Shown one piece after another: positions 1 through 64,000 of a DNA stretch of 64,000 nucleotides (its first letter is position 1; each line of letters starts with the position of its first letter). A model generated the notes under the pieces. That model worked only from the letters and a program-made list of their open reading frames with translations. It searched no databases and was not told the DNA's origin. A program made the position numbers and the translations under genes. This DNA is from Bacteroidia bacterium (GTDB taxonomy: Bacteria > Bacteroidota > Bacteroidia > AKYH767-A > OLB10), in contig JAEUTH010000008.1 in NCBI GenBank assembly GCA_016788165.1, positions 1 to 64,000 on the forward strand. The letters are read 5' to 3'.

Positions 1-186
1 TATAATATTGGCTGGTACTGGATTATATTGAGAAGTGGTTGCCACAAATCCGCTGTCATCCATTTGAATAATATTATGTATTCTGATAGGATCAGTTGAG
101 GTTTTAAAATATTTTAACCAGGTAATTTGCGGTTGCGCAAAGCAATTTAAGGCCAATAGCATGGCAATGGTAAAAATGAATTTCAT
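1..186 (-). CDS. Exported protein, N-terminal fragment (cut by window edge)
   Basis: The frame opens with ATG at 186 and runs off the left edge, so only the first 62 codons are visible. It begins MKFIFTIAMLLALNCFAQ, a classic signal peptide: a lysine, a hydrophobic core and a likely cleavage after CFA before QPQ. The mature part seen (ITWLKYFKTS..., DDSGFVATTSQYN) resembles the start of Bacteroidota surface proteins in which 'GGFV..T' beta-propeller-like repeats precede a T9SS sorting domain, but too little is present to name a family. It lies 4 bases after the stop of the small gene at 191-460 and is probably co-transcribed with it. The export call is firm; the function is unknown. Confidence 0.7.
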   Translation of the reverse strand, partial: MKFIFTIAMLLALNCFAQPQITWLKYFKTSTDPIRIHNIIQMDDSGFVATTSQYNPVPANII

Positions 187-190
187 GGTC

Positions 191-460
191 TTACTTATTT
201 TTTAAAGTTAATGCCTTAATAGTACCCAAAGTATAACCCTGGTATATTACTTTTACCAAAAGTAAACCATCGTAGGTAAGATTGGTTTTTTCTAAATAAA
301 GCAAGGTGCCATATTGTGTACTATTTGCTTTGGTTATAGCCAATATATCCATTGCCCTGCCTGTGGCATTATAACATTGCAAGGTAACGGCTTGGGGGTT
401 ATCGCAGTTAAAGTTATTAAGACTAATAGTTGCAGGTTGGCCTTGCAGTTGCATATCCAT
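191..460 (-). CDS. Small protein resembling a stand-alone T9SS type A sorting domain
   Basis: This 89-residue protein has no signal peptide. Its composition and strand pattern look like the C-terminal sorting domain of T9SS cargo proteins: a segment 'VTLQCYNATGRAMDI' (compare the usual 'V.iyd..Gr.v'), then 'YDGLLLVKVIYQG' (compare 'l..GiYlv.v...g') and a basic tail 'LTLKNK'. In known cargos this domain follows a large passenger, which is missing here. A -7 promoter box lies about 23 bases upstream of the ATG at 460, and the next exported gene starts 4 bases after the stop. It could be a decayed remnant of a longer gene, a chance ORF, or a genuine small protein. Homology to the sorting domain is inferred by eye. 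Confidence 0.5.
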   Translation of the reverse strand: MDMQLQGQPATISLNNFNCDNPQAVTLQCYNATGRAMDILAITKANSTQYGTLLYLEKTNLTYDGLLLVKVIYQGYTLGTIKALTLKNK

Positions 461-482
461 CTCTAATGAAAATTTATTTTCA

Positions 483-490
483 CAAACCTA
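483..490 (-). promoter_or_regulatory. Bacteroidota -7 promoter box (TAGGTTTG)
   Basis: On the minus strand this octamer is an exact match to the Bacteroidota -7 consensus TAnnTTTG, placed about 23 bases before the ATG of the small gene ending at 191. No clear -33 TTG was found at the usual spacing, so the call rests on the -7 box and its position. Confidence 0.4.
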
Positions 491-681
491 ATTTTTGTTG
501 TGTGCGTGATTTTTTCATAACTGATAAATTTTTCGCAATAGAATAAATTAAAGGGTTAACTGAAACTTGTTTTGGAAGTGGTAAATATAGAAATGGAGTT
601 GAGCGTTGAAAGGGGCATAATTGAAGACAGAAGTTTTGAATAGGTGGGTTCTATATTAAAAATAATAAGCAGGAGCATTGT

Positions 682-716
682 AAAAAAAATGCCGCTTGTT
701 TAAGGCGGCATTTTTT
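682..716 (-). terminator. Rho-independent terminator of metK
   Basis: An inverted repeat (GCCGC at 691-695, GCGGC at 705-709) is flanked by eight A on the left and six T on the right, so the stem extends through A:T pairs. Read on the minus strand it begins about 10 bases after the metK stop codon and ends in a U run. The symmetry would also let it work in the other direction. Confidence 0.8.
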
Positions 717-725
717 AGTTTCAGT

Positions 726-1985
726 TTATAATTTAAATGCTTTTTTGGTAGCTGCTAATGCATTTAACTCTTCCCAAGGAAACAGTTTAACTTCTACTGT
801 TTTTTCATTAGCCTTACCTTTATTAAATGTTTTTTTAACCACTTTACATTCGCGCCCCATGTGGCCATAGGCTGCGGTTTCGAGGTAAATGGGTGTACGT
901 AGCTTAAAACGTTTTTCAATAAAGTAGGGGCGTAAATCAAATTCAGGCATTTTTAAAATAACATCGGCAATTTGCCCATCGGTAAGTGCTACTTGTGCGG
1001 TGCCATAGGTATTTACAAATAGGCCTACAGGTTTGGCAACACCAATAGCGTAGGCTACTTGTACCAAGGCTTCGTTACAAACACCTGCTGCCACTAAATG
1101 TTTGGCAATATGGCGCGTGGCATAAGCAGCACTGCGGTCAACCTTTGATGGGTCTTTACCACTAAAAGCACCACCACCATGTGCACCTTTTCCGCCATAG
1201 GTATCTACAATAATTTTACGGCCGGTAAGACCAGTATCGCCATGTGGCCCGCCAATTACAAACTTGCCAGTTGGGTTTACATGGTATTTAATTTTATCAT
1301 TAAATAATGCCTGTACGCGCTTGGGCAATTTTTTAAGCATGCGTGGCACTAAAATATTAATAACGTCTTCTTTAATTTTTTTAAGCATTACGGCATCCTT
1401 TCCAAAGTCGTCATGCTGGGTGCTAATTACAATGGCATCAATGCGTATGGGTTGATTATCGTCACTGTATTCGATAGTTACCTGACTTTTGGCATCGGGT
1501 CGCAAATAGGTTATGGCTTTGTTTTCTCTGCGTAATGCGGCTAACTCGCGTAATAATAAATGCGAAAGCTCTAAAGGTAAGGGCATGTAGGTATCGGTTT
1601 CGCGGCATGCGTAACCAAACATCATTCCTTGGTCACCGGCACCTTGCTCTTCAGGTTTTTTGCGCTCTACACCCTGATTAATGTCGGGCGACTGTTCATG
1701 TATGGCCGATATAATACCGCAAGAGTTTGCTTCGAACATATATTCGCTTTTGGTATAACCAATTTTTTTAATCACATCGCGTGCAATATCCTGCACATCC
1801 AAATACGCTTGCGATTTTACCTCACCGGCTAAAACTACCTGTCCGGTTGTTACCAGGGTTTCGCAGGCTACTTTAGATGCAGCATCATAAGCTAAAAAAT
1901 TATCAATTAAAGCATCAGAAATTTGATCGGCTATTTTATCGGGATGGCCTTCGGAAACCGATTCAGATGTAAATAAGTATGGCAT
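726..1985 (-). CDS. metK: S-adenosylmethionine synthetase
   Basis: MetK makes S-adenosylmethionine from ATP and methionine in the cytoplasm. The 419-residue protein carries the hallmarks in order: GHPDK (13-17) near the N-terminus, GAGDQG (115-120), [12 protein letters not shown] (246-257), and the glycine-rich P-loop-like [16 protein letters not shown] (about 270-285). The frame is open further upstream to 2060, but I chose the ATG at 1985 ([10 protein letters not shown]) because family members start there and because a -7 promoter box at 2058-2065 would place the transcript start inside the extension. It is a single gene between gldA and a terminator. The leader contains a small hairpin; no known SAM riboswitch class was recognised. 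Confidence 0.97.
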
Positions 1986-2022
1986 TTTAAAAAAATATTG
2001 AGTGTTTGTTTTGATGTTGATA

Positions 2023-2043
2023 CAGGCTGACTGAAAGTGCCTG
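2023..2043 (-). other. Small hairpin in the metK leader
   Basis: An inverted repeat CAGGC (2023-2027) / GCCTG (2039-2043) with an 11-base loop lies in the presumed 5' leader of metK, just after the predicted transcript start and about 38 bases before the ATG. It has no U run, so it is not a terminator by itself. It may be a leader structure or chance; it does not match a SAM riboswitch class that I can recognise. Confidence 0.25.
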
Positions 2044-2057
2044 TTTTTTTGGAGGCG

Positions 2058-2065
2058 CAAACATA
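2058..2065 (-). promoter_or_regulatory. metK -7 promoter box (TATGTTTG)
   Basis: Exact match to TAnnTTTG on the minus strand, 73 to 80 bases upstream of the chosen metK ATG and within the 76-base space between that ATG and the next upstream in-frame start. It supports the shorter protein. No -33 TTG at standard distance was found. Confidence 0.5.
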
Positions 2066-2138
2066 AAATTTTTAGGCAATAACTCTAAAAAAGCTTGTTG
2101 CGATGATGCATAAAAGCGACAGTAAACAGAGCCGTACT

Positions 2139-3050
2139 TTAGTTTTTAGTAAGTTGCCTGAAAACATTTTCGAGATTGGTATTTTCCTGTTGCATGCTTA
2201 ATACGGTGTTCTTTGTATTAACAGCAAAAGTAAAAAGGGCCTGCCTTACATCGGTTTGTGCATGTATGCGAAATGTATTATTAGGCAGCGTTTCTACCTG
2301 CAATACACCTTCAATATTTTTTAATAATGCGGGCGAAACAGATTGGCCAAATTCGATTATTAATATGGGTTTGTTACTTTGTTTCACTAATGCATGCGCG
2401 GCTTCATCGGCTACTATTTTGCCTTTATTAATAATAATTACACGGTTGCAAATGGCTGTAACTTCTTGCATAATGTGTGTAGAGAGTATAACCGTTTTTT
2501 CTTTGCCAATATTTTTTATCAATTGTCTGATATCGGCTAACTGGTTTGGGTCGAGGCCCGATGTGGGTTCGTCTAAAATCAACACTTTTGGGTCATGTAT
2601 CATGGCTTGTGCCAAGCCAACTCTTTGGCGGTAACCTTTACTGAGTGCGCCAATTTTTTTATGGCTTTCAGGTGTTAAGCCTGTTAACTCAATCATATTA
2701 GTAACGGCTTTGGCTATTAAATTTTTTGATAGATGTATGCCTGCCACAAAACTCAAATACTCGCGCACATACATATCTAAATAGAGCGGATTGTGCTCGG
2801 GTAAATAACCTACCTGTTTGCGCACTTCGATAGATTGCTCCAGGGTGTCGTACCCTTCTACCTTAACTATTCCTGATGTTGCGGGCAGGTAGCAGGTAAT
2901 AATTTTCATCATGGTTGATTTGCCTGCTCCATTAGGTCCTAAAAAACCAACTATTTCGCCCTTGGTAACCTGAAACGAAACATCGCTTAAAGCCCATTGT
3001 TTATCATATTGTTTCGAAACATTGTTTACTGAAATCATATTGTTATGCAA
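2139..3050 (-). CDS. gldA: GldA-type ABC transporter ATP-binding protein (gliding motility)
   Basis: This 303-residue ATPase belongs to the GldA group of ABC-2-type transporters, which in Flavobacterium works with membrane proteins GldF and GldG and is needed for gliding. Visible motifs are Walker A GPNGAGKST (38-46), the diverged signature LSKGYRQRVG (136-145) typical of this group, Walker B VLILDEP (156-162) and the switch histidine in LSTHIMQEV (H192). A C-terminal domain of about 80 residues follows. gldF and gldG are not adjacent. The gene lies 19 bases downstream of the glycosyltransferase gene at 3070-3792 and probably shares its transcript. Assignment to the ABC family is certain. The gliding role is inferred from close similarity to GldA; related drug or lipid exporters are the alternative. 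Confidence 0.85.
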   Translation of the reverse strand: MHNNMISVNNVSKQYDKQWALSDVSFQVTKGEIVGFLGPNGAGKSTMMKIITCYLPATSGIVKVEGYDTLEQSIEVRKQVGYLPEHNPLYLDMYVREYLSFVAGIHLSKNLIAKAVTNMIELTGLTPESHKKIGALSKGYRQRVGLAQAMIHDPKVLILDEPTSGLDPNQLADIRQLIKNIGKEKTVILSTHIMQEVTAICNRVIIINKGKIVADEAAHALVKQSNKPILIIEFGQSVSPALLKNIEGVLQVETLPNNTFRIHAQTDVRQALFTFAVNTKNTVLSMQQENTNLENVFRQLTKN

Positions 3051-3069
3051 ACATTATTATTGGTAAGCC

Positions 3070-3792
3070 TTAATATTTAATAAACCAACTGCGTACTTTT
3101 AATTTGATAACACCAAAAAATGCTTCGCTAAAAATGCCACCACTCATTTTGGATTTACCATGTTTACGATCGGTAAAAACTATAGGCACTTCGGCAATTA
3201 CAAAGCCCAGTTTCCAGGCAGTAAATTTCATTTCAATCTGAAAAGCATAGCCCACAAATTTTATCCGGTCGAAATTAATAGCTTTTAAAACTTTGCTTTT
3301 GTAACACTTAAAGCCTGCTGTTGCATCGTGTATGGGCATGCGTGTTATAAGACGTACGTATGCCGAGGCATAGTAACTCATAATAACGCGACCAATGGGC
3401 CAGTTAACCACATTTACTCCGGTTTTGTATCGCGATCCAATAGCTACATCGGCACCGTTTTCGCAGGCTTCGAGTAGCTTAATTAAATCTTTTGGCCGGT
3501 GGCTAAAATCGGCATCCATTTCAAACACATATTCATAATTTCGCTGCAACGCCCATTTAAAACCGTGTATATAGGCCGTACCTAAACCCAATTTGCCGGC
3601 ACGTTGTTCTAAATGCAAACGGCCATCAAATTCAACCTGTAGTTTTTTTACAATTTCTGCAGTGCCGTCTTTGCTGTTATCATCAATAATTAAAATATCA
3701 AATGCACGTGGCAATGCAAACACAGCCCTTATAATGGCTTCGACATTTTCGCATTCGTTGTATGTTGGTATTATAACTAAGTATGGGTGCAC
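3070..3792 (-). CDS. Polyprenol-phosphate mannose synthase-like glycosyltransferase (GT2)
   Basis: The 240-residue protein is a family 2 glycosyltransferase close to dolichol-phosphate mannose synthase (DPM1), which moves mannose from GDP-mannose to a polyprenyl phosphate carrier at the cytoplasmic membrane face. It has the N-terminal IPTYNE (8-13), the nucleotide-binding DDNS (37-40), and the DxD-like metal site in EMDADFSHRP (91-100), which matches the DADxSH signature of the DPM subgroup. It has no C-terminal membrane anchor, as in short DPM1 forms. Such enzymes supply lipid-linked sugar for protein or surface glycosylation. It is the first gene of a likely two-gene unit with gldA. The donor and acceptor are inferred from the family. 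Confidence 0.85.
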   Translation of the reverse strand: MHPYLVIIPTYNECENVEAIIRAVFALPRAFDILIIDDNSKDGTAEIVKKLQVEFDGRLHLEQRAGKLGLGTAYIHGFKWALQRNYEYVFEMDADFSHRPKDLIKLLEACENGADVAIGSRYKTGVNVVNWPIGRVIMSYYASAYVRLITRMPIHDATAGFKCYKSKVLKAINFDRIKFVGYAFQIEMKFTAWKLGFVIAEVPIVFTDRKHGKSKMSGGIFSEAFFGVIKLKVRSWFIKY

Positions 3793-4033
3793 AGTAACAA
3801 GTAAAAACTATGGCTTTGCAGCCGCAGGTTGGTGTTGCGAAATAACTATAAACGTACGACTTGCAAAAACCATTTTACGGTAAATGGTTGTTAATGCTGT
3901 TTTGAAAAAACAGGCACCCTACGAGTGTAAATGCGGCCAATTTATTGTGATACAAAATTTTGAAATGTGCCAAATGCTTCAGGTATAAATGCACCATAAA
4001 CAAAGCAGTTTTTTGCAAAAATAATTACATGTT

Positions 4034-5323
4034 TTATGCACCTGCATACGCAATAGCTTGCTGCAAAGCATCGCCAAAATAAAACACATCGATAAAAGTA
4101 TTGTACATAGGCACCGGTGCAACACGTAATACATCAGGCTCGCGCCAATCGGCAATAATGCCTTTTTGGGTTAAGTATTGATGTATTTTTTTTCCGTTTT
4201 TTTCGATGCGTATGCTTAACTGACAACCACGCTCATCGGATTGCCGTGGTGTAATAATACTTATGCCATTATGGTTGGGTTGTTTTTGTAAAACATCGTC
4301 AATAATAAATTCGAGGTAGTTTGTGAGCATTTTACTTTTTGCAACCAATGCATCCATGCCGGCCGCATCAAATAAATCGAGTGCAGCACGGTGGCAAGCC
4401 ATACTCATAACCGGTGCATTGCTCAGTTGCCATCCATCGGCACCTTCTTTCGGAATAAATGTTTCGGGCATTTCGAAACGGGTTTCCGGATCATTACCCC
4501 ACCAGCCTGCTAACCGGGGTAGTTTAAAATTATCGGCATGGTGTTGATGCACAAAGCAGCCGGCAACACCACCGGGTCCTGAGTTTAAATACTTATAACT
4601 GCACCATACTGCGAAATCAACATTCCATTTATGCAATTGCAGTTTTAAATTACCTGCAGCATGTGCCAAATCAAAACCACAACGTGCACCGGCCTTATGG
4701 GCTGCCAAAGTTATTGCCTGCATATCAAATGCCTGTCCGCTGTAATAATTTACACCGCCAATCATCACCAATGCCAATGTGTCGGCATGTGTTTCGATTG
4801 TTTTAATAATATCTGCTGTTTTAATAAGGGCACTGCCTGATGAAGGTTTCAATTCGATAAGCGCATCATCGGTTTCAAAACCATGCAGATATGCATGCGA
4901 TGCCAATGCATATCTATCACTAGGAAATGGATTATACTCATAAATAATTTTATAGCGCTCTGCTGTTGGTTGATAAAAAGATGTAAGCATCAGGTGTAAA
5001 TTAACCGTTAGTTGATTCATCATCACCACTTCCGAAGGTAGTGCTCCAACTAAATTTGCGGCACTATTGCGTAAAAATTCATGGTATGGAAACCAAGGCC
5101 GTTTTGCATGAAAGTGCCCCTCAACACCATATTGTGCCCAATCGGCCAACTCTTGATTTAAATAAGCAGCCGTTGCTTTGGGTTGTAAACCCAATGAGTT
5201 GCCTGTAAAATAAATACAATCGTTACCATGATGTTGTGGAATATGATATTCATTTCTGAAATGACGCAGCGTATCTGCTTCATCCATTTGTTGGGCATAA
5301 GCTAAAGTGTTGTGAAATGACAT
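4034..5323 (-). CDS. kynU: Kynureninase
   Basis: KynU is a pyridoxal-phosphate enzyme that splits kynurenine or 3-hydroxykynurenine into anthranilate or 3-hydroxyanthranilate plus alanine, in tryptophan breakdown and de novo NAD synthesis. The 429-residue length fits the family. Visible features are YFTGNSLGLQP (38-48), the cofactor-contacting FDLAHAAGN (217-225) and the Schiff-base lysine in CSYKYLNSGPGG (K244). It is the last gene of a minus-strand run after the UbiA-like gene, with a 73-base gap. No tryptophan dioxygenase, kynurenine monooxygenase or formamidase is in the window, so the rest of the pathway must lie elsewhere. Confidence 0.95.
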   Translation of the reverse strand: MSFHNTLAYAQQMDEADTLRHFRNEYHIPQHHGNDCIYFTGNSLGLQPKATAAYLNQELADWAQYGVEGHFHAKRPWFPYHEFLRNSAANLVGALPSEVVMMNQLTVNLHLMLTSFYQPTAERYKIIYEYNPFPSDRYALASHAYLHGFETDDALIELKPSSGSALIKTADIIKTIETHADTLALVMIGGVNYYSGQAFDMQAITLAAHKAGARCGFDLAHAAGNLKLQLHKWNVDFAVWCSYKYLNSGPGGVAGCFVHQHHADNFKLPRLAGWWGNDPETRFEMPETFIPKEGADGWQLSNAPVMSMACHRAALDLFDAAGMDALVAKSKMLTNYLEFIIDDVLQKQPNHNGISIITPRQSDERGCQLSIRIEKNGKKIHQYLTQKGIIADWREPDVLRVAPVPMYNTFIDVFYFGDALQQAIAYAGA

Positions 5324-5396
5324 GTTTTTTAAATTGAAGAATTGCTATGGTGCTTTTTAAAAATTTGAAACAGCAAATAAAATATTATGTAAACTT

Positions 5397-6203
5397 TTAA
5401 AAAATAAAACGATGATTTGATTGATAAATACCCCAGAGCAATACCGATTCGACCAACAAACAAACGTCCAACCAAAGCAAATACCAGGTGTTTTGATTTT
5501 TAAAATACAGATAACAAGGATATGCTGCTGTAAATGCTAAAAAGTATAAGGATGCTAAATAAAAATCGGTTGGGGTTCCAAATAATATTAATAACAAAAG
5601 TAAATTAAGTACCAGCAAGCTCATACAAATAAACTTTGCTTTATAACTGCCTAAATGATTAACGGTGTTAAAGTAGCTGATGGAAGTATCGGTATTAACA
5701 TCGCGCAAATCGAATGGTAAACTCATGGCCGCTAAAAAAATCATACGTCTTAAAAACACCAGCGTAATGGTAGTTGTGCTAACATAAGTAATATACGTAG
5801 CAGGTAAAGCTACCGTAATTAAGCTCCATACAAGTGCAAGTGTTATGGTTTTGCCGAAAGGTATTTGTCGTAAAGCAAATTGGTTTTTATAGGCAGGTTG
5901 CTGATATGCATACACCAATGCCGCAACAAGCAGCATAATAAGTACGGCCCAAATTTGTTTAAAACAGATGTAGCAAATTAGCAGATAAGCAATAGTTAAC
6001 CCAATAAGCCCCGCAGGTTTTAACTTATAAACATATTGTTTAAAATTGCTGTAGGCTATGTAGGTAAAACCAAAAATGCAAATATAATTAAGCGTGGGTG
6101 CGGGTTTGTTCGAAAAAAACAGAAAGCTATCATGCATTAATAATACAACAGCAAAAGTTATAATAAAGGCTGTATAATTATTATAGTAGTATTTAAGTGT
6201 CAT
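5397..6203 (-). CDS. UbiA-like multi-pass membrane protein
   Basis: This 268-residue protein is almost entirely hydrophobic, with about eight predicted membrane helices. Residues 164-172 (FDLRDVNTD) hold a D-x2-D-x3-D pattern that resembles the second aspartate motif of UbiA prenyltransferases, which bind a prenyl diphosphate through magnesium. The first motif (NDxxDxxxD) is not visible: the matching place around residues 45-56 reads FTYIAYSNFK without aspartates. It may be a diverged or non-catalytic UbiA relative. The gene starts 29 bases after the ybjQ-like gene and precedes kynU. Membrane location is certain; the UbiA link is inference from one motif and the general layout. Confidence 0.6.
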   Translation of the reverse strand: MTLKYYYNNYTAFIITFAVVLLMHDSFLFFSNKPAPTLNYICIFGFTYIAYSNFKQYVYKLKPAGLIGLTIAYLLICYICFKQIWAVLIMLLVAALVYAYQQPAYKNQFALRQIPFGKTITLALVWSLITVALPATYITYVSTTTITLVFLRRMIFLAAMSLPFDLRDVNTDTSISYFNTVNHLGSYKAKFICMSLLVLNLLLLLILFGTPTDFYLASLYFLAFTAAYPCYLYFKNQNTWYLLWLDVCLLVESVLLWGIYQSNHRFIF

Positions 6204-6232
6204 GTTACATGCGATAGCCCCGACTACAAAAT

Positions 6233-6562
6233 TTATTCTTTTTCAACCACTACGGCTGTACCATAGGCAAGCACTTCGGTAATACCTTCCATAATTTCAT
6301 TAGCATCATAACGCATGCCTACTATGGCATTGGCGCCTTTACTTTGTGCATCAGTAATTAAATAATTAAATGCTTCGAACCTAGCTTTTTCACAAAGCTC
6401 TACATAAATACTTAGTTTGCCACCCAAAAGCGATTGCAAACCACCGGCTAAGTTGCCAAGCACACTGCGCGAGCGCACCGTAATACCTCTAACCACACCT
6501 AAATGCTTTACAATTTTATACCCTTCGAGTTGATTGCCTGTTGTAATTAAATTAGCGTCCAT
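6233..6562 (-). CDS. YbjQ/UPF0145 family protein
   Basis: The 109-residue protein matches the YbjQ (DUF74/UPF0145) family in length and in its conserved blocks: an N-terminal 'TTGNQLEGYKIVKHLGVVRG', a middle 'R.S..GNLAGGLQSLLGG' and a C-terminal 'GANAIVGMRYDA'. Family members form small symmetric oligomers whose role is not firmly known. It has no signal peptide. It starts 10 bases after the stop of the exported protein at 6573-7172 and lies 29 bases before the UbiA-like gene, so it is probably part of an operon of membrane-related genes. Confidence 0.9.
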   Translation of the reverse strand: MDANLITTGNQLEGYKIVKHLGVVRGITVRSRSVLGNLAGGLQSLLGGKLSIYVELCEKARFEAFNYLITDAQSKGANAIVGMRYDANEIMEGITEVLAYGTAVVVEKE

Positions 6563-6572
6563 AGTTTTTAAT

Positions 6573-7172
6573 TTATTGATTGGATAAAATATAAATACCC
6601 GAACCCAGTAACAAGCCTAAGCCTCCAAAAAGAAATCCCTTCTTAGCCTTCATTTTACGTGCACGATAGCCATAACCTTCAATAAAAGTTTGGTCGTTTA
6701 TAAAAACAGGCGCATCGGGTAAACTGATATTAGGTTTAGGTGTAAAAGCATTGGTAAGAGCAACATAACCAAAAGGAGCCACCAGGCCATATACACCTAA
6801 AAACACAACACCGGCAGCGCCTACGGCTGTTGCGCCAACTGCAGTTAATGGTTTGCGATAGTGTTTTAAAGCATATTTTTCACCTTCAACAAACATGCGC
6901 ATATCGGCCACGTTATATTCTAATGTGTCAGTAGTATCGGGTTGATAAATTAACCTTTCGCCTAAGAGGCTGTCTTCTACAGAAAAAATGCGGTCTAAAA
7001 ACATTTTATGCCTGCTGCCTTGCTTGTCGGTTGATTTGCTGTAGTTTAAGTAATCGCCTTTTATTTCATACGTTTTAATTGGCAACTCATTTCCGTTAAG
7101 TAGTTTTATTTTATGCTGGGCAGTACAGTAAAATGGCAACAACAAACAGCAAGTAACAATGAGTAATCGCAT
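6573..7172 (-). CDS. Exported/membrane hypothetical protein
   Basis: I do not recognise this 199-residue protein. It starts MRLLIVTCCLLLPFYCTAQ, a signal peptide, followed by a short polar domain (LLNGNELPIKTYEI..., residues 24-105) typical of Bacteroidota proteins that open with a 'G..l...v' beta-strand pattern. Two hydrophobic glycine- and alanine-rich stretches follow, at about 108-144 and 178-196, the second at the C-terminus, so the mature protein is probably held in a membrane. It is the first gene of the run that continues with ybjQ-like, UbiA-like and kynU genes, and a -7 promoter box lies 20 bases upstream of its ATG. Confidence 0.75.
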   Translation of the reverse strand: MRLLIVTCCLLLPFYCTAQHKIKLLNGNELPIKTYEIKGDYLNYSKSTDKQGSRHKMFLDRIFSVEDSLLGERLIYQPDTTDTLEYNVADMRMFVEGEKYALKHYRKPLTAVGATAVGAAGVVFLGVYGLVAPFGYVALTNAFTPKPNISLPDAPVFINDQTFIEGYGYRARKMKAKKGFLFGGLGLLLGSGIYILSNQ

Positions 7173-7191
7173 ACGTTTTTTAATGTTTTTT

Positions 7192-7199
7192 CAAACATA
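7192..7199 (-). promoter_or_regulatory. -7 promoter box (TATGTTTG) of the 7172-4034 gene run
   Basis: Exact TAnnTTTG match on the minus strand, 20 bases before the ATG at 7172, which would give a short leader. A TTG on the same strand (7213-7215) lies 13 bases further up, closer than the usual spacing, so the -33 element is uncertain. Confidence 0.5.
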
Positions 7200-7396
7200 C
7201 AGTTTAAACCATCAACCACATTGATTTTTATATTTTTTTAAAAGCAATAATTTTTAAGGCCCGTTATTCCTTTAAATAATTGAAACAAACCGTTGGCTAA
7301 ATAATGTATTGATTTTGTCAAATCCATTTTTTAATTTGGTGCTATCAAGTTGTATTACTTGTGTTTACTTAAATCATTAACTTAAAAACCAAGATT

Positions 7397-8956
7397 ATGA
7401 AAAAACTACAATTACCTATTGCACTTTTATCTGCATTAGCTTTAAACGCAACCATTGCCAATGCGCAGTGGACAGAGGACGCATCATCTGTTTATTTAAC
7501 CAATGGAACTAAAAATGTTGGTATTGGTACCGTAGCGCCCGCGTTTGTTTTAGATATACAACGTGCCGGCAATGCCAGTATGTCGTTTAAGTCAACTACG
7601 GGTACAGCCAATATGATTTTAGACAGAGCTAACAATACAGCAACTGCCTCGGTAAGTTATCGTACCAACGGTGCACCAACATTTCAAACAGGTACTGTGG
7701 GTACCGATAATTTTGTGATTAGAAACATATTTTTAGGAGCGCCTGCCTTTTGCGTAGTACAATCTAACAACAATGTTGGTATTGCTACCAATACACCTTC
7801 TGCTTCGTTTTCGGTAAACAACAAGTTATTGGTTGATGCCGTAAACGGTGATATGAGTTTCAGCGACCAATTGGGTTCGATAACATTTCCGGCTGTTAGT
7901 GGTGCTGCAGATGCCATGATAAATATGTTTGCCAGTGGAATTGGTAATGGTGACAGGATGGTTATTGCGCATTCGCCAGGTTTTTCTACCTATGGTTTGC
8001 AATACCAGGATGCTACAGATAAGTTTAATTTTATCGGTAATGGCAGCAATGTATTAACTGCCGATTTAGCTAACTTGCGCGTAGGTATTGGTACCAATGC
8101 ACCAACTACCAAATTACATGTAGTTGGCGCATCAACATTAGCAGGTAATACTGCGGTTACAGGTACATTAAATGTATCGGGTGCAACCACTATTGGAGGC
8201 ATATTGGATGTTAACGGAGACACAATTCGTTTTGGTTCTGTTGAGCGCTTAATTGATGGCGGTGCAAACACCATAGCAACCAATTCAACTTTCAGACCTG
8301 AAACCGATTTGGGCGCAAATTTAGGATCAACTATCTATCGTTGGAACAATGTTTTTGCAGGTAATTCGGTTTCTATCGGTGGCACAAGTACTGTTTTACC
8401 ATTGCATGTTGATGGTGGTACAGATGTAGGCTTAGCCAGTGGTGGCTATGCATGCTTTGGTGCTACAACTGCCGAAAACGTAACAATTGATAACAACGAA
8501 ATTATGGCACGTAACAATGGTGCAGCATCGTCTTTGTTCGTGCAACACAGTGGTGGCAATACCGTAATTAATGCAAATGGTGGTGCTGTTTGCATTGGTA
8601 TAGGCACGCCTGCTACCGGTTACTTAGTTTCTGTTGATGGCAAGCTGATTGCAGAAGAAGTACGTGTTGAGTTATCGGGCAACTGGCCTGACTATGTATT
8701 TAGCAACGATTACAAAATGTTGAGTATTGAAGAGTTGGAAAATCATATTGCAACTTACAATCATTTGCCCAATGTACCATCGGCAGCCGAAGTAGCAGCA
8801 GACGGAATAATGCTTGGCGAAATGCAAACCAAAACCATGGAAAAAGTTGAAGAAAACGCTTTATACATTATCGAGTTAAATAATAAACTAAAAGCTCAGG
8901 ACCAACTTATTCAAAAACTATTGAAAGAAGTTGAAGCATTAAAAAACGATAAGTAA
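7397..8956 (+). CDS. Exported repeat protein with C-terminal coiled coil
   Basis: The 519-residue protein begins with a signal peptide (cleavage near ANAQW, residue 24). Its body repeats the motif 'NVGIGT..P...L.V' (about residues 40, 126, 227) seen in many Bacteroidota surface proteins built of beta-strand repeats like phage tail fibres. The last 90 residues hold 'EELENHIATYNHLPNVPSA', 'LGEMQTKTMEKVEENALYI' and a heptad-rich helix. This block recurs at the end of such proteins and resembles the trimerising coiled coil of S74-type chaperone domains. There is no T9SS sorting domain, so the export route past the inner membrane is unclear. It is followed 42 bases later by the M4 protease gene. 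Function is not known; adhesion or structural use is a guess. Confidence 0.8.
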   Translation: MKKLQLPIALLSALALNATIANAQWTEDASSVYLTNGTKNVGIGTVAPAFVLDIQRAGNASMSFKSTTGTANMILDRANNTATASVSYRTNGAPTFQTGTVGTDNFVIRNIFLGAPAFCVVQSNNNVGIATNTPSASFSVNNKLLVDAVNGDMSFSDQLGSITFPAVSGAADAMINMFASGIGNGDRMVIAHSPGFSTYGLQYQDATDKFNFIGNGSNVLTADLANLRVGIGTNAPTTKLHVVGASTLAGNTAVTGTLNVSGATTIGGILDVNGDTIRFGSVERLIDGGANTIATNSTFRPETDLGANLGSTIYRWNNVFAGNSVSIGGTSTVLPLHVDGGTDVGLASGGYACFGATTAENVTIDNNEIMARNNGAASSLFVQHSGGNTVINANGGAVCIGIGTPATGYLVSVDGKLIAEEVRVELSGNWPDYVFSNDYKMLSIEELENHIATYNHLPNVPSAAEVAADGIMLGEMQTKTMEKVEENALYIIELNNKLKAQDQLIQKLLKEVEALKNDK

Positions 8957-8998
8957 TTTTTTCATACACATAATGTTTAACTGCTAAAAACAAAAGCT

Positions 8999-11269
8999 AT
9001 GAAAAGAAAACTAAAAATATACGGTGCCTTAAAGCCTATAGGCTTAGCACTAATGGGATGGTCTTTATGTACAGCCGCTTTAGCGCAAAGCGTAAATCCA
9101 TTACTGCAAAGCATTGTAAAGCCAAGCAGCACACAACACTGGATTACGTTTAACGAAGCCGGTTCAAACTTAAATGCCAACCGCTTGTTTGATGAATATA
9201 AAGCCGGTTTTGGCTTAACTGCTGCCGATGAAATGAAACTCGATCAAACCAAAAGCGATGAAATTGGCATGCAGCATTACAACTTTAAGCAAAGGCATCA
9301 AGGCTATGAAGTAATGTTTGGCACATTTAAGGTGCATCAGGCAGCCGATGGCAAATTAACTTCGGCAAACGGCCGTATCATTACCAACATCAGAAACCAG
9401 GCATCGGCAGTGTTAACCGAAACACAAGCCTTGCAAAAAGCATTAGCATTTATGGGTGCCAAAAAGTATTTGTGGCAAAACGATGCGTTGGAAAACGAAT
9501 TAAAACGTACCGAAGAAAACAGCCAGGCTACTTATTTTCCTAAGGGCGAATTACAATACACACCCAACAATTTTGACGGTACATTTAAAGGCGAAGACTA
9601 TCGCTTAGGCTGGACGTTTAAAATTTACACTGACGACAGAGAGGTGTCCGCTAAATTTGTTGCTATTGATGCCTTAACAGGTAATGTAAACTACTATCAC
9701 GATATTTCAATGAGTTGTGTTACCGGTAGTGGTACAACAGCCTGGCAAGGTTCCAGAACTTTACATACACGCTTAAGCGGTGGTACCCATCAATCGCATA
9801 ACGACTGCCAAACAACTGATTTGATTGTGTACAACTGTAATGGTAATGGCGCAACCAATACATATTACACCGATGCAAACAATGTCTGGACAGCTACAAC
9901 ACAACAAAGTGCTGCACAAGCACAGTTTGGTATTGAAGGTACTTACGACTATTTTAATGGTGTACATGCGCGTCAAAGTTGGAATGGAAGCAGCGGTGAT
10001 ATGATTGCCTATAACAATGCATTTGCCGGTAGCAATAATGCTTGCTGGGGTTGTACCGGTAATTCTACTATTTATTATGCGGGCAATACCAGTGCTTCAA
10101 CTGACGATTGGAATACGGTGGATATTATGGGCCACGAATTTACACACGGTGTTACACAGGATGAAGCCGGACTTATTTATAATAAAGAGTCGGGCGCATT
10201 AAACGAATCGTTTAGTGATATTTTTGGTGATATGGTTGAAAGTTATACACTTTCAAATAACGACTGGTTAGTAGGAGCCGACAGGGGCGCTATACGTAGT
10301 TTTATTAGTCCAAACACTTATGGCGATCCGGATACATACAATGGCACCAATTATAAAACCACTGTAGGTTGTACCCCAAGCAGCGGTAACGATCAGTGTG
10401 GCGTACACTCGAACAGCAGTATTCAAAATCACATGTTTTATTTATTGTCAAATGGTGGCAGTGGTACAACTGATTTTGGTGTAGCATACAATGTGAGTGG
10501 TATTACGCGCTTTACAGCGCGTGATATTGGCTATCGCGCCTTGGTTTTCTATTTAAGCGGTAGCGATGGTTTTATTGATGCACGCGAAGCCTGGTTACGT
10601 GCTGCATTTGATTTGTATGGAGGCTGCTCTAATGAAATTATTCAGGTGGGTAATGCATGGCGTGCTGTAGGTGTTGAGTCGCAATCGGCACAATACAATG
10701 TAAATGCATGCGGCACTTACCCTGCGGCAGGTACTTACCGTCAAGCCATTCATCAACTAAGTGTTGCCAATGGTTGCGCAACAAATATTACGGCAAGTGC
10801 AACTACGGTTTACTTTAGTGCAACAGATAGAGTAGTGTTGTATCCGGGATTTAATGCAGTATCGGGCAGTAAATTTTATGCCTACATCGAACCTTGTGCT
10901 ATTTCATTGTACAAAAATGCCTTGGCTGATAACAGAAGTGATGCTGAAAAGGGTTTGGTGGCCGACTTGCAAAACGCACCTGATTTATCGAATGGGCGCA
11001 TAGGTACTGAAGCAACAGCAATTAATGTTGCACCTAATCCATTTAACAATGAAGTAACCGTTCAATTACAATTAAAGGAATCAGGTATGGTAACCGTAGC
11101 AATATACGATGCATTGGGTAATTTAATTTCAACCATTAAACCCAATGAAATGCTTGCAGCCGGAAGGCAGCAAATAAAATACGATAGCCACCATTTGGCT
11201 AAAGGCATTTATTTAATGCACGTAATTATTGATGGCGAAACATCGGTTAGGAAAATTGTAAAAATGTAA
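8999..11269 (+). CDS. M4 (thermolysin) family zinc metallopeptidase, T9SS cargo
   Basis: This 756-residue secreted protease has a signal peptide (cleavage near ALAQS, 30), an N-terminal FTP/PepSY-type propeptide (about 50-215), and the M4 catalytic domain. The zinc site is H379-E380-F-T-H383 with the third ligand E403 in GALNESFSD, exactly 20 residues after H383 as in thermolysin. The proton-donor histidine lies in CGVHSNSSIQNH. A module 'VLYPGFNAVSGSKFYAYIE' follows, which recurs in Bacteroidota secreted proteins. It ends with a type A T9SS sorting domain (about 675-756: APNPFNNEV, IYDALGNLIS, LAKGIYLMHV, a basic end). It therefore acts outside the cell on proteins or peptides. A strong terminator follows. 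Confidence 0.96.
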   Translation: MKRKLKIYGALKPIGLALMGWSLCTAALAQSVNPLLQSIVKPSSTQHWITFNEAGSNLNANRLFDEYKAGFGLTAADEMKLDQTKSDEIGMQHYNFKQRHQGYEVMFGTFKVHQAADGKLTSANGRIITNIRNQASAVLTETQALQKALAFMGAKKYLWQNDALENELKRTEENSQATYFPKGELQYTPNNFDGTFKGEDYRLGWTFKIYTDDREVSAKFVAIDALTGNVNYYHDISMSCVTGSGTTAWQGSRTLHTRLSGGTHQSHNDCQTTDLIVYNCNGNGATNTYYTDANNVWTATTQQSAAQAQFGIEGTYDYFNGVHARQSWNGSSGDMIAYNNAFAGSNNACWGCTGNSTIYYAGNTSASTDDWNTVDIMGHEFTHGVTQDEAGLIYNKESGALNESFSDIFGDMVESYTLSNNDWLVGADRGAIRSFISPNTYGDPDTYNGTNYKTTVGCTPSSGNDQCGVHSNSSIQNHMFYLLSNGGSGTTDFGVAYNVSGITRFTARDIGYRALVFYLSGSDGFIDAREAWLRAAFDLYGGCSNEIIQVGNAWRAVGVESQSAQYNVNACGTYPAAGTYRQAIHQLSVANGCATNITASATTVYFSATDRVVLYPGFNAVSGSKFYAYIEPCAISLYKNALADNRSDAEKGLVADLQNAPDLSNGRIGTEATAINVAPNPFNNEVTVQLQLKESGMVTVAIYDALGNLISTIKPNEMLAAGRQQIKYDSHHLAKGIYLMHVIIDGETSVRKIVKM

Positions 11270-11292
11270 GTTTAAATTGACAATTATTTTGA

Positions 11293-11329
11293 AACAGAGG
11301 CACTCATAACTGAGGCCTCTGTTTTTTTT
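11293..11329 (+). terminator. Rho-independent terminator after the M4 peptidase
   Basis: A perfect 9-bp stem (AACAGAGGC at 11293-11301 with GCCTCTGTT at 11315-11323) followed by a run of eight T ends the plus-strand unit 24 bases after the stop codon. The next gene is convergent. Confidence 0.9.
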
Positions 11330-11370
11330 GTCCCTAGCGTATAAATAGCAATCTGTAAAATTCAAATTAC

Positions 11371-12741
11371 TTACAATCCATATTCGCTTAACAAATAAAC
11401 CATTGCAGCCATAGTTGCCGCACCTAACTGTAATTCGCGTTTGTTGACTTTGTCAAAGGTGTCGGCTGCGGTATGGTGTAAGGTAAAGTACCGTTGCGAG
11501 TCGGGGCTTAAACCCATAAGTACTTTACAGTTACCGGCAAGGTGGCCAACATCGGCACCACTTCCATAGCCATCCCATGAGTAAATATTGTATGGTGTAA
11601 ATAAATTTTGCCAACTTCTAATTTTGGCAATAGCCAAACTATCGCCTTCGAAACTAAAGCCACGGGGCACAAAACCACCGGCATCCGATTCGATGGCTGC
11701 TATATGATTTTCGTTTTTAAGTTTGGCTTCTGATGCATATTTAGCGCCACCACGGCCACCATTTTCTTCATTCATAAAAAGCACACATCGTATGGTGCGC
11801 TTGGGCTTAATATTTAATGTCTTAAATATTTGTAACACTTCCATACATTGTACCACACCTGCTCCATCATCATGGGCGCCCTGGCCATTATCCCATGCAT
11901 CTAAATGACCTCCGACCACAATAATTTCGTCAGGAAATTCACTGCCTTGTATTTCACCAATTACATTAAACGAACTGGTATCGGGCAATTGCACACAATT
12001 TTGTGTAAACGAAAATTTTACCTGCGGCATACCACGCAACTTTAATTGCTGACTTAATAAATCGGCATGAATTGTACTTATGGCACAGGCAGGTATTTTA
12101 TTTACTGAATCCTTGTAACTCATACTGCCAGTATGCGGAAATGCGTCAACACTACTGGCTGCACTTCGAACCACAACGCCAACAGCACCATAAGGTGCAG
12201 CCCTAAATGCACCGGCCCAACGGGGTTCAACGGCAGCGCCATAGGCTTCAAATGTGTTTATGTGTGTTTGATTCCAAGGCATATTGTAAAACACAATTTT
12301 ATTTTTGAGTGCATTTTTTTCGCCTAATTGCTTCAACTCATCCCAACTGTTTATTTCAACCACTTCGGCTGTTAATCCACCTTTGGGTGTTGCAATGCTG
12401 CCACCTAAAGCGCAAATGTTTACTTCGGTTTTTTTATCACCTTTAATTAAAAATGCTTTTTCGGCTGCACCACGCTTCCAGTAAGGTACCATACAAAGTT
12501 GTTTATAAACAGCATCAGGTTTTATGGTGTTTAAAGTTGTTTCGGCCCATTTTACCGCCTTGGCTGCTTCGGCCGAACCGCTTAACCGTCCACCAATTCT
12601 GGTGGCTAAAAACTCAAGCCAGTCGTAACCTTTACCGGCAGTTAACGATTGTGTATAAATGCTTCTGATTATGGCTGAGTCTGATTGTGCCTGAACCTGC
12701 AAAACAGAAAATAAAACCAATATAGCTGATAGCTTTCGCAT
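11371..12741 (-). CDS. M28 family zinc peptidase, exported (carboxypeptidase Q-like)
   Basis: The 456-residue protein has a signal peptide (cleavage near VQAQS, 19), a PA-type insert (about 100-250) and an M28 catalytic domain with two zinc ions. Ligands and catalytic residues are visible: H279 and D281 in GGHLDAW, the bridging aspartate in HDDGAG (D291), EE (325-326) in FMNEENGG, a later aspartate in ESDAGG and a histidine near the end in LHHTAAD. The layout with a PA domain matches carboxypeptidase Q/plasma glutamate carboxypeptidase relatives that clip dipeptides or N-terminal residues. It lacks a T9SS sorting domain, so it is likely periplasmic. It starts 26 bases after gpsA and is probably co-transcribed with it. 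Confidence 0.92.
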   Translation of the reverse strand: MRKLSAILVLFSVLQVQAQSDSAIIRSIYTQSLTAGKGYDWLEFLATRIGGRLSGSAEAAKAVKWAETTLNTIKPDAVYKQLCMVPYWKRGAAEKAFLIKGDKKTEVNICALGGSIATPKGGLTAEVVEINSWDELKQLGEKNALKNKIVFYNMPWNQTHINTFEAYGAAVEPRWAGAFRAAPYGAVGVVVRSAASSVDAFPHTGSMSYKDSVNKIPACAISTIHADLLSQQLKLRGMPQVKFSFTQNCVQLPDTSSFNVIGEIQGSEFPDEIIVVGGHLDAWDNGQGAHDDGAGVVQCMEVLQIFKTLNIKPKRTIRCVLFMNEENGGRGGAKYASEAKLKNENHIAAIESDAGGFVPRGFSFEGDSLAIAKIRSWQNLFTPYNIYSWDGYGSGADVGHLAGNCKVLMGLSPDSQRYFTLHHTAADTFDKVNKRELQLGAATMAAMVYLLSEYGL

Positions 12742-12767
12742 GTTGTTCTATTATTAAATATTTAAGT

Positions 12768-13760
12768 CTAATTAAGTTGATCGGTTAATAATTTTATTTC
12801 GACTGCCGGAGCCATTTTTTCATAGCATATACGATACACAGCTTTGCAAATGGGTAAATGGGCCTGTGCCTGGCGGTTAATTTCGTCAATGCACTTAGCA
12901 GCAAAATAACCTTCGGCAATCATATTCATTTCTAACTGTGCTACTTTTACGCTATACCCTTTACCCAACATATTACCAAACATGCGATTGCGCGAAAATT
13001 TTGAATAGGCAGTTACCAATAAGTCGCCCAGGTAAGCACTGTCATTAATATCACGTTTTACGGGATGAACAACGTCTATAAACCGCTTAATCTCGCGACA
13101 GGCATTAGAAATTAATACTGCCTGAAAGTTATCGCCATAATTTAAGGCATGGCAAATACCACTTGCAATGGCCATAATGTTTTTCATAACGGCACTATAC
13201 TCCGTGCCATAAATATCATCACTTTGCGTAATGCGTAAGTACCTGCATTGCATTAACTGTTGCAGGTTTTGATTGAGGTTTTCGTTTTGCGATGCAACGG
13301 TTAAATAACTTAGGCGCTCTAAAGCAATTTCCTCGGCATGGCATGGGCCGGTTATTACAGCAATTTGATTGTAAGGTATTTGTAACAGTTGGTGTAAATA
13401 CTCGCCTACAATTAAGTTGTGTTGTGGTACGATACCTTTTATACCCGACACAATAATTTTACCTTTAAGCAATGACAAATCAATTGAAGCTAAAGTTTCG
13501 GCAACAAATGCCGATGGTATTGCCAATACAATAATATTACTGGCAGCAACCGCTTCAGTTAAGTTTGCGGTAACGTGTACTTTACTGATATCTATTTGCG
13601 CATCGGTTAAATAGGTTGGGTTATGACCATATTTTTTAATAAAACTTACAGTATATTCATTACGCAACCACCAAAAAATATGGGTCGCATTATTCGAAAA
13701 TATTTTAACCAGGGCTGTTGCAAAACTGCCACCTCCAATAACGGTAACGGATGTATGCAT
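12768..13760 (-). CDS. gpsA: Glycerol-3-phosphate dehydrogenase [NAD(P)+]
   Basis: GpsA reduces dihydroxyacetone phosphate to sn-glycerol-3-phosphate for phospholipid synthesis. The 330-residue protein opens with the nucleotide-binding loop VIGGGSFATAL (7-17), has the family sequences WWLRNE and SGIKGI, GPCHAEEI, the catalytic lysine region in EYSAVMKNI, and a C-terminal substrate-binding domain with the 'LGDLLVTAYSKFSRNR' block that corresponds to the usual GDLxxTCxSxxSRN. It is the first gene of a two-gene minus-strand unit with the M28 peptidase. The upstream space of 449 bases is shared with the divergent haem-binding gene. Confidence 0.95.
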   Translation of the reverse strand: MHTSVTVIGGGSFATALVKIFSNNATHIFWWLRNEYTVSFIKKYGHNPTYLTDAQIDISKVHVTANLTEAVAASNIIVLAIPSAFVAETLASIDLSLLKGKIIVSGIKGIVPQHNLIVGEYLHQLLQIPYNQIAVITGPCHAEEIALERLSYLTVASQNENLNQNLQQLMQCRYLRITQSDDIYGTEYSAVMKNIMAIASGICHALNYGDNFQAVLISNACREIKRFIDVVHPVKRDINDSAYLGDLLVTAYSKFSRNRMFGNMLGKGYSVKVAQLEMNMIAEGYFAAKCIDEINRQAQAHLPICKAVYRICYEKMAPAVEIKLLTDQLN

Positions 13761-14209
13761 GAAGTGAATTTAAATGATGTGGCTAAGTTATAAATAGGCA
13801 ATTGGCATCAAACAATCAATTCGTTTTAAAATGGCAATTTGAAACAGTAATTGAATTTACTATTGAGATTTATAGTTGTGTTTGACCCCTAAGAAACCAA
13901 GTCGCTATGTGCTTATTGAATTAAATTGTATTATAGAAATTTATTGCTTACCGCAGTTGTGAATAGATGATAGGTAAGTAATTTTTGTACTGCAAACATC
14001 CCAGCAATTTTTTAAACCGGTTAGCTTATTGCAATTGAGCTTTAGAGCTAATGCAAGTTGCTTTGTGTTTGCTCGAAACAGTTATTTAAGCATACTCCGT
14101 TTAAGATTAACGTCAAACGCTACCGGGTTAGTGTAGTTAAAAACAACCATCAATTTTTATGTAATGCTAATTATATCTTCGACCGATTAAAAAATCTTTA
14201 AGCTGTAAA
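13761..14209. other. 449-base divergent intergenic region
   Basis: This AT-rich space separates the divergent starts of gpsA and the haem-binding protein gene and must hold both promoters. I found no exact TAnnTTTG box on either strand. The closest for the plus strand is TATCTTCG at about 14173-14180, one base off. No open reading frame of note, strong hairpin or repeat was seen. Confidence 0.5.
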
Positions 14210-14653
14210 ATGAAACAAAAAATTATTTTAAGTCTTTTATTACTGTTTGTTGTAATCCAGTTTTTCCAGCCAAGCCAACACAACAATACCACGGAGGCTA
14301 CGCAATCATTTGCCGACAATGTGCCTGTGGGCAATATTTTAAAAAAGGCCTGCAACGATTGTCATAGCAACTATACCCATTATCCCTGGTATAGTAAAGT
14401 GCAACCTGCAGGTTGGTATTTGCAAAACCATGTAAACGAAGGCAGGTCGGAACTTAATTTCGATTCGCTGTTAAGTTACACTGCCAAAAGACAAGACCAT
14501 AAATTAGAAGAAATTATAGAAGTACTTGAACTTGGTGAAATGCCTTTAAGTAGTTACACTTTACTGCACCCCGAAGCAAAATTAGATTCAGCCGAAAAAC
14601 AAATTTTAATGAATTGGGCAAAAGAGATGCGTATAAAGCTTAATTACCAATAG
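14210..14653 (+). CDS. Haem-binding domain protein, membrane-anchored
   Basis: The 147-residue protein has an N-terminal hydrophobic segment (3-20) and a haem-binding domain of the type seen in Bacteroidota periplasmic cytochrome-like proteins. It shows the CxxCH motif CNDCH (48-52) followed by the family blocks SNYTHYPWYSKVQP and LQNHVNEGRSELNF. The family is found near peroxidases, c-type cytochromes or thiol oxidoreductases, and its role is not well settled. It stands alone, divergent from gpsA and followed by a hairpin that serves the opposite-strand tRNA. Covalent haem attachment through C48 and C51 is inferred. Confidence 0.88.
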   Translation: MKQKIILSLLLLFVVIQFFQPSQHNNTTEATQSFADNVPVGNILKKACNDCHSNYTHYPWYSKVQPAGWYLQNHVNEGRSELNFDSLLSYTAKRQDHKLEEIIEVLELGEMPLSSYTLLHPEAKLDSAEKQILMNWAKEMRIKLNYQ

Positions 14654-14661
14654 AAATATAC

Positions 14662-14690
14662 AAAAAAAGCAGCATAAAATATGCTGCTTT
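14662..14690 (-). terminator. Rho-independent terminator downstream of tRNA-Val
   Basis: A perfect 10-bp stem (AAAGCAGCAT at 14666-14675 with ATGCTGCTTT at 14681-14690) has a five-base loop. Read on the minus strand it starts 7 bases after the tRNA and ends in seven U (the A run at 14662-14668). It may also stop transcription from the plus-strand haem-binding gene, though its T run on that side is short. Confidence 0.85.
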
Positions 14691-14696
14691 CTGATG

Positions 14697-14771
14697 TGGG
14701 AGCTACTGGATTCGAACCAGTGACCCTCTGCTTGTAAGGCAGATGCTCTGAACCAACTGAGCTAAGCTCCC
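14697..14771 (-). tRNA. tRNA-Val (anticodon UAC)
   Basis: The minus-strand 75-mer folds as a full cloverleaf: a 7-bp acceptor stem GGGAGCU/AGCUCCC, a D arm GCUC...GAGC, an anticodon stem UCUGC/GCAGA with loop CUUACAA, and a T arm ACUGG-UUCGAAU-CCAGU. The anticodon UAC reads valine GUA/GUG codons. The discriminator base is A and CCA is not encoded. It lies 89 bases after folC and is followed by a terminator. Confidence 0.96.
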
Positions 14772-14860
14772 ATAAACAAAGGTTTTTTGTAAGCCTTTTT
14801 TGTTTGGGGCTGCAAATATATACATGCAGGTATTAGTTCCAAATTTTAAACTAAAATATT

Positions 14861-16153
14861 TTAAAGTGCTTCGGCCACTGTAAATGTACTGCCTCCAACA
14901 AAAATAAAATCGTTTGGTGTGGCAGCTTGTTTTGCTGCTTTTAATGCAGCCTTTACGCTTGCATAAGTTTTGCCAATTAAATTATTTGCAAAACCGAGTT
15001 CTTGAAGTGCTTTAGCCGGCAATGCCCTTGGTAATTTGGCTGCACAATAATAATAGGTAGCCTGGTTAGGTAAGCGTTTTAAAATGTGCGATACATCTTT
15101 GTCGGCTACAATGCCAATAACTATATGCAGTTTTTTGTATTTAATTGATTCCATGTTTTTAAGCACATAGGTAATGCCGTCAACATTATGGCCGGTGTCG
15201 CAAATTATTAACGGTTTGGTTTGGATGGTTTGCCAGCGTCCCATTAGTCCAGTAGTTTTTACCACCGTTTTTAACCCGTTTCTTATGGCTATTTCATTAA
15301 TATTAAAATTACTTTGCAGCTTTGCAACAGCAGCTAATACAGTTGTTACATTTTCTAACTGATAAGTGCCGGTTAAATCTAAGGCAAGTTTTTTATAGCG
15401 TAAATTTTTGCCGGCTGTTATGTTTACAAACTGTAAGCCATTGCGCAAGGATAAAAGATCGGCATGCAGTATTTTAGATGCAAAGTTTATGGGCGCATTT
15501 TCTGATTTTGCTTTCAGTTTGAATACAGGTGCTGTACTGTTTTGATATTTGCCAATTACTACCGGAGTTTTGCTTTTAATTATCCCGGCTTTTTCAGAAG
15601 CAATTTCAGGTAGCGTATTGCCAAGCAAAGCCATGTGGTCATAACCAATATTGGTAATTACGCTAAGCAAGGGTGTAATAACATTTGTAGAATCTAAACG
15701 ACCACCTAAACCGGTTTCAATAACAGCAATATCAATTTGTTGATTTCTGAAATAGTCAAAACATAAGCCTACAGTCCATTCGAAGAATGATGGCTGAATT
15801 TTTTCGAAATCAGCTTTGTATGTTTCAACAAAGTCAATTACATATTTTTTTGAAATGGGTTTGCCATTAATTTTAATGCGCTCTCTGAAATCTTTTAAAT
15901 GTGGCGATGTATATAGCCCAACCTTGTAACCGGCATGTTGTAATATAGAAGCCAGCATGTGCGATGTACTTCCTTTGCCATTAGTGCCTGCTACGTGTAT
16001 GCTTTTAAAACCTTGTTGGGGCTGATTTAATAGTTGCATCAGCGCATGGGTGTTATTTAAATTAGCCTTGTAAGCCGCTGCACCAATGCGATGAAACATA
16101 GGCAACTGTTTAAATAAATAATCAATGGTTGTTTTATATGCTGATGCCTGCAT
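14861..16153 (-). CDS. folC: Folylpolyglutamate synthase / dihydrofolate synthase
   Basis: FolC adds glutamate to dihydropteroate and then to folates, using ATP. The 430-residue Mur-ligase-type protein shows the P-loop GTNGKGS (56-62), the family block ETGLGGRLDSTNVI, the GYDHMALLG histidine region and the DTGHNVDG motif of the C-terminal domain. It lies 58 bases after tonB in the same direction, so it may be read from the exbB-exbD-tonB transcript, with tRNA-Val behind it. The starting ATG at 16153 gives the usual N-terminus (YLFKQLPMFHRIG). Confidence 0.95.
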   Translation of the reverse strand: MQASAYKTTIDYLFKQLPMFHRIGAAAYKANLNNTHALMQLLNQPQQGFKSIHVAGTNGKGSTSHMLASILQHAGYKVGLYTSPHLKDFRERIKINGKPISKKYVIDFVETYKADFEKIQPSFFEWTVGLCFDYFRNQQIDIAVIETGLGGRLDSTNVITPLLSVITNIGYDHMALLGNTLPEIASEKAGIIKSKTPVVIGKYQNSTAPVFKLKAKSENAPINFASKILHADLLSLRNGLQFVNITAGKNLRYKKLALDLTGTYQLENVTTVLAAVAKLQSNFNINEIAIRNGLKTVVKTTGLMGRWQTIQTKPLIICDTGHNVDGITYVLKNMESIKYKKLHIVIGIVADKDVSHILKRLPNQATYYYCAAKLPRALPAKALQELGFANNLIGKTYASVKAALKAAKQAATPNDFIFVGGSTFTVAEAL

Positions 16154-16211
16154 GATACATTTAAAATGAATAGCGGATTATAGCAATAAATCAAAGTTTG
16201 TTTTCGAAAAG

Positions 16212-17087
16212 CTACTCTAACACAAAGTTAAATGAAATGGTTCCCTTCTGAGTTTCTTTACCATCGGGGCTGGCATTAAACGGTGTGCTTAAAGCAGCTT
16301 CTTTAGCCAATTTGTAAAGGTAGGCGCTGTTAGTAGTTGAGCCTACATCGCCCGGTATGGCGCTAATAACTTTACCTTGTTTATCAACAATAATGGCTAC
16401 TACAACCTTGCCCGTTTCTTGCGATTTATCATCAATACGTGGTGGACGTAACCATTTACGACCTGCTAAATTTAATTTTACACCCGAGCCTTTGCCATCT
16501 CCTTTACCATCGCCACTGCCACCACCGCTGCCGCCACCATCTCCACCGCCATCACCTTTACCATTGCCATTTTTCCCATAAAAAGTAGAAGAAGGGTCGC
16601 CTTGTGGGTCGCCTTGGTCGCCATTGCCTTTGGTTGCATTGCCATCAGATCCTTTTTTATTAGAACCTTTAAACAGTGCACTTTGGTTAAGCTGTCGTTC
16701 AGGTGTTTTGGTAGTGGCAGTTGGGTTTACTTTGGTTTCAACCGGCTTAACGGTTTTTGTTTCTGTAGGTTTTTTATTGGTTTTTTCTACAGGTTTAACA
16801 GCAACTGTGTTTTCGTTTTCTGTTGTAATTATTTCTTCGGCATTGCTGCTGGCTGGCTGTGGTATGGGCTCGGTTTGTTGTGGTTGTGTAGATGTTATTT
16901 CAGAAGTTGCTTGTATTTGACCTGATGCTTCGTCAACGGTGCCAATGCTTACCAACATGCCACCACCACCGGCATCGGCAAAAGGTGGGTTGGGTGTTGA
17001 TAAGGCAAATACAAACATCAATGCCACCAATATTGCATGTATAAGCAATGTAAGCAGTATGGATTTATTTCTGATGGTTGCTTCCAT
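16212..17087 (-). CDS. tonB: TonB-family energy transducer
   Basis: The 291-residue protein has one N-terminal membrane helix (about 10-29), a long periplasmic linker and a C-terminal TonB domain (about 210-291, with 'GKVVVAIIVDKQGKV' and 'FNFVLE'). The linker has two parts. One is rich in Pro, Thr, Lys and Glu (about 60-130). The other is unusually rich in Gly, Asp and Lys (about 170-205, GDGGG-type repeats). TonB passes the energy of the proton gradient from ExbB/ExbD to outer-membrane transporters. The genes sit together in the order exbB-exbD-tonB. Their receptor is not in the window. Confidence 0.9.
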   Translation of the reverse strand: MEATIRNKSILLTLLIHAILVALMFVFALSTPNPPFADAGGGGMLVSIGTVDEASGQIQATSEITSTQPQQTEPIPQPASSNAEEIITTENENTVAVKPVEKTNKKPTETKTVKPVETKVNPTATTKTPERQLNQSALFKGSNKKGSDGNATKGNGDQGDPQGDPSSTFYGKNGNGKGDGGGDGGGSGGGSGDGKGDGKGSGVKLNLAGRKWLRPPRIDDKSQETGKVVVAIIVDKQGKVISAIPGDVGSTTNSAYLYKLAKEAALSTPFNASPDGKETQKGTISFNFVLE

Positions 17088-17143
17088 AATTTATGTTGTA
17101 ACAGTTACCATATAGGTAATTTAATTATTGGCAGGCTTATTAT

Positions 17144-17545
17144 TTAATTTTTTGAATTAGCGGTAGCCAGCACCATTTTAATTTTTAAACGGTTGCCTAT
17201 TTCCAACAAATCAACTAAGGCTTGCACGGGTACTGTTTTATCCACTTTAATTAAGGCAGCAGGATCAACCTGCCCGGCAATTTCGCGTGTAAGCGTTGCT
17301 TCTAAATCGGTTGCAGCTATGCGTGTGGTTCCAATTGCGTAATTTAAATCGGCATCAATGGCAATAACAATAGGATGTTTAACGCCTTGTGTACCGGTTT
17401 TTGCATTCGGCAGTAATAATTTTAATACCGTAGGCGTAGCAAATGCAGAAGTGATGAGAAAGAACAGCAATAAAAAAAACATAATGTCGGTAAGTGACGA
17501 GGTATAAACTTCGCCCACATATCGTTTTCTTCGTTTTAAGTCCAT
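17144..17545 (-). CDS. exbD: ExbD/TolR-family biopolymer transport protein
   Basis: The 133-residue protein has a short basic N-terminus (MDLKRRKR), a single membrane helix (about 18-38) with the conserved proton-path aspartate in SLTDIMFFLL (D20), and a periplasmic domain. It works with ExbB as the proton-driven motor for TonB. The gap to exbB is 16 bases and to tonB 56 bases. ExbD and TolR cannot be fully told apart by sequence; the tonB neighbour favours ExbD. Confidence 0.92.
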   Translation of the reverse strand: MDLKRRKRYVGEVYTSSLTDIMFFLLLFFLITSAFATPTVLKLLLPNAKTGTQGVKHPIVIAIDADLNYAIGTTRIAATDLEATLTREIAGQVDPAALIKVDKTVPVQALVDLLEIGNRLKIKMVLATANSKN

Positions 17546-17561
17546 GTTATTTGTGTTGTTT

Positions 17562-18251
17562 TTATTTTACAGGTTCTTCTAATAAGTCAATAAACTCAAC
17601 AGCATTTATTTCCATTTTATTTACTACTCTGTCAATCATGCCGGTAAGTATGTGATACAGCACATAAGCCATTATACCTACCGTTAAACCTGCAGCCGAG
17701 GTAACCATTTTTACATACAAGCCACCGGATATAACGCCCAAATCCAAACTGTTTTGTAAAGCTATCTGATAAAATATTTTTATCACTCCAAATATGGTTC
17801 CCAAGAATCCAAACATGGGCGCAATAGCGGCAATAACACCTAATATATTCAGGTATCGTTCCATTTTGTAGATTTCTAATTTACCAACATTTTCAATTGC
17901 TGTTTCAATATCGCGAATGGGTTTGCCCAAACGCATAATGCCTTTTTCAATCATTGCTGCAACAGGTGTGTTTGTGTTTTTACATAGTGTGCGAGCTGCT
18001 TCTATATTTCCATTATGCACATGGTCGCGTATTTGATGCATAAAGTTCATGTCAATTTTGCCACGTTTGCTAATGGTAAAATAGCGTTCAAAAAAAATAA
18101 ATACAGCTATTACCGATAGTAAAGCAATGGGTATCATAATGGGGCCACCACTTTGCACAATTTCCCATAATGGCATGTCGGGTATGGGCGGATTTGATGT
18201 GGTAGCTAAGGTATCGGCCGCAGGTGTGCCTACTGAAATTTGCAACAGCAT
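17562..18251 (-). CDS. exbB: ExbB/TolQ/MotA-family proton channel protein
   Basis: The 229-residue inner-membrane protein has a membrane helix near 35-53, a cytoplasmic stretch (60-130), and two further helices (about 135-160 and 180-205) with the family sequences 'LGTIFGVIKIF' and 'TSAAGLTVGIMAYVLYH'. It forms the proton channel with ExbD to power TonB. It is the first gene of the exbB-exbD-tonB set. The 196-base space upstream holds a short hairpin but no exact -7 box. Confidence 0.92.
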   Translation of the reverse strand: MLLQISVGTPAADTLATTSNPPIPDMPLWEIVQSGGPIMIPIALLSVIAVFIFFERYFTISKRGKIDMNFMHQIRDHVHNGNIEAARTLCKNTNTPVAAMIEKGIMRLGKPIRDIETAIENVGKLEIYKMERYLNILGVIAAIAPMFGFLGTIFGVIKIFYQIALQNSLDLGVISGGLYVKMVTSAAGLTVGIMAYVLYHILTGMIDRVVNKMEINAVEFIDLLEEPVK

Positions 18252-18310
18252 ATAAGTTGAAGTTTTAAAAATTTACTTGTAAAAAATGCCTATAGCGGTT
18301 TCGTTTATGG

Positions 18311-18329
18311 TTCGCTATTAAGTAGCGAA
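18311..18329. other. Short hairpin upstream of exbB
   Basis: A 7-bp inverted repeat TTCGCTA (18311-18317) / TAGCGAA (18323-18329) with a five-base loop lies between the mscS stop and the exbB start. It has no U run, so it is not a classical terminator. It could be an operator half-site pair or a leader hairpin. No regulator can be named. Confidence 0.3.
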
Positions 18330-18447
18330 AGTAGTAGGGGGCTTGTGTTTACACTGTTTGCAATATGTTATTTACTAACAGTGGCTTGTTAGCAGGTAAA
18401 CGCAGTATCTAAACTTTTTATTGTTGTATTGGCAGGTATTAAATTTA

Positions 18448-19563
18448 CTAAATGTTTTTATTCGTGTAATTGTTTGCCGATTCAATGTAAATAGAAGAGC
18501 TTGGGAAAGCCAACTCTAACTGAAGTGTTTTAGCAGTTTCAAGTATGTTGTAAATGGTAGCTTCTTTAACCACAATGTGTTCTTCCCAATCGTTGGTTTT
18601 TACAAAATATATAATGATTACTTGCAATGCACTGCTTGTCATTTCATGTAAATACACACTTACATTCTCATCAATATTTGGATTGTTAAGCAGGTAGTTT
18701 TTAATTTCAATATTAAAGGCCCTGATTGAATCGGGATTGGAGTTGTATTTAAAATCTAATTTAAACTGCACCCGATATAATGTACGTTCGGTTAAATTAT
18801 CCAACTCGGCATCAACCATTTTTTTATTGGGTATGGTAACGTAAGATTTTTCAAGTGTACGTATGCGTGTACTTCTAAAACCAATATGTTCAATACGTCC
18901 ATGTATGGCCCCAATACGAACCAAATCGCCAACAACAAATGGTTTATCTAAAAATATGGTAAACGAACCTAACAAGTTGCCCAGTGTTTCCTGAGCTGCA
19001 AGCGCTATGGCTAAACCGGCAATACCCGCACCGCCTAAAATTGCTGTTAAGTGTACATGAAATACCTTACTAAGCAATACAAAAACACCTAATACGATGA
19101 ATATGATTTTTAGAGATTCCTTTATAAACGGAACCAGCATATCATCTGTTTTTGATGCAGTGTTTTGCGCCCGGTATAGCAATAAAAGACCTACATATTC
19201 GGTTAGGTTTACAGCCATCATGATTAACGATGCCAGTAATGCAATTTTAAAACAGCTTATAAAAATGATTGTGGGTAATGATGTTTTTGCCAATGAAGTA
19301 TTCCAACTGGCCGGGTAATTTAACTCGGCCATTGCAAAATACAACGACACTAAAAAAACCAATACGCTAAATGGTTTTTGCAACAATTCGGTTAACTTGT
19401 TTTGCCCAACGCCTGCACAATACTTATGAAAGACCTTAAATAGCAGGGTTGTAAATAAGTAGGTAAATATTTTACGTAATGCATAGGCAGAAATTAAAAT
19501 AAGTATGGCTAACAAATAGTCTAAACCGGTGTGATTGAAATACGTTTTACTTAAAAAATCCAT
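18448..19563 (-). CDS. Mechanosensitive ion channel, MscS family
   Basis: The 371-residue protein has about four membrane helices. The last one is the glycine- and alanine-rich pore helix (about 165-195, AILGGAGIAGLAIALAAQ) that is diagnostic of MscS. It is followed by the beta domain (GSFTIFLDKPFVVGDLVR, about 198-215) and a mixed C-terminal domain. Such channels release solutes on hypo-osmotic shock. It starts divergently from the small Lys/Asp-rich gene at 19709. Confidence 0.93.
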   Translation of the reverse strand: MDFLSKTYFNHTGLDYLLAILILISAYALRKIFTYLFTTLLFKVFHKYCAGVGQNKLTELLQKPFSVLVFLVSLYFAMAELNYPASWNTSLAKTSLPTIIFISCFKIALLASLIMMAVNLTEYVGLLLLYRAQNTASKTDDMLVPFIKESLKIIFIVLGVFVLLSKVFHVHLTAILGGAGIAGLAIALAAQETLGNLLGSFTIFLDKPFVVGDLVRIGAIHGRIEHIGFRSTRIRTLEKSYVTIPNKKMVDAELDNLTERTLYRVQFKLDFKYNSNPDSIRAFNIEIKNYLLNNPNIDENVSVYLHEMTSSALQVIIIYFVKTNDWEEHIVVKEATIYNILETAKTLQLELAFPSSSIYIESANNYTNKNI

Positions 19564-19637
19564 AGTTGAAACAGGCAGGTATTAATTACAAAACAGGTAA
19601 GCCGCTTTTCTTTATCATTAAAATTTAAACGCACATG

Positions 19638-19665
19638 TTGGCGAAATAAGAAATTATTATTTTTG
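19638..19665 (+). promoter_or_regulatory. Bacteroidota promoter (TTG-N17-TATTTTTG)
   Basis: Both elements are present for the gene at 19709: TTG at 19638-19640 and an exact TAnnTTTG box at 19658-19665, with 17 bases between. The ATG follows 43 bases later. It is the only site I found in the window with both elements near the expected spacing. Confidence 0.6.
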
Positions 19666-19708
19666 TGATACTACTTAAATCAAAACTATAACTCAAATTT
19701 TAGTAAAC

Positions 19709-19903
19709 ATGGCTACTAAAAAATCGAAAGCGCCAGTAAAATCAAAAAAGAAAACCACCAATGATGAGCTGCACAAGCCATCAAAAATGAAACCGCTAAA
19801 AGGCAAAAAGAAAGATTGGGATGATGATGATGAAGATGGAATAATTGAAGATGATTTAGCCGGATTAGACCATTTTAATGATGATGATGATGATGATTTT
19901 TAA
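19709..19903 (+). CDS. Small charge-segregated protein (Lys-rich half, Asp-rich half)
   Basis: This 64-residue protein has a strongly basic first half (residues 3-36, rich in Lys with Ser, Pro and Thr) and a strongly acidic second half (37-64, with DDDDED and a final run of six Asp before Phe). It has no signal peptide or hydrophobic core and is probably disordered. The gene has its own promoter and its own terminator, which supports it being real. I do not recognise a named family. Short acidic/basic proteins of this kind occur in Bacteroidota genomes without a known role; a nucleic-acid or protein-binding role is a guess. Confidence 0.75.
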   Translation: MATKKSKAPVKSKKKTTNDELHKPSKMKPLKGKKKDWDDDDEDGIIEDDLAGLDHFNDDDDDDF

Positions 19904-19933
19904 ATAATTCACTATACATACCTTGTTTGTTTG

Positions 19934-19963
19934 CCTGCATAATCGCTACATGCGGGTTTTTTT
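19934..19963 (+). terminator. Rho-independent terminator
   Basis: A 7-bp stem with one G:U pair (CCTGCAT at 19934-19940, ATGCGGG at 19950-19956) is followed by seven T. It ends the small gene at 19709-19903 and lies just before the convergent end of nadE. Confidence 0.8.
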
Positions 19964-19965
19964 AT

Positions 19966-21627
19966 TTATAAATTATACTTAGCAACAACAGGCATGCGCC
20001 TGCCCAACCCAAATGCATGTGCCGACACTCTGATAATTGGTGCAAACTGCACCCGTTTAAATTCATTGCGGCTAACCATTGATAATATCCGTTTTACTAA
20101 AGTAGTTTCGAAACCCGCACCTACTATTTGCGCAAAGCTTTTACGCGCTTCAATGTGCAAATACAGTATGGCATCAAGCACATCATAAGGTGGCAGGCTG
20201 TCGCTGTCTTTCTGATTGGGCCTTAACTCGGCCGATGGTGCTTTGTCAATAATATTTTGTGGTATTATTTCTTGATTTCTATTTATAAAATTGGCCAAAC
20301 CATATACATCCGTTTTATACAAATCGCCAATTACACTTAATCCGCCACACATATCGCCATACAATGTGCCATACCCAACAGCTAACTCGCTTTTGTTTGA
20401 TGTGTTAAGCAATACATGACCAAACTTGTTTGACAATGCCATCACTAACATGCCCCTTATACGCGATTGTAAATTTTCTTCGGCTACGTTAAATGGAAGC
20501 CCGTTAAAAATAGGTTGCAGTTCTGTTTCGAATGCTTTGTATATTTTTTCGATTGCTATAAGCTGACCTTTACCACCCAGGTTGGCAATCATTTTTTCAG
20601 AGTCGTTAACCGAATGAGATGAAGAAAATGCCGAAGGCATCATTACCGGTAATACATTATCTACACCCAAAGCCTTAACTGCAAGTGCATAAACCACAGC
20701 CGAATCAATGCCACCACTTAAACCTAAAATTGATTTTTTAAAACCCAGTTTGGTAAAATAATCAGTAATGCCTAATAACAATGCATCATAAATAAGACTG
20801 TATTTTTCTGCATGGCTTGCTTTGGCTACCAATGTTGTTTGGCTTGTAATATCGGTTACTTCTGCGTTATTTATTTTTAAATCTACATATCTTATTTCTT
20901 CTTTAAAGTAGGCTAACTCCTGCACGATGCTGCCTTGGTGGTTAAGCACCATCGAACCACCATCAAATACAATATCGGTTTGTGCGCCTACCTGATGCAC
21001 ATAAACAATCGGCAATTTATATCGGCCTGCATTTTTTATCAGTGTTTGTTTTCGTACTTCGGCATGTTGGTAACTGAAAGGCGAAGCTGCTATATTTATA
21101 ATAAAGGCTGGCTTTTCTAATATGAGCGCATCCATCGGACAATGGGTGTATAAAGGATCGTCATCTAAATTCCATAAGTCTTCGCAGATGGTTACCGCTA
21201 TTTTTTGGTTTTGATATTCAATGCAACTAAACTCCTTTGCCGGCTCAAAATATCTATACTCATCAAATACATCATAGGTAGGTAACAATGCTTTGTTTGT
21301 AATGCTTTTTATTTCACCTTCCGCTAAAAAAAATGCGGCATTGTATAAATTTTTACCTGCAAGCACCGGGTTTTTAGCAGGCGAACCTACAATGGCTGCA
21401 ATACCTACACAATGTTTGGCAATAACCTGAACGGCTTCCATACATTGCGATAAAAAATCATCGTACTCTAAAAAATCCAAGGGTGGATAACCACATATAC
21501 TTAACTCGCCAAATACGATTATATCGGCATCATTTTTTTTTGCTTCTGATATTGCATGAAGTATTTTATCGGTATTGCCTGCAAAGTTTCCTATGTGATA
21601 ATTTAATTGTGCTAAAGCGATGCGCAT
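19966..21627 (-). CDS. nadE: NAD+ synthase, glutamine-hydrolysing
   Basis: The 553-residue protein joins a nitrilase-type glutaminase domain (about 1-260) to an ammonia-using NAD synthetase domain (about 275-553). The glutaminase triad is visible as E41 in FGELSICGYPP, K112 in NKALLPTYD and C148 in TICEDLW. The synthetase P-loop is SGGIDS (304-309). It makes NAD from deamido-NAD, ATP and glutamine. From memory, nadE is often near gldB and engB in Bacteroidota, as here. It is preceded by a terminator of the upstream gene and has no clear -7 box. Confidence 0.96.
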   Translation of the reverse strand: MRIALAQLNYHIGNFAGNTDKILHAISEAKKNDADIIVFGELSICGYPPLDFLEYDDFLSQCMEAVQVIAKHCVGIAAIVGSPAKNPVLAGKNLYNAAFFLAEGEIKSITNKALLPTYDVFDEYRYFEPAKEFSCIEYQNQKIAVTICEDLWNLDDDPLYTHCPMDALILEKPAFIINIAASPFSYQHAEVRKQTLIKNAGRYKLPIVYVHQVGAQTDIVFDGGSMVLNHQGSIVQELAYFKEEIRYVDLKINNAEVTDITSQTTLVAKASHAEKYSLIYDALLLGITDYFTKLGFKKSILGLSGGIDSAVVYALAVKALGVDNVLPVMMPSAFSSSHSVNDSEKMIANLGGKGQLIAIEKIYKAFETELQPIFNGLPFNVAEENLQSRIRGMLVMALSNKFGHVLLNTSNKSELAVGYGTLYGDMCGGLSVIGDLYKTDVYGLANFINRNQEIIPQNIIDKAPSAELRPNQKDSDSLPPYDVLDAILYLHIEARKSFAQIVGAGFETTLVKRILSMVSRNEFKRVQFAPIIRVSAHAFGLGRRMPVVAKYNL

Positions 21628-21656
21628 CGTTATGTTTTTAGTAAGCGTAAAAAATT

Positions 21657-21692
21657 AAAAATCCGCAGGAATAAAAATTCTTGCGGATTTTT
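21657..21692 (-). terminator. Rho-independent terminator of the PorT-like gene
   Basis: A perfect 11-bp stem (AAAAATCCGCA at 21657-21667, TGCGGATTTTT at 21682-21692) with a 14-base loop lies 22 bases beyond the stop codon at 21715, between that gene and nadE. The A/T-rich stem ends let it work in either direction. Confidence 0.85.
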
Positions 21693-21714
21693 TGTGGTAC
21701 TTATAATTGATAGT

Positions 21715-22347
21715 TTAAAAATAAACGCCTAAATCAATTTCTATTGCCGCCACATTAGCTTTTAAGTCATCGCTTTTAAACACATCAATAAAACCGTTGT
21801 TAAAAGTAATGCCACCAAATATGCATGTGCCCGATTGAATGTTGTATTGCGCGCCACCACCAATTTTTAAAGCCATATTAAAAAAGTTTACATCTTTATT
21901 TATGTTATTGCTTTCGCCATCAACTTCGGCTTTTGCCTTTAAATTAAAACAAGCCGATGTGCCAAATTTAGCATAAAAGCTCAGGTTATCCTGTTCTTTG
22001 GTATGTAAGTGAAGACACAAAGGTACTTCAAGATATTGCAACGACACATTGCTTTTAATTTTAGTTACGTTACCGGCAGTATCTTGCACATCGTACACAA
22101 GTTTGCCACCACGGTATGCAAAATCAACACCGGTAAAAAACGAATAACGTTCGGTAAAAAATATTTCGGCAGCCAAGCCATAATTAAAGCCCATGTTTAC
22201 ACCATCGTTTTTAACGCCTTTCGAGTCAACGCTTAACCAACGGAATGTTGGCGTTGCATGCAAGCCAATTTTGTATTTTTCATAGGTTTGCGCCTTGGTT
22301 AGGCTGCTGGCACAAAGTAGCAGGATTAAGCAAGTAAGTTTTCTCAT
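21715..22347 (-). CDS. Outer-membrane beta-barrel protein (PorT-like)
   Basis: The 210-residue protein has a signal peptide (MRKLTCLILLLCASSLTKAQ) and then alternating amphipathic strands that end in an aromatic residue (VYF), as expected for a small barrel. It fits the outer-membrane beta-barrel family that includes the T9SS component PorT (for example GLHATPTFRWLS, EIFFTERYSFFTGVDFAYRG, FGTSACFNLKAKAEV). Many members have no known role, so calling it PorT itself would go too far. It is divergent from gldB with only 21 bases between the start codons, and its own terminator follows it. Confidence 0.8.
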   Translation of the reverse strand: MRKLTCLILLLCASSLTKAQTYEKYKIGLHATPTFRWLSVDSKGVKNDGVNMGFNYGLAAEIFFTERYSFFTGVDFAYRGGKLVYDVQDTAGNVTKIKSNVSLQYLEVPLCLHLHTKEQDNLSFYAKFGTSACFNLKAKAEVDGESNNINKDVNFFNMALKIGGGAQYNIQSGTCIFGGITFNNGFIDVFKSDDLKANVAAIEIDLGVYF

Positions 22348-22368
22348 ATTTTATCAAATTAGGCTACA

Positions 22369-23403
22369 ATGTTAAGTAAAAGGTTTGTTATGTTTATAGT
22401 ATTTGTTGGTGTTTTTTGCTGGCAGTGTAATACACCTTCAAACAATCGGCCCATGCCACCGGCCGAAGTTATTGATACACTAAAGCCCGTAAATATACTA
22501 CGTTTCGAAAAAGATTTAATACAGAGCGATACACTTACAGCAACTTCGCTGGCTATGCTTAGAAATAAGTATGGGGAGTTTTTGCCTTTGTTTTGTAAAA
22601 GAATTTGTCCGATTCCGATGAACATGGCAAACGATACCATTTTAGCGCTACAACTCAACCGCTTTAAATTTGATAATGATATTAAAACAATATACGCAAG
22701 TGTAGATAGTGTGTACCCCAATTTAAATGTAATTGCTGCTGAATTGGCACAAGTTTTTGCCTTGCAAAAATTGTATCTTCAAATATCAAAACCACCTGCC
22801 GTAATTACATTTTTATCAGCCTTTAATTATGCCATGATAACAACTGATACGATGTTGCTTATTGGGTTAGACAAATATTTAGGCAGCGATTGTCCTTTTT
22901 ATCCCGGCATGAATTATCCGGCTTTTATAACCAAACGTTTGCGTAGCGAATACATATTGCCCAATGCTATAAATGCCATGTATCAGCGCGATTATAGTTT
23001 AGATAGTGTTAAAGATGAATTGTTAGCACAAGTTGTTTACTACGGTAAAATGATGCAATATACTGCGCATCTTTTGCCACAATTGGCCGATAGTATTATT
23101 TTGGGCTACAGTAAAGCCGAGTTAGACTGGTGCTTGCAAAACGAAACTAAAATATGGACGGCTTTAATTGAACAACAATTATTATACAGCACCAATCCGA
23201 AACAGTTTTTAAAGTTGATAAACGATGGCCCAACTACACAAGGTTTTCCGGATGGGGCCCCGGCACGTTTGGGCTATTTTGTTGGATGGCAAATTGTAAA
23301 AGCGTACATAAACAAAACCCAACCTGATAGTATGCAAAAATGGCTTAACGAATCTGATGCACAAAAAATACTTTTGCAATCGCAATACAAACCCAATAAA
23401 TAA
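22369..23403 (+). CDS. gldB: Gliding motility lipoprotein GldB
   Basis: The 344-residue protein has an N-terminal hydrophobic segment ending in a likely lipobox (VFCWQC, lipidated Cys20). The body matches GldB: RFEKDLI near the start, 'LLIGLDKYLGSDCPFYP' and 'MNYPAF' in the middle, and 'APARLGYFVGWQIVKAY' near the end, a zincin-like fold in this family. It is anchored in a membrane and is essential for gliding and T9SS function in Flavobacterium. gldC follows after 21 bases, the conserved pair. A possible -7 box TAGGTTTG at 22283-22290 lies inside the divergent gene. The ATG at 22369 leaves only 21 bases between the two start codons. Confidence 0.93.
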   Translation: MLSKRFVMFIVFVGVFCWQCNTPSNNRPMPPAEVIDTLKPVNILRFEKDLIQSDTLTATSLAMLRNKYGEFLPLFCKRICPIPMNMANDTILALQLNRFKFDNDIKTIYASVDSVYPNLNVIAAELAQVFALQKLYLQISKPPAVITFLSAFNYAMITTDTMLLIGLDKYLGSDCPFYPGMNYPAFITKRLRSEYILPNAINAMYQRDYSLDSVKDELLAQVVYYGKMMQYTAHLLPQLADSIILGYSKAELDWCLQNETKIWTALIEQQLLYSTNPKQFLKLINDGPTTQGFPDGAPARLGYFVGWQIVKAYINKTQPDSMQKWLNESDAQKILLQSQYKPNK

Positions 23404-23424
23404 AAAAGTAACAAGTACTTAATA

Positions 23425-23754
23425 ATGAAAAAATCAGAAATAAAATTTGATATCTTATTGGATGAAACCAAACATCCGCAGGTAATACAATGGCAGGCAT
23501 CCGATTCGGGCATGGAAGGCGTAAAGGATGCCAAGGCATTAATGCTAAGCATTTGGGATGCAAAAGACCCCGGCACCCTGCGCATTGATTTGTGGACTAA
23601 AGAAATGATGGTTGAGGAAATGCAACGTTTTATTTATGATACCATCAATAGTTTAGCCGGTACGTATGCCAATGCAACCAATGACGAGAATTTAGCAAAA
23701 GAAATCAGAGAATTTAGCATTGCATTTGGAAAAAAAACCGGCTTGCTTGTTTAA
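23425..23754 (+). CDS. gldC: Gliding motility protein GldC
   Basis: The 109-residue soluble protein matches GldC in length and sequence (IKFDILLDETKHPQVIQW, AKALMLSIWD, LRIDLWTKEMMVEEM). In Flavobacterium GldC supports gliding together with GldB, though its exact task is unsettled. It lies 21 bases after gldB. Its stop codon overlaps the stop codon of the convergent engB gene (TTAA shared at 23751-23754), so no terminator separates the two units. Confidence 0.95.
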   Translation: MKKSEIKFDILLDETKHPQVIQWQASDSGMEGVKDAKALMLSIWDAKDPGTLRIDLWTKEMMVEEMQRFIYDTINSLAGTYANATNDENLAKEIREFSIAFGKKTGLLV

Positions 23755-24359
23755 GCAGGTTTCTTAAAAACAGCATTATATTTTTCTAAAAAACCAAGTA
23801 TTTCTGCGCGGCCTTCTTTGGTTTCGGCCGAAGTGGTAAAATAGGTAGGTAACTCTTCCCAGGTTTGTGCCAGTGTTTGATTAAAGGCTTTTATATTTTT
23901 TGATGTTTTGCTTTTGCTTTGCTTGTCGGCTTTGGTAAAAATGATGCAAAGTGGTACACCTGCTTCGCCTAAGTTTTGAATAAATGCCAAGTCGTTTTTT
24001 TGGGGTTCGTGCCTGGAGTCAATCAACACAAAAACACACATTAAATTGGGGCGCTGATGTAAATAGTCACTTATCATTTTATCCCAGGTTGCTGCAATTG
24101 CTTTGGGCACCTTGGCATAGCCATAGCCCGGTAAATCTACAATCCAAAAGGCATCATTAATATCAAAATGGTTAATAAGCTGTGTTTTGCCCGGTGTGCC
24201 TGATGTTTTAGCCAAGCCGTTTTTATTTACCAGCATATTAATCAGCGATGACTTGCCCACATTACTGCGCCCAATAAAAGCGTACTCGGGCTTAACAGGT
24301 GATGGGCATCCGGTAACATTGGCCGAACTTTTTAAAAACGCTGCGTTTTTAATTTGCAT
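23751..24359 (-). CDS. engB: Ribosome biogenesis GTPase EngB (YihA/YsxC)
   Basis: The 202-residue GTPase takes part in 50S ribosome assembly. G1 is GRSNVGKS (30-37), the G2 threonine lies in SGTPGKTQ, G3 is DLPGYG (75-80) and G4 is FTKADK near 135-140. The length is typical. It lies 20 bases after the GlsB-like gene in the same direction, so it may be the last gene of a minus-strand run glsA-glsB-engB. It converges on gldC with overlapping stop codons. Confidence 0.97.
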   Translation of the reverse strand: MQIKNAAFLKSSANVTGCPSPVKPEYAFIGRSNVGKSSLINMLVNKNGLAKTSGTPGKTQLINHFDINDAFWIVDLPGYGYAKVPKAIAATWDKMISDYLHQRPNLMCVFVLIDSRHEPQKNDLAFIQNLGEAGVPLCIIFTKADKQSKSKTSKNIKAFNQTLAQTWEELPTYFTTSAETKEGRAEILGFLEKYNAVFKKPA

Positions 24360-24379
24360 AATTCCGTATAGTACTAAAG

Positions 24380-25306
24380 TTATTTCTGATATGTGTTTAC
24401 ATGTCTTTCCTTCTTGCTTTCAAACACATCGGCAATGGTTACCAAAATGCCGGTTTCCTCTACATCGCCAAAGCCTGGATTTACAGCAGTACCAAAGGTT
24501 TTCATGGTAGGCGATAAATTCATATATGCATTTACCAAAGGAGGAATATTTTCGTGTAAAGCACGCACCTGTTGATTTAAAATACGATGCCCTTCTTTGT
24601 AATCCTGTCCGGAAATAGCTTTTTCAAAGTTTTGCATATTGTGTGTAATATGCACCGGATGTATGGGTGTCACCAATTGATCCGTATCCGGGAAATAGGT
24701 ATGCATAAACTTTAAAATCATGTCGCGAGCCAATACATTATAATTGGTGTACATGGTTACCTTGCCGAAGAAGTATTTTATATGCGGGTTGTCAACCACT
24801 AAAGCACCTAAGCCATCCCATAAATTATCTAACGAAAACAATCCTTTACGGTTTTCGGCCGAGGGCTGGTATTTAGGTTGCACAAAGGAACGGCCTAACT
24901 CAATGGTAAAAGGTATGTAGTTGTCAATAAAATTTTGCGAAAAATGAAACAACTCTGTAGTAGCAAAGTGCAGTTGTTTTTGTTGTTTGTAAACTTGGCC
25001 ACAATCAATAAAACGATAACCGCCAATAATTTCCTCATCTTCATCGCTCCACACAATTAGTTGTTTGTATGGATTTTCACTCGTGTCAAACTCATCAATG
25101 TCAATAGCTTTTCCGGTGCCGCCACCCGCTGCTCTAAAAGCCCATTCGCGCAAACGGCCTATTTCTGTCATTACATGAGGTGCGTTTTTTTGCGTAATAA
25201 CATAAAGTTTGTTGTGGCCATTGTTGGCATTTCTCAAAAACTTATCGTTTGTGAGTTCTGCCTTTAACAAGTCTCTGTTTACCGGGTCGAGTATGGGCTC
25301 CACCAT
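24380..25306 (-). CDS. glsB: GlsB/OlsB-like N-acyltransferase for amino-acid lipids
   Basis: The 308-residue GNAT-fold enzyme resembles OlsB/GlsB, which links a 3-hydroxy fatty acid from acyl carrier protein to the amino group of ornithine or glycine, the first step of N-acyl amino-acid lipids. Matching blocks include 'LREWAFRAAGGGTG' (about 51-64), 'DEFDTSENPYKQLIVW', 'IGGYRFIDCG', 'TIELGRSFVQPKYQ' and 'YFFGKVTMY'. The second acyltransferase needed for the pathway is encoded just upstream (25402-26247). In Bacteroides thetaiotaomicron such a glsB-glsA pair makes glycine lipids. The amino acid used here cannot be read from sequence. Confidence 0.82.
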   Translation of the reverse strand: MVEPILDPVNRDLLKAELTNDKFLRNANNGHNKLYVITQKNAPHVMTEIGRLREWAFRAAGGGTGKAIDIDEFDTSENPYKQLIVWSDEDEEIIGGYRFIDCGQVYKQQKQLHFATTELFHFSQNFIDNYIPFTIELGRSFVQPKYQPSAENRKGLFSLDNLWDGLGALVVDNPHIKYFFGKVTMYTNYNVLARDMILKFMHTYFPDTDQLVTPIHPVHITHNMQNFEKAISGQDYKEGHRILNQQVRALHENIPPLVNAYMNLSPTMKTFGTAVNPGFGDVEETGILVTIADVFESKKERHVNTYQK

Positions 25307-25401
25307 AAATTATTTTTTGGGTTCAATTAGCAAATCAAAACAATTTTAAAAGGTATTAACTATTAAGTAAATATAAATGTTAACGTATGATGGTTAAAAA
25401 G

Positions 25402-26247
25402 CTAACTTAAAAATTCAGCATCGAAATTATTTTCTAATTCATATACATGCGCTTTTACTTTTTGTGCCCATTCAATGTCGGTATATTTGTTATCAAATGT
25501 TTGAAAGGGTATGGTTTTGCCTATGGTAATGGTTATGGTATGGTCAAACTGCTTATACATCTCATCTACTAAAAACAGCATTTCTAAATTTGCTTTAATA
25601 CCAAGTTTTTTACGGTATAGCGATAGTTTGTAAAAGAAATTTGTATTGCGGCCGGCAATTTGTATGGGCACTACATTGCGTTGGTGCTGTTTGGCTTTTA
25701 CTACAAAGCTTTTATTCCAGGGTAAATCGGTAATAATGCCTTCCTGCATACGCGATACCAACCCAGCCGGAAAAATAAGCATGGCCACATCCGATGCATA
25801 GTAGCTGTCAATTTTATCAAGTACATCCTTAGTGTTTTTTGCATGCTTGTTTACACCAACAAAAATGCCATCTAAATTTTTTAGCTGCATTAAAATATCG
25901 TTTACAATAAATTTCACATCCTGCCTTACCATGCCTAATGCATGCAAAAGCGCAATGCCATCTAAACCACCTAAAGGATGATTGCTTGCGTAAATTATGC
26001 CCCCTGTTTTCTCTAAGCGTTCGATGCCTTTAATATCAACCTTAACTCTAAACTCATCCAGTATAGCGGCAGCAAAATCAAAATCGTGCCGGTGCCCTTG
26101 TTTACTTATAAAATCATTTATCTGCTCCTGATGCACAATGCGCTTTAGGTAATTTAAAACAAATGCGGGCATATACTTATAAAGCCCCGGGTTTTTGCTT
26201 TTAAATACGCCATCAATATCAATAAATTTTTTTTCGACTGCTGTCAT
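25402..26247 (-). CDS. glsA: GlsA/OlsA-like O-acyltransferase (PlsC family)
   Basis: The 281-residue protein is a lysophosphatidate acyltransferase-type enzyme. The catalytic motif reads NHPLGGLD (89-96), so the histidine and aspartate are five residues apart instead of the common four, and the second motif is FPAG (159-162). This form is typical of the GlsA/hemolysin-like branch that adds the second fatty acid to N-acyl amino acids. It lies 95 bases before the GlsB-like gene in the same direction. The pair probably makes glycine or ornithine lipids of the outer membrane. An ordinary phosphatidate acyltransferase is the alternative. Confidence 0.8.
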   Translation of the reverse strand: MTAVEKKFIDIDGVFKSKNPGLYKYMPAFVLNYLKRIVHQEQINDFISKQGHRHDFDFAAAILDEFRVKVDIKGIERLEKTGGIIYASNHPLGGLDGIALLHALGMVRQDVKFIVNDILMQLKNLDGIFVGVNKHAKNTKDVLDKIDSYYASDVAMLIFPAGLVSRMQEGIITDLPWNKSFVVKAKQHQRNVVPIQIAGRNTNFFYKLSLYRKKLGIKANLEMLFLVDEMYKQFDHTITITIGKTIPFQTFDNKYTDIEWAQKVKAHVYELENNFDAEFLS

Positions 26248-26727
26248 ATACGTAGTTGCGGTTTGCCTATCGCTTATGCGATATGAAGGGCAAAGAAGTA
26301 AAAAAATGACGACTAAAATTATTCAAATTGATTACAGCAAGCTGCCTTACTGTGTTTTTAAAGTGCATAAAGTAGTGGTCTAACCTATTTTGGGCAACGT
26401 AGCAGATATTCACAATTTTGGGAAAAAATTACATTTAATTCCACCGCGTTTTTATGTCTGTTAAATGGCAATAATATACATTATTGGCTACTGTAAAATT
26501 GTCATAAATAGCTTATTTTGTTGGGTTTAATGTGCATTTAAATTTGGCAGATGTTTTTACATGCACTGTAAAATGTTTTGTAAAAGGAGGCGTTAAAGGG
26601 ATATATTTATCAACAAAGTGGAATTAATTAGAATTTTGTGTGATTAGCTTTATATATTTGACCCCATAGGATGCCCAAAGCCAGGTAAGAAGCGCTTTGA
26701 AGGGCCAAACCGATTAAACAAAAAACA
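26248..26727. other. 480-base divergent intergenic region before the dcw cluster
   Basis: The space between the divergent starts of glsA and mraZ is AT-rich. It contains an exact -7 promoter box for the dcw cluster (26653-26660) and a 67-base leader. Three scattered TGGG sequences (26391, 26419, 26522) do not form the tight repeats known for MraZ binding. A short open frame on the plus strand at 26195-26383 is not convincing. No further gene is seen. Confidence 0.5.
26653..26660 (+). promoter_or_regulatory. -7 promoter box of the dcw cluster (TATATTTG)
   Basis: Exact TAnnTTTG match 68 bases before the mraZ start codon. A TTTG at 26635-26638 is 14 bases upstream, somewhat close for a -33 element. 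It is the best candidate for the main promoter of the 13-gene cluster that follows. Confidence 0.55.
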
Positions 26728-27192
26728 GTGACTCAGTTTTTAGGCGAATTTGATGTAACAGTGGATGCTAAGGGACGTATATCGTTTCCGGTGGCATTGC
26801 GCAGGCAATTGTCGTCTGAGGCTCAGGAGCGGTTTGTGATGAAAAAAGGTTTTGAAGATTATATAGCCTTATATCCTATGGATGAATGGAAGAAAGTAGC
26901 TGCACATATCAGCCAGCTTAATCCATACATCAAAAAAAACAGAGATTTTATTCGTTCATTTTTTAAGGGTGTAATTGAGGTTGAGCTTGATAGTGCAAGT
27001 CGTATTCAGTTTCCGAAACGTTTGTTGGATGCAGCCGGTATAGAAAGAGATATGGTATTGTTTGCTCATGGCAACAGTATTGAAGTATGGAGTGCCGATA
27101 AGTTTGAAAAGATGCATCAGGATATGGATGCCGATGAGATGAATGCATTGGCCGAGGAAGTGATGGGCAACTTTAACCAGCAGCCTAAGTAA
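26728..27192 (+). CDS. mraZ: Transcriptional regulator MraZ
   Basis: MraZ is a DNA-binding regulator with two AbrB-like halves that controls the dcw cluster in bacteria where it has been studied. The 154-residue protein shows both halves: FLGEFDVTVDAKGRISFP (4-21) and 'GVIEVELDSASRIQFPKRL' (about 80-98). It starts with GTG; no ATG lies in frame nearby. It opens the cluster and ends one base before rsmH. Confidence 0.95.
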   Translation: MTQFLGEFDVTVDAKGRISFPVALRRQLSSEAQERFVMKKGFEDYIALYPMDEWKKVAAHISQLNPYIKKNRDFIRSFFKGVIEVELDSASRIQFPKRLLDAAGIERDMVLFAHGNSIEVWSADKFEKMHQDMDADEMNALAEEVMGNFNQQPK

Positions 27193-27193
27193 C

Positions 27194-28090
27194 ATGTACC
27201 ATATACCTGTAATGTTAAGCGAGTGTTTGCAGGCGCTAAACATACAAGGCAACGAAAATGTGGTGGATGTAACATTTGGTGGTGGAGGACACAGTAAAGC
27301 CATATTGCAACAATTACCAAATGGTAAACTATGGGCATTTGATCAGGATGCCGATGCTGCTGCCAATGTTTTAAACGATGAGCGGTTTGTGTTGATACCG
27401 CACAACTTTAAAAACTTAAAACAGTATTTGCAGTTGTATGGTGCATTGCCTGTAGATGCAATACTGGCTGACTTAGGCGTTTCGTCACACCAGTTTGATA
27501 CAGCAACACGCGGCTTTAGTACACGTTTTGATGCACCGCTGGATATGCGCATGAATAAGCAAGGCCAGGAAACAGCAGCAAGTTTACTTGCTACACTTTC
27601 GGCCGAAGCGTTGCAGCAAATGTTTTCGGTAAATGCCGAAATACGTAATGCTAAAACATTAGCTGCTTGTATTGTTGCTTATCGCTCTGAACATGCAATC
27701 GAACGTACCGAAGAGCTAAAGCAATGCATCAAGCACTTGATACCGGCTGCAAGTATGCAACAATACTTAGCCCAAGTTTTTCAGGCGCTTCGTATCGAAG
27801 TTAATCAGGAGCTGGATGCGTTGAAGCAACTGTTGTTGCAAAGTGTACAAGTACTTAAACCAGGTGGCCGATTGGTGGTTATGAGCTATCACTCATTAGA
27901 AGACAGGCTGGTAAAAAACTTTATGCAGCGTGGCAATTTTGATGGTGTTATAACGCACGATTTATATGGCAACACGCCTCCATTACCTTTTAAAAACCTA
28001 TACAAAAAACCAATAACTGCTTCGGCAGCCGAAATACAACTCAATCCGCGTTCGCGTAGTGCAAAGTTACGCGCAGCTATAAAAACATAA
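27194..28090 (+). CDS. rsmH: 16S rRNA (cytosine-1402-N4)-methyltransferase RsmH
   Basis: RsmH (MraW) methylates C1402 of 16S rRNA using S-adenosylmethionine. The 298-residue protein has the N-terminal block YHIPVMLSECLQAL, the cofactor loop DVTFGGGGHS (25-34), the DLGVSSHQ(F)D motif and the late 'GGRLVVMSYHSLEDRLVK' block, all typical of the family. The ATG follows the mraZ stop by one base. Confidence 0.97.
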   Translation: MYHIPVMLSECLQALNIQGNENVVDVTFGGGGHSKAILQQLPNGKLWAFDQDADAAANVLNDERFVLIPHNFKNLKQYLQLYGALPVDAILADLGVSSHQFDTATRGFSTRFDAPLDMRMNKQGQETAASLLATLSAEALQQMFSVNAEIRNAKTLAACIVAYRSEHAIERTEELKQCIKHLIPAASMQQYLAQVFQALRIEVNQELDALKQLLLQSVQVLKPGGRLVVMSYHSLEDRLVKNFMQRGNFDGVITHDLYGNTPPLPFKNLYKKPITASAAEIQLNPRSRSAKLRAAIKT

Positions 28091-28100
28091 CTCAAATTAC

Positions 28101-28484
28101 ATGAACAGCCTAAAGCCAAAAGAAATGCCAACACCTGAAGCATCTGCCCAAAGGGTGGCACCTGCAAATCAGGTAGGTAAAATACTTGCCAAGGCCAACA
28201 TCATGAGTTACATCAGTAAAGACATGGTTGCCGGCTTAATGCCATACATATTTTTTATGATGGTGTTTGCCCTGCTCTACATAGGTAACAGCTATCACGC
28301 TGATAAGCTTGTCCGCAATATCGATACCATGAGTAAAGAGATTAAAGAGTTGCGCTCTGAGTATATATCAGTTAAGTCAGAACTGATGCAAAAAAGTAAG
28401 CAATCGGCTGTGGCAACAAAGGTTGCGCCCTTAGGTTTAGAAGAATCAGTAGTACCACCTCGTAAAATAGTAACTGTAAATTAA
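28101..28484 (+). CDS. ftsL: FtsL-like cell division protein
   Basis: The 127-residue protein has a cytoplasmic N-terminus (1-43), one membrane helix (about 44-62) and a heptad-rich periplasmic segment (about 65-100), the layout of FtsL. The sequence is specific to the Bacteroidota form of the family and is recognised mostly by place: between rsmH and ftsI, as in all dcw clusters. FtsL works with FtsB and FtsQ to activate septal wall synthesis. Neighbour gaps are 10 and 18 bases. Confidence 0.88.
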   Translation: MNSLKPKEMPTPEASAQRVAPANQVGKILAKANIMSYISKDMVAGLMPYIFFMMVFALLYIGNSYHADKLVRNIDTMSKEIKELRSEYISVKSELMQKSKQSAVATKVAPLGLEESVVPPRKIVTVN

Positions 28485-28502
28485 TACACCATCAATTAAA
28501 CA

Positions 28503-30596
28503 ATGGGCGATACCAAAAAAGATATTATGTGGCGCGTTTGGCTGTTATACAGTGGTGTATGCTTGTTTGCGCTTTTAATTATTGCACAGGTAATACGCAT
28601 AAAGTTTGTTGAAGGACAAACCTGGATAGCCAAGGCCGATAGTTTGGAATTGCGCATGGTAACCATAAACCCATTACGCGGAAATGTTTTTGCAAGCGAT
28701 GGTAGTTTGCTGGCTACATCAAAACCTATTTATGAATTACGAATTGACACCAAAGCTGAAGCATTTAAAGGTGCACTTTTTAACAGTAAAATTGATTCAT
28801 TATCGCAAGGCTTAGCAACCATATTAGGAGACAGGACTGCTGTGCAGTATAAAATGCTTTTGAAACAAGCCCGTGTTGAAGGCGAGCGCTACTTTTTATT
28901 GAAACGGAATGTTAGTTACAAAGAATACAAAGCAATACAGCAATTACCGCTATTTAACAAAGGTCGATTTAAAAGTGGTTTACGCGTTATAACCGATAGT
29001 GAGCGCGGCTTGCCATATGGCGTGTTAGCTGCACGCACCATTGGTTACGCCAAAGCTACTGTAAAGCCTGTTGGAATTGAAGGTGCTTTTAATACGGCAC
29101 TAAGTGGTGTGGTAGGCAAACGTATCGAACAACGCATGGCCGGTGGTGTGTATAAACCAATTAATGACGAAAATGAAATTGAACCGCAAGATGGTATGGA
29201 TGTGGTTTCAACCATTGACATAAACATACAGGATGTGGCCGAACATGCACTTAATAAGCAATTATCAAAGTACAATGCTGCCTATGGATGTGTAGTGCTG
29301 ATGGAAGTAAATACGGGCGATGTAAAGGCCATAGCCAATTTGAAACGGGGTGCAGATGGTAAATATTATGAAGCATTTAATTATGCAATTGGTATGGGCT
29401 CTGAACCAGGTAGTACTTTTAAACTGGCTTCAATTATAACAGCGCTTGATGATAATTTAATTGATATAACCGATACAGTAGATGTAGGTAATGGCGTGTC
29501 TATGTATGCCGGCCTCGAAATGAAAGATTCGCATTTAGGCAGTGGTAAAATTACAGTGCAACATGCATTCGAGTTATCATCAAACGTAGGCATATCGAAG
29601 GTTATAACCGAGGCTTATGCTAAAAATCCGAAGCGTTTTACCGATAAACTGTCGGCCATGTATTTAGACAAACCGTTACAGTTACAGCTAAGTGGTGAAG
29701 CAAAACCACGCATACCTAAACCTGCTGATGTAAATCAAAAGTTTGGCTGGTCAAAAGTTACACTTCCTTTTATGTCAATAGGATATGAAACCAAGTTAGC
29801 ACCTATTCAAACACTAACGTTTTATAATGCAGTTGCTAATAATGGTAAAATGGTTAAACCACGTTTTGTGAAAGAAATCAGGCAGAAGGGCACATTGGTA
29901 AAATCGTTCGAAACCGAAGTGTTGGTTGACTCTATATGCAGCAGCGCAACAATTGCCAAGGCAAAAAAAATGATGGAAGGAGTTGTGAAACAGGGCACTG
30001 CAACCAACCTTAAATTTGAGGCTATAAAAATTGCAGGCAAAACAGGTACTGCGCGTATGGCTTATGGTGGCAAGGGATATGTGTCCAATGATTCTATCAG
30101 ATATCAGGCTTCATTTTGTGGCTACTTTCCGGCCGATAAGCCATTATATAGCTGCATTGTTGTTATTTATGAATTGGATAAAAACTGCTACTCAGGCAAC
30201 TTAGTTGCCGGGCCTGTATTTAAAGAGATAGCAGACAAAGTATATGCAACGCGCATTGAAATGCATCCCGAAATAGTTTCGGCACCCGATAAAATTGTTT
30301 TGCCTAAACCCAAGTATGGTTTCGCTAAATCAACAGCAATTGCCATTGATGCATTACATCTTTCGCAGGCATTACCCGAAAGCCTTTGGCAACAAAAACA
30401 AAATGCAGCAAAGCAAACGGCTAATGCAAGCCTGATGCCCGATGTAACGGGTATGGGATTGCGTGATGCAGTTAAAACATTAGAAGGCTTTGGCTTATAT
30501 GTGCAAGCCACCGGCAGAGGTTCTGTTGTTAAACAGTCAATTGCGGCTGGCACACCCGTTATAAAAGGTAAATTAATAATTATTGAGCTAACATAA
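28503..30596 (+). CDS. ftsI: Septal penicillin-binding protein FtsI with PASTA domain
   Basis: FtsI (PBP3) is the transpeptidase of the division septum. The 697-residue protein has an N-terminal membrane helix (about 10-30), a dimerisation domain, and a transpeptidase domain with the active-site S304-T-F-K307, the SSN triad (359-361) and KTGT (513-516). The C-terminus carries one PASTA domain (about 635-697, MPDVTGMGLRDAVKTLEG), as in many Bacteroidota and Gram-positive relatives but not in E. coli. It lies between ftsL and murE with short gaps. Confidence 0.96.
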   Translation: MGDTKKDIMWRVWLLYSGVCLFALLIIAQVIRIKFVEGQTWIAKADSLELRMVTINPLRGNVFASDGSLLATSKPIYELRIDTKAEAFKGALFNSKIDSLSQGLATILGDRTAVQYKMLLKQARVEGERYFLLKRNVSYKEYKAIQQLPLFNKGRFKSGLRVITDSERGLPYGVLAARTIGYAKATVKPVGIEGAFNTALSGVVGKRIEQRMAGGVYKPINDENEIEPQDGMDVVSTIDINIQDVAEHALNKQLSKYNAAYGCVVLMEVNTGDVKAIANLKRGADGKYYEAFNYAIGMGSEPGSTFKLASIITALDDNLIDITDTVDVGNGVSMYAGLEMKDSHLGSGKITVQHAFELSSNVGISKVITEAYAKNPKRFTDKLSAMYLDKPLQLQLSGEAKPRIPKPADVNQKFGWSKVTLPFMSIGYETKLAPIQTLTFYNAVANNGKMVKPRFVKEIRQKGTLVKSFETEVLVDSICSSATIAKAKKMMEGVVKQGTATNLKFEAIKIAGKTGTARMAYGGKGYVSNDSIRYQASFCGYFPADKPLYSCIVVIYELDKNCYSGNLVAGPVFKEIADKVYATRIEMHPEIVSAPDKIVLPKPKYGFAKSTAIAIDALHLSQALPESLWQQKQNAAKQTANASLMPDVTGMGLRDAVKTLEGFGLYVQATGRGSVVKQSIAAGTPVIKGKLIIIELT

Positions 30597-30619
30597 GCCA
30601 TATACCTAGCATACCATTA

Positions 30620-32083
30620 ATGAAACTGCTAAAAGACATATTATACAAAGCATCGCTCGAAGAAGTTATCGGCTATACCAATATTGGTATAACCGAAATA
30701 TGTGCCGACTCGCGTATGGTTAAACCCGGCTGTGCTTATGTTGCTATTGTTGGAAGCAATGCCGATGGTCATAATTATATAAGCAAAGCAATTGCATCAG
30801 GTGCTAAAGCTATTGTGTGCCAAGTGATGCCTCAGGATGTACAAAGCGGCATAACGTATGTTAAGGTTAGCAATTCGGCAATAGCATTGGGTTATATGGC
30901 TGCCAATTTTTACAACAATCCTTCGGGGCAGTTGCAATTGATTGGCATAACCGGTACCAATGGTAAAACAACAACTGCAACATTGCTGTACCAGTTGTTT
31001 AAAGATTTAGGTTACAAAACAGGTTTGCTGTCAACCGTTAAAAACAAAATTAACGATACCGAAATTGAAGCAACACATACCACACCTGATGCATTAACAC
31101 TTCATAAATTATTACAACAAATGGTAGAGGCAGGTTGTACACATGCATTTATGGAAGTTAGCTCGCATGCAGTGGTGCAGCAACGTATTGCCGGTGTGCA
31201 ATTTGCCGGTGCAGTGTTTACCAACATCACCCACGACCATCTTGATTACCATAAAACATTTGATGCATACATAGCAGCTAAGAAAGGTTTTTTTGATGGC
31301 TTACCCGATACTGCATTTGCGCTTACAAATGACGATGATAAAAATGGTAAGGTAATGCTGCAAAACACCAAGGCAAAAAAGTACACTTATGCCTTACGCA
31401 CACATGCCGATTTTAAATGCAAAGTACTTGAAAATAATTTTGGCGGTTTAATGCTTCAGGTAAACAAGCATGAAGTGCTTTGTAAACTGGTAGGTACTTT
31501 TAATGCCTATAATATTGTATCAGTTTATGGTACTGCAGTTTTATTAGGCGAAGAGCCCATTTCAGTTTTAAAGGTACTTAGCAATTTGCAGCCACCTGCA
31601 GGTAGGTTTGAGTATGTGGTTAGTAATCAAATTACAGGCATAGTTGATTATGCACATACACCCGATGCGGTAAAAAATGTACTTGCTACCATAGGTGATA
31701 TACGCACAGGTAACGAAAAAGTAATAACCGTAATTGGTTGTGGCGGTGATAGGGACAAAACCAAAAGGCCCGAAATGGCAAAGCTGGCATCAATGCTTAG
31801 CAATAAGGTAATTATTACCAGCGATAATCCGCGCAGCGAAAACCCGTTAACCATCATTGCCGAAATGCAGGCAGGTGTTCCGGCTTCAAAGTACAAAAAC
31901 GTTTTGGCCATTGCCGATAGAAAGGAAGCAATACGCACCGCTTGCAATTTAGCTGCAAAAGGCGATATCATTTTGGTTGCTGGCAAGGGCCATGAAAAAT
32001 ATCAGGAGATACAAGGAGTAAAATATCCGTTTGACGACCTCGAAATTTTAACTCAAACACTCAATCAAAACCAAATACAGTAA
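30620..32083 (+). CDS. murE: UDP-MurNAc-tripeptide ligase MurE
   Basis: MurE adds the third amino acid to UDP-MurNAc-L-Ala-D-Glu. The 487-residue protein has the ATP loop GTNGKTT (about 113-119), the carbamylated-lysine region and the substrate-selecting motif DNPR in [11 protein letters not shown] (about 397-407), which marks meso-diaminopimelate as the residue added. This fits the usual Bacteroidota peptidoglycan. It is the first of the Mur ligases in the cluster and ends 11 bases before mraY. Confidence 0.97.
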
Positions 32084-32094
32084 GGTACATAACA

Positions 32095-33351
32095 ATGTTA
32101 TATTACTTATTCGAACTATTAGATAAACAATATGATATACCCGGTGCAGGTGTGTTTAAATACATATCGTTTCGCACGGCTATGTCATTAATAGTTTCGT
32201 TGTTGTTTTCGCTTTTTATCGGTAAACGCATTATTAAAATGCTTTATCAAAAACAAGTTGGCGAAACCATTCGCGATTTAGGTTTGGCAGGCGAAAAGGA
32301 AAAAAAGGGTACACCAACAATGGGTGGCCTTATCATTTTATCTTCAATTTTATTGCCTACCTTTTTATTTGCTCGTTTGGATAACGTGTATATCGTAACC
32401 CTTTTAATTAGTACGGTATGGTTAGGTATAATTGGTTTTTTGGATGATTACATCAAAGTATTTAAAAAAGATAAAGAGGGATTAGCGGGCCGTTTTAAAA
32501 TAATGGGACAGGTAGGATTAGGTGTAATAGTAGGCTGCATACTTAGTTTTAATGAATATGTTGTGGTACGCGAAAAAATTCCGGTAAGCGATTTTAATGT
32601 AAGCGCAAAGGGTAGTGTAATTGAAAACATAAGCAATACTTCGGGTGTACTTTATTCTACACAAAATGTTAAGTCAACAAAAACAACGATACCATTTTTA
32701 AAAAATCACGAGTTCGATTACACTTCATTAGTAAGCTGGCTTGGTGACGATACTAAAAAATATGCATGGATTGCGTTTACACTGGTAGTTATATTTATTG
32801 TAACCGCAGTTTCAAATGGTGCAAATATTACCGATGGTATTGATGGCCTGGCTACCGGTACATCGGCAATTATTGGTACCAATTTGGCCGTGTTGGCATA
32901 CGTAACAGGTAATACGGTTTTTGCTAATTACCTGGGCATAATGTATATACCAAATGCAGGCGAGCTAATGGTTTTTAGCGGAGCGTTTATTGGCGCATGC
33001 GTTGGCTTTTTATGGTATAATGCATATCCGGCTCAGGTTTTTATGGGCGATACGGGCAGCCTTGCTTTGGGAGGCATTATCGCTGTGTTTGCTATATGTA
33101 TTCGTAAGGAATTTTTAATTCCAATTATGTGCGGCATTTTTTTAATCGAAAATGCTTCGGTCATCATTCAGGTAAGTTATTTCAAATACACGCGTAAAAA
33201 ATATGGCGAAGGCAGACGCATTTTTAAAATGTCGCCTTTGCACCATCATTACCAAAAATCGGGTTACCATGAAGCAAAAATAGTTTCGCGTTTTTGGATT
33301 GTTGGTATTATGCTGGCAGTACTCACATTAGTTACACTTAAACTAAGATAA
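32095..33351 (+). CDS. mraY: Phospho-MurNAc-pentapeptide transferase MraY
   Basis: MraY forms lipid I by moving phospho-MurNAc-pentapeptide to undecaprenyl phosphate in the inner membrane. The 418-residue protein has about ten membrane helices. Hallmarks are KKGTPTMGG (about 74-82), [33 protein letters not shown] and the HHHYQ loop near the end. It is about 60 residues longer than the E. coli protein because of an insert at about 157-220, which I take to be the normal Bacteroidota form. Confidence 0.97.
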
Positions 33352-33355
33352 CGGC

Positions 33356-34696
33356 ATGGGTACACGTAATAAAATAGTTGTTTTAGGTGCTGGCGAAAGC
33401 GGTGTGGGTGCCGCAGTACTGGCACAAAAAAAAGGATTTGATGTTTTTGTTTCCGATAAAGGTGTTATCAAACAAAACTATGCAGATATTTTAACTGCAC
33501 ATGAAATTGCCTTTGAGCAAAGTCAGCATAGTTGGGATAAGATGCATAATGCAACAGAGGTAATTAAAAGTCCCGGCATCCCAAACACGGCTCAAATAAT
33601 AAAACAATTCAAGGAGCAAAGCACGCCAATCATTTCCGAAATTGAATTTGCAGCACGTTATACCCAAGCAAAAAAAATATGCATTACAGGTACTAATGGC
33701 AAAACAACTACTACTATGCTTACGTATCACATATTAAGCAAAGCGGGTTTAAAAGTAGGCTTGGCAGGCAATGTGGGTAAAAGTTTTGCTATGCAGGTTG
33801 CACTTGATGCATTTGATTTTTATGTGATTGAGTTAAGCAGTTTTCAGCTGGATGATATGCATCAGTTTAAAGCCGAAATAGCTATACTGTTAAACATCAC
33901 ACCCGATCATTTAGACAGGTATGAATATAGTATGCAGCGTTACATTGATTCTAAAATGCGCATCATACAAAATCAAACCAATGCTGATGCATTTATTTTT
34001 AATGATGACGATGCTTTAATAAAAGAAGCTGTACTAAAACACAACCCCAAAAGTAACTGGTATCCTTTTTCAATTACACACAGCACGGGTATGGCTGCTT
34101 ATGCCAACAACGACCAATTAATAATTAATATAAAATCCCAATTCACCATGTCAATTTTCGAACTTGCCATACAAGGCAAACACAATCTGTACAACTCAAT
34201 GGCAGCAGGTATTGCAAGCCGGTTGGTAGATATCCGCAAAGAAGATGTACGCGACAGCATGCAAGATTTTGCATCGGTCGAACATCGTTTAGAATTTGTA
34301 AACACCATATCAGGAGTTGATTTTATTAACGACTCTAAAGCAACCAATATTAATAGTGCATGGTATGCATTAGAAAGTATGAAAAGGCCGGTTATTTGGA
34401 TTGCAGGTGGGCAAGATAAAGGAAACGATTATGAACAACTGCATGATGTGGTAAAAGAAAAGGTAAAAGCGATTGTTTGTTTAGGCGTTGACAACAAAAA
34501 AATTGTTGATGAGTTTAAGTCCATCATCCCCGACATTTTTGAATGTAACACCGCTGATGATGCCGTTAAAGTGGCTTATAAGTTAGCTCGCAAAGGCGAT
34601 ATCGTATTGCTGTCGCCTGCTTGTGCAAGTTTCGATTTGTTTAAAAATTATGAAGACCGTGGCCGTCAGTTTAAAGCCGCAGTAAAATCATTGTAA
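33356..34696 (+). CDS. murD: UDP-MurNAc-L-alanine:D-glutamate ligase MurD
   Basis: MurD adds D-glutamate to UDP-MurNAc-L-alanine with ATP. The 446-residue protein has an N-terminal nucleotide-binding fold (VLGAGESGVGAA, 9-20), the ATP loop [10 protein letters not shown] (about 111-120), the ELSSFQLDD block and the C-terminal 'LLSPACASFDLFKNYEDRG' region that closes the active site. It starts four bases after mraY and leads to ftsW after 22 bases. Confidence 0.97.
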   Translation: MGTRNKIVVLGAGESGVGAAVLAQKKGFDVFVSDKGVIKQNYADILTAHEIAFEQSQHSWDKMHNATEVIKSPGIPNTAQIIKQFKEQSTPIISEIEFAARYTQAKKICITGTNGKTTTTMLTYHILSKAGLKVGLAGNVGKSFAMQVALDAFDFYVIELSSFQLDDMHQFKAEIAILLNITPDHLDRYEYSMQRYIDSKMRIIQNQTNADAFIFNDDDALIKEAVLKHNPKSNWYPFSITHSTGMAAYANNDQLIINIKSQFTMSIFELAIQGKHNLYNSMAAGIASRLVDIRKEDVRDSMQDFASVEHRLEFVNTISGVDFINDSKATNINSAWYALESMKRPVIWIAGGQDKGNDYEQLHDVVKEKVKAIVCLGVDNKKIVDEFKSIIPDIFECNTADDAVKVAYKLARKGDIVLLSPACASFDLFKNYEDRGRQFKAAVKSL

Positions 34697-34718
34697 CCCG
34701 TTTTTAGTAGCATTAAGC

Positions 34719-35864
34719 ATGACCTGGATTGATAAATATTTTAAAGGCGATAGAGTAATTTGGCTCATCGTTATTTTATTATCTATATTTTCATTGTTAG
34801 CTGTATATAGCTCAACAGGTACATTAGCTTATAAATATCAATCGGGTAATACAGAGTATTACATGCTTAAGCATTTCATAATCCTTTTATTGGGATTGGG
34901 TATTATGTATGCTTCGCATTTGGTTAAATATACCTGGTATGCACGGTTATCAAAAGTGGCGCTTATTATAGTAATTCCATTATTGCTTATAACATTAATT
35001 GGTGGCACACATTTAAATGAAGCAAGCCGTTGGCTTACATTACCTGGCATTGGCTTATCCTTTCAAACATCTGATTTTGCTAAACTCGGACTATTGCTTT
35101 ATGTGTCGCGGATGCTATCCATAAAGCAAGATAATATTAAAGATTTTAAAAGTGCATTCATTCCCATTATGTTACCGGTACTGGTTGTTTGCGGTTTAAT
35201 ATTGCCGGCTAACTTTAGTACCGCTGCTGTGTTATTTGCATGCAGTGTTTGTTTGATGTTTATAGGTAGAATAAGTCTGAAATATTTAGGCGGCTTAATG
35301 TTAATTGGCATTGCAGGTTTGGCTTTGTTTATTGCCATTGCAAAGTTTACAGGTTACACCGGCCGTATAGAAACATGGAGCAATCGTATCGAAAACTTTA
35401 ACGACAAAAGTAGTGGCGGAAATTTTCAGGCCGAGCAAGCAAAAATTGCCATTGCAAAGGGAGGGATTTTAGGTGTTGGCCCCGGTAATTCAACACAACG
35501 CAATTTTTTACCGCATCCTTATTCAGATATGATTTTTGCAATTGTTTGCGAAGAGTACGGGCTTTGGGGTGCACTTGTTGTGGTAGGTCTTTATGTACTG
35601 TTACTATACCGTGCTATATTATTAATCAGACAAAGTCCGGGTGCATTTGCAACATTGTTTGCAGCCGGATGTAGTTTTGGTTTGGTATTACAAGCTATGA
35701 TAAACATGGCTGTGGCAACTAATTTATTTCCGGTAACAGGTCAACCGCTGCCTATGTTAAGTATGGGTGGTACATCAATATGGTTTACCAGTTTATCAAT
35801 TGGCATTTTGCTAAGCGTTAGCCGCGATGTAAATAAGGAAGGAGGCGAACTTGCCCATGCATAG
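34719..35864 (+). CDS. ftsW: Septal peptidoglycan polymerase FtsW (SEDS family)
   Basis: FtsW polymerises lipid II at the septum together with FtsI. The 381-residue protein has about ten membrane helices and the SEDS blocks 'YSSTGT', 'GIGLSFQTSDFAKLGLL' (the region of the catalytic aspartate), 'GPGNSTQRNFLPHPYSDMIF' and 'TGQPLPMLSMGGTS'. Its 3' end overlaps the start of murG by 8 bases if the murG ATG is used, and contains the purine-rich GGAGG that may serve murG. Confidence 0.95.
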   Translation: MTWIDKYFKGDRVIWLIVILLSIFSLLAVYSSTGTLAYKYQSGNTEYYMLKHFIILLLGLGIMYASHLVKYTWYARLSKVALIIVIPLLLITLIGGTHLNEASRWLTLPGIGLSFQTSDFAKLGLLLYVSRMLSIKQDNIKDFKSAFIPIMLPVLVVCGLILPANFSTAAVLFACSVCLMFIGRISLKYLGGLMLIGIAGLALFIAIAKFTGYTGRIETWSNRIENFNDKSSGGNFQAEQAKIAIAKGGILGVGPGNSTQRNFLPHPYSDMIFAIVCEEYGLWGALVVVGLYVLLLYRAILLIRQSPGAFATLFAAGCSFGLVLQAMINMAVATNLFPVTGQPLPMLSMGGTSIWFTSLSIGILLSVSRDVNKEGGELAHA

Positions 35865-36966
35865 TATCAGAGCAATAATTAGTGGTGGTGGTACAGGTGG
35901 CCACATATTTCCGGCAATTGCAATTGCCAATGCGCTAAAAAAAATAAATCCTGAAAACGAAATTTTATTTGTGGGTGCTAAAGGACGCATGGAAATGGAA
36001 AAAGTTCCGGCTGCCGGCTATCGTATCGAAGGCCTTTGGATTAGTGGTTTTCAGCGCAAATTAACTTTAGATAATTTATCGTTTCCCTTCAAACTTATCA
36101 GCAGCTTATACAAAGCAGCACGCATTATTAAAACATTTAAACCAAATGTTGCTGTTGGTGTGGGTGGTTATGCAAGTGGTCCATTGTTACAACAAGCAGC
36201 AAGTAAAAATATACCCTGTTTAATCCAGGAACAAAATTCATATCCGGGTATTACAAATAAAATTTTAGCAAGCAAAGTACAACGCATATGCGTTGCCTAC
36301 GATGGCATGGATAAATATTTTGATGCAACTAAAATTGTAAAATACGGCAATCCCGTACGTGACGAAATGTTGGCCATTGCAGGCAAACGCAACGATGCAC
36401 TTGCTTTCTTTAAATTAAACACATCGCATAAAGTAATTTTAGTTGTAGGTGGTAGTTTAGGTGCGCGTACTATAAATCAAAGCATAGAAGCGAATCTTAA
36501 AAACTTTGCTGATACACAAACACAGGTTATCTGGCAAACAGGCAAAGCCTATTATCAAACAGCCGTTGCAGCCGCAAAAAACTTTTCCAATGTAGTTGTT
36601 GTTGATTTTATTACCCGTATGGATTTGGCTTTTGCTGTAGCCGATATCATTGTATCGCGCGCAGGAGCAAGCACTTTATCCGAGTTGGCTATAATTGGTA
36701 AACCTGCAATATTAATCCCATCGCCCAACGTTGCCGAAGATCATCAGACAAAAAATGCACAAGCTTTGGTAAAGCACAATGCGGCAATATTGGTTACTGA
36801 TACCGCTTGCAATAGCCAATTATGGCCGGCAATAAACAATGTGTTGCAGGATGATTTGTTAGCAGAACAACTTTCGAAAAATATTAGTGCTATGGCATTA
36901 CATAATGCTGCACATCACATAGCTATCGAAGTAATTGCCTTAGCGCAAAAACAAAAAGTACAATGA
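35857..36966 (+). CDS. murG: UDP-GlcNAc:lipid I GlcNAc transferase MurG
   Basis: MurG adds GlcNAc to lipid I to give lipid II at the cytoplasmic membrane face. The N-terminal GGGTGGHIFPA motif (about 9-19), the second GGSLGA loop, the GQNSYPG-equivalent EQNSYPG and the C-terminal IPSPNVAEDHQTKNA donor site are visible. I chose the ATG at 35857 (MHSIRAIISGG) over the TTG at 35851. An AAGGAGG at 35839-35845 lies upstream of both. The start overlaps ftsW and the end overlaps murC by four bases (ATGA). Confidence 0.95.
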   Translation: MHSIRAIISGGGTGGHIFPAIAIANALKKINPENEILFVGAKGRMEMEKVPAAGYRIEGLWISGFQRKLTLDNLSFPFKLISSLYKAARIIKTFKPNVAVGVGGYASGPLLQQAASKNIPCLIQEQNSYPGITNKILASKVQRICVAYDGMDKYFDATKIVKYGNPVRDEMLAIAGKRNDALAFFKLNTSHKVILVVGGSLGARTINQSIEANLKNFADTQTQVIWQTGKAYYQTAVAAAKNFSNVVVVDFITRMDLAFAVADIIVSRAGASTLSELAIIGKPAILIPSPNVAEDHQTKNAQALVKHNAAILVTDTACNSQLWPAINNVLQDDLLAEQLSKNISAMALHNAAHHIAIEVIALAQKQKVQ

Positions 36967-38348
36967 ATTTCGACAAACTAAAATATGTTTATTTCATTGG
37001 CATTGGCGGCATTGGCATGAGTGCCTTGGCACGTTATTTTAAAGCAATGGGATGTCAGGTAGCTGGATATGATAAAACGGCTACCACATTAACGCAGCAG
37101 CTTATTAACGAGGGCATGCAAGTACAATTTGACGAAACTGTTGCTGCATTGCCACCATTTATAAACAATGCAAAAACGGATGAGTTGCTTATTGTTTATA
37201 CTCCGGCTATACCAAAAACACATGCAGGCTTAATGTATTTGCAAAATAAATTTAAAATTTATAAACGCGCGCAAGTGTTGGGTTTTATTACGCAAAACAG
37301 TAAAACCATTGCAGTTGCAGGTACACATGGCAAAACTACCACATCAAGTATTGTTGCGCATTTGCTGGTAAGCAACGGTTGTAATTGCTCGGCATTTTTA
37401 GGCGGCATTGCTACTAATTACAATACTAATTTTATTAGCGGCAATGCTGCAAAACCCAACCATGTGGTAGTGGTAGAAGCCGATGAGTATGACAGGTCCT
37501 TTCTTACCTTATTCCCCGAAGTAGCCATTGTAACTTCTATGGATGCCGACCATTTAGATATCTATTCTAATCACCAAACGCTTATTCAATGTTATCATCA
37601 ATTTGTGCAGCAAGTACAATCCGGTGGATGTATAATCATTAAAAGTGGTTTGCCCATAACAACAACTGCTGCCAAACAAATCAGTTATTCCACAGCCCAA
37701 CCTGCACAGGCTGTTGCCGATAATATTCGCATAGCTGATGGTAATTATTTATTTGATTATAAATTTGAAAACGTTTCTATATCTGATTTACAATTGGGCT
37801 TGCCGGGTCGTCATAACATCGAAAATGCTGTAGCAGCAATTACGGCTGTGTTGCAATATCAGCTTAATGCAATGCAAATCCGCAATGCACTGCAATCGTA
37901 CCAGGGTGTAAAGCGCAGGTATGAAAAAATATTTGCTAATAATAAAGTTCAATACATTGATGACTATGCACATCATCCCGAAGAATTACGTGCAGCAATT
38001 TTATCAGCTCAGGAACTCAACTCCGGAAAAAAAATAACCGTAATATTTCAACCCCATTTATTTACACGCACACGCGATTTTGCTGATGCATTTGCTGCTG
38101 TACTTAGTTTAGTGCAGCAGGTAATTCTGCTTCCAATTTATCCGGCACGCGAGCTGCCTATCGATGGCGTAACATCACAAATGCTGGCTGATAAAATATC
38201 GTGTAACGTACAACTTTGTGAAAAAGAAAATCTGCTGCAAGTTTTGCAAACCAAACAATTGCAAGTTTTACTAACCTTAGGTGCGGGTGATATTGATCAA
38301 TTGGTTAATCCGATTTCACAATTTTTATCACAACGCTATGAAAACTAA
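36963..38348 (+). CDS. murC: UDP-MurNAc:L-alanine ligase MurC
   Basis: MurC adds L-alanine to UDP-MurNAc, the first amino acid of the stem peptide. The 461-residue protein shows the N-terminal GIGGIGMSALA (13-23), the ATP loop GTHGKTTTSS (about 120-129), the EADEYDRSF block and 'DDYAHHPEE' in the C-terminal half. It overlaps murG by four bases, and its last 11 bases overlap the start of ftsQ, which points to coupled translation. Confidence 0.97.
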   Translation: MNFDKLKYVYFIGIGGIGMSALARYFKAMGCQVAGYDKTATTLTQQLINEGMQVQFDETVAALPPFINNAKTDELLIVYTPAIPKTHAGLMYLQNKFKIYKRAQVLGFITQNSKTIAVAGTHGKTTTSSIVAHLLVSNGCNCSAFLGGIATNYNTNFISGNAAKPNHVVVVEADEYDRSFLTLFPEVAIVTSMDADHLDIYSNHQTLIQCYHQFVQQVQSGGCIIIKSGLPITTTAAKQISYSTAQPAQAVADNIRIADGNYLFDYKFENVSISDLQLGLPGRHNIENAVAAITAVLQYQLNAMQIRNALQSYQGVKRRYEKIFANNKVQYIDDYAHHPEELRAAILSAQELNSGKKITVIFQPHLFTRTRDFADAFAAVLSLVQQVILLPIYPARELPIDGVTSQMLADKISCNVQLCEKENLLQVLQTKQLQVLLTLGAGDIDQLVNPISQFLSQRYEN

Positions 38349-39153
38349 AATACAACAGTTGATAAAAAAATGGTGGGCAACCGTAATGTGGGCTTTGGTG
38401 TTGACAAGTGCAGCAATATCGTTTGCATTTATGCACAGCAAGCAAAACCATGAAGTTTGTAAAAAACTGATTATTCAGAATGTGGATGATAAAAATGGTT
38501 TTATAGACAATGCAGATATACTTGAAATGCTTGCACTAAAAAGTTTAAACCCTATTGGTAAACCTATAAATGAAATTAACACGGCTTTGTTAGAAAATAT
38601 CATCAATAGTAATCCTTACGTTGCTAACACCGAAGTATTTTCAACCATTGACGGCAAGGTTCATGTTACAATAAGGCAACGCAATCCGGTGGTGCGTATC
38701 ATTAATCAAACAGGCGAAAACTATTACATTGATGATACAGGCTATCTGATGCCTGTATCGCCAAAATTTACTTCAGATGTTTTGGTTGCTAACGGTTACA
38801 TTAATGATGTTTACAACCATAAACAAATTAATACTTCAACAGATAGTACTACTGATGTGTTGTCGCAAATATTTAAGGTAGCTACTTATCTGCAAAGCGA
38901 TACCATACGTAACACCCTGTTTACGCAACTATTTGTAACAAATAACAAACAGTTGGAATTAGTACCGCGTATTGGCAATCACATAGTTCAAATTGGTAAT
39001 GCAAGTGCACTGCCCGAAAAAATAAATAAGCTAATGGTGTTTTATGTAAAAGGATTAAATAAAACCGGATGGGATACCTACAGTACCATTAACGTACAAT
39101 ACCACAGTCAGGTAGTATGTACGCGGAAACAAGAACTTGACAAACAACAATAA
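38338..39153 (+). CDS. ftsQ: Cell division protein FtsQ
   Basis: FtsQ links early and late divisome parts through FtsB/FtsL. The 271-residue protein has a short basic cytoplasmic tail, one membrane helix (about 14-35) and a periplasmic region with a POTRA-like domain (about 45-115) and a beta domain. I chose the ATG at 38338 (MKTKIQQLIKKWW), which overlaps the murC stop by 11 bases, since the further-upstream start at 38281 would add an extension buried in murC. The sequence is diverged; position between murC and ftsA makes the call secure. Confidence 0.9.
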   Translation: MKTKIQQLIKKWWATVMWALVLTSAAISFAFMHSKQNHEVCKKLIIQNVDDKNGFIDNADILEMLALKSLNPIGKPINEINTALLENIINSNPYVANTEVFSTIDGKVHVTIRQRNPVVRIINQTGENYYIDDTGYLMPVSPKFTSDVLVANGYINDVYNHKQINTSTDSTTDVLSQIFKVATYLQSDTIRNTLFTQLFVTNNKQLELVPRIGNHIVQIGNASALPEKINKLMVFYVKGLNKTGWDTYSTINVQYHSQVVCTRKQELDKQQ

Positions 39154-39191
39154 TTATATAGTATATAACCTACGTTAGTAATATTAAAAAT

Positions 39192-40478
39192 ATGAATCAA
39201 TCAAATATCATAGTTGGTTTAGACATTGGCACTACAAAAATTTGTGCCATTGTAGGAAGCAGAGATCAGTATGGAAGAGTAAAAATCCTGGGTAAAGGTC
39301 ATTCGGAAAGTTTGGGTGTTTTACGCGGTGTAGTTACAAATATCGAACGTACGGTAGAAGCCATCAAACAAGCAGTAGCCGAAGCCGATTCAAAATCAGA
39401 TGTTATAATTAAAGATGTGCATGTGGGTATAGCTGGTCAGCATATTAAAAGTTTACAAAATCGTGGGATGCGCACACGACATAATATTGATGATGAAATT
39501 TCGCAACAGGATATTGATGCCATAGTGGACGACATGTACAAACTTGCAATGAAACCGGGCGAAGAAATTATACATGTTATTCCGCAAGAATACATTGTTG
39601 ATAAGGAGCCAAATATTAAGGATCCGATTGGCATGAGTGGCATACAGTTAGAAGTAAACTGCCACATAATTACAGGTTTAGTTACTGCAGCCAACAACAT
39701 TCAGAAATGTGTACGCAAAGCAAATTTAAATCCGCTTGATTTAATTTTAGAACCATTGGCATCGGCCGAAGCAGTGCTTACTGACGAAGAAAAAGAAGCC
39801 GGTGTAGTTTTAGTTGATATTGGTGGCGGCACAACTGATATTGCCATATTTCAGGATGGTATTATCCGTCACACTGCTGTAATTCCCTTTGGCGGCAATG
39901 TAATTACCGAAGATATTAAGAATGGCTGCTCGATTATTAAAGGGCAAGCCGAATTGTTGAAAGTAAAATTTGGTTCGGCATTGGCATCGCAAACCAGCGA
40001 CCATGAAATTGTATCAATTCCGGGATTAAAAGGTAGGGAACCAAAAGAAATTTCGGTTCGCAATTTAGCTAGTATTATCCAAGCACGCATGGAAGAGATA
40101 ATAGAGAATGTGTATTTCGAAATTAAAAACTCAGGCTATTCAAAAAAACTAATTGCAGGTGCTGTTATTACCGGTGGCGGTGCACAATTAAAACACATAC
40201 AACAATTGTTCGAACTTATTACGGGCATGGATGCACGTATCGGATATCCGAACGAACATTTGAGTGCAGGTAACGATGAAATAAAGAGCCCCATGTTTGC
40301 TACAGCAGTAGGCTTGGTAATAATGGGCTTAAACGATGCTGAAAAAAATCAAAATAAAACACAGATAAAGCCGGATGAGCAAACTACAGTACCCATGCAG
40401 CCAACAAAAAAGCGGGGTAACTTTTTTAATGCCATTAAAGAGCTTTTTAGTGATGACGAAACAGATAGAGAATTATAA
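39192..40478 (+). CDS. ftsA: Cell division protein FtsA
   Basis: FtsA is an actin-like ATPase that ties FtsZ to the membrane. The 428-residue protein shows the phosphate-1 motif VGLDIGTTKICAIVG (8-22), 'VLVDIGGGTTDIAIF' (phosphate 2, about 208-222), and 'AGAVITGGGAQLK' (adenosine site, about 320-332). The C-terminus is basic (KKRGNFFNAIKELF) and can form the amphipathic helix that binds the membrane. It is followed by ftsZ after 33 bases. Confidence 0.97.
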   Translation: MNQSNIIVGLDIGTTKICAIVGSRDQYGRVKILGKGHSESLGVLRGVVTNIERTVEAIKQAVAEADSKSDVIIKDVHVGIAGQHIKSLQNRGMRTRHNIDDEISQQDIDAIVDDMYKLAMKPGEEIIHVIPQEYIVDKEPNIKDPIGMSGIQLEVNCHIITGLVTAANNIQKCVRKANLNPLDLILEPLASAEAVLTDEEKEAGVVLVDIGGGTTDIAIFQDGIIRHTAVIPFGGNVITEDIKNGCSIIKGQAELLKVKFGSALASQTSDHEIVSIPGLKGREPKEISVRNLASIIQARMEEIIENVYFEIKNSGYSKKLIAGAVITGGGAQLKHIQQLFELITGMDARIGYPNEHLSAGNDEIKSPMFATAVGLVIMGLNDAEKNQNKTQIKPDEQTTVPMQPTKKRGNFFNAIKELFSDDETDREL

Positions 40479-40511
40479 CAAACCAACATAACTAAAACAA
40501 AACTAAATAAT

Positions 40512-42107
40512 ATGAGCAATATGGAATTTGAAATCAACAAGGAACGCCCCTCAATAATCAAAGTAATTGGTGTTGGTGGCGGTGGCAGTAATGCAGTAAA
40601 TCACATGTATCGTCAAGGCATTAAAGGTGTAGATTTTATGGTGTGTAATACCGATGCACAAGCATTGGAGATTAGCCCTGTGCCTTTTAAAATTCAACTG
40701 GGCCCTGGCCTTACCGAAGGCCGTGGTGCAGGTTCATTACCTGAAGTAGGAAAAAATTCAGCTATCGAAAATATTGATGATTTGAAAAGTGCTTTAGCTA
40801 ACAATACCAAAATGGTTTTTATTACTGCCGGTATGGGTGGTGGAACCGGTACCGGTGCCGCGCCAATAATTGCTGGTGTGGCTAAAGAAATGGGTATTCT
40901 AACTGTTGGTATCGTTACGGTTCCATTCGCATTCGAAGGGAAGAAACGTAAAACACAAGCCGGTAATGGTATTGAAGAATTAAAAAAGAATGTAGATACT
41001 TTACTTATTATTTGTAACGATAAACTACGTGAAATACATGGCGATTTAAAACTTACCGAAGCATTTGGCCGTGCTGATGATATACTTACCATAGCAGCCA
41101 AATCAATAGCCGAAATTATAACGGTAACGGGATACATAAACGTAGATTTTGCCGATGTGCAAACCGTATTAAAAGATAGCGGTGTAGCCATTATGGGAAG
41201 CGCCAATGCCGAAGGCGAAAACCGAGCATTAAAAGCTGCGCAGTTAGCATTGGATAGTCCATTGTTAAATGATAGTAATATTACAGGTGCACGATATATT
41301 TTATTAAATATTAACTCAGGCAAGTTAGAAGTTACTATGGATGAAATTGGCGAGATAACGGATTATATTCAGGAACAAGCAGGCAGCACAGCCGATATTA
41401 TTATGGGTACGGGTAAAGATGATAGCTTAGGCGAGCGAATTGCTGTTACTGTAATTGCAACCGGGTTTAAAACCAATACCGAAATTGAAACCGAGCAAAA
41501 CCGCCCGGCAAAAGTGGTACATACATTAGAAGGTAATACAGCAAAAGCAACGGCAATACCGGAACCATCTTTATTAAAGCCCGAGCCTCCTATCGAAATT
41601 AAACCCATTGAACAAAGGTTACCCATCTTTACCCAACCGGCTGAGCCTGTTCAGCCGGAAGAAAATCACTACGTTGTTTCCGACAGCGAAAGCACATTCG
41701 ATTACGATTTAAAACTGACTAATACCATTGAAACTGAAAATTTAGAAACCGAATCACAAAACGAATTTGGCGAAATACCATCGGCCGAAATAGATAATCA
41801 TGTAGTTACTTTCGAACGTATGGGCGACAAGCCCGAGCCTGTTGCAACCGATGCCGGTGATCAGTACAGCAAAACACGCGAACGCATAATGAAATTGCGC
41901 GAACTAAGTTTTAAATTTCAGGGAAGTAACAACAACAACATTTCCGATTTAGAAAACGTGCCTGCATACAAACGCAGAAATATACAACTGCAAAATGTAC
42001 CGGCTTCAGGCGAATCGCAAATTTCGCGCTTTACCGTTGGCGAAAACGAGCAAAAGCAAACAGAAATTAAATCGAACAATACCTTTCTGCACGATAGGGT
42101 TGATTAA
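40512..42107 (+). CDS. ftsZ: Cell division protein FtsZ, long C-terminal form
   Basis: FtsZ is the tubulin-like GTPase of the Z-ring. The 531-residue protein has GVGGGGSNAVNHM (about 21-33), the tubulin signature GGGTGTGAAP (about 114-123), the T7-loop region and a long linker (about 330-480) rich in Glu, Pro and Thr. The end holds blocks seen in Bacteroidota FtsZ: ENVPAYKRRNIQL and SNNTFLHDRVD as the last 11 residues. E. coli FtsZ is 383 residues, so most of the extra length is linker. An ATG nine bases downstream is an alternative start. A terminator follows. Confidence 0.97.
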   Translation: MSNMEFEINKERPSIIKVIGVGGGGSNAVNHMYRQGIKGVDFMVCNTDAQALEISPVPFKIQLGPGLTEGRGAGSLPEVGKNSAIENIDDLKSALANNTKMVFITAGMGGGTGTGAAPIIAGVAKEMGILTVGIVTVPFAFEGKKRKTQAGNGIEELKKNVDTLLIICNDKLREIHGDLKLTEAFGRADDILTIAAKSIAEIITVTGYINVDFADVQTVLKDSGVAIMGSANAEGENRALKAAQLALDSPLLNDSNITGARYILLNINSGKLEVTMDEIGEITDYIQEQAGSTADIIMGTGKDDSLGERIAVTVIATGFKTNTEIETEQNRPAKVVHTLEGNTAKATAIPEPSLLKPEPPIEIKPIEQRLPIFTQPAEPVQPEENHYVVSDSESTFDYDLKLTNTIETENLETESQNEFGEIPSAEIDNHVVTFERMGDKPEPVATDAGDQYSKTRERIMKLRELSFKFQGSNNNNISDLENVPAYKRRNIQLQNVPASGESQISRFTVGENEQKQTEIKSNNTFLHDRVD

Positions 42108-42134
42108 AATAAGATTGTTATAGGTTTTTGAGTT

Positions 42135-42165
42135 AGGCTGTCAGAATTTATTTTGACAGCCTTTT
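42135..42165 (+). terminator. Rho-independent terminator of the dcw cluster
   Basis: A 9-bp stem (AGGCTGTCA at 42135-42143, TGACAGCCT at 42154-42162) followed by TTTT lies 28 bases after the ftsZ stop codon. It is the first strong stem after the start of mraZ, in line with one long transcription unit. Confidence 0.8.
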
Positions 42166-42304
42166 CTATTTATGACAACTTCGAATTTATTAGTTCGCAG
42201 TTATTAAAAACCCGTAAAAAGTATGTAACTGTTACTATATAGTTTCTGATAGCATGCAGCTAAAACAGTAAATTGTAAATCTAAACTTTATTTTAAAAGC
42301 AGCA

Positions 42305-43978
42305 TTAAGGTATTACACGTACGGTACCAGTTACCAGCTTGCTCTTGCGCCCAAATTTGGTGTATTGTAAAACAAAACCATATAAGTCACTTTGTACAAT
42401 TTTACTCCCGTCTAAACCATTCCAACCTGATTCACTATTTTGTGTTTCGAATATTAAAGCGCCATACCGGTTGTAAATTTGAAGCGTGTAAGCTGTTGTT
42501 AAGCCGGTTTCAATAATAAATCTATCGTTTAGCCCATCTTCATTCGGGCTAAAAGCATTGGGGATATACAATGTTTCATTACAATCATTAAATATCTGAA
42601 CCGATGTACTTGTTGTGCAAGTGCCCTCTGTTACTGTTACAGTATAGGTGCCGGCAGTATTTGCATGAAACGTATTTGCACTGCTACCGTCCTGCCATAG
42701 GTAGGTATCGTAATTACCCGGCATAAGCTGCAAGTTAAAAGTATCACATATTAAAGTATCGGCACCTATACTAACATTAATATTACCGGCATCGCCCACT
42801 GTTGTATGTATGCTTTGTGTACATGTATTTATATCCGTAACAAGTATCTGATAACTACCGGCAGTAAGGTTAACAGCTTGTGCATTGTTACTCACATTGG
42901 GCTGCCATTGATAAGTATAGGGCGCAGTGCCTTGCCATACATTTAAAGCAATACTACCTAAAGCATGTGAGCAGGTATCAGGTGTAATATTAATACTTGT
43001 CAGTACAGCAGGTACTTTTACAATAACAGCGGTTGCAGACACGGAGCAGTTAATGGCATCTGTAACAGTTACTGTATAGGTGCCATTGGGTATGTTAATC
43101 AACCCCGATAGTGTACTGCCATTATCCCATAGATATGAAATGGGCGATAAACCTCCCAAAACAGTTGTTGTTACGGCTCCATCATTACCTTTGCAGGTTT
43201 CGGGGCTTGTTGCAGTGCTTAACTGTAACGCATTGGAAGCATTGTTAATGCTAAAGTCATCAATAGCTACACCATCAAAATTATTACAGGCACTACCGGC
43301 ACCAAAAGTAAACCTGAAAATTACCTGATTGGCATTAGCTAATGCAGGCACCGTTTGTTTGGCATTAACCCAACCATTGCTGCCGCCACCACCCTGGCAA
43401 TTACCGGTTGTAGGCAAAGTATTGCCACACCAGCCATTTCGCACCGTGGCCAATCCATTTAAATTATTTATCGAAGCGTTATTATACCAGTTTGAATTGG
43501 TACAATTATTAAGGCCATTGGCAGTGCCTACATTTTGCCATGTATTACCTAAATCGAGCGAATACTGCAGGTTACATCCGTCATATTGATTCTCGGTTTC
43601 CCAATAAATATTAAAACTTATAAGTGGTAAAGCTATACCAGTGAAATCAAAACAAGGACTTTGTAAATAACTGCGTTGATTTAAATTGTAAAACGAGGTG
43701 TTTAGTCCTCCGGTAATCCAACAATTATTACCACTAGCAGCGCTACTTATTTTTGCTTTGGTAGGCGTGCCCCATGTCCAATCGCTAAAATTACCACCGG
43801 TAATCCAGCCACCATTACCTGCTTCAAAATCTGCTACAAACGGAAAAGTTTGTATCGGATTTGTGCATTGTGCAAAAAGACCCTTAAAATTTATTATAAA
43901 TAAAAAGCAGAATATACGTATGCCCAATTTATTAAATTGTTGTTGTAAATATTTTGCAAAACTATCAATGTTATGCAA
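42305..43978 (-). CDS. Secreted surface protein with type B T9SS sorting domain
   Basis: The 557-residue protein has an N-terminal export signal (hydrophobic segment about 18-36, ending GLFAQ). A jelly-roll-like domain follows (about 45-240) with 'DFEAGNGGW', 'SLDLGNTWQNVG' and 'VAIDDFSI', then SprB-like repeats (about 250-400) of the type 'NGTYTVTVTDAINCS'. The last 90 residues are the gliding-motility-associated C-terminal domain: NAFSPNEDGLNDRF (about 475-488), 'LQIYNRYGALIFE', 'GWNGLDGS' and a final GTVRVIP. This domain sends cargo through T9SS by the type B route. The ligand is unknown; adhesion is likely from the family. Confidence 0.9.
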   Translation of the reverse strand: MHNIDSFAKYLQQQFNKLGIRIFCFLFIINFKGLFAQCTNPIQTFPFVADFEAGNGGWITGGNFSDWTWGTPTKAKISSAASGNNCWITGGLNTSFYNLNQRSYLQSPCFDFTGIALPLISFNIYWETENQYDGCNLQYSLDLGNTWQNVGTANGLNNCTNSNWYNNASINNLNGLATVRNGWCGNTLPTTGNCQGGGGSNGWVNAKQTVPALANANQVIFRFTFGAGSACNNFDGVAIDDFSINNASNALQLSTATSPETCKGNDGAVTTTVLGGLSPISYLWDNGSTLSGLINIPNGTYTVTVTDAINCSVSATAVIVKVPAVLTSINITPDTCSHALGSIALNVWQGTAPYTYQWQPNVSNNAQAVNLTAGSYQILVTDINTCTQSIHTTVGDAGNINVSIGADTLICDTFNLQLMPGNYDTYLWQDGSSANTFHANTAGTYTVTVTEGTCTTSTSVQIFNDCNETLYIPNAFSPNEDGLNDRFIIETGLTTAYTLQIYNRYGALIFETQNSESGWNGLDGSKIVQSDLYGFVLQYTKFGRKSKLVTGTVRVIP

Positions 43979-44108
43979 TGGCAGTGTATGTTTAATGCGA
44001 TGTTTAAATAGAAATTGTTAAGCAAATATTAAGTAGTTTTTGCACAGTTATAATAATGACATTAGTTGTGTAAACCTTACTATTGCTGTATTAAAAGTAT
44101 GAATATTT

Positions 44109-46991
44109 ATGGATATTGAAAAGGATGAGTTGGTAGAAATATATGGTGCACGTGAGCATAATTTGAAAAATATAGATGTTCAGTTTCCGCGCAATAAGTT
44201 AGTTGTTATTACCGGCCTTAGCGGTAGTGGCAAATCGAGCCTTGCCTTTGATACAATTTATGCCGAAGGACAACGCAGGTATATGGAAAGTTTTTCGGCT
44301 TATGCGCGTCAGTTTTTAGGCACAATGGAACGACCCGATGTGGATAAAATAGCAGGTTTAAGTCCGGTAATTTCTATCGAACAAAAAACAACCAGCCAAA
44401 ACCCCCGAAGCACCGTTGGCACCATTACCGAAGTGTATGATTTTATGCGTTTGTTATTTGCACGTACGGCTACTGCTTATAGTTATGTATCCGGGCAGCC
44501 CATGGTTAAAATGGATGAAGTGCAAATTCAAAATCACATTCTTGATAGTTTTAACGCATGTACCATAAACATTTTGGCACCCGTTGTAAAAGGACGCAAA
44601 GGTCATTATCGTGAGTTGTTTGAGCAGTTGGCCGGCAATGGTTATATGCGTGTACGTATTGATGGTAAATTTGAAGAGTTGCGTAAAGGGTTGCAAGCTG
44701 ATAGATATAAAGTGCACGACATTGAAGTAGTAGTAGATAAGCTAACGGTTAATGAATTAAACAAACAACGTTTACTGGCCTCGTTACGCACAGCTTTAAA
44801 AACCGGTAAGGGATCCATAATGGTTTTTGATATTGGGTCGAAAAATACCAAGCATTACTCGCAACATTTAATGTGTTCTGTTTCAGGTATAGCTTATGAC
44901 GATCCACAACCTAATACGTTTTCATACAATTCGCCTTACGGTGCTTGTCATAAATGCAATGGTTTGGGCACCGTGCCGCAAATAGATTTAAAGTTAGTGA
45001 TGCCTGATACTTCAAAAAGTATTAGGCAAGGCGGAATAGTGCCATTAGGCGAGTTTAAAGACAGTTGGATTTTTAGTCAGATTAAAGCAATTGGCAAAAA
45101 ACATGGATTTAGCTTAGAAACCAAGATAAGTGATATAGCTGAAGAAGCGATGCAAACTATTTTATTTGGCAGCGATGATGTGATAACACTGGGCACTGAT
45201 ACAAATAGCGATGTACAAACTTATGCAGCAACTTTTGAAGGTGTTATAAATTTTTTGGTAAGCCACGTTAACGAAAATACATCTGATAGTTTAAAACGCT
45301 GGGTCGAAGGATTTATGCAGCAGGTTGTTTGCGACTCATGCAAGGGGCTGCGTTTGAAACCGGAAGCACTTCATTTTAAAATTGGCGATAAAAACATTGC
45401 CCAATTATCGCTGATGGATATAAGCGATTTGCAAACTTGGTTTTTAAATTGTCAAATACATTTCGATAAGCGTCAATGGGTTATTGCACAGGAAATTTTA
45501 AAAGAGATAAACAAACGCATTAAATTTTTAACCGATGTTGGCTTGGATTATCTTACCATGTTTAGAAGTGCAAAAACTTTAAGTGGTGGCGAGTCGCAAC
45601 GCATCCGTTTGGCAACGCAAATTGGTTCACAGTTGGTGGGTGTTATGTATATTTTAGACGAACCCAGTATCGGTCTTCATCAAAGAGATAATATGCGGTT
45701 AATAAAATCGCTATGTGATTTGCGCGACAATGGCAATTCGGTAATAGTGGTCGAGCATGATAAGGAAACGATAGAAGCCGCTGATTATGTTATTGATATT
45801 GGCCCCGGAGCCGGTATTAACGGTGGTAAAGTAGTTGCACAGGGTAATCCGAAAACATTGAAACATGCCGATACATTAACGGCTCAGTATTTAAACGGTG
45901 TTATGGAAATTGGTTTACGTGATGTACGGAAGGGTAATGGTAAAACACTAACCATTAAAGGTGCGCAAGGCAATAACTTAAAACATATTGATGTAAACTT
46001 TCCGTTGGGAAAACTGATTGTGGTAAGTGGCGTTAGTGGCAGTGGCAAATCCACTTTAATAAATGAAACACTATACCCAATTTTAAACCAGCATTTTTAT
46101 AAATCGTTGCAAAAACCGCTAACCTATAAAAGTGTAACGGGACTAAAACATTTAGATAAAGTAATTGAAATAGATCAAAGTCCTATTGGCCGTACCCCGC
46201 GCAGTAATCCGGCAACTTATACCGGTGTGTTTACAGATATACGTATGTTGTTTAGCGAAATGACTGAAGCAAAAATACGCGGTTATAAACCGGGTTGGTT
46301 TTCGTTTAACGTTAAAGGTGGCCGTTGCGAATCCTGTAAAGGTGCAGGTATGCGCACCATAGAGATGAACTTTTTACCCGATGTTTATGTGCACTGCGAA
46401 ACCTGTAACGGTAAGCGCTATAACCGCGAGATTTTAGATGTAAGATACAGAGGCAAATCAATAAACGATGTGCTTAATATGAGTATTGATCAAGCTGTTT
46501 TGTTTTTTGAAAACATGCCTGCCATACTGCATAAAATTAAAACCATTAAAGATGTAGGCCTCGGTTACATTACCCTGGGGCAGCAATCAACTACTTTATC
46601 AGGAGGCGAAGCACAACGGGTAAAACTGGCAACTGAATTGTCGAAAAAAGACACAGGTAATACTTTTTATATTTTAGATGAACCTACTACAGGCTTGCAT
46701 TTTGAAGATGTCCGGATTTTATTGGAAGTGTTGCAGAAATTGGTGGACAAGGGCAATACAGTTTTGGTTATTGAGCATAATATGGATGTTATAAAAGTTG
46801 CCGATCATATAATTGACATTGGGCCCGAAGGTGGTGCAAAAGGTGGTAACATTGTTTGCGAGGGCACACCCAGCCAAGTAGCTGCAGATAAAAAAAGTAT
46901 AACGGGATACTATCTTAAAAAAGAAATACAAAACACGGTTGCACAGCCCATTCAAACCAAAGTTTTAAAAAGGAAAGCAGCTAAAAAATAA
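44109..46991 (+). CDS. uvrA: Excinuclease ABC subunit A
   Basis: UvrA recognises DNA damage in nucleotide excision repair. The 960-residue protein carries two ABC ATPase halves: Walker A GLSGSGKSS (about 35-43) and GVSGSGKST (about 640-648), and signatures LSGGESQRIRLA and LSGGEAQRVKLA. The zinc-binding cysteines appear as CHKCNGLG / CDSCKGLR in the first half and CESCKGAG / CETCNGKR in the second. It ends in a lysine-rich tail. The stem of its terminator overlaps the last codons. The gene stands alone and converges on proS. Confidence 0.98.
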   Translation: MDIEKDELVEIYGAREHNLKNIDVQFPRNKLVVITGLSGSGKSSLAFDTIYAEGQRRYMESFSAYARQFLGTMERPDVDKIAGLSPVISIEQKTTSQNPRSTVGTITEVYDFMRLLFARTATAYSYVSGQPMVKMDEVQIQNHILDSFNACTINILAPVVKGRKGHYRELFEQLAGNGYMRVRIDGKFEELRKGLQADRYKVHDIEVVVDKLTVNELNKQRLLASLRTALKTGKGSIMVFDIGSKNTKHYSQHLMCSVSGIAYDDPQPNTFSYNSPYGACHKCNGLGTVPQIDLKLVMPDTSKSIRQGGIVPLGEFKDSWIFSQIKAIGKKHGFSLETKISDIAEEAMQTILFGSDDVITLGTDTNSDVQTYAATFEGVINFLVSHVNENTSDSLKRWVEGFMQQVVCDSCKGLRLKPEALHFKIGDKNIAQLSLMDISDLQTWFLNCQIHFDKRQWVIAQEILKEINKRIKFLTDVGLDYLTMFRSAKTLSGGESQRIRLATQIGSQLVGVMYILDEPSIGLHQRDNMRLIKSLCDLRDNGNSVIVVEHDKETIEAADYVIDIGPGAGINGGKVVAQGNPKTLKHADTLTAQYLNGVMEIGLRDVRKGNGKTLTIKGAQGNNLKHIDVNFPLGKLIVVSGVSGSGKSTLINETLYPILNQHFYKSLQKPLTYKSVTGLKHLDKVIEIDQSPIGRTPRSNPATYTGVFTDIRMLFSEMTEAKIRGYKPGWFSFNVKGGRCESCKGAGMRTIEMNFLPDVYVHCETCNGKRYNREILDVRYRGKSINDVLNMSIDQAVLFFENMPAILHKIKTIKDVGLGYITLGQQSTTLSGGEAQRVKLATELSKKDTGNTFYILDEPTTGLHFEDVRILLEVLQKLVDKGNTVLVIEHNMDVIKVADHIIDIGPEGGAKGGNIVCEGTPSQVAADKKSITGYYLKKEIQNTVAQPIQTKVLKRKAAKK

Positions 46992-47013
46992 TTGTAGCTG
47001 CTTTCTTTTTTTT
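46973..47013 (+). terminator. Terminator overlapping the 3' end of uvrA
   Basis: A perfect 11-bp stem (GAAAGCAGCTA at 46973-46983, TAGCTGCTTTC at 46995-47005) followed by eight T. The left arm encodes the residues near the end of UvrA and the stop codon at 46989-46991 lies in the loop. Confidence 0.88.
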
Positions 47014-47032
47014 GTAAAACCGGTTTACATTA

Positions 47033-48508
47033 TTAATAAGCTCTTGCAAATACAACACGCTGCATACTTGGTTTGCCTGTTTTAATGCAGGTGCCTGTTT
47101 CAGGTTTACTATCTAATGGAATGCAACGGATTGTTGCTTTGGTTTCTTCTTTTATTTTTTGTTCGGTTTCAGGTGTGCCATCCCAATGCGCATAAACAAA
47201 ACCGGGTTTGGTATCAAGTGTTTTTACAAAGTCGTCCCAGGTATCAACATAATGGGTTGATTGGTTTCTGAACTCCAATGCTTTTTCAAAAATTGATTGT
47301 TGCATTTGTTGTAACAGTTCGGATACATACATTTCAATACCTTCAACATGTACGGTATTTTTTGTTTTGGTATCGCGTCTGGCAATTTCTACCTGATTGT
47401 TTTCCATATCGCGCGGGCCTATAGCAATACGTATGGGTACACCTTTAAACTCATATTCGCTAAATTTCCAGCCGGGCTTTTGATTGTTGGCATTATCATA
47501 CTTCGTTCTAATATTTAATTTTTGTAATGCATTTTTTATGGGTGCAACAAACCGGTTAATAGCTTCTAATTGTTCATCGTTTTTATAAATGGGTACTATA
47601 ACAACTTGTATGGGGGCTAACTTAGGTGGTAGTACCAATCCATCATCATCGCTATGCGCCATAACTAAAGCGCCCATTAAACGTGTGCTTACGCCCCATG
47701 AAGTTGCCCAAACATACTCTTGCACACCGGATTTGTTTGTAAACTTAACATCAAAAGCTTTGGCAAAATTTTGACCTAAAAAATGTGACGTGCCAGCTTG
47801 TAGTGCCTTGCCATCTTGCATTAAGGCTTCAATGCAATAAGTATCTAAAGCACCGGCAAAACGTTCATTGGCAGTTTTAACGCCTTTAATTACGGGCACG
47901 GCTAACCAGTTTTCGGCAAAATCGGCATACACATCCAACATGCGTTTTGTTTCTTCAATTGCTTCATCAGTTGTGGCATGTGCCGTATGACCCTCTTGCC
48001 ATAAAAACTCTGCTGTACGCAAAAACAAACGCGTACGCATTTCCCACCGAACTACATTGGCCCATTGATTTATGAGTAGTGGCAAATCCCTGTATGACTG
48101 TATCCAGTTTTTATACGTGTTCCATATAATGGTTTCAGAAGTTGGCCTTACCACCAGCTCTTCTTCTAACTTAGCATCGGGGTCAACTACAATGCCTTTT
48201 CCATCGGGGCTGTTTTTTAAACGATAGTGGGTTACAACAGCGCACTCTTTTGCAAAACCTTCGACATGCGCTGCTTCTTTGCTTAAAAATGATTTGGGAA
48301 TAAATAATGGAAAGTATGCATTTACATGACCTGTATCTTTAAACATTTTATCCAGCGTTTGTTGCATTGTTTCCCAAATGGCATAACCATAAGGCTTAAT
48401 TACCATACAACCACGTACGGATGCATTTTCGGCCAGGTCGGCACGTGTAACCAATTCGTTATACCACTCTGAATAATTTTGTTTACGTGTGGTGAAATCT
48501 TTTGCCAT
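47033..48508 (-). CDS. proS: Prolyl-tRNA synthetase, archaeal/eukaryal-type short form
   Basis: ProS charges tRNA-Pro with proline. The 491-residue length, the lack of the bacterial editing insert, and the C-terminal end in Tyr (VVFARAY) mark the archaeal/eukaryal-like type that is common in Bacteroidota. Class II motifs are visible: the motif-2 region '[28 protein letters not shown]' (about 150-177) and the motif-3 region '[19 protein letters not shown]' (about 268-286). It converges on uvrA. No clear -7 box was found in its 181-base upstream space. Confidence 0.96.
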
Positions 48509-48702
48509 AAATATTGTTACTAATGAAATTAATATGAAACTAAATCAATGCTATTAACTAACATGGTTTGATGGCGTCAAAATTGTAAAACATCACACAC
48601 AATACCAATTCGATTTTAAATAATACATAATAACTTATACATATAAAAAGCAAGCTATTGTAAAATCCTCGAATATTCATCTTTTACTTATGGAATTACA
48701 GT

Positions 48703-48710
48703 TACGTTTG
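48703..48710 (+). promoter_or_regulatory. -7 promoter box (TACGTTTG) of the lipoprotein gene
   Basis: Exact TAnnTTTG match 31 bases upstream of the ATG at 48741. It lies downstream of an earlier in-frame ATG at 48690 and so favours the later start. No good -33 element was seen. Confidence 0.45.
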
Positions 48711-48740
48711 CATCAACATCAATCACAAAAACCTATCATT

Positions 48741-50330
48741 ATGAAAAAGCTCCTCACTGCCTTAGTAGTTTGCACTTTAGCATTAACAGCTTGCAATTCG
48801 GCTAAACAAACAGCCTCATCAGGTTATGATGATGTGTATGGTGCCGGTAAACAAACAGTACAAAATAATGTGCCTGTTGCACCACAAAGCAATGTTCATA
48901 ATTATTCATCTACTCCTGTGCCCAATAGTAATAACCGGTTTGATTATGCAAACCCTGCCGTAACTGATGGCAGCACTGGTAATACGTATGTAACCAATAA
49001 TTATTACGATGCTGATAATTATTATGATTATGCATATTCATCGCGTATTCGCAGGTTTTACAATCCGGTTGGTTTGGGTTATTACAACCCCTACTTTACC
49101 AATTCATATTGGTATGATTATCAGCCTGCATCGTGGGGTTTAAGTATTTACAGTACATACAATTGGTGGGCGCCATCAGTTTATTACAGTTATAGTCCGT
49201 TTGTTGGTAGTGGCTGGGCTTTTAATATAGGCTTTGGCCCAACTTATAACCCTTACTGGTATCGCCCTTATTATTATCCAATGGGTTTTTATAATCCTTA
49301 TTTGTATAATTCATTTGGCGGCTGTAACACTTGTTGCAATAGTTGTTACCAAAATATTTCTTACTATAACAATTGCCCTTACTACTATAATAGCTATGAT
49401 AACACCTCGCACTATTTTGGCAATAGCAAAGGCAACCATACCGGTGGTAGTGGTGTTAGTTATGTACAAGGTGGACGTGGTGCAACTCTGCAAACCAACA
49501 CATTGGGCGCTGTGTATGCCAGCAACAACACGCCTGTAACTAATAATATAAATACAACTCCACATGCACCTACCTTGGCTGAACCCGTTCGTAACAACAA
49601 TATAAATACGGTGCAGCCCGGTAAAAATAATTTGGGCGAGCTTAATACAAGTGGTGATGTTAGGGGTAATACCAACGCAAATACTACAGGAGGTGTAAAA
49701 CCGGTACGCGATAACCCTGCTTATAATCCTAAAACAACGCTTGCACCTGCAACCGGTGGTGTAAAACCAGCAAATGGCGATGTGCGTGGCAATCCTGCAA
49801 GTAATCCACGTTCCAATACCAATGTTATCATGTACACACCTGATCCACGAAACAGTAATGGCGGGTCAATCAACAGCAACCCACGTAATAACAGTGTGCC
49901 ATCAAATAACGATTACAGCAACCCGCGTAATAACAGTGTGCCATCAAATAGCGATTTCAGTAACCCGCGTAATAACAGTGTGCCATCAAATAGCGATTAC
50001 AGCAACCCACGTAATAGCAATGTGCCATCAAATAACGATTTCAGTAACCCGCGTAATAACAATGTGCCATCAAATAACGATTTCAGTAACCCGCGTACAC
50101 AGCCAAAAAACAGCGATTATTCAAATCCGCGTACCAATGCAACGCCTGCATACGAATCGCCAAAAGAAGTGGTTAAACCTTATCGCAGAAATACCAATGA
50201 TTTAGATAGAAGCAACAGTACACCTCGTAGCACCTATCAAACACCAAGCAGCGATAGGCCATCTTACAATACACCAAAACAAACACCTGCACCACGCCAA
50301 AACAACCAAGGTCGCAGCAATCCACGTTAA
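48741..50330 (+). CDS. Tyr/Asn-rich lipoprotein with tandem repeats
   Basis: The 529-residue protein starts with a lipoprotein signal (MKKLLTALVVCTLALTAC, lipid Cys18). The first part (about 60-230) is very rich in Tyr, Asn and Ser with Cys pairs (CNTCCNSC). The second part is low-complexity Asn/Pro/Thr and contains five 14-residue tandem repeats SNPRNNSVPSNND[Y/F] (about 379-448). The C-terminus is polar with many Arg-Ser-Asn. I chose the start at 48741 rather than 48690 because the lipoprotein signal begins there and a -7 box lies between the two. No enzyme domain is seen. It is probably a surface or matrix-like protein; function unknown. Confidence 0.85.
   Translation: MKKLLTALVVCTLALTACNSAKQTASSGYDDVYGAGKQTVQNNVPVAPQSNVHNYSSTPVPNSNNRFDYANPAVTDGSTGNTYVTNNYYDADNYYDYAYSSRIRRFYNPVGLGYYNPYFTNSYWYDYQPASWGLSIYSTYNWWAPSVYYSYSPFVGSGWAFNIGFGPTYNPYWYRPYYYPMGFYNPYLYNSFGGCNTCCNSCYQNISYYNNCPYYYNSYDNTSHYFGNSKGNHTGGSGVSYVQGGRGATLQTNTLGAVYASNNTPVTNNINTTPHAPTLAEPVRNNNINTVQPGKNNLGELNTSGDVRGNTNANTTGGVKPVRDNPAYNPKTTLAPATGGVKPANGDVRGNPASNPRSNTNVIMYTPDPRNSNGGSINSNPRNNSVPSNNDYSNPRNNSVPSNSDFSNPRNNSVPSNSDYSNPRNSNVPSNNDFSNPRNNNVPSNNDFSNPRTQPKNSDYSNPRTNATPAYESPKEVVKPYRRNTNDLDRSNSTPRSTYQTPSSDRPSYNTPKQTPAPRQNNQGRSNPR
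49875..50084 (+). repeat. Five in-frame 42-bp tandem repeats
   Basis: Units at 49875, 49917, 49959, 50001 and 50043 each encode 14 residues, SNPRNNSVPSNNDY with small changes (S/N, Y/F). A shortened copy follows at 50085. The unit is a multiple of three, so gain or loss of copies keeps the frame and changes only the protein length. Confidence 0.95.
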
Positions 50331-50347
50331 GCTTCAATAAATATTTT

Positions 50348-50406
50348 AAATCGCTATTTGCTTATTTTAAGATAATGGATCTTGAATAACCAGATAGCGA
50401 TTTTTT
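50348..50406 (+). terminator. Terminator after the repeat lipoprotein
   Basis: A 10-bp stem (AAATCGCTAT at 50348-50357, ATAGCGATTT at 50394-50403) encloses 36 bases and is followed by T. The loop is long for a simple terminator, but the position, 18 bases after the stop codon, fits. Confidence 0.6.
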
Positions 50407-50430
50407 ATTTGTAACTCATAAACTTTAGCA

Positions 50431-51933
50431 ATGAAAATTAAACTTATAAGTTTTTTAAGTATTATAACTTTATGTACCAATGGACAAACAACCGATGATG
50501 CCATTCGATTTTCAGAAAATACTTTTGGTACAACAGCCCGTTCGTTAGCAATGGGAGGCGCATTTGGTGCATTGGGTGGCGACTTTAGCGTAACCGGCCA
50601 AAACCCGGCAGGTTTAGCTATTTACAGGCGTGGTGAGTTAACTTTTTCTCCGGCTTTTAATTTACATGCCATCTCAAATAATTTCGAAGGTAATAACACA
50701 AACGATAGCCGGTTTTATTTCAACTTTGGGAGTGCAGGTTTGGTGTTTGCAAAGTATAAGGAACAAAAATCAGGTTGGAAAGGATTTAATTTTGCATTCG
50801 GTTATAACCGCGAAACCACTTATAAAAGTTATGAAAAGTTTAGTGGTATCAACAAAAGCAATAGCATGCTTAACAGTTTTGTTGAACAGGCTGAAGGTGT
50901 ACCTGTAAGTAACCTCGAAGATATTGAATATGCATTTGGCCCGGGTATGGCATACAACTTATATTTAATGAACCCCGTTACACCAACAGCAACAACTTAT
51001 ACTGCAGCAATAGCAAATGGCGGTGCTTTGCAAAAAGAAGACATGAGTATAAAAGGTAATAGCGGTAATTTTTTATTCAGCATGTCAAATAATTTTAATG
51101 ATTTGTTGATGCTGGGTGCAACATTTGAGCTAAGGAGCTTACGTTACGATTATAAATCAACCTATCGCGAAGTAGATATTTCTGACACTATTAACAGCCC
51201 TTACTTTGGAATGGATATTAAAGATTGGGCTTTTTTTAGGGAAGAAAGTACTGATGGTGCAGCTGTAAGCTTAAAATTTGGGATGATTGTACGACCTACT
51301 GATAATATAAGAATTGGTGCGGCAATACATTCACCGGCTTGGTATAACATGACTTATGAAGATAACTACAACATGGAATCAACTTTTGGAGCCAATGGCG
51401 ATTCGGTGTTTACCCTAACCAGCCCACCAAGCAGTACATTTGAATATCGTTATAACACACCATTTCGGGCCTTAGGTAGTGTAGCATTTATTTTTCCTGC
51501 CAAGGGCCTCATTAGTTTCGACTATGAATATACTAATCAGCAAGCGGCAAGGTTTAAGAAAGCCGATGAGTTTGATTATAATTTTAGTTTCGAAAACGGT
51601 ATTATTAAAGAGTTTCATGCCAAACAGCATACTATTAAAGTAGGAGGCGAATTGTTTATAAGCAATATGTATTTACGAGCCGGAGGTGTTTACACTACAT
51701 CGCCTTATACCGAAAACGTTTTGCCCAAAGAATATGATTACAGCAGTATTAGTTATACAGTAGGCATTGGCTGGCGTTGGCAAAAAAGTTATTTTGATAT
51801 TGGTTATGCTTTAACGCAAACACAGCAATACAAAGTACCTTACTCGCTTGCCGATAACAGCCAACCCGGCATCGAATCGAAAAACAACCTGCACCGTTTA
51901 ATGTTTACTTACGGCATTCGCTTTAACCGATAA
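50431..51933 (+). CDS. Outer-membrane transport protein, OmpP1/FadL-like
   Basis: The 500-residue protein has a signal peptide (cleavage near TNGQTT, 19) and a long amphipathic beta-strand body. The start of the mature part, 'TARSLAMGGAFGALGGDFSVTGQNPAGLA' region (about 35-63), is the hallmark of the FadL/OmpP1 family, in which an N-terminal plug with NPAG enters a barrel. Relatives carry long-chain fatty acids and other hydrophobic substrates over the outer membrane; in Bacteroidota they are sometimes called hemin receptors. The strand pattern continues to the end (YGIRFNR). The substrate cannot be told. Confidence 0.85.
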   Translation: MKIKLISFLSIITLCTNGQTTDDAIRFSENTFGTTARSLAMGGAFGALGGDFSVTGQNPAGLAIYRRGELTFSPAFNLHAISNNFEGNNTNDSRFYFNFGSAGLVFAKYKEQKSGWKGFNFAFGYNRETTYKSYEKFSGINKSNSMLNSFVEQAEGVPVSNLEDIEYAFGPGMAYNLYLMNPVTPTATTYTAAIANGGALQKEDMSIKGNSGNFLFSMSNNFNDLLMLGATFELRSLRYDYKSTYREVDISDTINSPYFGMDIKDWAFFREESTDGAAVSLKFGMIVRPTDNIRIGAAIHSPAWYNMTYEDNYNMESTFGANGDSVFTLTSPPSSTFEYRYNTPFRALGSVAFIFPAKGLISFDYEYTNQQAARFKKADEFDYNFSFENGIIKEFHAKQHTIKVGGELFISNMYLRAGGVYTTSPYTENVLPKEYDYSSISYTVGIGWRWQKSYFDIGYALTQTQQYKVPYSLADNSQPGIESKNNLHRLMFTYGIRFNR

Positions 51934-51991
51934 TTTGATAAATAAATAAGCAAACTGTGAAACAAAACAGTTGTATGCGCGTCAAGTATTG

Positions 51992-52019
51992 AAACGGTAA
52001 TTCATATCTATGCCGTTTT
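51992..52019 (+). terminator. Weak possible terminator after the FadL-like gene
   Basis: AAACGG (51992-51997) pairs with CCGTTT (52013-52018), followed by only one more T. The stem is short and the U run poor, so this is a weak call. Confidence 0.3.
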
Positions 52020-52044
52020 AGTATTACAAAATCAAATTTATTCA

Positions 52045-53805
52045 ATGAAACAATTTTTCAAATTTATGTTTGCCTCCATGGTGGGGTTTTTACTATGCAT
52101 ATTTGTTGTAGTAGTTCTATTTGTTGGTATGATAAGCGCATTAGTTGCATCAATGGATACCAAAACTCCGGTTGTTGCTGATGCAAATTCGATACTTGAA
52201 ATAAACTTACGCCAACCCATAACTGAGCGTACACCCAACAATCCGCTGCAAACATTTGATTTTAGTAATTTCAAAAATAATTTTCAACCGGGATTAACGG
52301 ATATAATCACAGCCATTAAAAAGGCCGAAACCGATGCCAACATCAAAGGTATTTACATACACACCGGCTATATAACCGGAGGCAAAGCAAGCATTGAGGA
52401 AATACGAAATGCCTTAATTCAGTTTAAAAAATCAAAAAAGTTTATTGTTGCCTATGCCGAAGACTATGCACAGGATGCTTATTATTTATCTTCGATAGCC
52501 GATCAGGTTTATCTTAATCCGCAAGGCGATTTGGCATTGCATGGTTTTGCTGCCAATCTTACTTTTTTAAAAGGTACCCTTGATAAATTAGGTGTTGAAG
52601 CACAGGTTATACGACACGGTAAATTTAAAAGTGCTATCGAACCATTTGTGGAAGAGCGCATGAGCGATGCAAACCGTATGCAGGTAAAAACGTATGTAGA
52701 TGATTTTTGGCACATACTTAGAAACGGCATTGCCCAAGCCCGTAATATTGATACCAATACTGTTGAAATGTTAGCCGATAGTTTAGCCATAGAAACGCCC
52801 GAAGATGCCGTTAAATATGGCTTAGTTGACAAATTGCTTTATGAAGATCAGGTTATGGACGAACTAAAAAAACGAAGCGGTAATATTGGTGCAAAACCAA
52901 CAATTATTACAATTAATAAGTATGCACAACGCAATATTAACTTTAGCGAAAAAAATAAGATAGCAGTTATTTACGCAAATGGCGATATAAACAGCGGCCG
53001 TGGCAATGACGAACAAATAGGTTCTGAAACAACTTCGGCCGATATCAGAAAAGCCGCCAACGATGAAGCCGTAAAAGCAATTGTATTACGGGTAAACTCG
53101 CCCGGAGGCAGCGCCCTTGCTTCGGAAGTTATTTGGCGTGAACTAAGTTTGGCAAGGGCAAAAAAACCTATTGTAGTTTCAATGGGCGATGTTGCTGCTT
53201 CGGGTGGCTATTACATCAGTTGTTTGGCTAATACCATAGTAGCACAACCCAATACCATTACCGGTTCAATTGGTGTTTTTGGATTGTTGTTTAATGCACA
53301 AAAATTATTTAACGAAAAGTTGGGTATCACTTTCGATAGTTATAAAACAGGCGCTTATAGCGATATGGGTAATGCTACACGCGCCCTCACACCAGCTGAA
53401 AGAGCCAAACTGCAAAACAGTGTTGAAAGGGTTTACAACACCTTTACCGCACGCGTAGCTAATGGTCGTAACATGCCACAAAGTATGGTAGATAGCATTG
53501 GGCAGGGTAGGGTATGGAGTGGTAAAACTGCCTTGCAATTGGGGTTAGTTGATACATTGGGCGGACTAAATGATGCCATAAAAATTGCAGCCGATTTAGC
53601 TAAAATTAAAACATACCGCACTTACGAATTGCCCATACAAAAAGAACCTTTTTCAGAGTTGCTTGAAGATTTGAATGGCGGTGTAAAAACAGCCATTATT
53701 AAAAACGAATTAGGCCCCGAGTTTGAAATTTACCATCAGGTAAGCAAACTTATAAAGCAAGAGGGTGTGTTTATGCGTATGCCTTTTGAATTGCAGCTTA
53801 ATTAA
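52045..53805 (+). CDS. sppA: Signal peptide peptidase SppA, 67K type
   Basis: SppA breaks down cleaved signal peptides in the inner membrane. The 586-residue protein has an N-terminal membrane helix (about 12-33) and two S49-type halves, the long form as in E. coli. The catalytic lysine is in KFKSAIEPF (K195) and the serine in DVAASGGYYIS (S386). The lengths and spacing fit the family. It is preceded by a FadL-like gene with a 111-base gap and followed by a terminator. Confidence 0.95.
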   Translation: MKQFFKFMFASMVGFLLCIFVVVVLFVGMISALVASMDTKTPVVADANSILEINLRQPITERTPNNPLQTFDFSNFKNNFQPGLTDIITAIKKAETDANIKGIYIHTGYITGGKASIEEIRNALIQFKKSKKFIVAYAEDYAQDAYYLSSIADQVYLNPQGDLALHGFAANLTFLKGTLDKLGVEAQVIRHGKFKSAIEPFVEERMSDANRMQVKTYVDDFWHILRNGIAQARNIDTNTVEMLADSLAIETPEDAVKYGLVDKLLYEDQVMDELKKRSGNIGAKPTIITINKYAQRNINFSEKNKIAVIYANGDINSGRGNDEQIGSETTSADIRKAANDEAVKAIVLRVNSPGGSALASEVIWRELSLARAKKPIVVSMGDVAASGGYYISCLANTIVAQPNTITGSIGVFGLLFNAQKLFNEKLGITFDSYKTGAYSDMGNATRALTPAERAKLQNSVERVYNTFTARVANGRNMPQSMVDSIGQGRVWSGKTALQLGLVDTLGGLNDAIKIAADLAKIKTYRTYELPIQKEPFSELLEDLNGGVKTAIIKNELGPEFEIYHQVSKLIKQEGVFMRMPFELQLN

Positions 53806-53817
53806 TAGTATGGGTTG

Positions 53818-53860
53818 CGGCATCTTAAATTTGTAAGCAAAAATTTGATGCTGTTTTTTT
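53818..53860 (+). terminator. Rho-independent terminator of sppA
   Basis: CGGCATC (53818-53824) pairs with GATGCTG (53847-53853, with one G:U), an inner AAATTT stem adds to it after a two-base bulge, and seven T follow (53854-53860). It starts 13 bases after the sppA stop codon. Confidence 0.75.
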
Positions 53861-53947
53861 ATAAATGGTTACATGGTTTTGCTACCATAATAAGCTAAAA
53901 ATATTTTTATTGCACTTGCTTCAATATCAAATTCAAGCAAGTACTTA

Positions 53948-55453
53948 ATGGCCATTATAAACTCACTTTTTGCATGGTTAATGAAAAAACGCATGCATCA
54001 GATCGAACTTTTTATAAAGTATCCTTTTGATGTACAGGAAGAAACTTTGCGTAAACTTTTAAGTACAGCAAAAAACACTGAAATAGGGCGTTATTATGAT
54101 TTTGCTTCCATAAAAAATGAGGCCGACTACCGCAGCCGTATGCAAGTACAAAACTACGAAACACATAAGCCATATATTAAAAGGCTGATGCTGGGCGAAC
54201 AAAATATTTTATGGCCAACCGATGTAAAATGGTTTGCAAAATCATCGGGCACAACCAGCGACAAAAGCAAGTTTATTCCTGTTACTGAAGAAAGTTTGGA
54301 AGAGTGCCATTTTAAAGGAGGCAAAGATTTATTAAGCATATACTACAGTAACAATCCACAATCAAATTTATTTAGTGGCAGGTTTTTAACCTTAGGTGGT
54401 TCGCATCAGATAAATGCATTTAGTAACGAATCGTTTTATGGCGATTTGTCGGCCATCATTATGCAAAATTTACCTTTTTGGATTCAACTCTTCCGTACAC
54501 CTGAATTGAGTGTGGCTTTAATGGACGAATGGGAAGAAAAAATAATTAAGATGGCTAACATTACCATTAAAGAAGATGTAACCAATATTAGTGGCGTACC
54601 ATCGTGGATGTTGGTTTTACTTAGGCATATATTGCAAATTACCGGCAAACAAAACATACATGAAGTATGGCCAAATTTAGAACTGTTTGTTCATGGTGCA
54701 GTAAGTTTTACACCATACCGAAGTCAGTTTAATGCACTCATCCCCGGTAATAAGATGCAATACCTCGAAACCTATAATGCATCAGAAGGATTTTTTGGCA
54801 TACAGGATTTGAATAACAGCAATGAAATGCTATTGATGTTAGACTATGGTGTTTACTATGAATTTATTCCCGAAAGCAGTGGCGCTTTTTCGCAACAAGC
54901 CATATCATTATCAGAAGTGGTTTTAGGCTTAAACTATTCGATGCTCATTACCACTAATGGCGGTTTGTGGCGTTACCAAATTGGCGACACTGTAACATTT
55001 ACATCCCTATCGCCACATCGCATAAAAATTACAGGCCGCACTTCACATTATATAAATGCATTTGGCGAAGAAGTTATTGTTGACAATGCCGATAAAGCTA
55101 TTGCCGCAGCCTGTTTAAGCACCGGTGCAATGATTACTGATTATACGGCAGCACCGGTTTATATTTCCGAAAACGAATGTGGCGCACATGAATGGTTTAT
55201 TGAGTTTGAAAAACCACCTGAAAACCTGAATGTATTTGCAACCGTGCTTGATAATACCCTTAAAGAACTAAATTCGGATTACGAAGCAAAACGCTATCAG
55301 GACAAAGTGTTACGTATGCCAATTATTCGCACAATGCCCGCTCAAACATTTTACAAGTGGTTAAAGCTTAAAGACAAATTAGGCGGCCAACACAAAGTGC
55401 CACGCCTTTCCAACAACAGAATAATTTTAGAAGAAATATTAAGTTTGATATAA
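53948..55453 (+). CDS. GH3-family acyl-acid amido synthetase-like protein
   Basis: The 501-residue protein belongs to the GH3 group of adenylate-forming enzymes named from plant auxin-conjugating proteins, which join a carboxylic acid to an amino acid with ATP. Matching blocks are the phosphate-binding AKSSGTTSDKSKFIPVT (about 97-113), 'YLETYNASEGFFG' (about 271-283, the second motif) and 'GGLWRYQIGDTV' (third motif). The C-terminal 'KLKDKLGGQHKVPRL' is also typical of the bacterial branch. Bacterial members are common in Bacteroidota, but their substrates are unknown. The next gene begins one base after its stop, which points to coupled expression. Confidence 0.9.
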   Translation: MAIINSLFAWLMKKRMHQIELFIKYPFDVQEETLRKLLSTAKNTEIGRYYDFASIKNEADYRSRMQVQNYETHKPYIKRLMLGEQNILWPTDVKWFAKSSGTTSDKSKFIPVTEESLEECHFKGGKDLLSIYYSNNPQSNLFSGRFLTLGGSHQINAFSNESFYGDLSAIIMQNLPFWIQLFRTPELSVALMDEWEEKIIKMANITIKEDVTNISGVPSWMLVLLRHILQITGKQNIHEVWPNLELFVHGAVSFTPYRSQFNALIPGNKMQYLETYNASEGFFGIQDLNNSNEMLLMLDYGVYYEFIPESSGAFSQQAISLSEVVLGLNYSMLITTNGGLWRYQIGDTVTFTSLSPHRIKITGRTSHYINAFGEEVIVDNADKAIAAACLSTGAMITDYTAAPVYISENECGAHEWFIEFEKPPENLNVFATVLDNTLKELNSDYEAKRYQDKVLRMPIIRTMPAQTFYKWLKLKDKLGGQHKVPRLSNNRIILEEILSLI

Positions 55454-55454
55454 T

Positions 55455-56246
55455 ATGAAATGTGTTGGTTTGTTTTTATTCGTTTTCATTCATGCAATAC
55501 ATGCGCAAACTGACAATTATAAATTAATTAAAACCATACCTACCACGGCTAAACATATTTATACCGACCGTTTAGCCAACTTGTACTTAATCGAAAATTA
55601 TGAGATTAAGAAATTTGATAACGAAGGCGTTTTTTTTAAGAGTTATAATTTTAAAGATATAGGCGTACTTCAATATTTTGATGCTACCAACCCACTTAAG
55701 CTCATGTTGTTTAAGCCTGAGTTTAATGTTATACGTAATTTGGATAATCGCATGAATTTGCAAGGCGAAATAAACCTCAACCAATTTGTGCAGTTGGGGT
55801 TGCCTCGCTTGGCATGTGTAAGCGATGATGGTAACTACTGGATTTATGATCAACAAAATCAACAACTCATAAAGGTAAATCCATCAGGCAAGGTTTTAAT
55901 TGTTGGCAATTCTTTTAATCAATTTCTAAATCAAAACATCAACCCAAAACAACTCATCGCTGCCGAAAACTGGTTGTTGCTTAGTAACAACGACACTTCA
56001 TTATTAGTGTTCGACCGTTATGGCAATTACTATCGCAATATTCAACTGCCACATAATTTAAATATACAGGTTAGCGCAAATCAACTGCTGTTTTTTGATG
56101 GTCAAAAACTTACCAGTATTGATCTTAATAATTATAAAGAAACTACTATAAGTAATCAAATTATGCAACAAGCTTTAGAAGTGAGGCTTGAACTGCATCG
56201 GATTTTTATACTTAAAAACGATAGCATTGCCATTTATTCCTTTTAA
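55455..56246 (+). CDS. Secreted protein of unknown function, beta-propeller-like
   Basis: The 263-residue protein has a signal peptide (MKCVGLFLFVFIHAIHAQ) and then repeats of short hydrophobic strands with turns such as 'TDRLANLYLIENYEIKKFD', 'DDGNYWIYDQQNQQLIKVN', 'NDTSLLVFDRYGNYYRNI' and 'LKNDSIAIYSF', which look like blades of a beta-propeller. I do not recognise a named family. It starts one base after the GH3-like gene, a tight link that suggests a shared process. No sorting domain is present, so it is likely periplasmic or outer-membrane associated. Confidence 0.75.
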   Translation: MKCVGLFLFVFIHAIHAQTDNYKLIKTIPTTAKHIYTDRLANLYLIENYEIKKFDNEGVFFKSYNFKDIGVLQYFDATNPLKLMLFKPEFNVIRNLDNRMNLQGEINLNQFVQLGLPRLACVSDDGNYWIYDQQNQQLIKVNPSGKVLIVGNSFNQFLNQNINPKQLIAAENWLLLSNNDTSLLVFDRYGNYYRNIQLPHNLNIQVSANQLLFFDGQKLTSIDLNNYKETTISNQIMQQALEVRLELHRIFILKNDSIAIYSF

Positions 56247-56383
56247 AAAATGTAGTTAATCAACACCGGTTATTCAGGTTTAAAGGTTTTAAACATTGTT
56301 TCTCATATTGCTTACTTTATTATTAATTCGTGAAATTTTTAAAAATCAGGTAGCCGTTTACTACCATAACAGACTAACTTAAT

Positions 56384-57004
56384 ATGGGCATGCATATAGC
56401 CGTTGCCGGCAACATTGGTTCGGGCAAAACCACTTTAACCACACAACTTGCAAAAAACTTTAAATGGGAACCTCATTTCGAATCGGTTGATAATAACCCA
56501 TACTTAGTTGATTTTTATGAAGACATGCAACGTTGGTCTTTTAATTTGCAAGTGTATTTTTTAAACTCTCGTTTTAGGCAGGTAGTAGGTTTTCAAAAAA
56601 GTAATAAAACGGTTATTCAGGATAGAACCATTTATGAAGACGCCCACATTTTTGCGCCAAACCTCCATGCAATGGGGTTGATGAGCACACGCGATTTTCA
56701 GAATTATCAGGAATTGTTTCAACTAATGGCTAGTTTTATAAAGCCACCCGACTTAATGATTTATTTAAGAGGCAGCGTACCTGCCTTGGTAAATCAAATA
56801 CAGAAACGTGGACGCACGTATGAAGACAATATTCGGCTCGATTACTTAAAACGCCTGAACGAAAGATATGAAGGATGGATTAGCGAATACGATGCCGGTA
56901 AACTTTTAATTATTGATATTGACGAAATAAATTTTGCCGATAATGCCGAAGATTTAGGCTCAATAGTTCATAAAATTAATGCCGAGCTAAACGGATTGTT
57001 TTAA
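56384..57004 (+). CDS. Deoxynucleoside kinase
   Basis: The 206-residue protein is a deoxynucleoside kinase of the dCK/dGK/TK2 fold, which phosphorylates deoxynucleosides for salvage. It has the P-loop AGNIGSGKTT (8-17), the DRTIYED motif (80-86, equal to the DRS/ERS motif of the family) and the LID-type 'RGRTYEDNIRLDYLKRLNERYE' region with several Arg. Which deoxynucleoside it prefers cannot be read from sequence. It lies 137 bases after the unknown secreted protein gene. Confidence 0.92.
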   Translation: MGMHIAVAGNIGSGKTTLTTQLAKNFKWEPHFESVDNNPYLVDFYEDMQRWSFNLQVYFLNSRFRQVVGFQKSNKTVIQDRTIYEDAHIFAPNLHAMGLMSTRDFQNYQELFQLMASFIKPPDLMIYLRGSVPALVNQIQKRGRTYEDNIRLDYLKRLNERYEGWISEYDAGKLLIIDIDEINFADNAEDLGSIVHKINAELNGLF

Positions 57005-57340
57005 GCTTCCCATTAACCTGATATTTTAATTGTTTGTTTTTTCAACCTACCAAGCTGCTATTACGGTTGTATAAGGGTTAATACACTGCTTTGCCATAAA
57101 TTGGTAAGATCAATTCCTACAATGGCAATTTATTTTTCGGTTAAAAACTTTGAGCAGGTAAGAAAATATCAAGCAGTATTAAAGCCGATGTACTACTAAT
57201 CATATGTTTTATATTAGCGGTGTTCAGGTTTTTTCATCCGACTGTTTTATGTTGACTGTGTAATAAAAAATAACAATGGAAGCAGATTAACTCAACCCTT
57301 TTTACTTTTTTTGAATCATTAAATCATAATCATAAAAAAA
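57005..57340. other. 336-base intergenic region
   Basis: This AT-rich space before the PKD-domain protein shows no open frame of note, no strong stem and no exact TAnnTTTG box. TATGTTTT at about 57204-57211 is one base off. The promoter of the downstream gene must be here or overlap the end of the kinase gene. Confidence 0.45.
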
Positions 57341-59848
57341 ATGAAAACAAACTATTCAATTAAACACGTCATCACAATGGTTGTGATGTTATTTATGGGA
57401 TTAACATCCTTTAAAAGCCAGGCGCAACTGCTTAATTGCCAGGCTAACTTTTCCTATTGGGTAAATCCCAATGGAGCCGTAGTATTTTACGATTCGTCAT
57501 ACGTAAATAGTGGGCAGGTTACTCAATTTTTATGGAGCTTTGGCGATGGTACTACCTCAGCACAACCCAATACAGTAACACATATTTATCCGGCAGCAGG
57601 CAATTATACAGCTTGTCTGTATATCGTAACTTCAAATGGTTGTTCGGATACCGTTTGTCAAATAGTAACAGTGCCCGGTAATTGCCAGATGAATGCTGTA
57701 ATAACTAACGACACAACCAACAGCACCTTAATTGTTACAACTACAGGCGGTACACCTCCTTACTTATATATATGGACTTATAATGGCATAAGCCAAACAA
57801 CTACCATCCCAACGCTGCCTTACAATAGCTTTGGTGTGTATTGCGTAACCGTATCCGATGCTAATAACTGTACCACATCAAACTGCATAAGCGTAGGTGG
57901 TTCATTGGTATGTCAGGCATCGTTTTCGTTTACCCAACTTAGTCCGGGTTCATTTTACTTTAATAATTTAAGTACAGGCAATGGCTTAAGTTATTTTTGG
58001 AATTTTGGCGATAGTACCACATCAACACAAACTTCGCCTATACATACTTACCAAGCCGCGGGCACATACATGGTTTGTTTAAATGTGATTGATACTGCCG
58101 GAAATATTTGTGATAGCTACTGTGCTGCAATTAATGTTTTATTAGGTGGCGGTAATAGTGTAATATGTGGTAATATTTTTAATGATATAAATGCCAACGG
58201 TGTTTCTGATAGTACTGATACCGGTTTAGGCGGACAAACAATATCTATTTGGGGCAATGGTATGCAGGGTACGGTAGTAACCGACTCGAATGGTAATTAT
58301 ACACTAAACGTAAGTGCAGGTACCTACTACTTATACTATTGTGCCCAATTTCCTAACACTATTACAGTACCTACCGATTCGTTCGGGTGTGCATTTTATA
58401 CCGTTACCGTTGCAGCCAACGATACATCATGTGGCTATAATTTTGGCGTAACTGCCAACACAGTTGTAATTTCAGGTCACATATATCATGATGCCAATAA
58501 CAACGGTGTTTACGACTTTGGCGAAACCGGTATTCCATATCAGCCGGTTACAATAGGCAGCTCAACGGTTTATACCAACTCATTTGGCGAATACACCAGT
58601 TACGAAGCCGTAGGTACTTATACCATTACTTACGTACCTACAGGCGTTTATGCAGGCTTTGCATTAAGTACACCGGGCAGTATTACTGTAAATGCAACAA
58701 CGGTAGGCAACACTTATTGGAATAACGATTTTGGCTTAAATATACCTGCCGGCTCAAACGATTTATCAGTAAACCTTTCGCCCTCAACCAACATTGCGCC
58801 CGGTTTTAGCGCCTGGTATTATATAACCGTAACTAACACAGGTGTATTACCAGCAAGTGGTGTGGTAACCTATCATTATCCAACCGGTTTAACTTTCGAT
58901 AAATCAACACCAAACGCAGCTACGGTAAATGCTACCACACAAACCATAACCTGGAATGTAAATAACATCCCTGCATTTAGCAGCAAAACCATTTGGGTTG
59001 ATTTTAATGCAAGCACAACTTTACCACTTGGCACATTAATGTTAAGTATGGTTGATGTAACACTTAACACCGGTACCGATCCAAATATGGCAAACAACAT
59101 GGACTCTGTACATCAAATTGTGGTGGGTTCATGGGATCCAAACAACAAGTTGGTAACGCGTACCAATTTGCCCAATGTAAACTACCAGGTAATATCAAGC
59201 GTTAACCCCGATCAAAGTATTGATTACACAATTAACTTCCAAAACGAAGGCACAGCACCTGCTGTAAATATTGTAGTAACAGATGAATTAAGCAGCAATG
59301 TAACATTAAACAGCTTTCAGTTTTTAGGCACAAGCCACAATGCTGATGTAAAACGAAACGGCAATGTGGTAACCTATGTTTTCCCTAACATTATGTTAGA
59401 AGATAAAACAACCAATGAGCCTATGAGTCATGGCTTTATTAAATACCGTATTAATGCTGTTAATGGTTTAACACCAGGTACACAAATTAGCGATAAAGCC
59501 GCGATTTATTTCGACTTTAACGCACCGGTTATTACAAACGATGCTATTATTACAATGATACTTCCTCAAGGTATAAACGAAAGCACAGGCAATGCTGCCA
59601 TTCAGTTATATCCAAATCCGGTTAATAGCATTTCAAAAGTTCAGTTCGATTTAGCCAAACAAGCCCACGTTACAGTTGAAGTAATTGACGTAACCGGACG
59701 CTTACAAGCTGTATTAGCTAATGGAATTTTACCGGCAGGTAATCAAAACCTAATATTAGATGCCAGCAAAATGGCCAATGGTATTTATACTATAAAAGCC
59801 AATGTTGACGGCAAACTAAGCTTAGTTAAATTTACAGTTGCACATTAA
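57341..59848 (+). CDS. Large secreted PKD/SdrD-B-like protein with type A T9SS sorting domain
   Basis: The 835-residue protein has a signal peptide (cleavage near SQAQL, 28) followed by a string of beta-sandwich domains. They are: a PKD domain (about 35-110, with FLWSFGDGTTSAQP), an Ig-like SprB-type segment (115-185), a second PKD domain (190-270, FWNFGDSTTSTQ), two SdrD-B-like domains (about 277-375 and 382-470, with ICGNIFNDINANGVSDS and ISGHIYHDANNNGVYDF), a DUF11-like domain (about 480-600), a conserved domain starting VVGSWDPNNKLV (about 603-745), and the sorting domain (about 755-835, LYPNPVNSISKVQF, GIYTIKANVDG). It is exported by T9SS and is probably a surface adhesin or structural protein. 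A strong terminator follows. Confidence 0.93.
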   Translation: MKTNYSIKHVITMVVMLFMGLTSFKSQAQLLNCQANFSYWVNPNGAVVFYDSSYVNSGQVTQFLWSFGDGTTSAQPNTVTHIYPAAGNYTACLYIVTSNGCSDTVCQIVTVPGNCQMNAVITNDTTNSTLIVTTTGGTPPYLYIWTYNGISQTTTIPTLPYNSFGVYCVTVSDANNCTTSNCISVGGSLVCQASFSFTQLSPGSFYFNNLSTGNGLSYFWNFGDSTTSTQTSPIHTYQAAGTYMVCLNVIDTAGNICDSYCAAINVLLGGGNSVICGNIFNDINANGVSDSTDTGLGGQTISIWGNGMQGTVVTDSNGNYTLNVSAGTYYLYYCAQFPNTITVPTDSFGCAFYTVTVAANDTSCGYNFGVTANTVVISGHIYHDANNNGVYDFGETGIPYQPVTIGSSTVYTNSFGEYTSYEAVGTYTITYVPTGVYAGFALSTPGSITVNATTVGNTYWNNDFGLNIPAGSNDLSVNLSPSTNIAPGFSAWYYITVTNTGVLPASGVVTYHYPTGLTFDKSTPNAATVNATTQTITWNVNNIPAFSSKTIWVDFNASTTLPLGTLMLSMVDVTLNTGTDPNMANNMDSVHQIVVGSWDPNNKLVTRTNLPNVNYQVISSVNPDQSIDYTINFQNEGTAPAVNIVVTDELSSNVTLNSFQFLGTSHNADVKRNGNVVTYVFPNIMLEDKTTNEPMSHGFIKYRINAVNGLTPGTQISDKAAIYFDFNAPVITNDAIITMILPQGINESTGNAAIQLYPNPVNSISKVQFDLAKQAHVTVEVIDVTGRLQAVLANGILPAGNQNLILDASKMANGIYTIKANVDGKLSLVKFTVAH

Positions 59849-59868
59849 TTATTATTAAAATTGTTTTT

Positions 59869-59904
59869 AAACCCCTGATGCATAAATGTATCAGGGGTTT
59901 TTTT
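59869..59904 (+). terminator. Rho-independent terminator
   Basis: An 11-bp perfect stem (AAACCCCTGAT at 59869-59879, ATCAGGGGTTT at 59890-59900) with a 10-base loop is followed by four more T. It lies 20 bases after the stop of the PKD-domain gene. Confidence 0.93.
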
Positions 59905-59958
59905 ATGGATGCCAACAATATTTTAATAAGTTTTTAGATGATGCATCTTTATAAAAAA

Positions 59959-59966
59959 TACTTTTG
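59959..59966 (+). promoter_or_regulatory. -7 promoter box of carA (TACTTTTG)
   Basis: Exact TAnnTTTG match 66 bases before the carA ATG and after the terminator of the upstream gene, so it is well placed to drive carA-purE. No clear -33 element was found. Confidence 0.5.
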
Positions 59967-60032
59967 ACGGCCCTTACCAACCACTAATGGCTGATAAGAA
60001 GCAACTAAACCTTAGTAAATAAATAATTAAGC

Positions 60033-61127
60033 ATGAAGTTTAGCAGCAAAACCCCCGCATTATTAGTATTGGCCGATGGTACAGTTTTTAAAGGTAATGC
60101 AGCCGGCAAAAAAGGAACTGCCACAGGCGAAATTTGCTTCAATACAGGGATGACGGGTTATCAGGAAGTTTTTACTGACCCAAGCTATTATGGACAAATA
60201 CTAATCGAAACCAATGTACATATTGGCAATTACGGAATACGTTTGGCCGAAAGCGAATCGGACAGCATAAAAATAGCCGGCTTGGTTTGCAAATCGTTTC
60301 ATGCTTATTATTCGCGAAAGGATGCAGATACAAGTGTTACTGCGTATTTCGAAAACAATAACATTGTAGCTATTGTTGATGTTGATACACGTGCTGTGGT
60401 ACGCCACATAAGAAGCAAAGGAGCAATGAATGCCATAATTAGTTCTGAAATTTTAGATGTTGAAATTCTAAAACAAAAACTGGCCGAAGTTCCCAGCATG
60501 GAAGGTTTAGAGCTATCGTCAACCGTATCAACAAAAACAGCATATACAGCCGGTGATGAAAACAGCAAACTACGTGTAGCATTACTCGATTTAGGCATAA
60601 AACAAAACACCATCAGATGCTTAAATGAAAGGGGGGTGTTTGTAAAAGTATTTCCATATAACAGTTCCTTTAAAACAATGGAAGCGTTTAAACCCAACGG
60701 ATACCTGATAAGCAATGGCCCGGGCGACCCGGCCGTTATGCCCGGTGTTGTTGATACAGTAACCCAAATTGTTGAAGCTGGTAAACCTTTATTCGGTATT
60801 TGCTTAGGTCATCAGATGCTGGCCGAATCGCAAGGCATTAAAACTTATAAAATGTTTAATGGCCATAGAGGCATTAATCATCCGGTTAAAAACGTAATAA
60901 CAGGTCGCTGCGAAATAACTTCTCAAAATCACGGTTTTGCCATTAACGAAGCCGATGTGCGAAACAGCAGCACCGTTGAAATTACACATCTTAATTTAAA
61001 CGATAACACAATTGAAGGTATACGCGTAAAAGGTGCCAAAGCATTTAGTGTACAATATCATCCCGAAAGCGCCCCCGGGCCACACGACTCGCGTTATCTC
61101 TTTGATGATTTTGTAGCTTCGTTATAA
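60033..61127 (+). CDS. carA: Carbamoyl-phosphate synthase small subunit
   Basis: CarA is the glutaminase subunit that feeds ammonia to CarB for carbamoyl phosphate, used in pyrimidine and arginine synthesis. The 364-residue protein has the N-terminal domain (about 1-150) with GNAAGKKGTATGE and FNTGMTGYQE, and the class I amidotransferase domain with the catalytic C257 in GICLGHQML and H343/E345 in QYHPESAPGP. carB is not in the window. purE follows 34 bases later, so two nucleotide-pathway genes share a unit. Confidence 0.97.
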   Translation: MKFSSKTPALLVLADGTVFKGNAAGKKGTATGEICFNTGMTGYQEVFTDPSYYGQILIETNVHIGNYGIRLAESESDSIKIAGLVCKSFHAYYSRKDADTSVTAYFENNNIVAIVDVDTRAVVRHIRSKGAMNAIISSEILDVEILKQKLAEVPSMEGLELSSTVSTKTAYTAGDENSKLRVALLDLGIKQNTIRCLNERGVFVKVFPYNSSFKTMEAFKPNGYLISNGPGDPAVMPGVVDTVTQIVEAGKPLFGICLGHQMLAESQGIKTYKMFNGHRGINHPVKNVITGRCEITSQNHGFAINEADVRNSSTVEITHLNLNDNTIEGIRVKGAKAFSVQYHPESAPGPHDSRYLFDDFVASL

Positions 61128-61161
61128 ACCCAGTTAATTCACACACTAAAAAAACATCTAA

Positions 61162-61650
61162 ATGAATCCGGTAATAGGTATAGTAATGGGTAGTAGCAGC
61201 GATTTGCAGGTAATGCAGCAAGCTGCCGATGTTTTAAAACAATTTAATATCGCTTTTGAAATTAAAATTGTAAGTGCACATCGCACACCGGCTATTATGT
61301 TGGATTATGCCGATCAGGCTTTTGCACGTGGCATTAAAATTATTATTGCCGGTGCCGGTGGTGCCGCACATTTGCCCGGTATGTTGGCAAGTGTTACCAC
61401 ATTACCTGTAATTGGTGTGCCGGTTAAGTCATCAAACTCTATTGATGGTTGGGATAGTGTGCTTTCTATTTTACAAATGCCTAACGGTGTGCCTGTGGCC
61501 ACGGTTGCCTTAAATGGTGCAACAAATGCAGCTTTACTTGCAGTACAAATTCTGGGCACCAGTAACCTGAGCATACATGAAAAACTTGTGCAATACAAAC
61601 AACAACTAAAGGATAAAGTAAAGCTAATGAATGAGGGTTTAAATGGGTAA
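61162..61650 (+). CDS. purE: N5-carboxyaminoimidazole ribonucleotide mutase (PurE class I)
   Basis: PurE shifts the carboxyl group of N5-CAIR to give CAIR in purine synthesis. The 162-residue protein has IVMGSSSDLQVM (8-19), the active-site SAHRTP (about 39-44) and 'AGAGGAAHLPGMLAS' (about 68-82), and has class I length. purK is not adjacent. A hairpin (GGTTTAAATG / CATTTAACC at 61636-61661) overlaps its stop codon but lacks a U run. The next gene begins 84 bases later. Confidence 0.97.
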   Translation: MNPVIGIVMGSSSDLQVMQQAADVLKQFNIAFEIKIVSAHRTPAIMLDYADQAFARGIKIIIAGAGGAAHLPGMLASVTTLPVIGVPVKSSNSIDGWDSVLSILQMPNGVPVATVALNGATNAALLAVQILGTSNLSIHEKLVQYKQQLKDKVKLMNEGLNG

Positions 61651-61734
61651 TACATTTAACCTTCGAAAATCCTTTTAACCAAAGGTTGTAGTTAATAGTT
61701 AAATGCTTTACTTAGGCCGTATAACTATTGCCCC

Positions 61735-62580
61735 TTGTTGGAATTTAAAAATTTTGTAGTAGCCTTTATTGTTGCCGTTAGCTTTCAATTTTATTGTAAA
61801 GCCGGTAATGAAAATATGCCGGCCGGTGCCCGCGCTGCAGGTATGGGCAACGCTGCAGTTACTTTAACCGATATGTGGTCGGCATTTCAAAATCAGGCCG
61901 GCTTGGCAACTTTAAAAGGCTTGCACATTGGCGCTTTTAACCAACTCAGATACGGCCAAACCGAGCTGATGCAAAACGCTTTGGTAGTTGCATTACCATT
62001 AAAAGATGTAGGCACTTTTGCAGTTACATTTAATCAATTTGGTTATAGCGCTTATAACGAACAAAAAGTAGGTATTGCATATGCACGCAGTTTTGGTAAA
62101 ACGGTTTCGGCAGCTATGCAGTTAAATTATAATGGCACCAACATTAGCGATAATTACTATGGTAATAACCATGCTGTAACAGTCGAAGCGGGTATGCGTA
62201 TCATACTGTTGCCTGAGTTAACTTTTGGCGTACATGTTTATAATCCTACGCGTGCTGCACTTAACAACTACAATGATGAACGCATTCCCACCACATTTAA
62301 AGCAGGTTTAGGTTATCAGTTAAATGAGAAAGTTTTAATTGCTGCCGAAATTGAAAAAACATCTGAAACAAAGCCTGTTTTTAAAACAGGATTCGAATAC
62401 CAATTTGTAAAAAAGATGTGGTTGCGGGCGGGATTTAGCACCAATCAAAATCAGGGATATTTTGGTTTGGGCATGCAACTTAAACAACTACAGATAAATT
62501 TTGCGGCATCATTTCATCAAACATTAGGCTTCACACCACATGCCGATTTAGGTTACAACTTTGTGTCTGCAAATCCGTAA
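61735..62580 (+). CDS. PorV/PorQ-like outer-membrane protein (TTG start)
   Basis: The 281-residue protein resembles the PorV/PorQ group of FadL-like barrels tied to T9SS: right after the signal peptide comes 'ARAAGMGNAAVTLTDMWSAF' with 'QNQAGLA' in place of the usual NPAGLA, then regular amphipathic strands to the end. The signal peptide (MLEFKNFVVAFIVAVSFQF..., cleavage near YCKA) exists only if translation begins at TTG 61735 or TTG 61738; the first in-frame ATG (61816) would remove it. So a non-ATG start is likely. Its stop codon overlaps the ATG of the next gene (TAATG). PorQ or a paralogue are both possible. Confidence 0.78.
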   Translation: MLEFKNFVVAFIVAVSFQFYCKAGNENMPAGARAAGMGNAAVTLTDMWSAFQNQAGLATLKGLHIGAFNQLRYGQTELMQNALVVALPLKDVGTFAVTFNQFGYSAYNEQKVGIAYARSFGKTVSAAMQLNYNGTNISDNYYGNNHAVTVEAGMRIILLPELTFGVHVYNPTRAALNNYNDERIPTTFKAGLGYQLNEKVLIAAEIEKTSETKPVFKTGFEYQFVKKMWLRAGFSTNQNQGYFGLGMQLKQLQINFAASFHQTLGFTPHADLGYNFVSANP

Positions 62581-64000
62581 TGAAACATTACTACCTACAT
62601 AGCTTATGCCTGTTAATTTGTTGCGCATGTATGTTAAATGTGCAAGCACAGGTTACACCTGTAAACAACGAGCAACATCTGGACGACCGCATTGAACTGA
62701 ATGCCGAAAACAGTGTAGAGGGTATGGACTTTGACGAGTTGAAAATTATTTGGGACGAATTTGCCAAGCGGCCCATCAATCTAAACAAAACAACTAAAGA
62801 ACAACTGCAGCAACTGGCTTTACTTACCGATTATCAGATAGACCAATTGTTACAACACCGCCAAAAAAATGGCGATTTAATTGCTTTGCAAGAATTGCAA
62901 GCAGTTAATGGTTTTGATGCAGATGATATACAACGTATTTTGCCTTTTGTAACAGTTACTACAAATGTAAATGACTTGCACTTGTCGTTTAGCCAATATA
63001 TAACCCAGGGTAACCATCAATTATTACTGCGAACCGAAAGCGTGTTAAATGAACAGGCTGGCTATAATCCCAAAGACAGCAACGATGCCAGCTATGCCGG
63101 CAGCCCTTACCGGTTATATATGCGTTACCGGATTTTTATGCAACGAAAATATAGCTTTGGCATAGTTGCCGAAAAAGATCCAGGCGAATCACTATTAACC
63201 GATAACAATAAGTGGAAGGGATTTGATTATTACTCGGCACATTTATTTGTGCGCGATATAGGTATCGTTAAATCATTGGCCATTGGCGATTATCAGGTTG
63301 AATATGGGCAAGGCTTAACCTTGTGGAGTGGATTGGCTTTTGGTAAATCGGCCGACCCGGTAACCGTTATCCGTTTTGCTAATGGCTTGCGTCCTTATAC
63401 ATCCGTAAACGAAACCATTTTCAGACGCGGAATTGCTGTGTCTTTATTACCTGCAAAAAATTGGCGTGTTGATGCATACTACAGTAACCGCCTTAGCGAT
63501 GGTAACGTTGCAACAATTGATTCATTAAATCAGATTAGCGAGTTTACAAGTATTCAATCGTCAGGTTTACACCGCACCGATGCTGAGTTAGCCGATAAAG
63601 GCTCGGTTAGAATTCAATCTTATGGCGGGCATATTACCTATCGTAAAAATCAACTGGAAGTTGGTTTTACAGGTGCTGCAACACATTTAAATAAAAATTT
63701 ACAACGGACGTATCAGCTTTACAATCAGTTTCAGTTTAGTGGACAAAATTTTTTTAATACAGGTATTGATTACAAATTGTTGCTACGTAACTTTAATTTC
63801 TTTGGCGAAATATCACGCTCCCAGAATGGAGCCATGGCAACTATTAATGGCGTAATAATGAGTGTTGACCCAAAACTTACTTTTACATTATTATACCGGA
63901 ACTATGGTAAGAAGTATGAAGCTATTGAAAGTAATGCCATTGCCGAATCGGATAATGTAAACGAACGCGGTTTGTATGCAGGCTACTCATTTAAACCGGT
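62580..64000 (+). CDS. Helix-hairpin-helix outer-membrane protein, cut by window edge
   Basis: The frame opens with ATG at 62580, overlapping the stop of the PorV/Q-like gene, and remains open to the end of the window (473 codons seen). It has a signal peptide (MKHYYLHSLCLLICCACMLNVQAQ). Residues about 66-125 (INLNKTTKEQLQQLALLTD... GFDADDIQRI) contain two helix-hairpin-helix-type units like those of ComEA. The rest alternates aromatic and polar strands (for example YRLYMRYRIFMQRKYSFGIV, DYQVEYGQGLTLW), which suggests a large beta-barrel. Such proteins occur across Bacteroidota with no known function. DNA binding is implied by the helix-hairpin-helix but unproven. Confidence 0.8.
   Translation, partial: MKHYYLHSLCLLICCACMLNVQAQVTPVNNEQHLDDRIELNAENSVEGMDFDELKIIWDEFAKRPINLNKTTKEQLQQLALLTDYQIDQLLQHRQKNGDLIALQELQAVNGFDADDIQRILPFVTVTTNVNDLHLSFSQYITQGNHQLLLRTESVLNEQAGYNPKDSNDASYAGSPYRLYMRYRIFMQRKYSFGIVAEKDPGESLLTDNNKWKGFDYYSAHLFVRDIGIVKSLAIGDYQVEYGQGLTLWSGLAFGKSADPVTVIRFANGLRPYTSVNETIFRRGIAVSLLPAKNWRVDAYYSNRLSDGNVATIDSLNQISEFTSIQSSGLHRTDAELADKGSVRIQSYGGHITYRKNQLEVGFTGAATHLNKNLQRTYQLYNQFQFSGQNFFNTGIDYKLLLRNFNFFGEISRSQNGAMATINGVIMSVDPKLTFTLLYRNYGKKYEAIESNAIAESDNVNERGLYAGYSFKP

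Follow-up and report, generated by a model that had tools for sequence, protein, structure and literature searches.

Tandem repeats that keep the reading frame form a general class in low-complexity envelope proteins of bacteria. Expandable repeats in a low-complexity tail are of this known kind, and the array considered here is, taken alone, ordinary. In the Bacteroidota, acidic residues at a short distance from the lipidated cysteine are reported for surface lipoproteins (PMC5080379, PMC12578637); the export signal is described as two acidic residues near this cysteine, their position being critical in Capnocytophaga (PMC5080379). BamG is described as a FadL-family barrel that, as part of the BAM complex, bears surface lipoproteins (PMC12578637) and has a lipoprotein partner (PMC12578637, PMC12611786). 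According to the former source, BamH bears the surface-export signal, and BamA of the Bacteroidota has a flexible loop rich in Tyr, Gly and Asn.

Here we describe a tandem array in the window, by which we mean the entire 64,000-nucleotide stretch that was analysed. The array is a lineage-specific in-frame expansion in a cationic tail. The protein that bears this tail is a conserved lipoprotein of the Bacteroidota, and its gene is flanked by proS and by a gene for an outer-membrane barrel. The notable part is the lipoprotein itself: it belongs to no family named in Pfam or NCBIfam, its place next to proS and a FadL-like barrel is conserved in much of the Bacteroidota, and its tail evolves freely while the arginine end that follows hardly varies. 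An earlier note on this DNA, made from the window alone, missed both the candidate short linear motif contained in the repeat and the membership of the protein in a widely conserved locus.

The lipoprotein and its repeat array

The lipoprotein gene (48741–50330, plus strand) encodes 529 amino acids; the assignment is based on the list of open reading frames, the single-copy repeat and the presence of the family in related genomes. There is an alternative in-frame ATG at 48690, but the one at 48741 is preferred, since a signal peptide and a lipobox fit there. The predicted signal peptide (48741–48791, plus strand) extends up to the lipidated Cys18 (codon 48792–48794), as follows from reading of the sequence and from the lipobox pattern of the homologues; the lipobox of the window protein reads LALTAC. 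A signal peptide ending in a lipobox cysteine, the mark of bacterial lipoproteins, is hence seen in the window protein, and the pattern was found in 97 of 109 unique homologues. Among the twelve homologues where the pattern detects no clear lipobox, L011, L036, L041 and L089 look lipoboxed by eye, and some of the rest appear to be secreted without lipid.

The mature protein has two parts. The conserved Tyr-rich core (residues 18–228; 48792–49424, plus strand) was delimited by two alignments (A2 and A4), the profile boundary and composition. It contains numerous near-invariant positions in both alignments and the conserved segments DDVY, NTYVTNNYY, YYDYAYSSRIRRF, GYYNPYFTNSYWYDY and PYYYNSYD. 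The tail (49425–50327, plus strand), recognised by composition and charge, is of low complexity, dominated by Asn, Pro and Ser, and has a net charge of +14. The extreme composition pointed out earlier is confirmed, with 19% Tyr in the core and 20.6% Asn and 12.3% Pro in the tail. The core also contains a cysteine cluster, CNTCCNSC, and a fifth cysteine (49323–49376, residues 195–212); four or more core cysteines occur in only three of the 109 homologues, the window protein included, and disulfides or a metal site are possible.

The lipoprotein has no Pfam match at E up to 1. Its best NCBIfam score is 16.9 bits against a cut-off of 50, confined to the signal-peptide region, and the scan of 30 core sequences against both libraries yielded weak, scattered matches only, so that neither library assigns the protein to a named family over a curated cut-off. 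In a search of the open-access literature we found no paper describing the family by title or abstract. The name "vitellogenin II" may have been given to its flavobacterial homologues.

Tandem Repeats Finder (TRF) reports one array in the tail, at 49873–50097 on the plus strand, with a period of 42 bp, 5.4 copies, 92% matches, no indels and a score of 359. The maximum score in 500 codon-shuffled tails was 61, and eight of them reached 50. There are five full units in the coding register (49878–50087), 14 residues each: NPRNNSVPSNNDYS, NPRNNSVPSNSDFS, NPRNNSVPSNSDYS, NPRNSNVPSNNDFS and NPRNNNVPSNNDFS; a degenerate sixth unit lies directly 3' of them. The full units are identical in pairs at 36–40 of 42 bases and differ in six columns; the changes in two of these, at third codon positions, are silent, and those in the other four exchange N with S or Y with F. 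The repeat is present once in the 3.34 Mb genome, a draft of 46 contigs. An open reading frame of 143 codons in another frame (49774–50205) overlaps the array; it is a by-product, because the repeat period is a multiple of three. Elsewhere in the window there is a second, weak tandem repeat (16506–16551, period 15, 3.1 copies), within the minus-strand open reading frame 16212–17087.

The 42-bp repeat of the earlier note is real, lies in frame in a low-complexity tail as claimed, and consists, as stated there, of near-identical units differing at few bases. The position given for it, 49875–50084, does fall in the array, but the coding register starts three bases further right.

The locus and its distribution

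Upstream of the lipoprotein gene and divergent from it lies proS, proline--tRNA ligase (47033–48508, minus strand), identified by TIGR00408 (E=8.1e-172, above the cut-off) and by synteny. Where the contig leaves room, proS is found divergently upstream in 102 of 108 loci, and in 94 of 97 a FadL-like barrel gene lies downstream in the orientation of the lipoprotein gene.

A search with the single protein found no related loci; these were retrieved by an alignment-based search. A homologue is present in 47 of the 61 related genomes searched, the window's own counted, and of 396 genomes belonging to the same class, 202 have the family according to the profile of the core (alignment A2). The latter number is a lower bound, because diverged reading frames occupy the same place in FadL-bearing genomes where the lipoprotein gives no match. 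Indeed, we read six such loci, and four of them hold a divergent reading frame of 367–456 amino acids between proS and the barrel gene; two (L173 and L176) are supported by the profile, and two (L174 and L177) are placed by position and architecture only. L175 ended at the contig edge. In L178 a short reading frame (1522–2007, about 160 amino acids) with a Pro/Lys-rich tail, lacking profile support, lies between proS and a distant FadL-like gene; it is possibly a minimal form of the lipoprotein. The 80 loci of the contig scan come from records titled, e.g., Bacteroidia, Bacteroidales, Chitinophagales, Sphingobacteriales and Flavobacteriales. An entire locus of the Bacteroidota type is also seen in a record titled Candidatus Competibacteraceae (L073), probably a mislabelled or mixed bin.

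For the counts, loci identical over residues 61–160 were merged (127 to 109 unique homologues), and the C-terminal counts exclude homologues whose 3' end is open (109 to 102). Several rows look truncated or frame-broken: L030, L027, L098, L104 and L108 were dropped from the tail-length statistics; L098, L104 and L108 from the motif, composition and co-variation counts.

The scan for promoters and terminators gave sites no commoner than in shuffled sequences. By eye, an inverted repeat, AAATCGCTAT / ATAGCGATTT, followed by a T run, is seen between the lipoprotein and barrel genes (50348–50406). Its loop is longer than the terminator scan allows; the element may keep the transcripts of the two genes apart. 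Further along, the product of the reading frame 53948–55453 matches the model of the lyso-ornithine lipid synthetase OlsH at 391 bits, below the cut-off of 620.

Tail arrays, motif and arginine end

Strong arrays, defined as TRF period of at least 30 and score of at least 150, are present in 29 of the 102 tails with a complete 3' end, with periods of 30–192 bp. All 77 tail TRF rows of period at least 30, some of them overlapping, have periods divisible by three. Applied to the neighbours at these loci, 94 barrel genes and 103 proS genes, the same test finds no strong array. Tail arrays have arisen repeatedly, and since the units differ between lineages, most are not one inherited array.

Array periods and sequences that differ between lineages are also what would be expected if the tail were an unconstrained spacer that gathers chance duplications, the repeats having no function beyond length. 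The 73 of 102 tails without a strong array and the wide range of tail lengths (30–466 amino acids in 97 proteins) fit this explanation as well. Three features of the tails speak against it, and we consider it rather unlikely. One is charge, net positive in all 99 homologue tails examined. The other two are a motif enriched even in tails without arrays and a conserved arginine that follows the tail.

The candidate motif is [YF]xxP[RK]. It is observed 150 times in the tails against 14.7 (sd 3.7) in shuffles, about tenfold, and 56 times against 10.1 (sd 3.4), about fivefold, in the 71 tails without arrays. With gaps of 0, 1, 3 and 4 residues in place of two, the counts are 1, 41, 38 and 15, against about 14–15 each in shuffles. 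At least one copy is present in 45 of 99 tails (13.6 in shuffles, maximum 23). The tail of the window protein has eight copies, six of which are YSNPR or FSNPR and lie in the array and just 3' of it. Arrays of unlike lineages thus appear to converge on this motif and to multiply it. Nevertheless the motif is only a lead, because the shuffles ignore relatedness of the tails, the reversed pattern P[RK]xx[YF] is enriched too (36 against 14.6), and 54 of the 99 tails have no copy.

The protein of the window ends in SNPR (50316–50327, plus strand), its form of the arginine C-terminus revealed by the survey of C-termini. The last residue is Arg in 87 of 102 proteins, and the last two are Arg-Arg in 55, whereas Arg makes up 8.4% of the tails overall. 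With four broken rows excluded (L030, L098, L104 and L108), Arg is found within the last three residues in 97 of 98 proteins. Such constancy of the arginine end, next to so variable a tail, points to a tether whose tip is functional.

Close relatives show how fast the arrays change. In L028 and L029, whose cores are 99% identical, the tails align without gaps and the arrays have 3.8 and 3.9 copies in one case and 2.4 in both in the other. The tails of L004 and L008 (98% core identity) differ by a gap of one residue, and L005 and L006 (95%) by a single gap of three. In congeners at no more than 92% core identity there are clear in-frame length changes, often with many gaps; L011 and L033 differ by 12 gaps covering 65 residues. 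Array turnover is slow, on the species time scale, as the closest congeneric pairs keep copy number while the pairs at or below 92% differ. Copy number does differ among relatives, as in phase-variable repeats, both in dissimilar periods and numbers and between congeners whose cores are about 92% identical or less. Length variation is borne out between species by the tails and by the arrays. The suggestion that the repeat expands or contracts easily fares less well: it agrees with the changes at or below 92% identity but not with the constancy of the closest pairs.

Our preferred reading, a tentative one that falls somewhat short of probable, is that the protein serves as a multivalent tether in the outer membrane and probably faces the periplasm, with motif and repeats setting valency and reach. 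The tail would be flexible, its motif copies and terminal arginines contacting an envelope component, either peptidoglycan or a protein. Repeat number would determine how many binding motifs the tail has and how far it reaches, shifting over species time and not as a phase switch. The core and tail may lack a native fold or acquire one only upon binding a partner. AlphaFold2, given 71 aligned sequences for the core and the region next to it, leaves the core unfolded (pLDDT 49.4, pTM 0.21). On the other hand, the near-invariant core positions are unusual for a purely disordered segment and count against a tether; given how many of them there are, AlphaFold2 may simply fail on this core. If the motif and the arginine end bind something, the partner would be an unrecognised piece of Bacteroidota envelope biology, and the recurrent motif expansion, if the motif binds, would supply natural valency variants.

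A related but quite improbable idea is that the acidic Tyr-rich core and the Arg-rich tail attract each other through tyrosine–arginine contacts, as stickers of a condensate-like lipoprotein clustering around the barrel, with [YF]xxP[RK] expansion tuning valency. Outer-membrane-anchored copies would then surround the FadL-like barrel as a dynamic layer or cluster.

Membrane side, the neighbouring barrel and related systems

The earlier note regarded the protein as a surface lipoprotein whose repeats vary the length of a stalk. In-frame repeats and a low-complexity tail would suit a lipoprotein flipped to the cell surface, and BamG, another FadL-family barrel, is reported to carry surface lipoproteins (PMC12578637). 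Moreover, an acidic pair, DDxY, is conserved 9–14 residues after the cysteine in most homologues. The position of the signal, however, is described as critical in Capnocytophaga (PMC5080379), and in the first six residues after the cysteine the window protein has no acidic residue; among the 97 lipoboxed homologues, 91 have none, five have one and a single one has the two of the export signal. Prediction of surface location is not sustained by these counts, and the copy number kept in the closest pairs also disagrees with a stalk of variable length, so we consider a surface stalk unlikely. Absence of the signal falls short of proving periplasmic position; with moderate confidence, the core and tail are placed on the periplasmic side. 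In the tether reading the lipoprotein would sit in the outer membrane, core and tail towards the periplasm, and would work with the adjacent barrel.

This barrel (50431–51933, plus strand, 500 amino acids) was characterised by its structure model, fold matches and synteny. The model is of high confidence (pLDDT 93.3, pTM 0.89), and its predicted fold is that of the FadL-type outer-membrane barrels which defines the FadL superfamily. Among its fold matches are CymD, FadL, TbuX and TodX (Z about 34–35), the BamG chains being at Z about 33. Distances of the lipoprotein and the barrel co-vary beyond what proS explains (partial r 0.39, reached in 0 of 999 permutations; 69 of 109 loci), but this is not specific, as the value is no larger than that for the barrel and proS given the lipoprotein (0.44). 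PG1626, described as a "putative hemin receptor" (PMC1887533, PMC4980022), may be an orthologue of the barrel.

The FadL fold, the lipoprotein neighbour and the likeness of the core composition to the Tyr/Gly/Asn-rich loop reported for BamA (PMC12578637) could mean that the barrel is BamG and the lipoprotein an unrecognised subunit of the BAM complex. We consider this very improbable. The profile of 28 barrel homologues (A3) finds none of the BamG chains at E up to 10, though BAM entries are in the library; its only matches at this level are TbuX and a FadL homologue. Further, another gene of the genome, on contig 12 (L170:1267-2679 in our numbering of loci; genome G000), matches the Flavobacterium chain 9n2d_B, "Bam G", at 5.3e-51 and takes that identity. 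The barrel was accordingly rejected as BamG and, by these sequence comparisons, is a FadL-like protein separate from it. The reading frame beside the contig-12 gene is, we assume, type III pantothenate kinase. Two other candidates were rejected. The canonical FadL on contig 11 has no BamG match and gives no match in five of 21 genomes, of which five, four are 96% complete or better; a 796-residue protein was considered as BamA, but the BamA of this genome is on contig 33.

Compared with the known systems, the locus resembles BamG–BamH in combining a FadL-family barrel, here with Z about 33 to the BamG chains, with a lipoprotein. It differs in that the barrel is not BamG by sequence, and that BamH is reported to have the export signal (PMC12578637) while the lipoprotein family is without it. 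The FadL, TodX and TbuX channels (PF03349) are similar in fold, with Z about 35 to CymD, FadL and TbuX, and 11 of the 28 barrel homologues match PF03349 at E up to 0.1. However, the window barrel has no Pfam match in the protein scan and its six-frame PF03349 score is below the cut-off, and the canonical FadL of the genome is separate. With PorV and PorQ of type IX secretion the likeness consists in NF033709, matched by 13 of the 28 barrel homologues at E up to 0.1, whereas the window barrel has a single PorV-type match, to PorV2, which scores 18.5 bits where the cut-off is 325. A PorV-family-like match (51.7 bits, cut-off 90) is seen elsewhere in the window, at 61816–62559. Finally, the array shares with other in-frame repeats of low-complexity envelope proteins a period divisible by three, near-identical units and a tail tolerating copy changes; it differs from them in that the closest pairs keep a constant copy number and that unlike arrays share a short motif.
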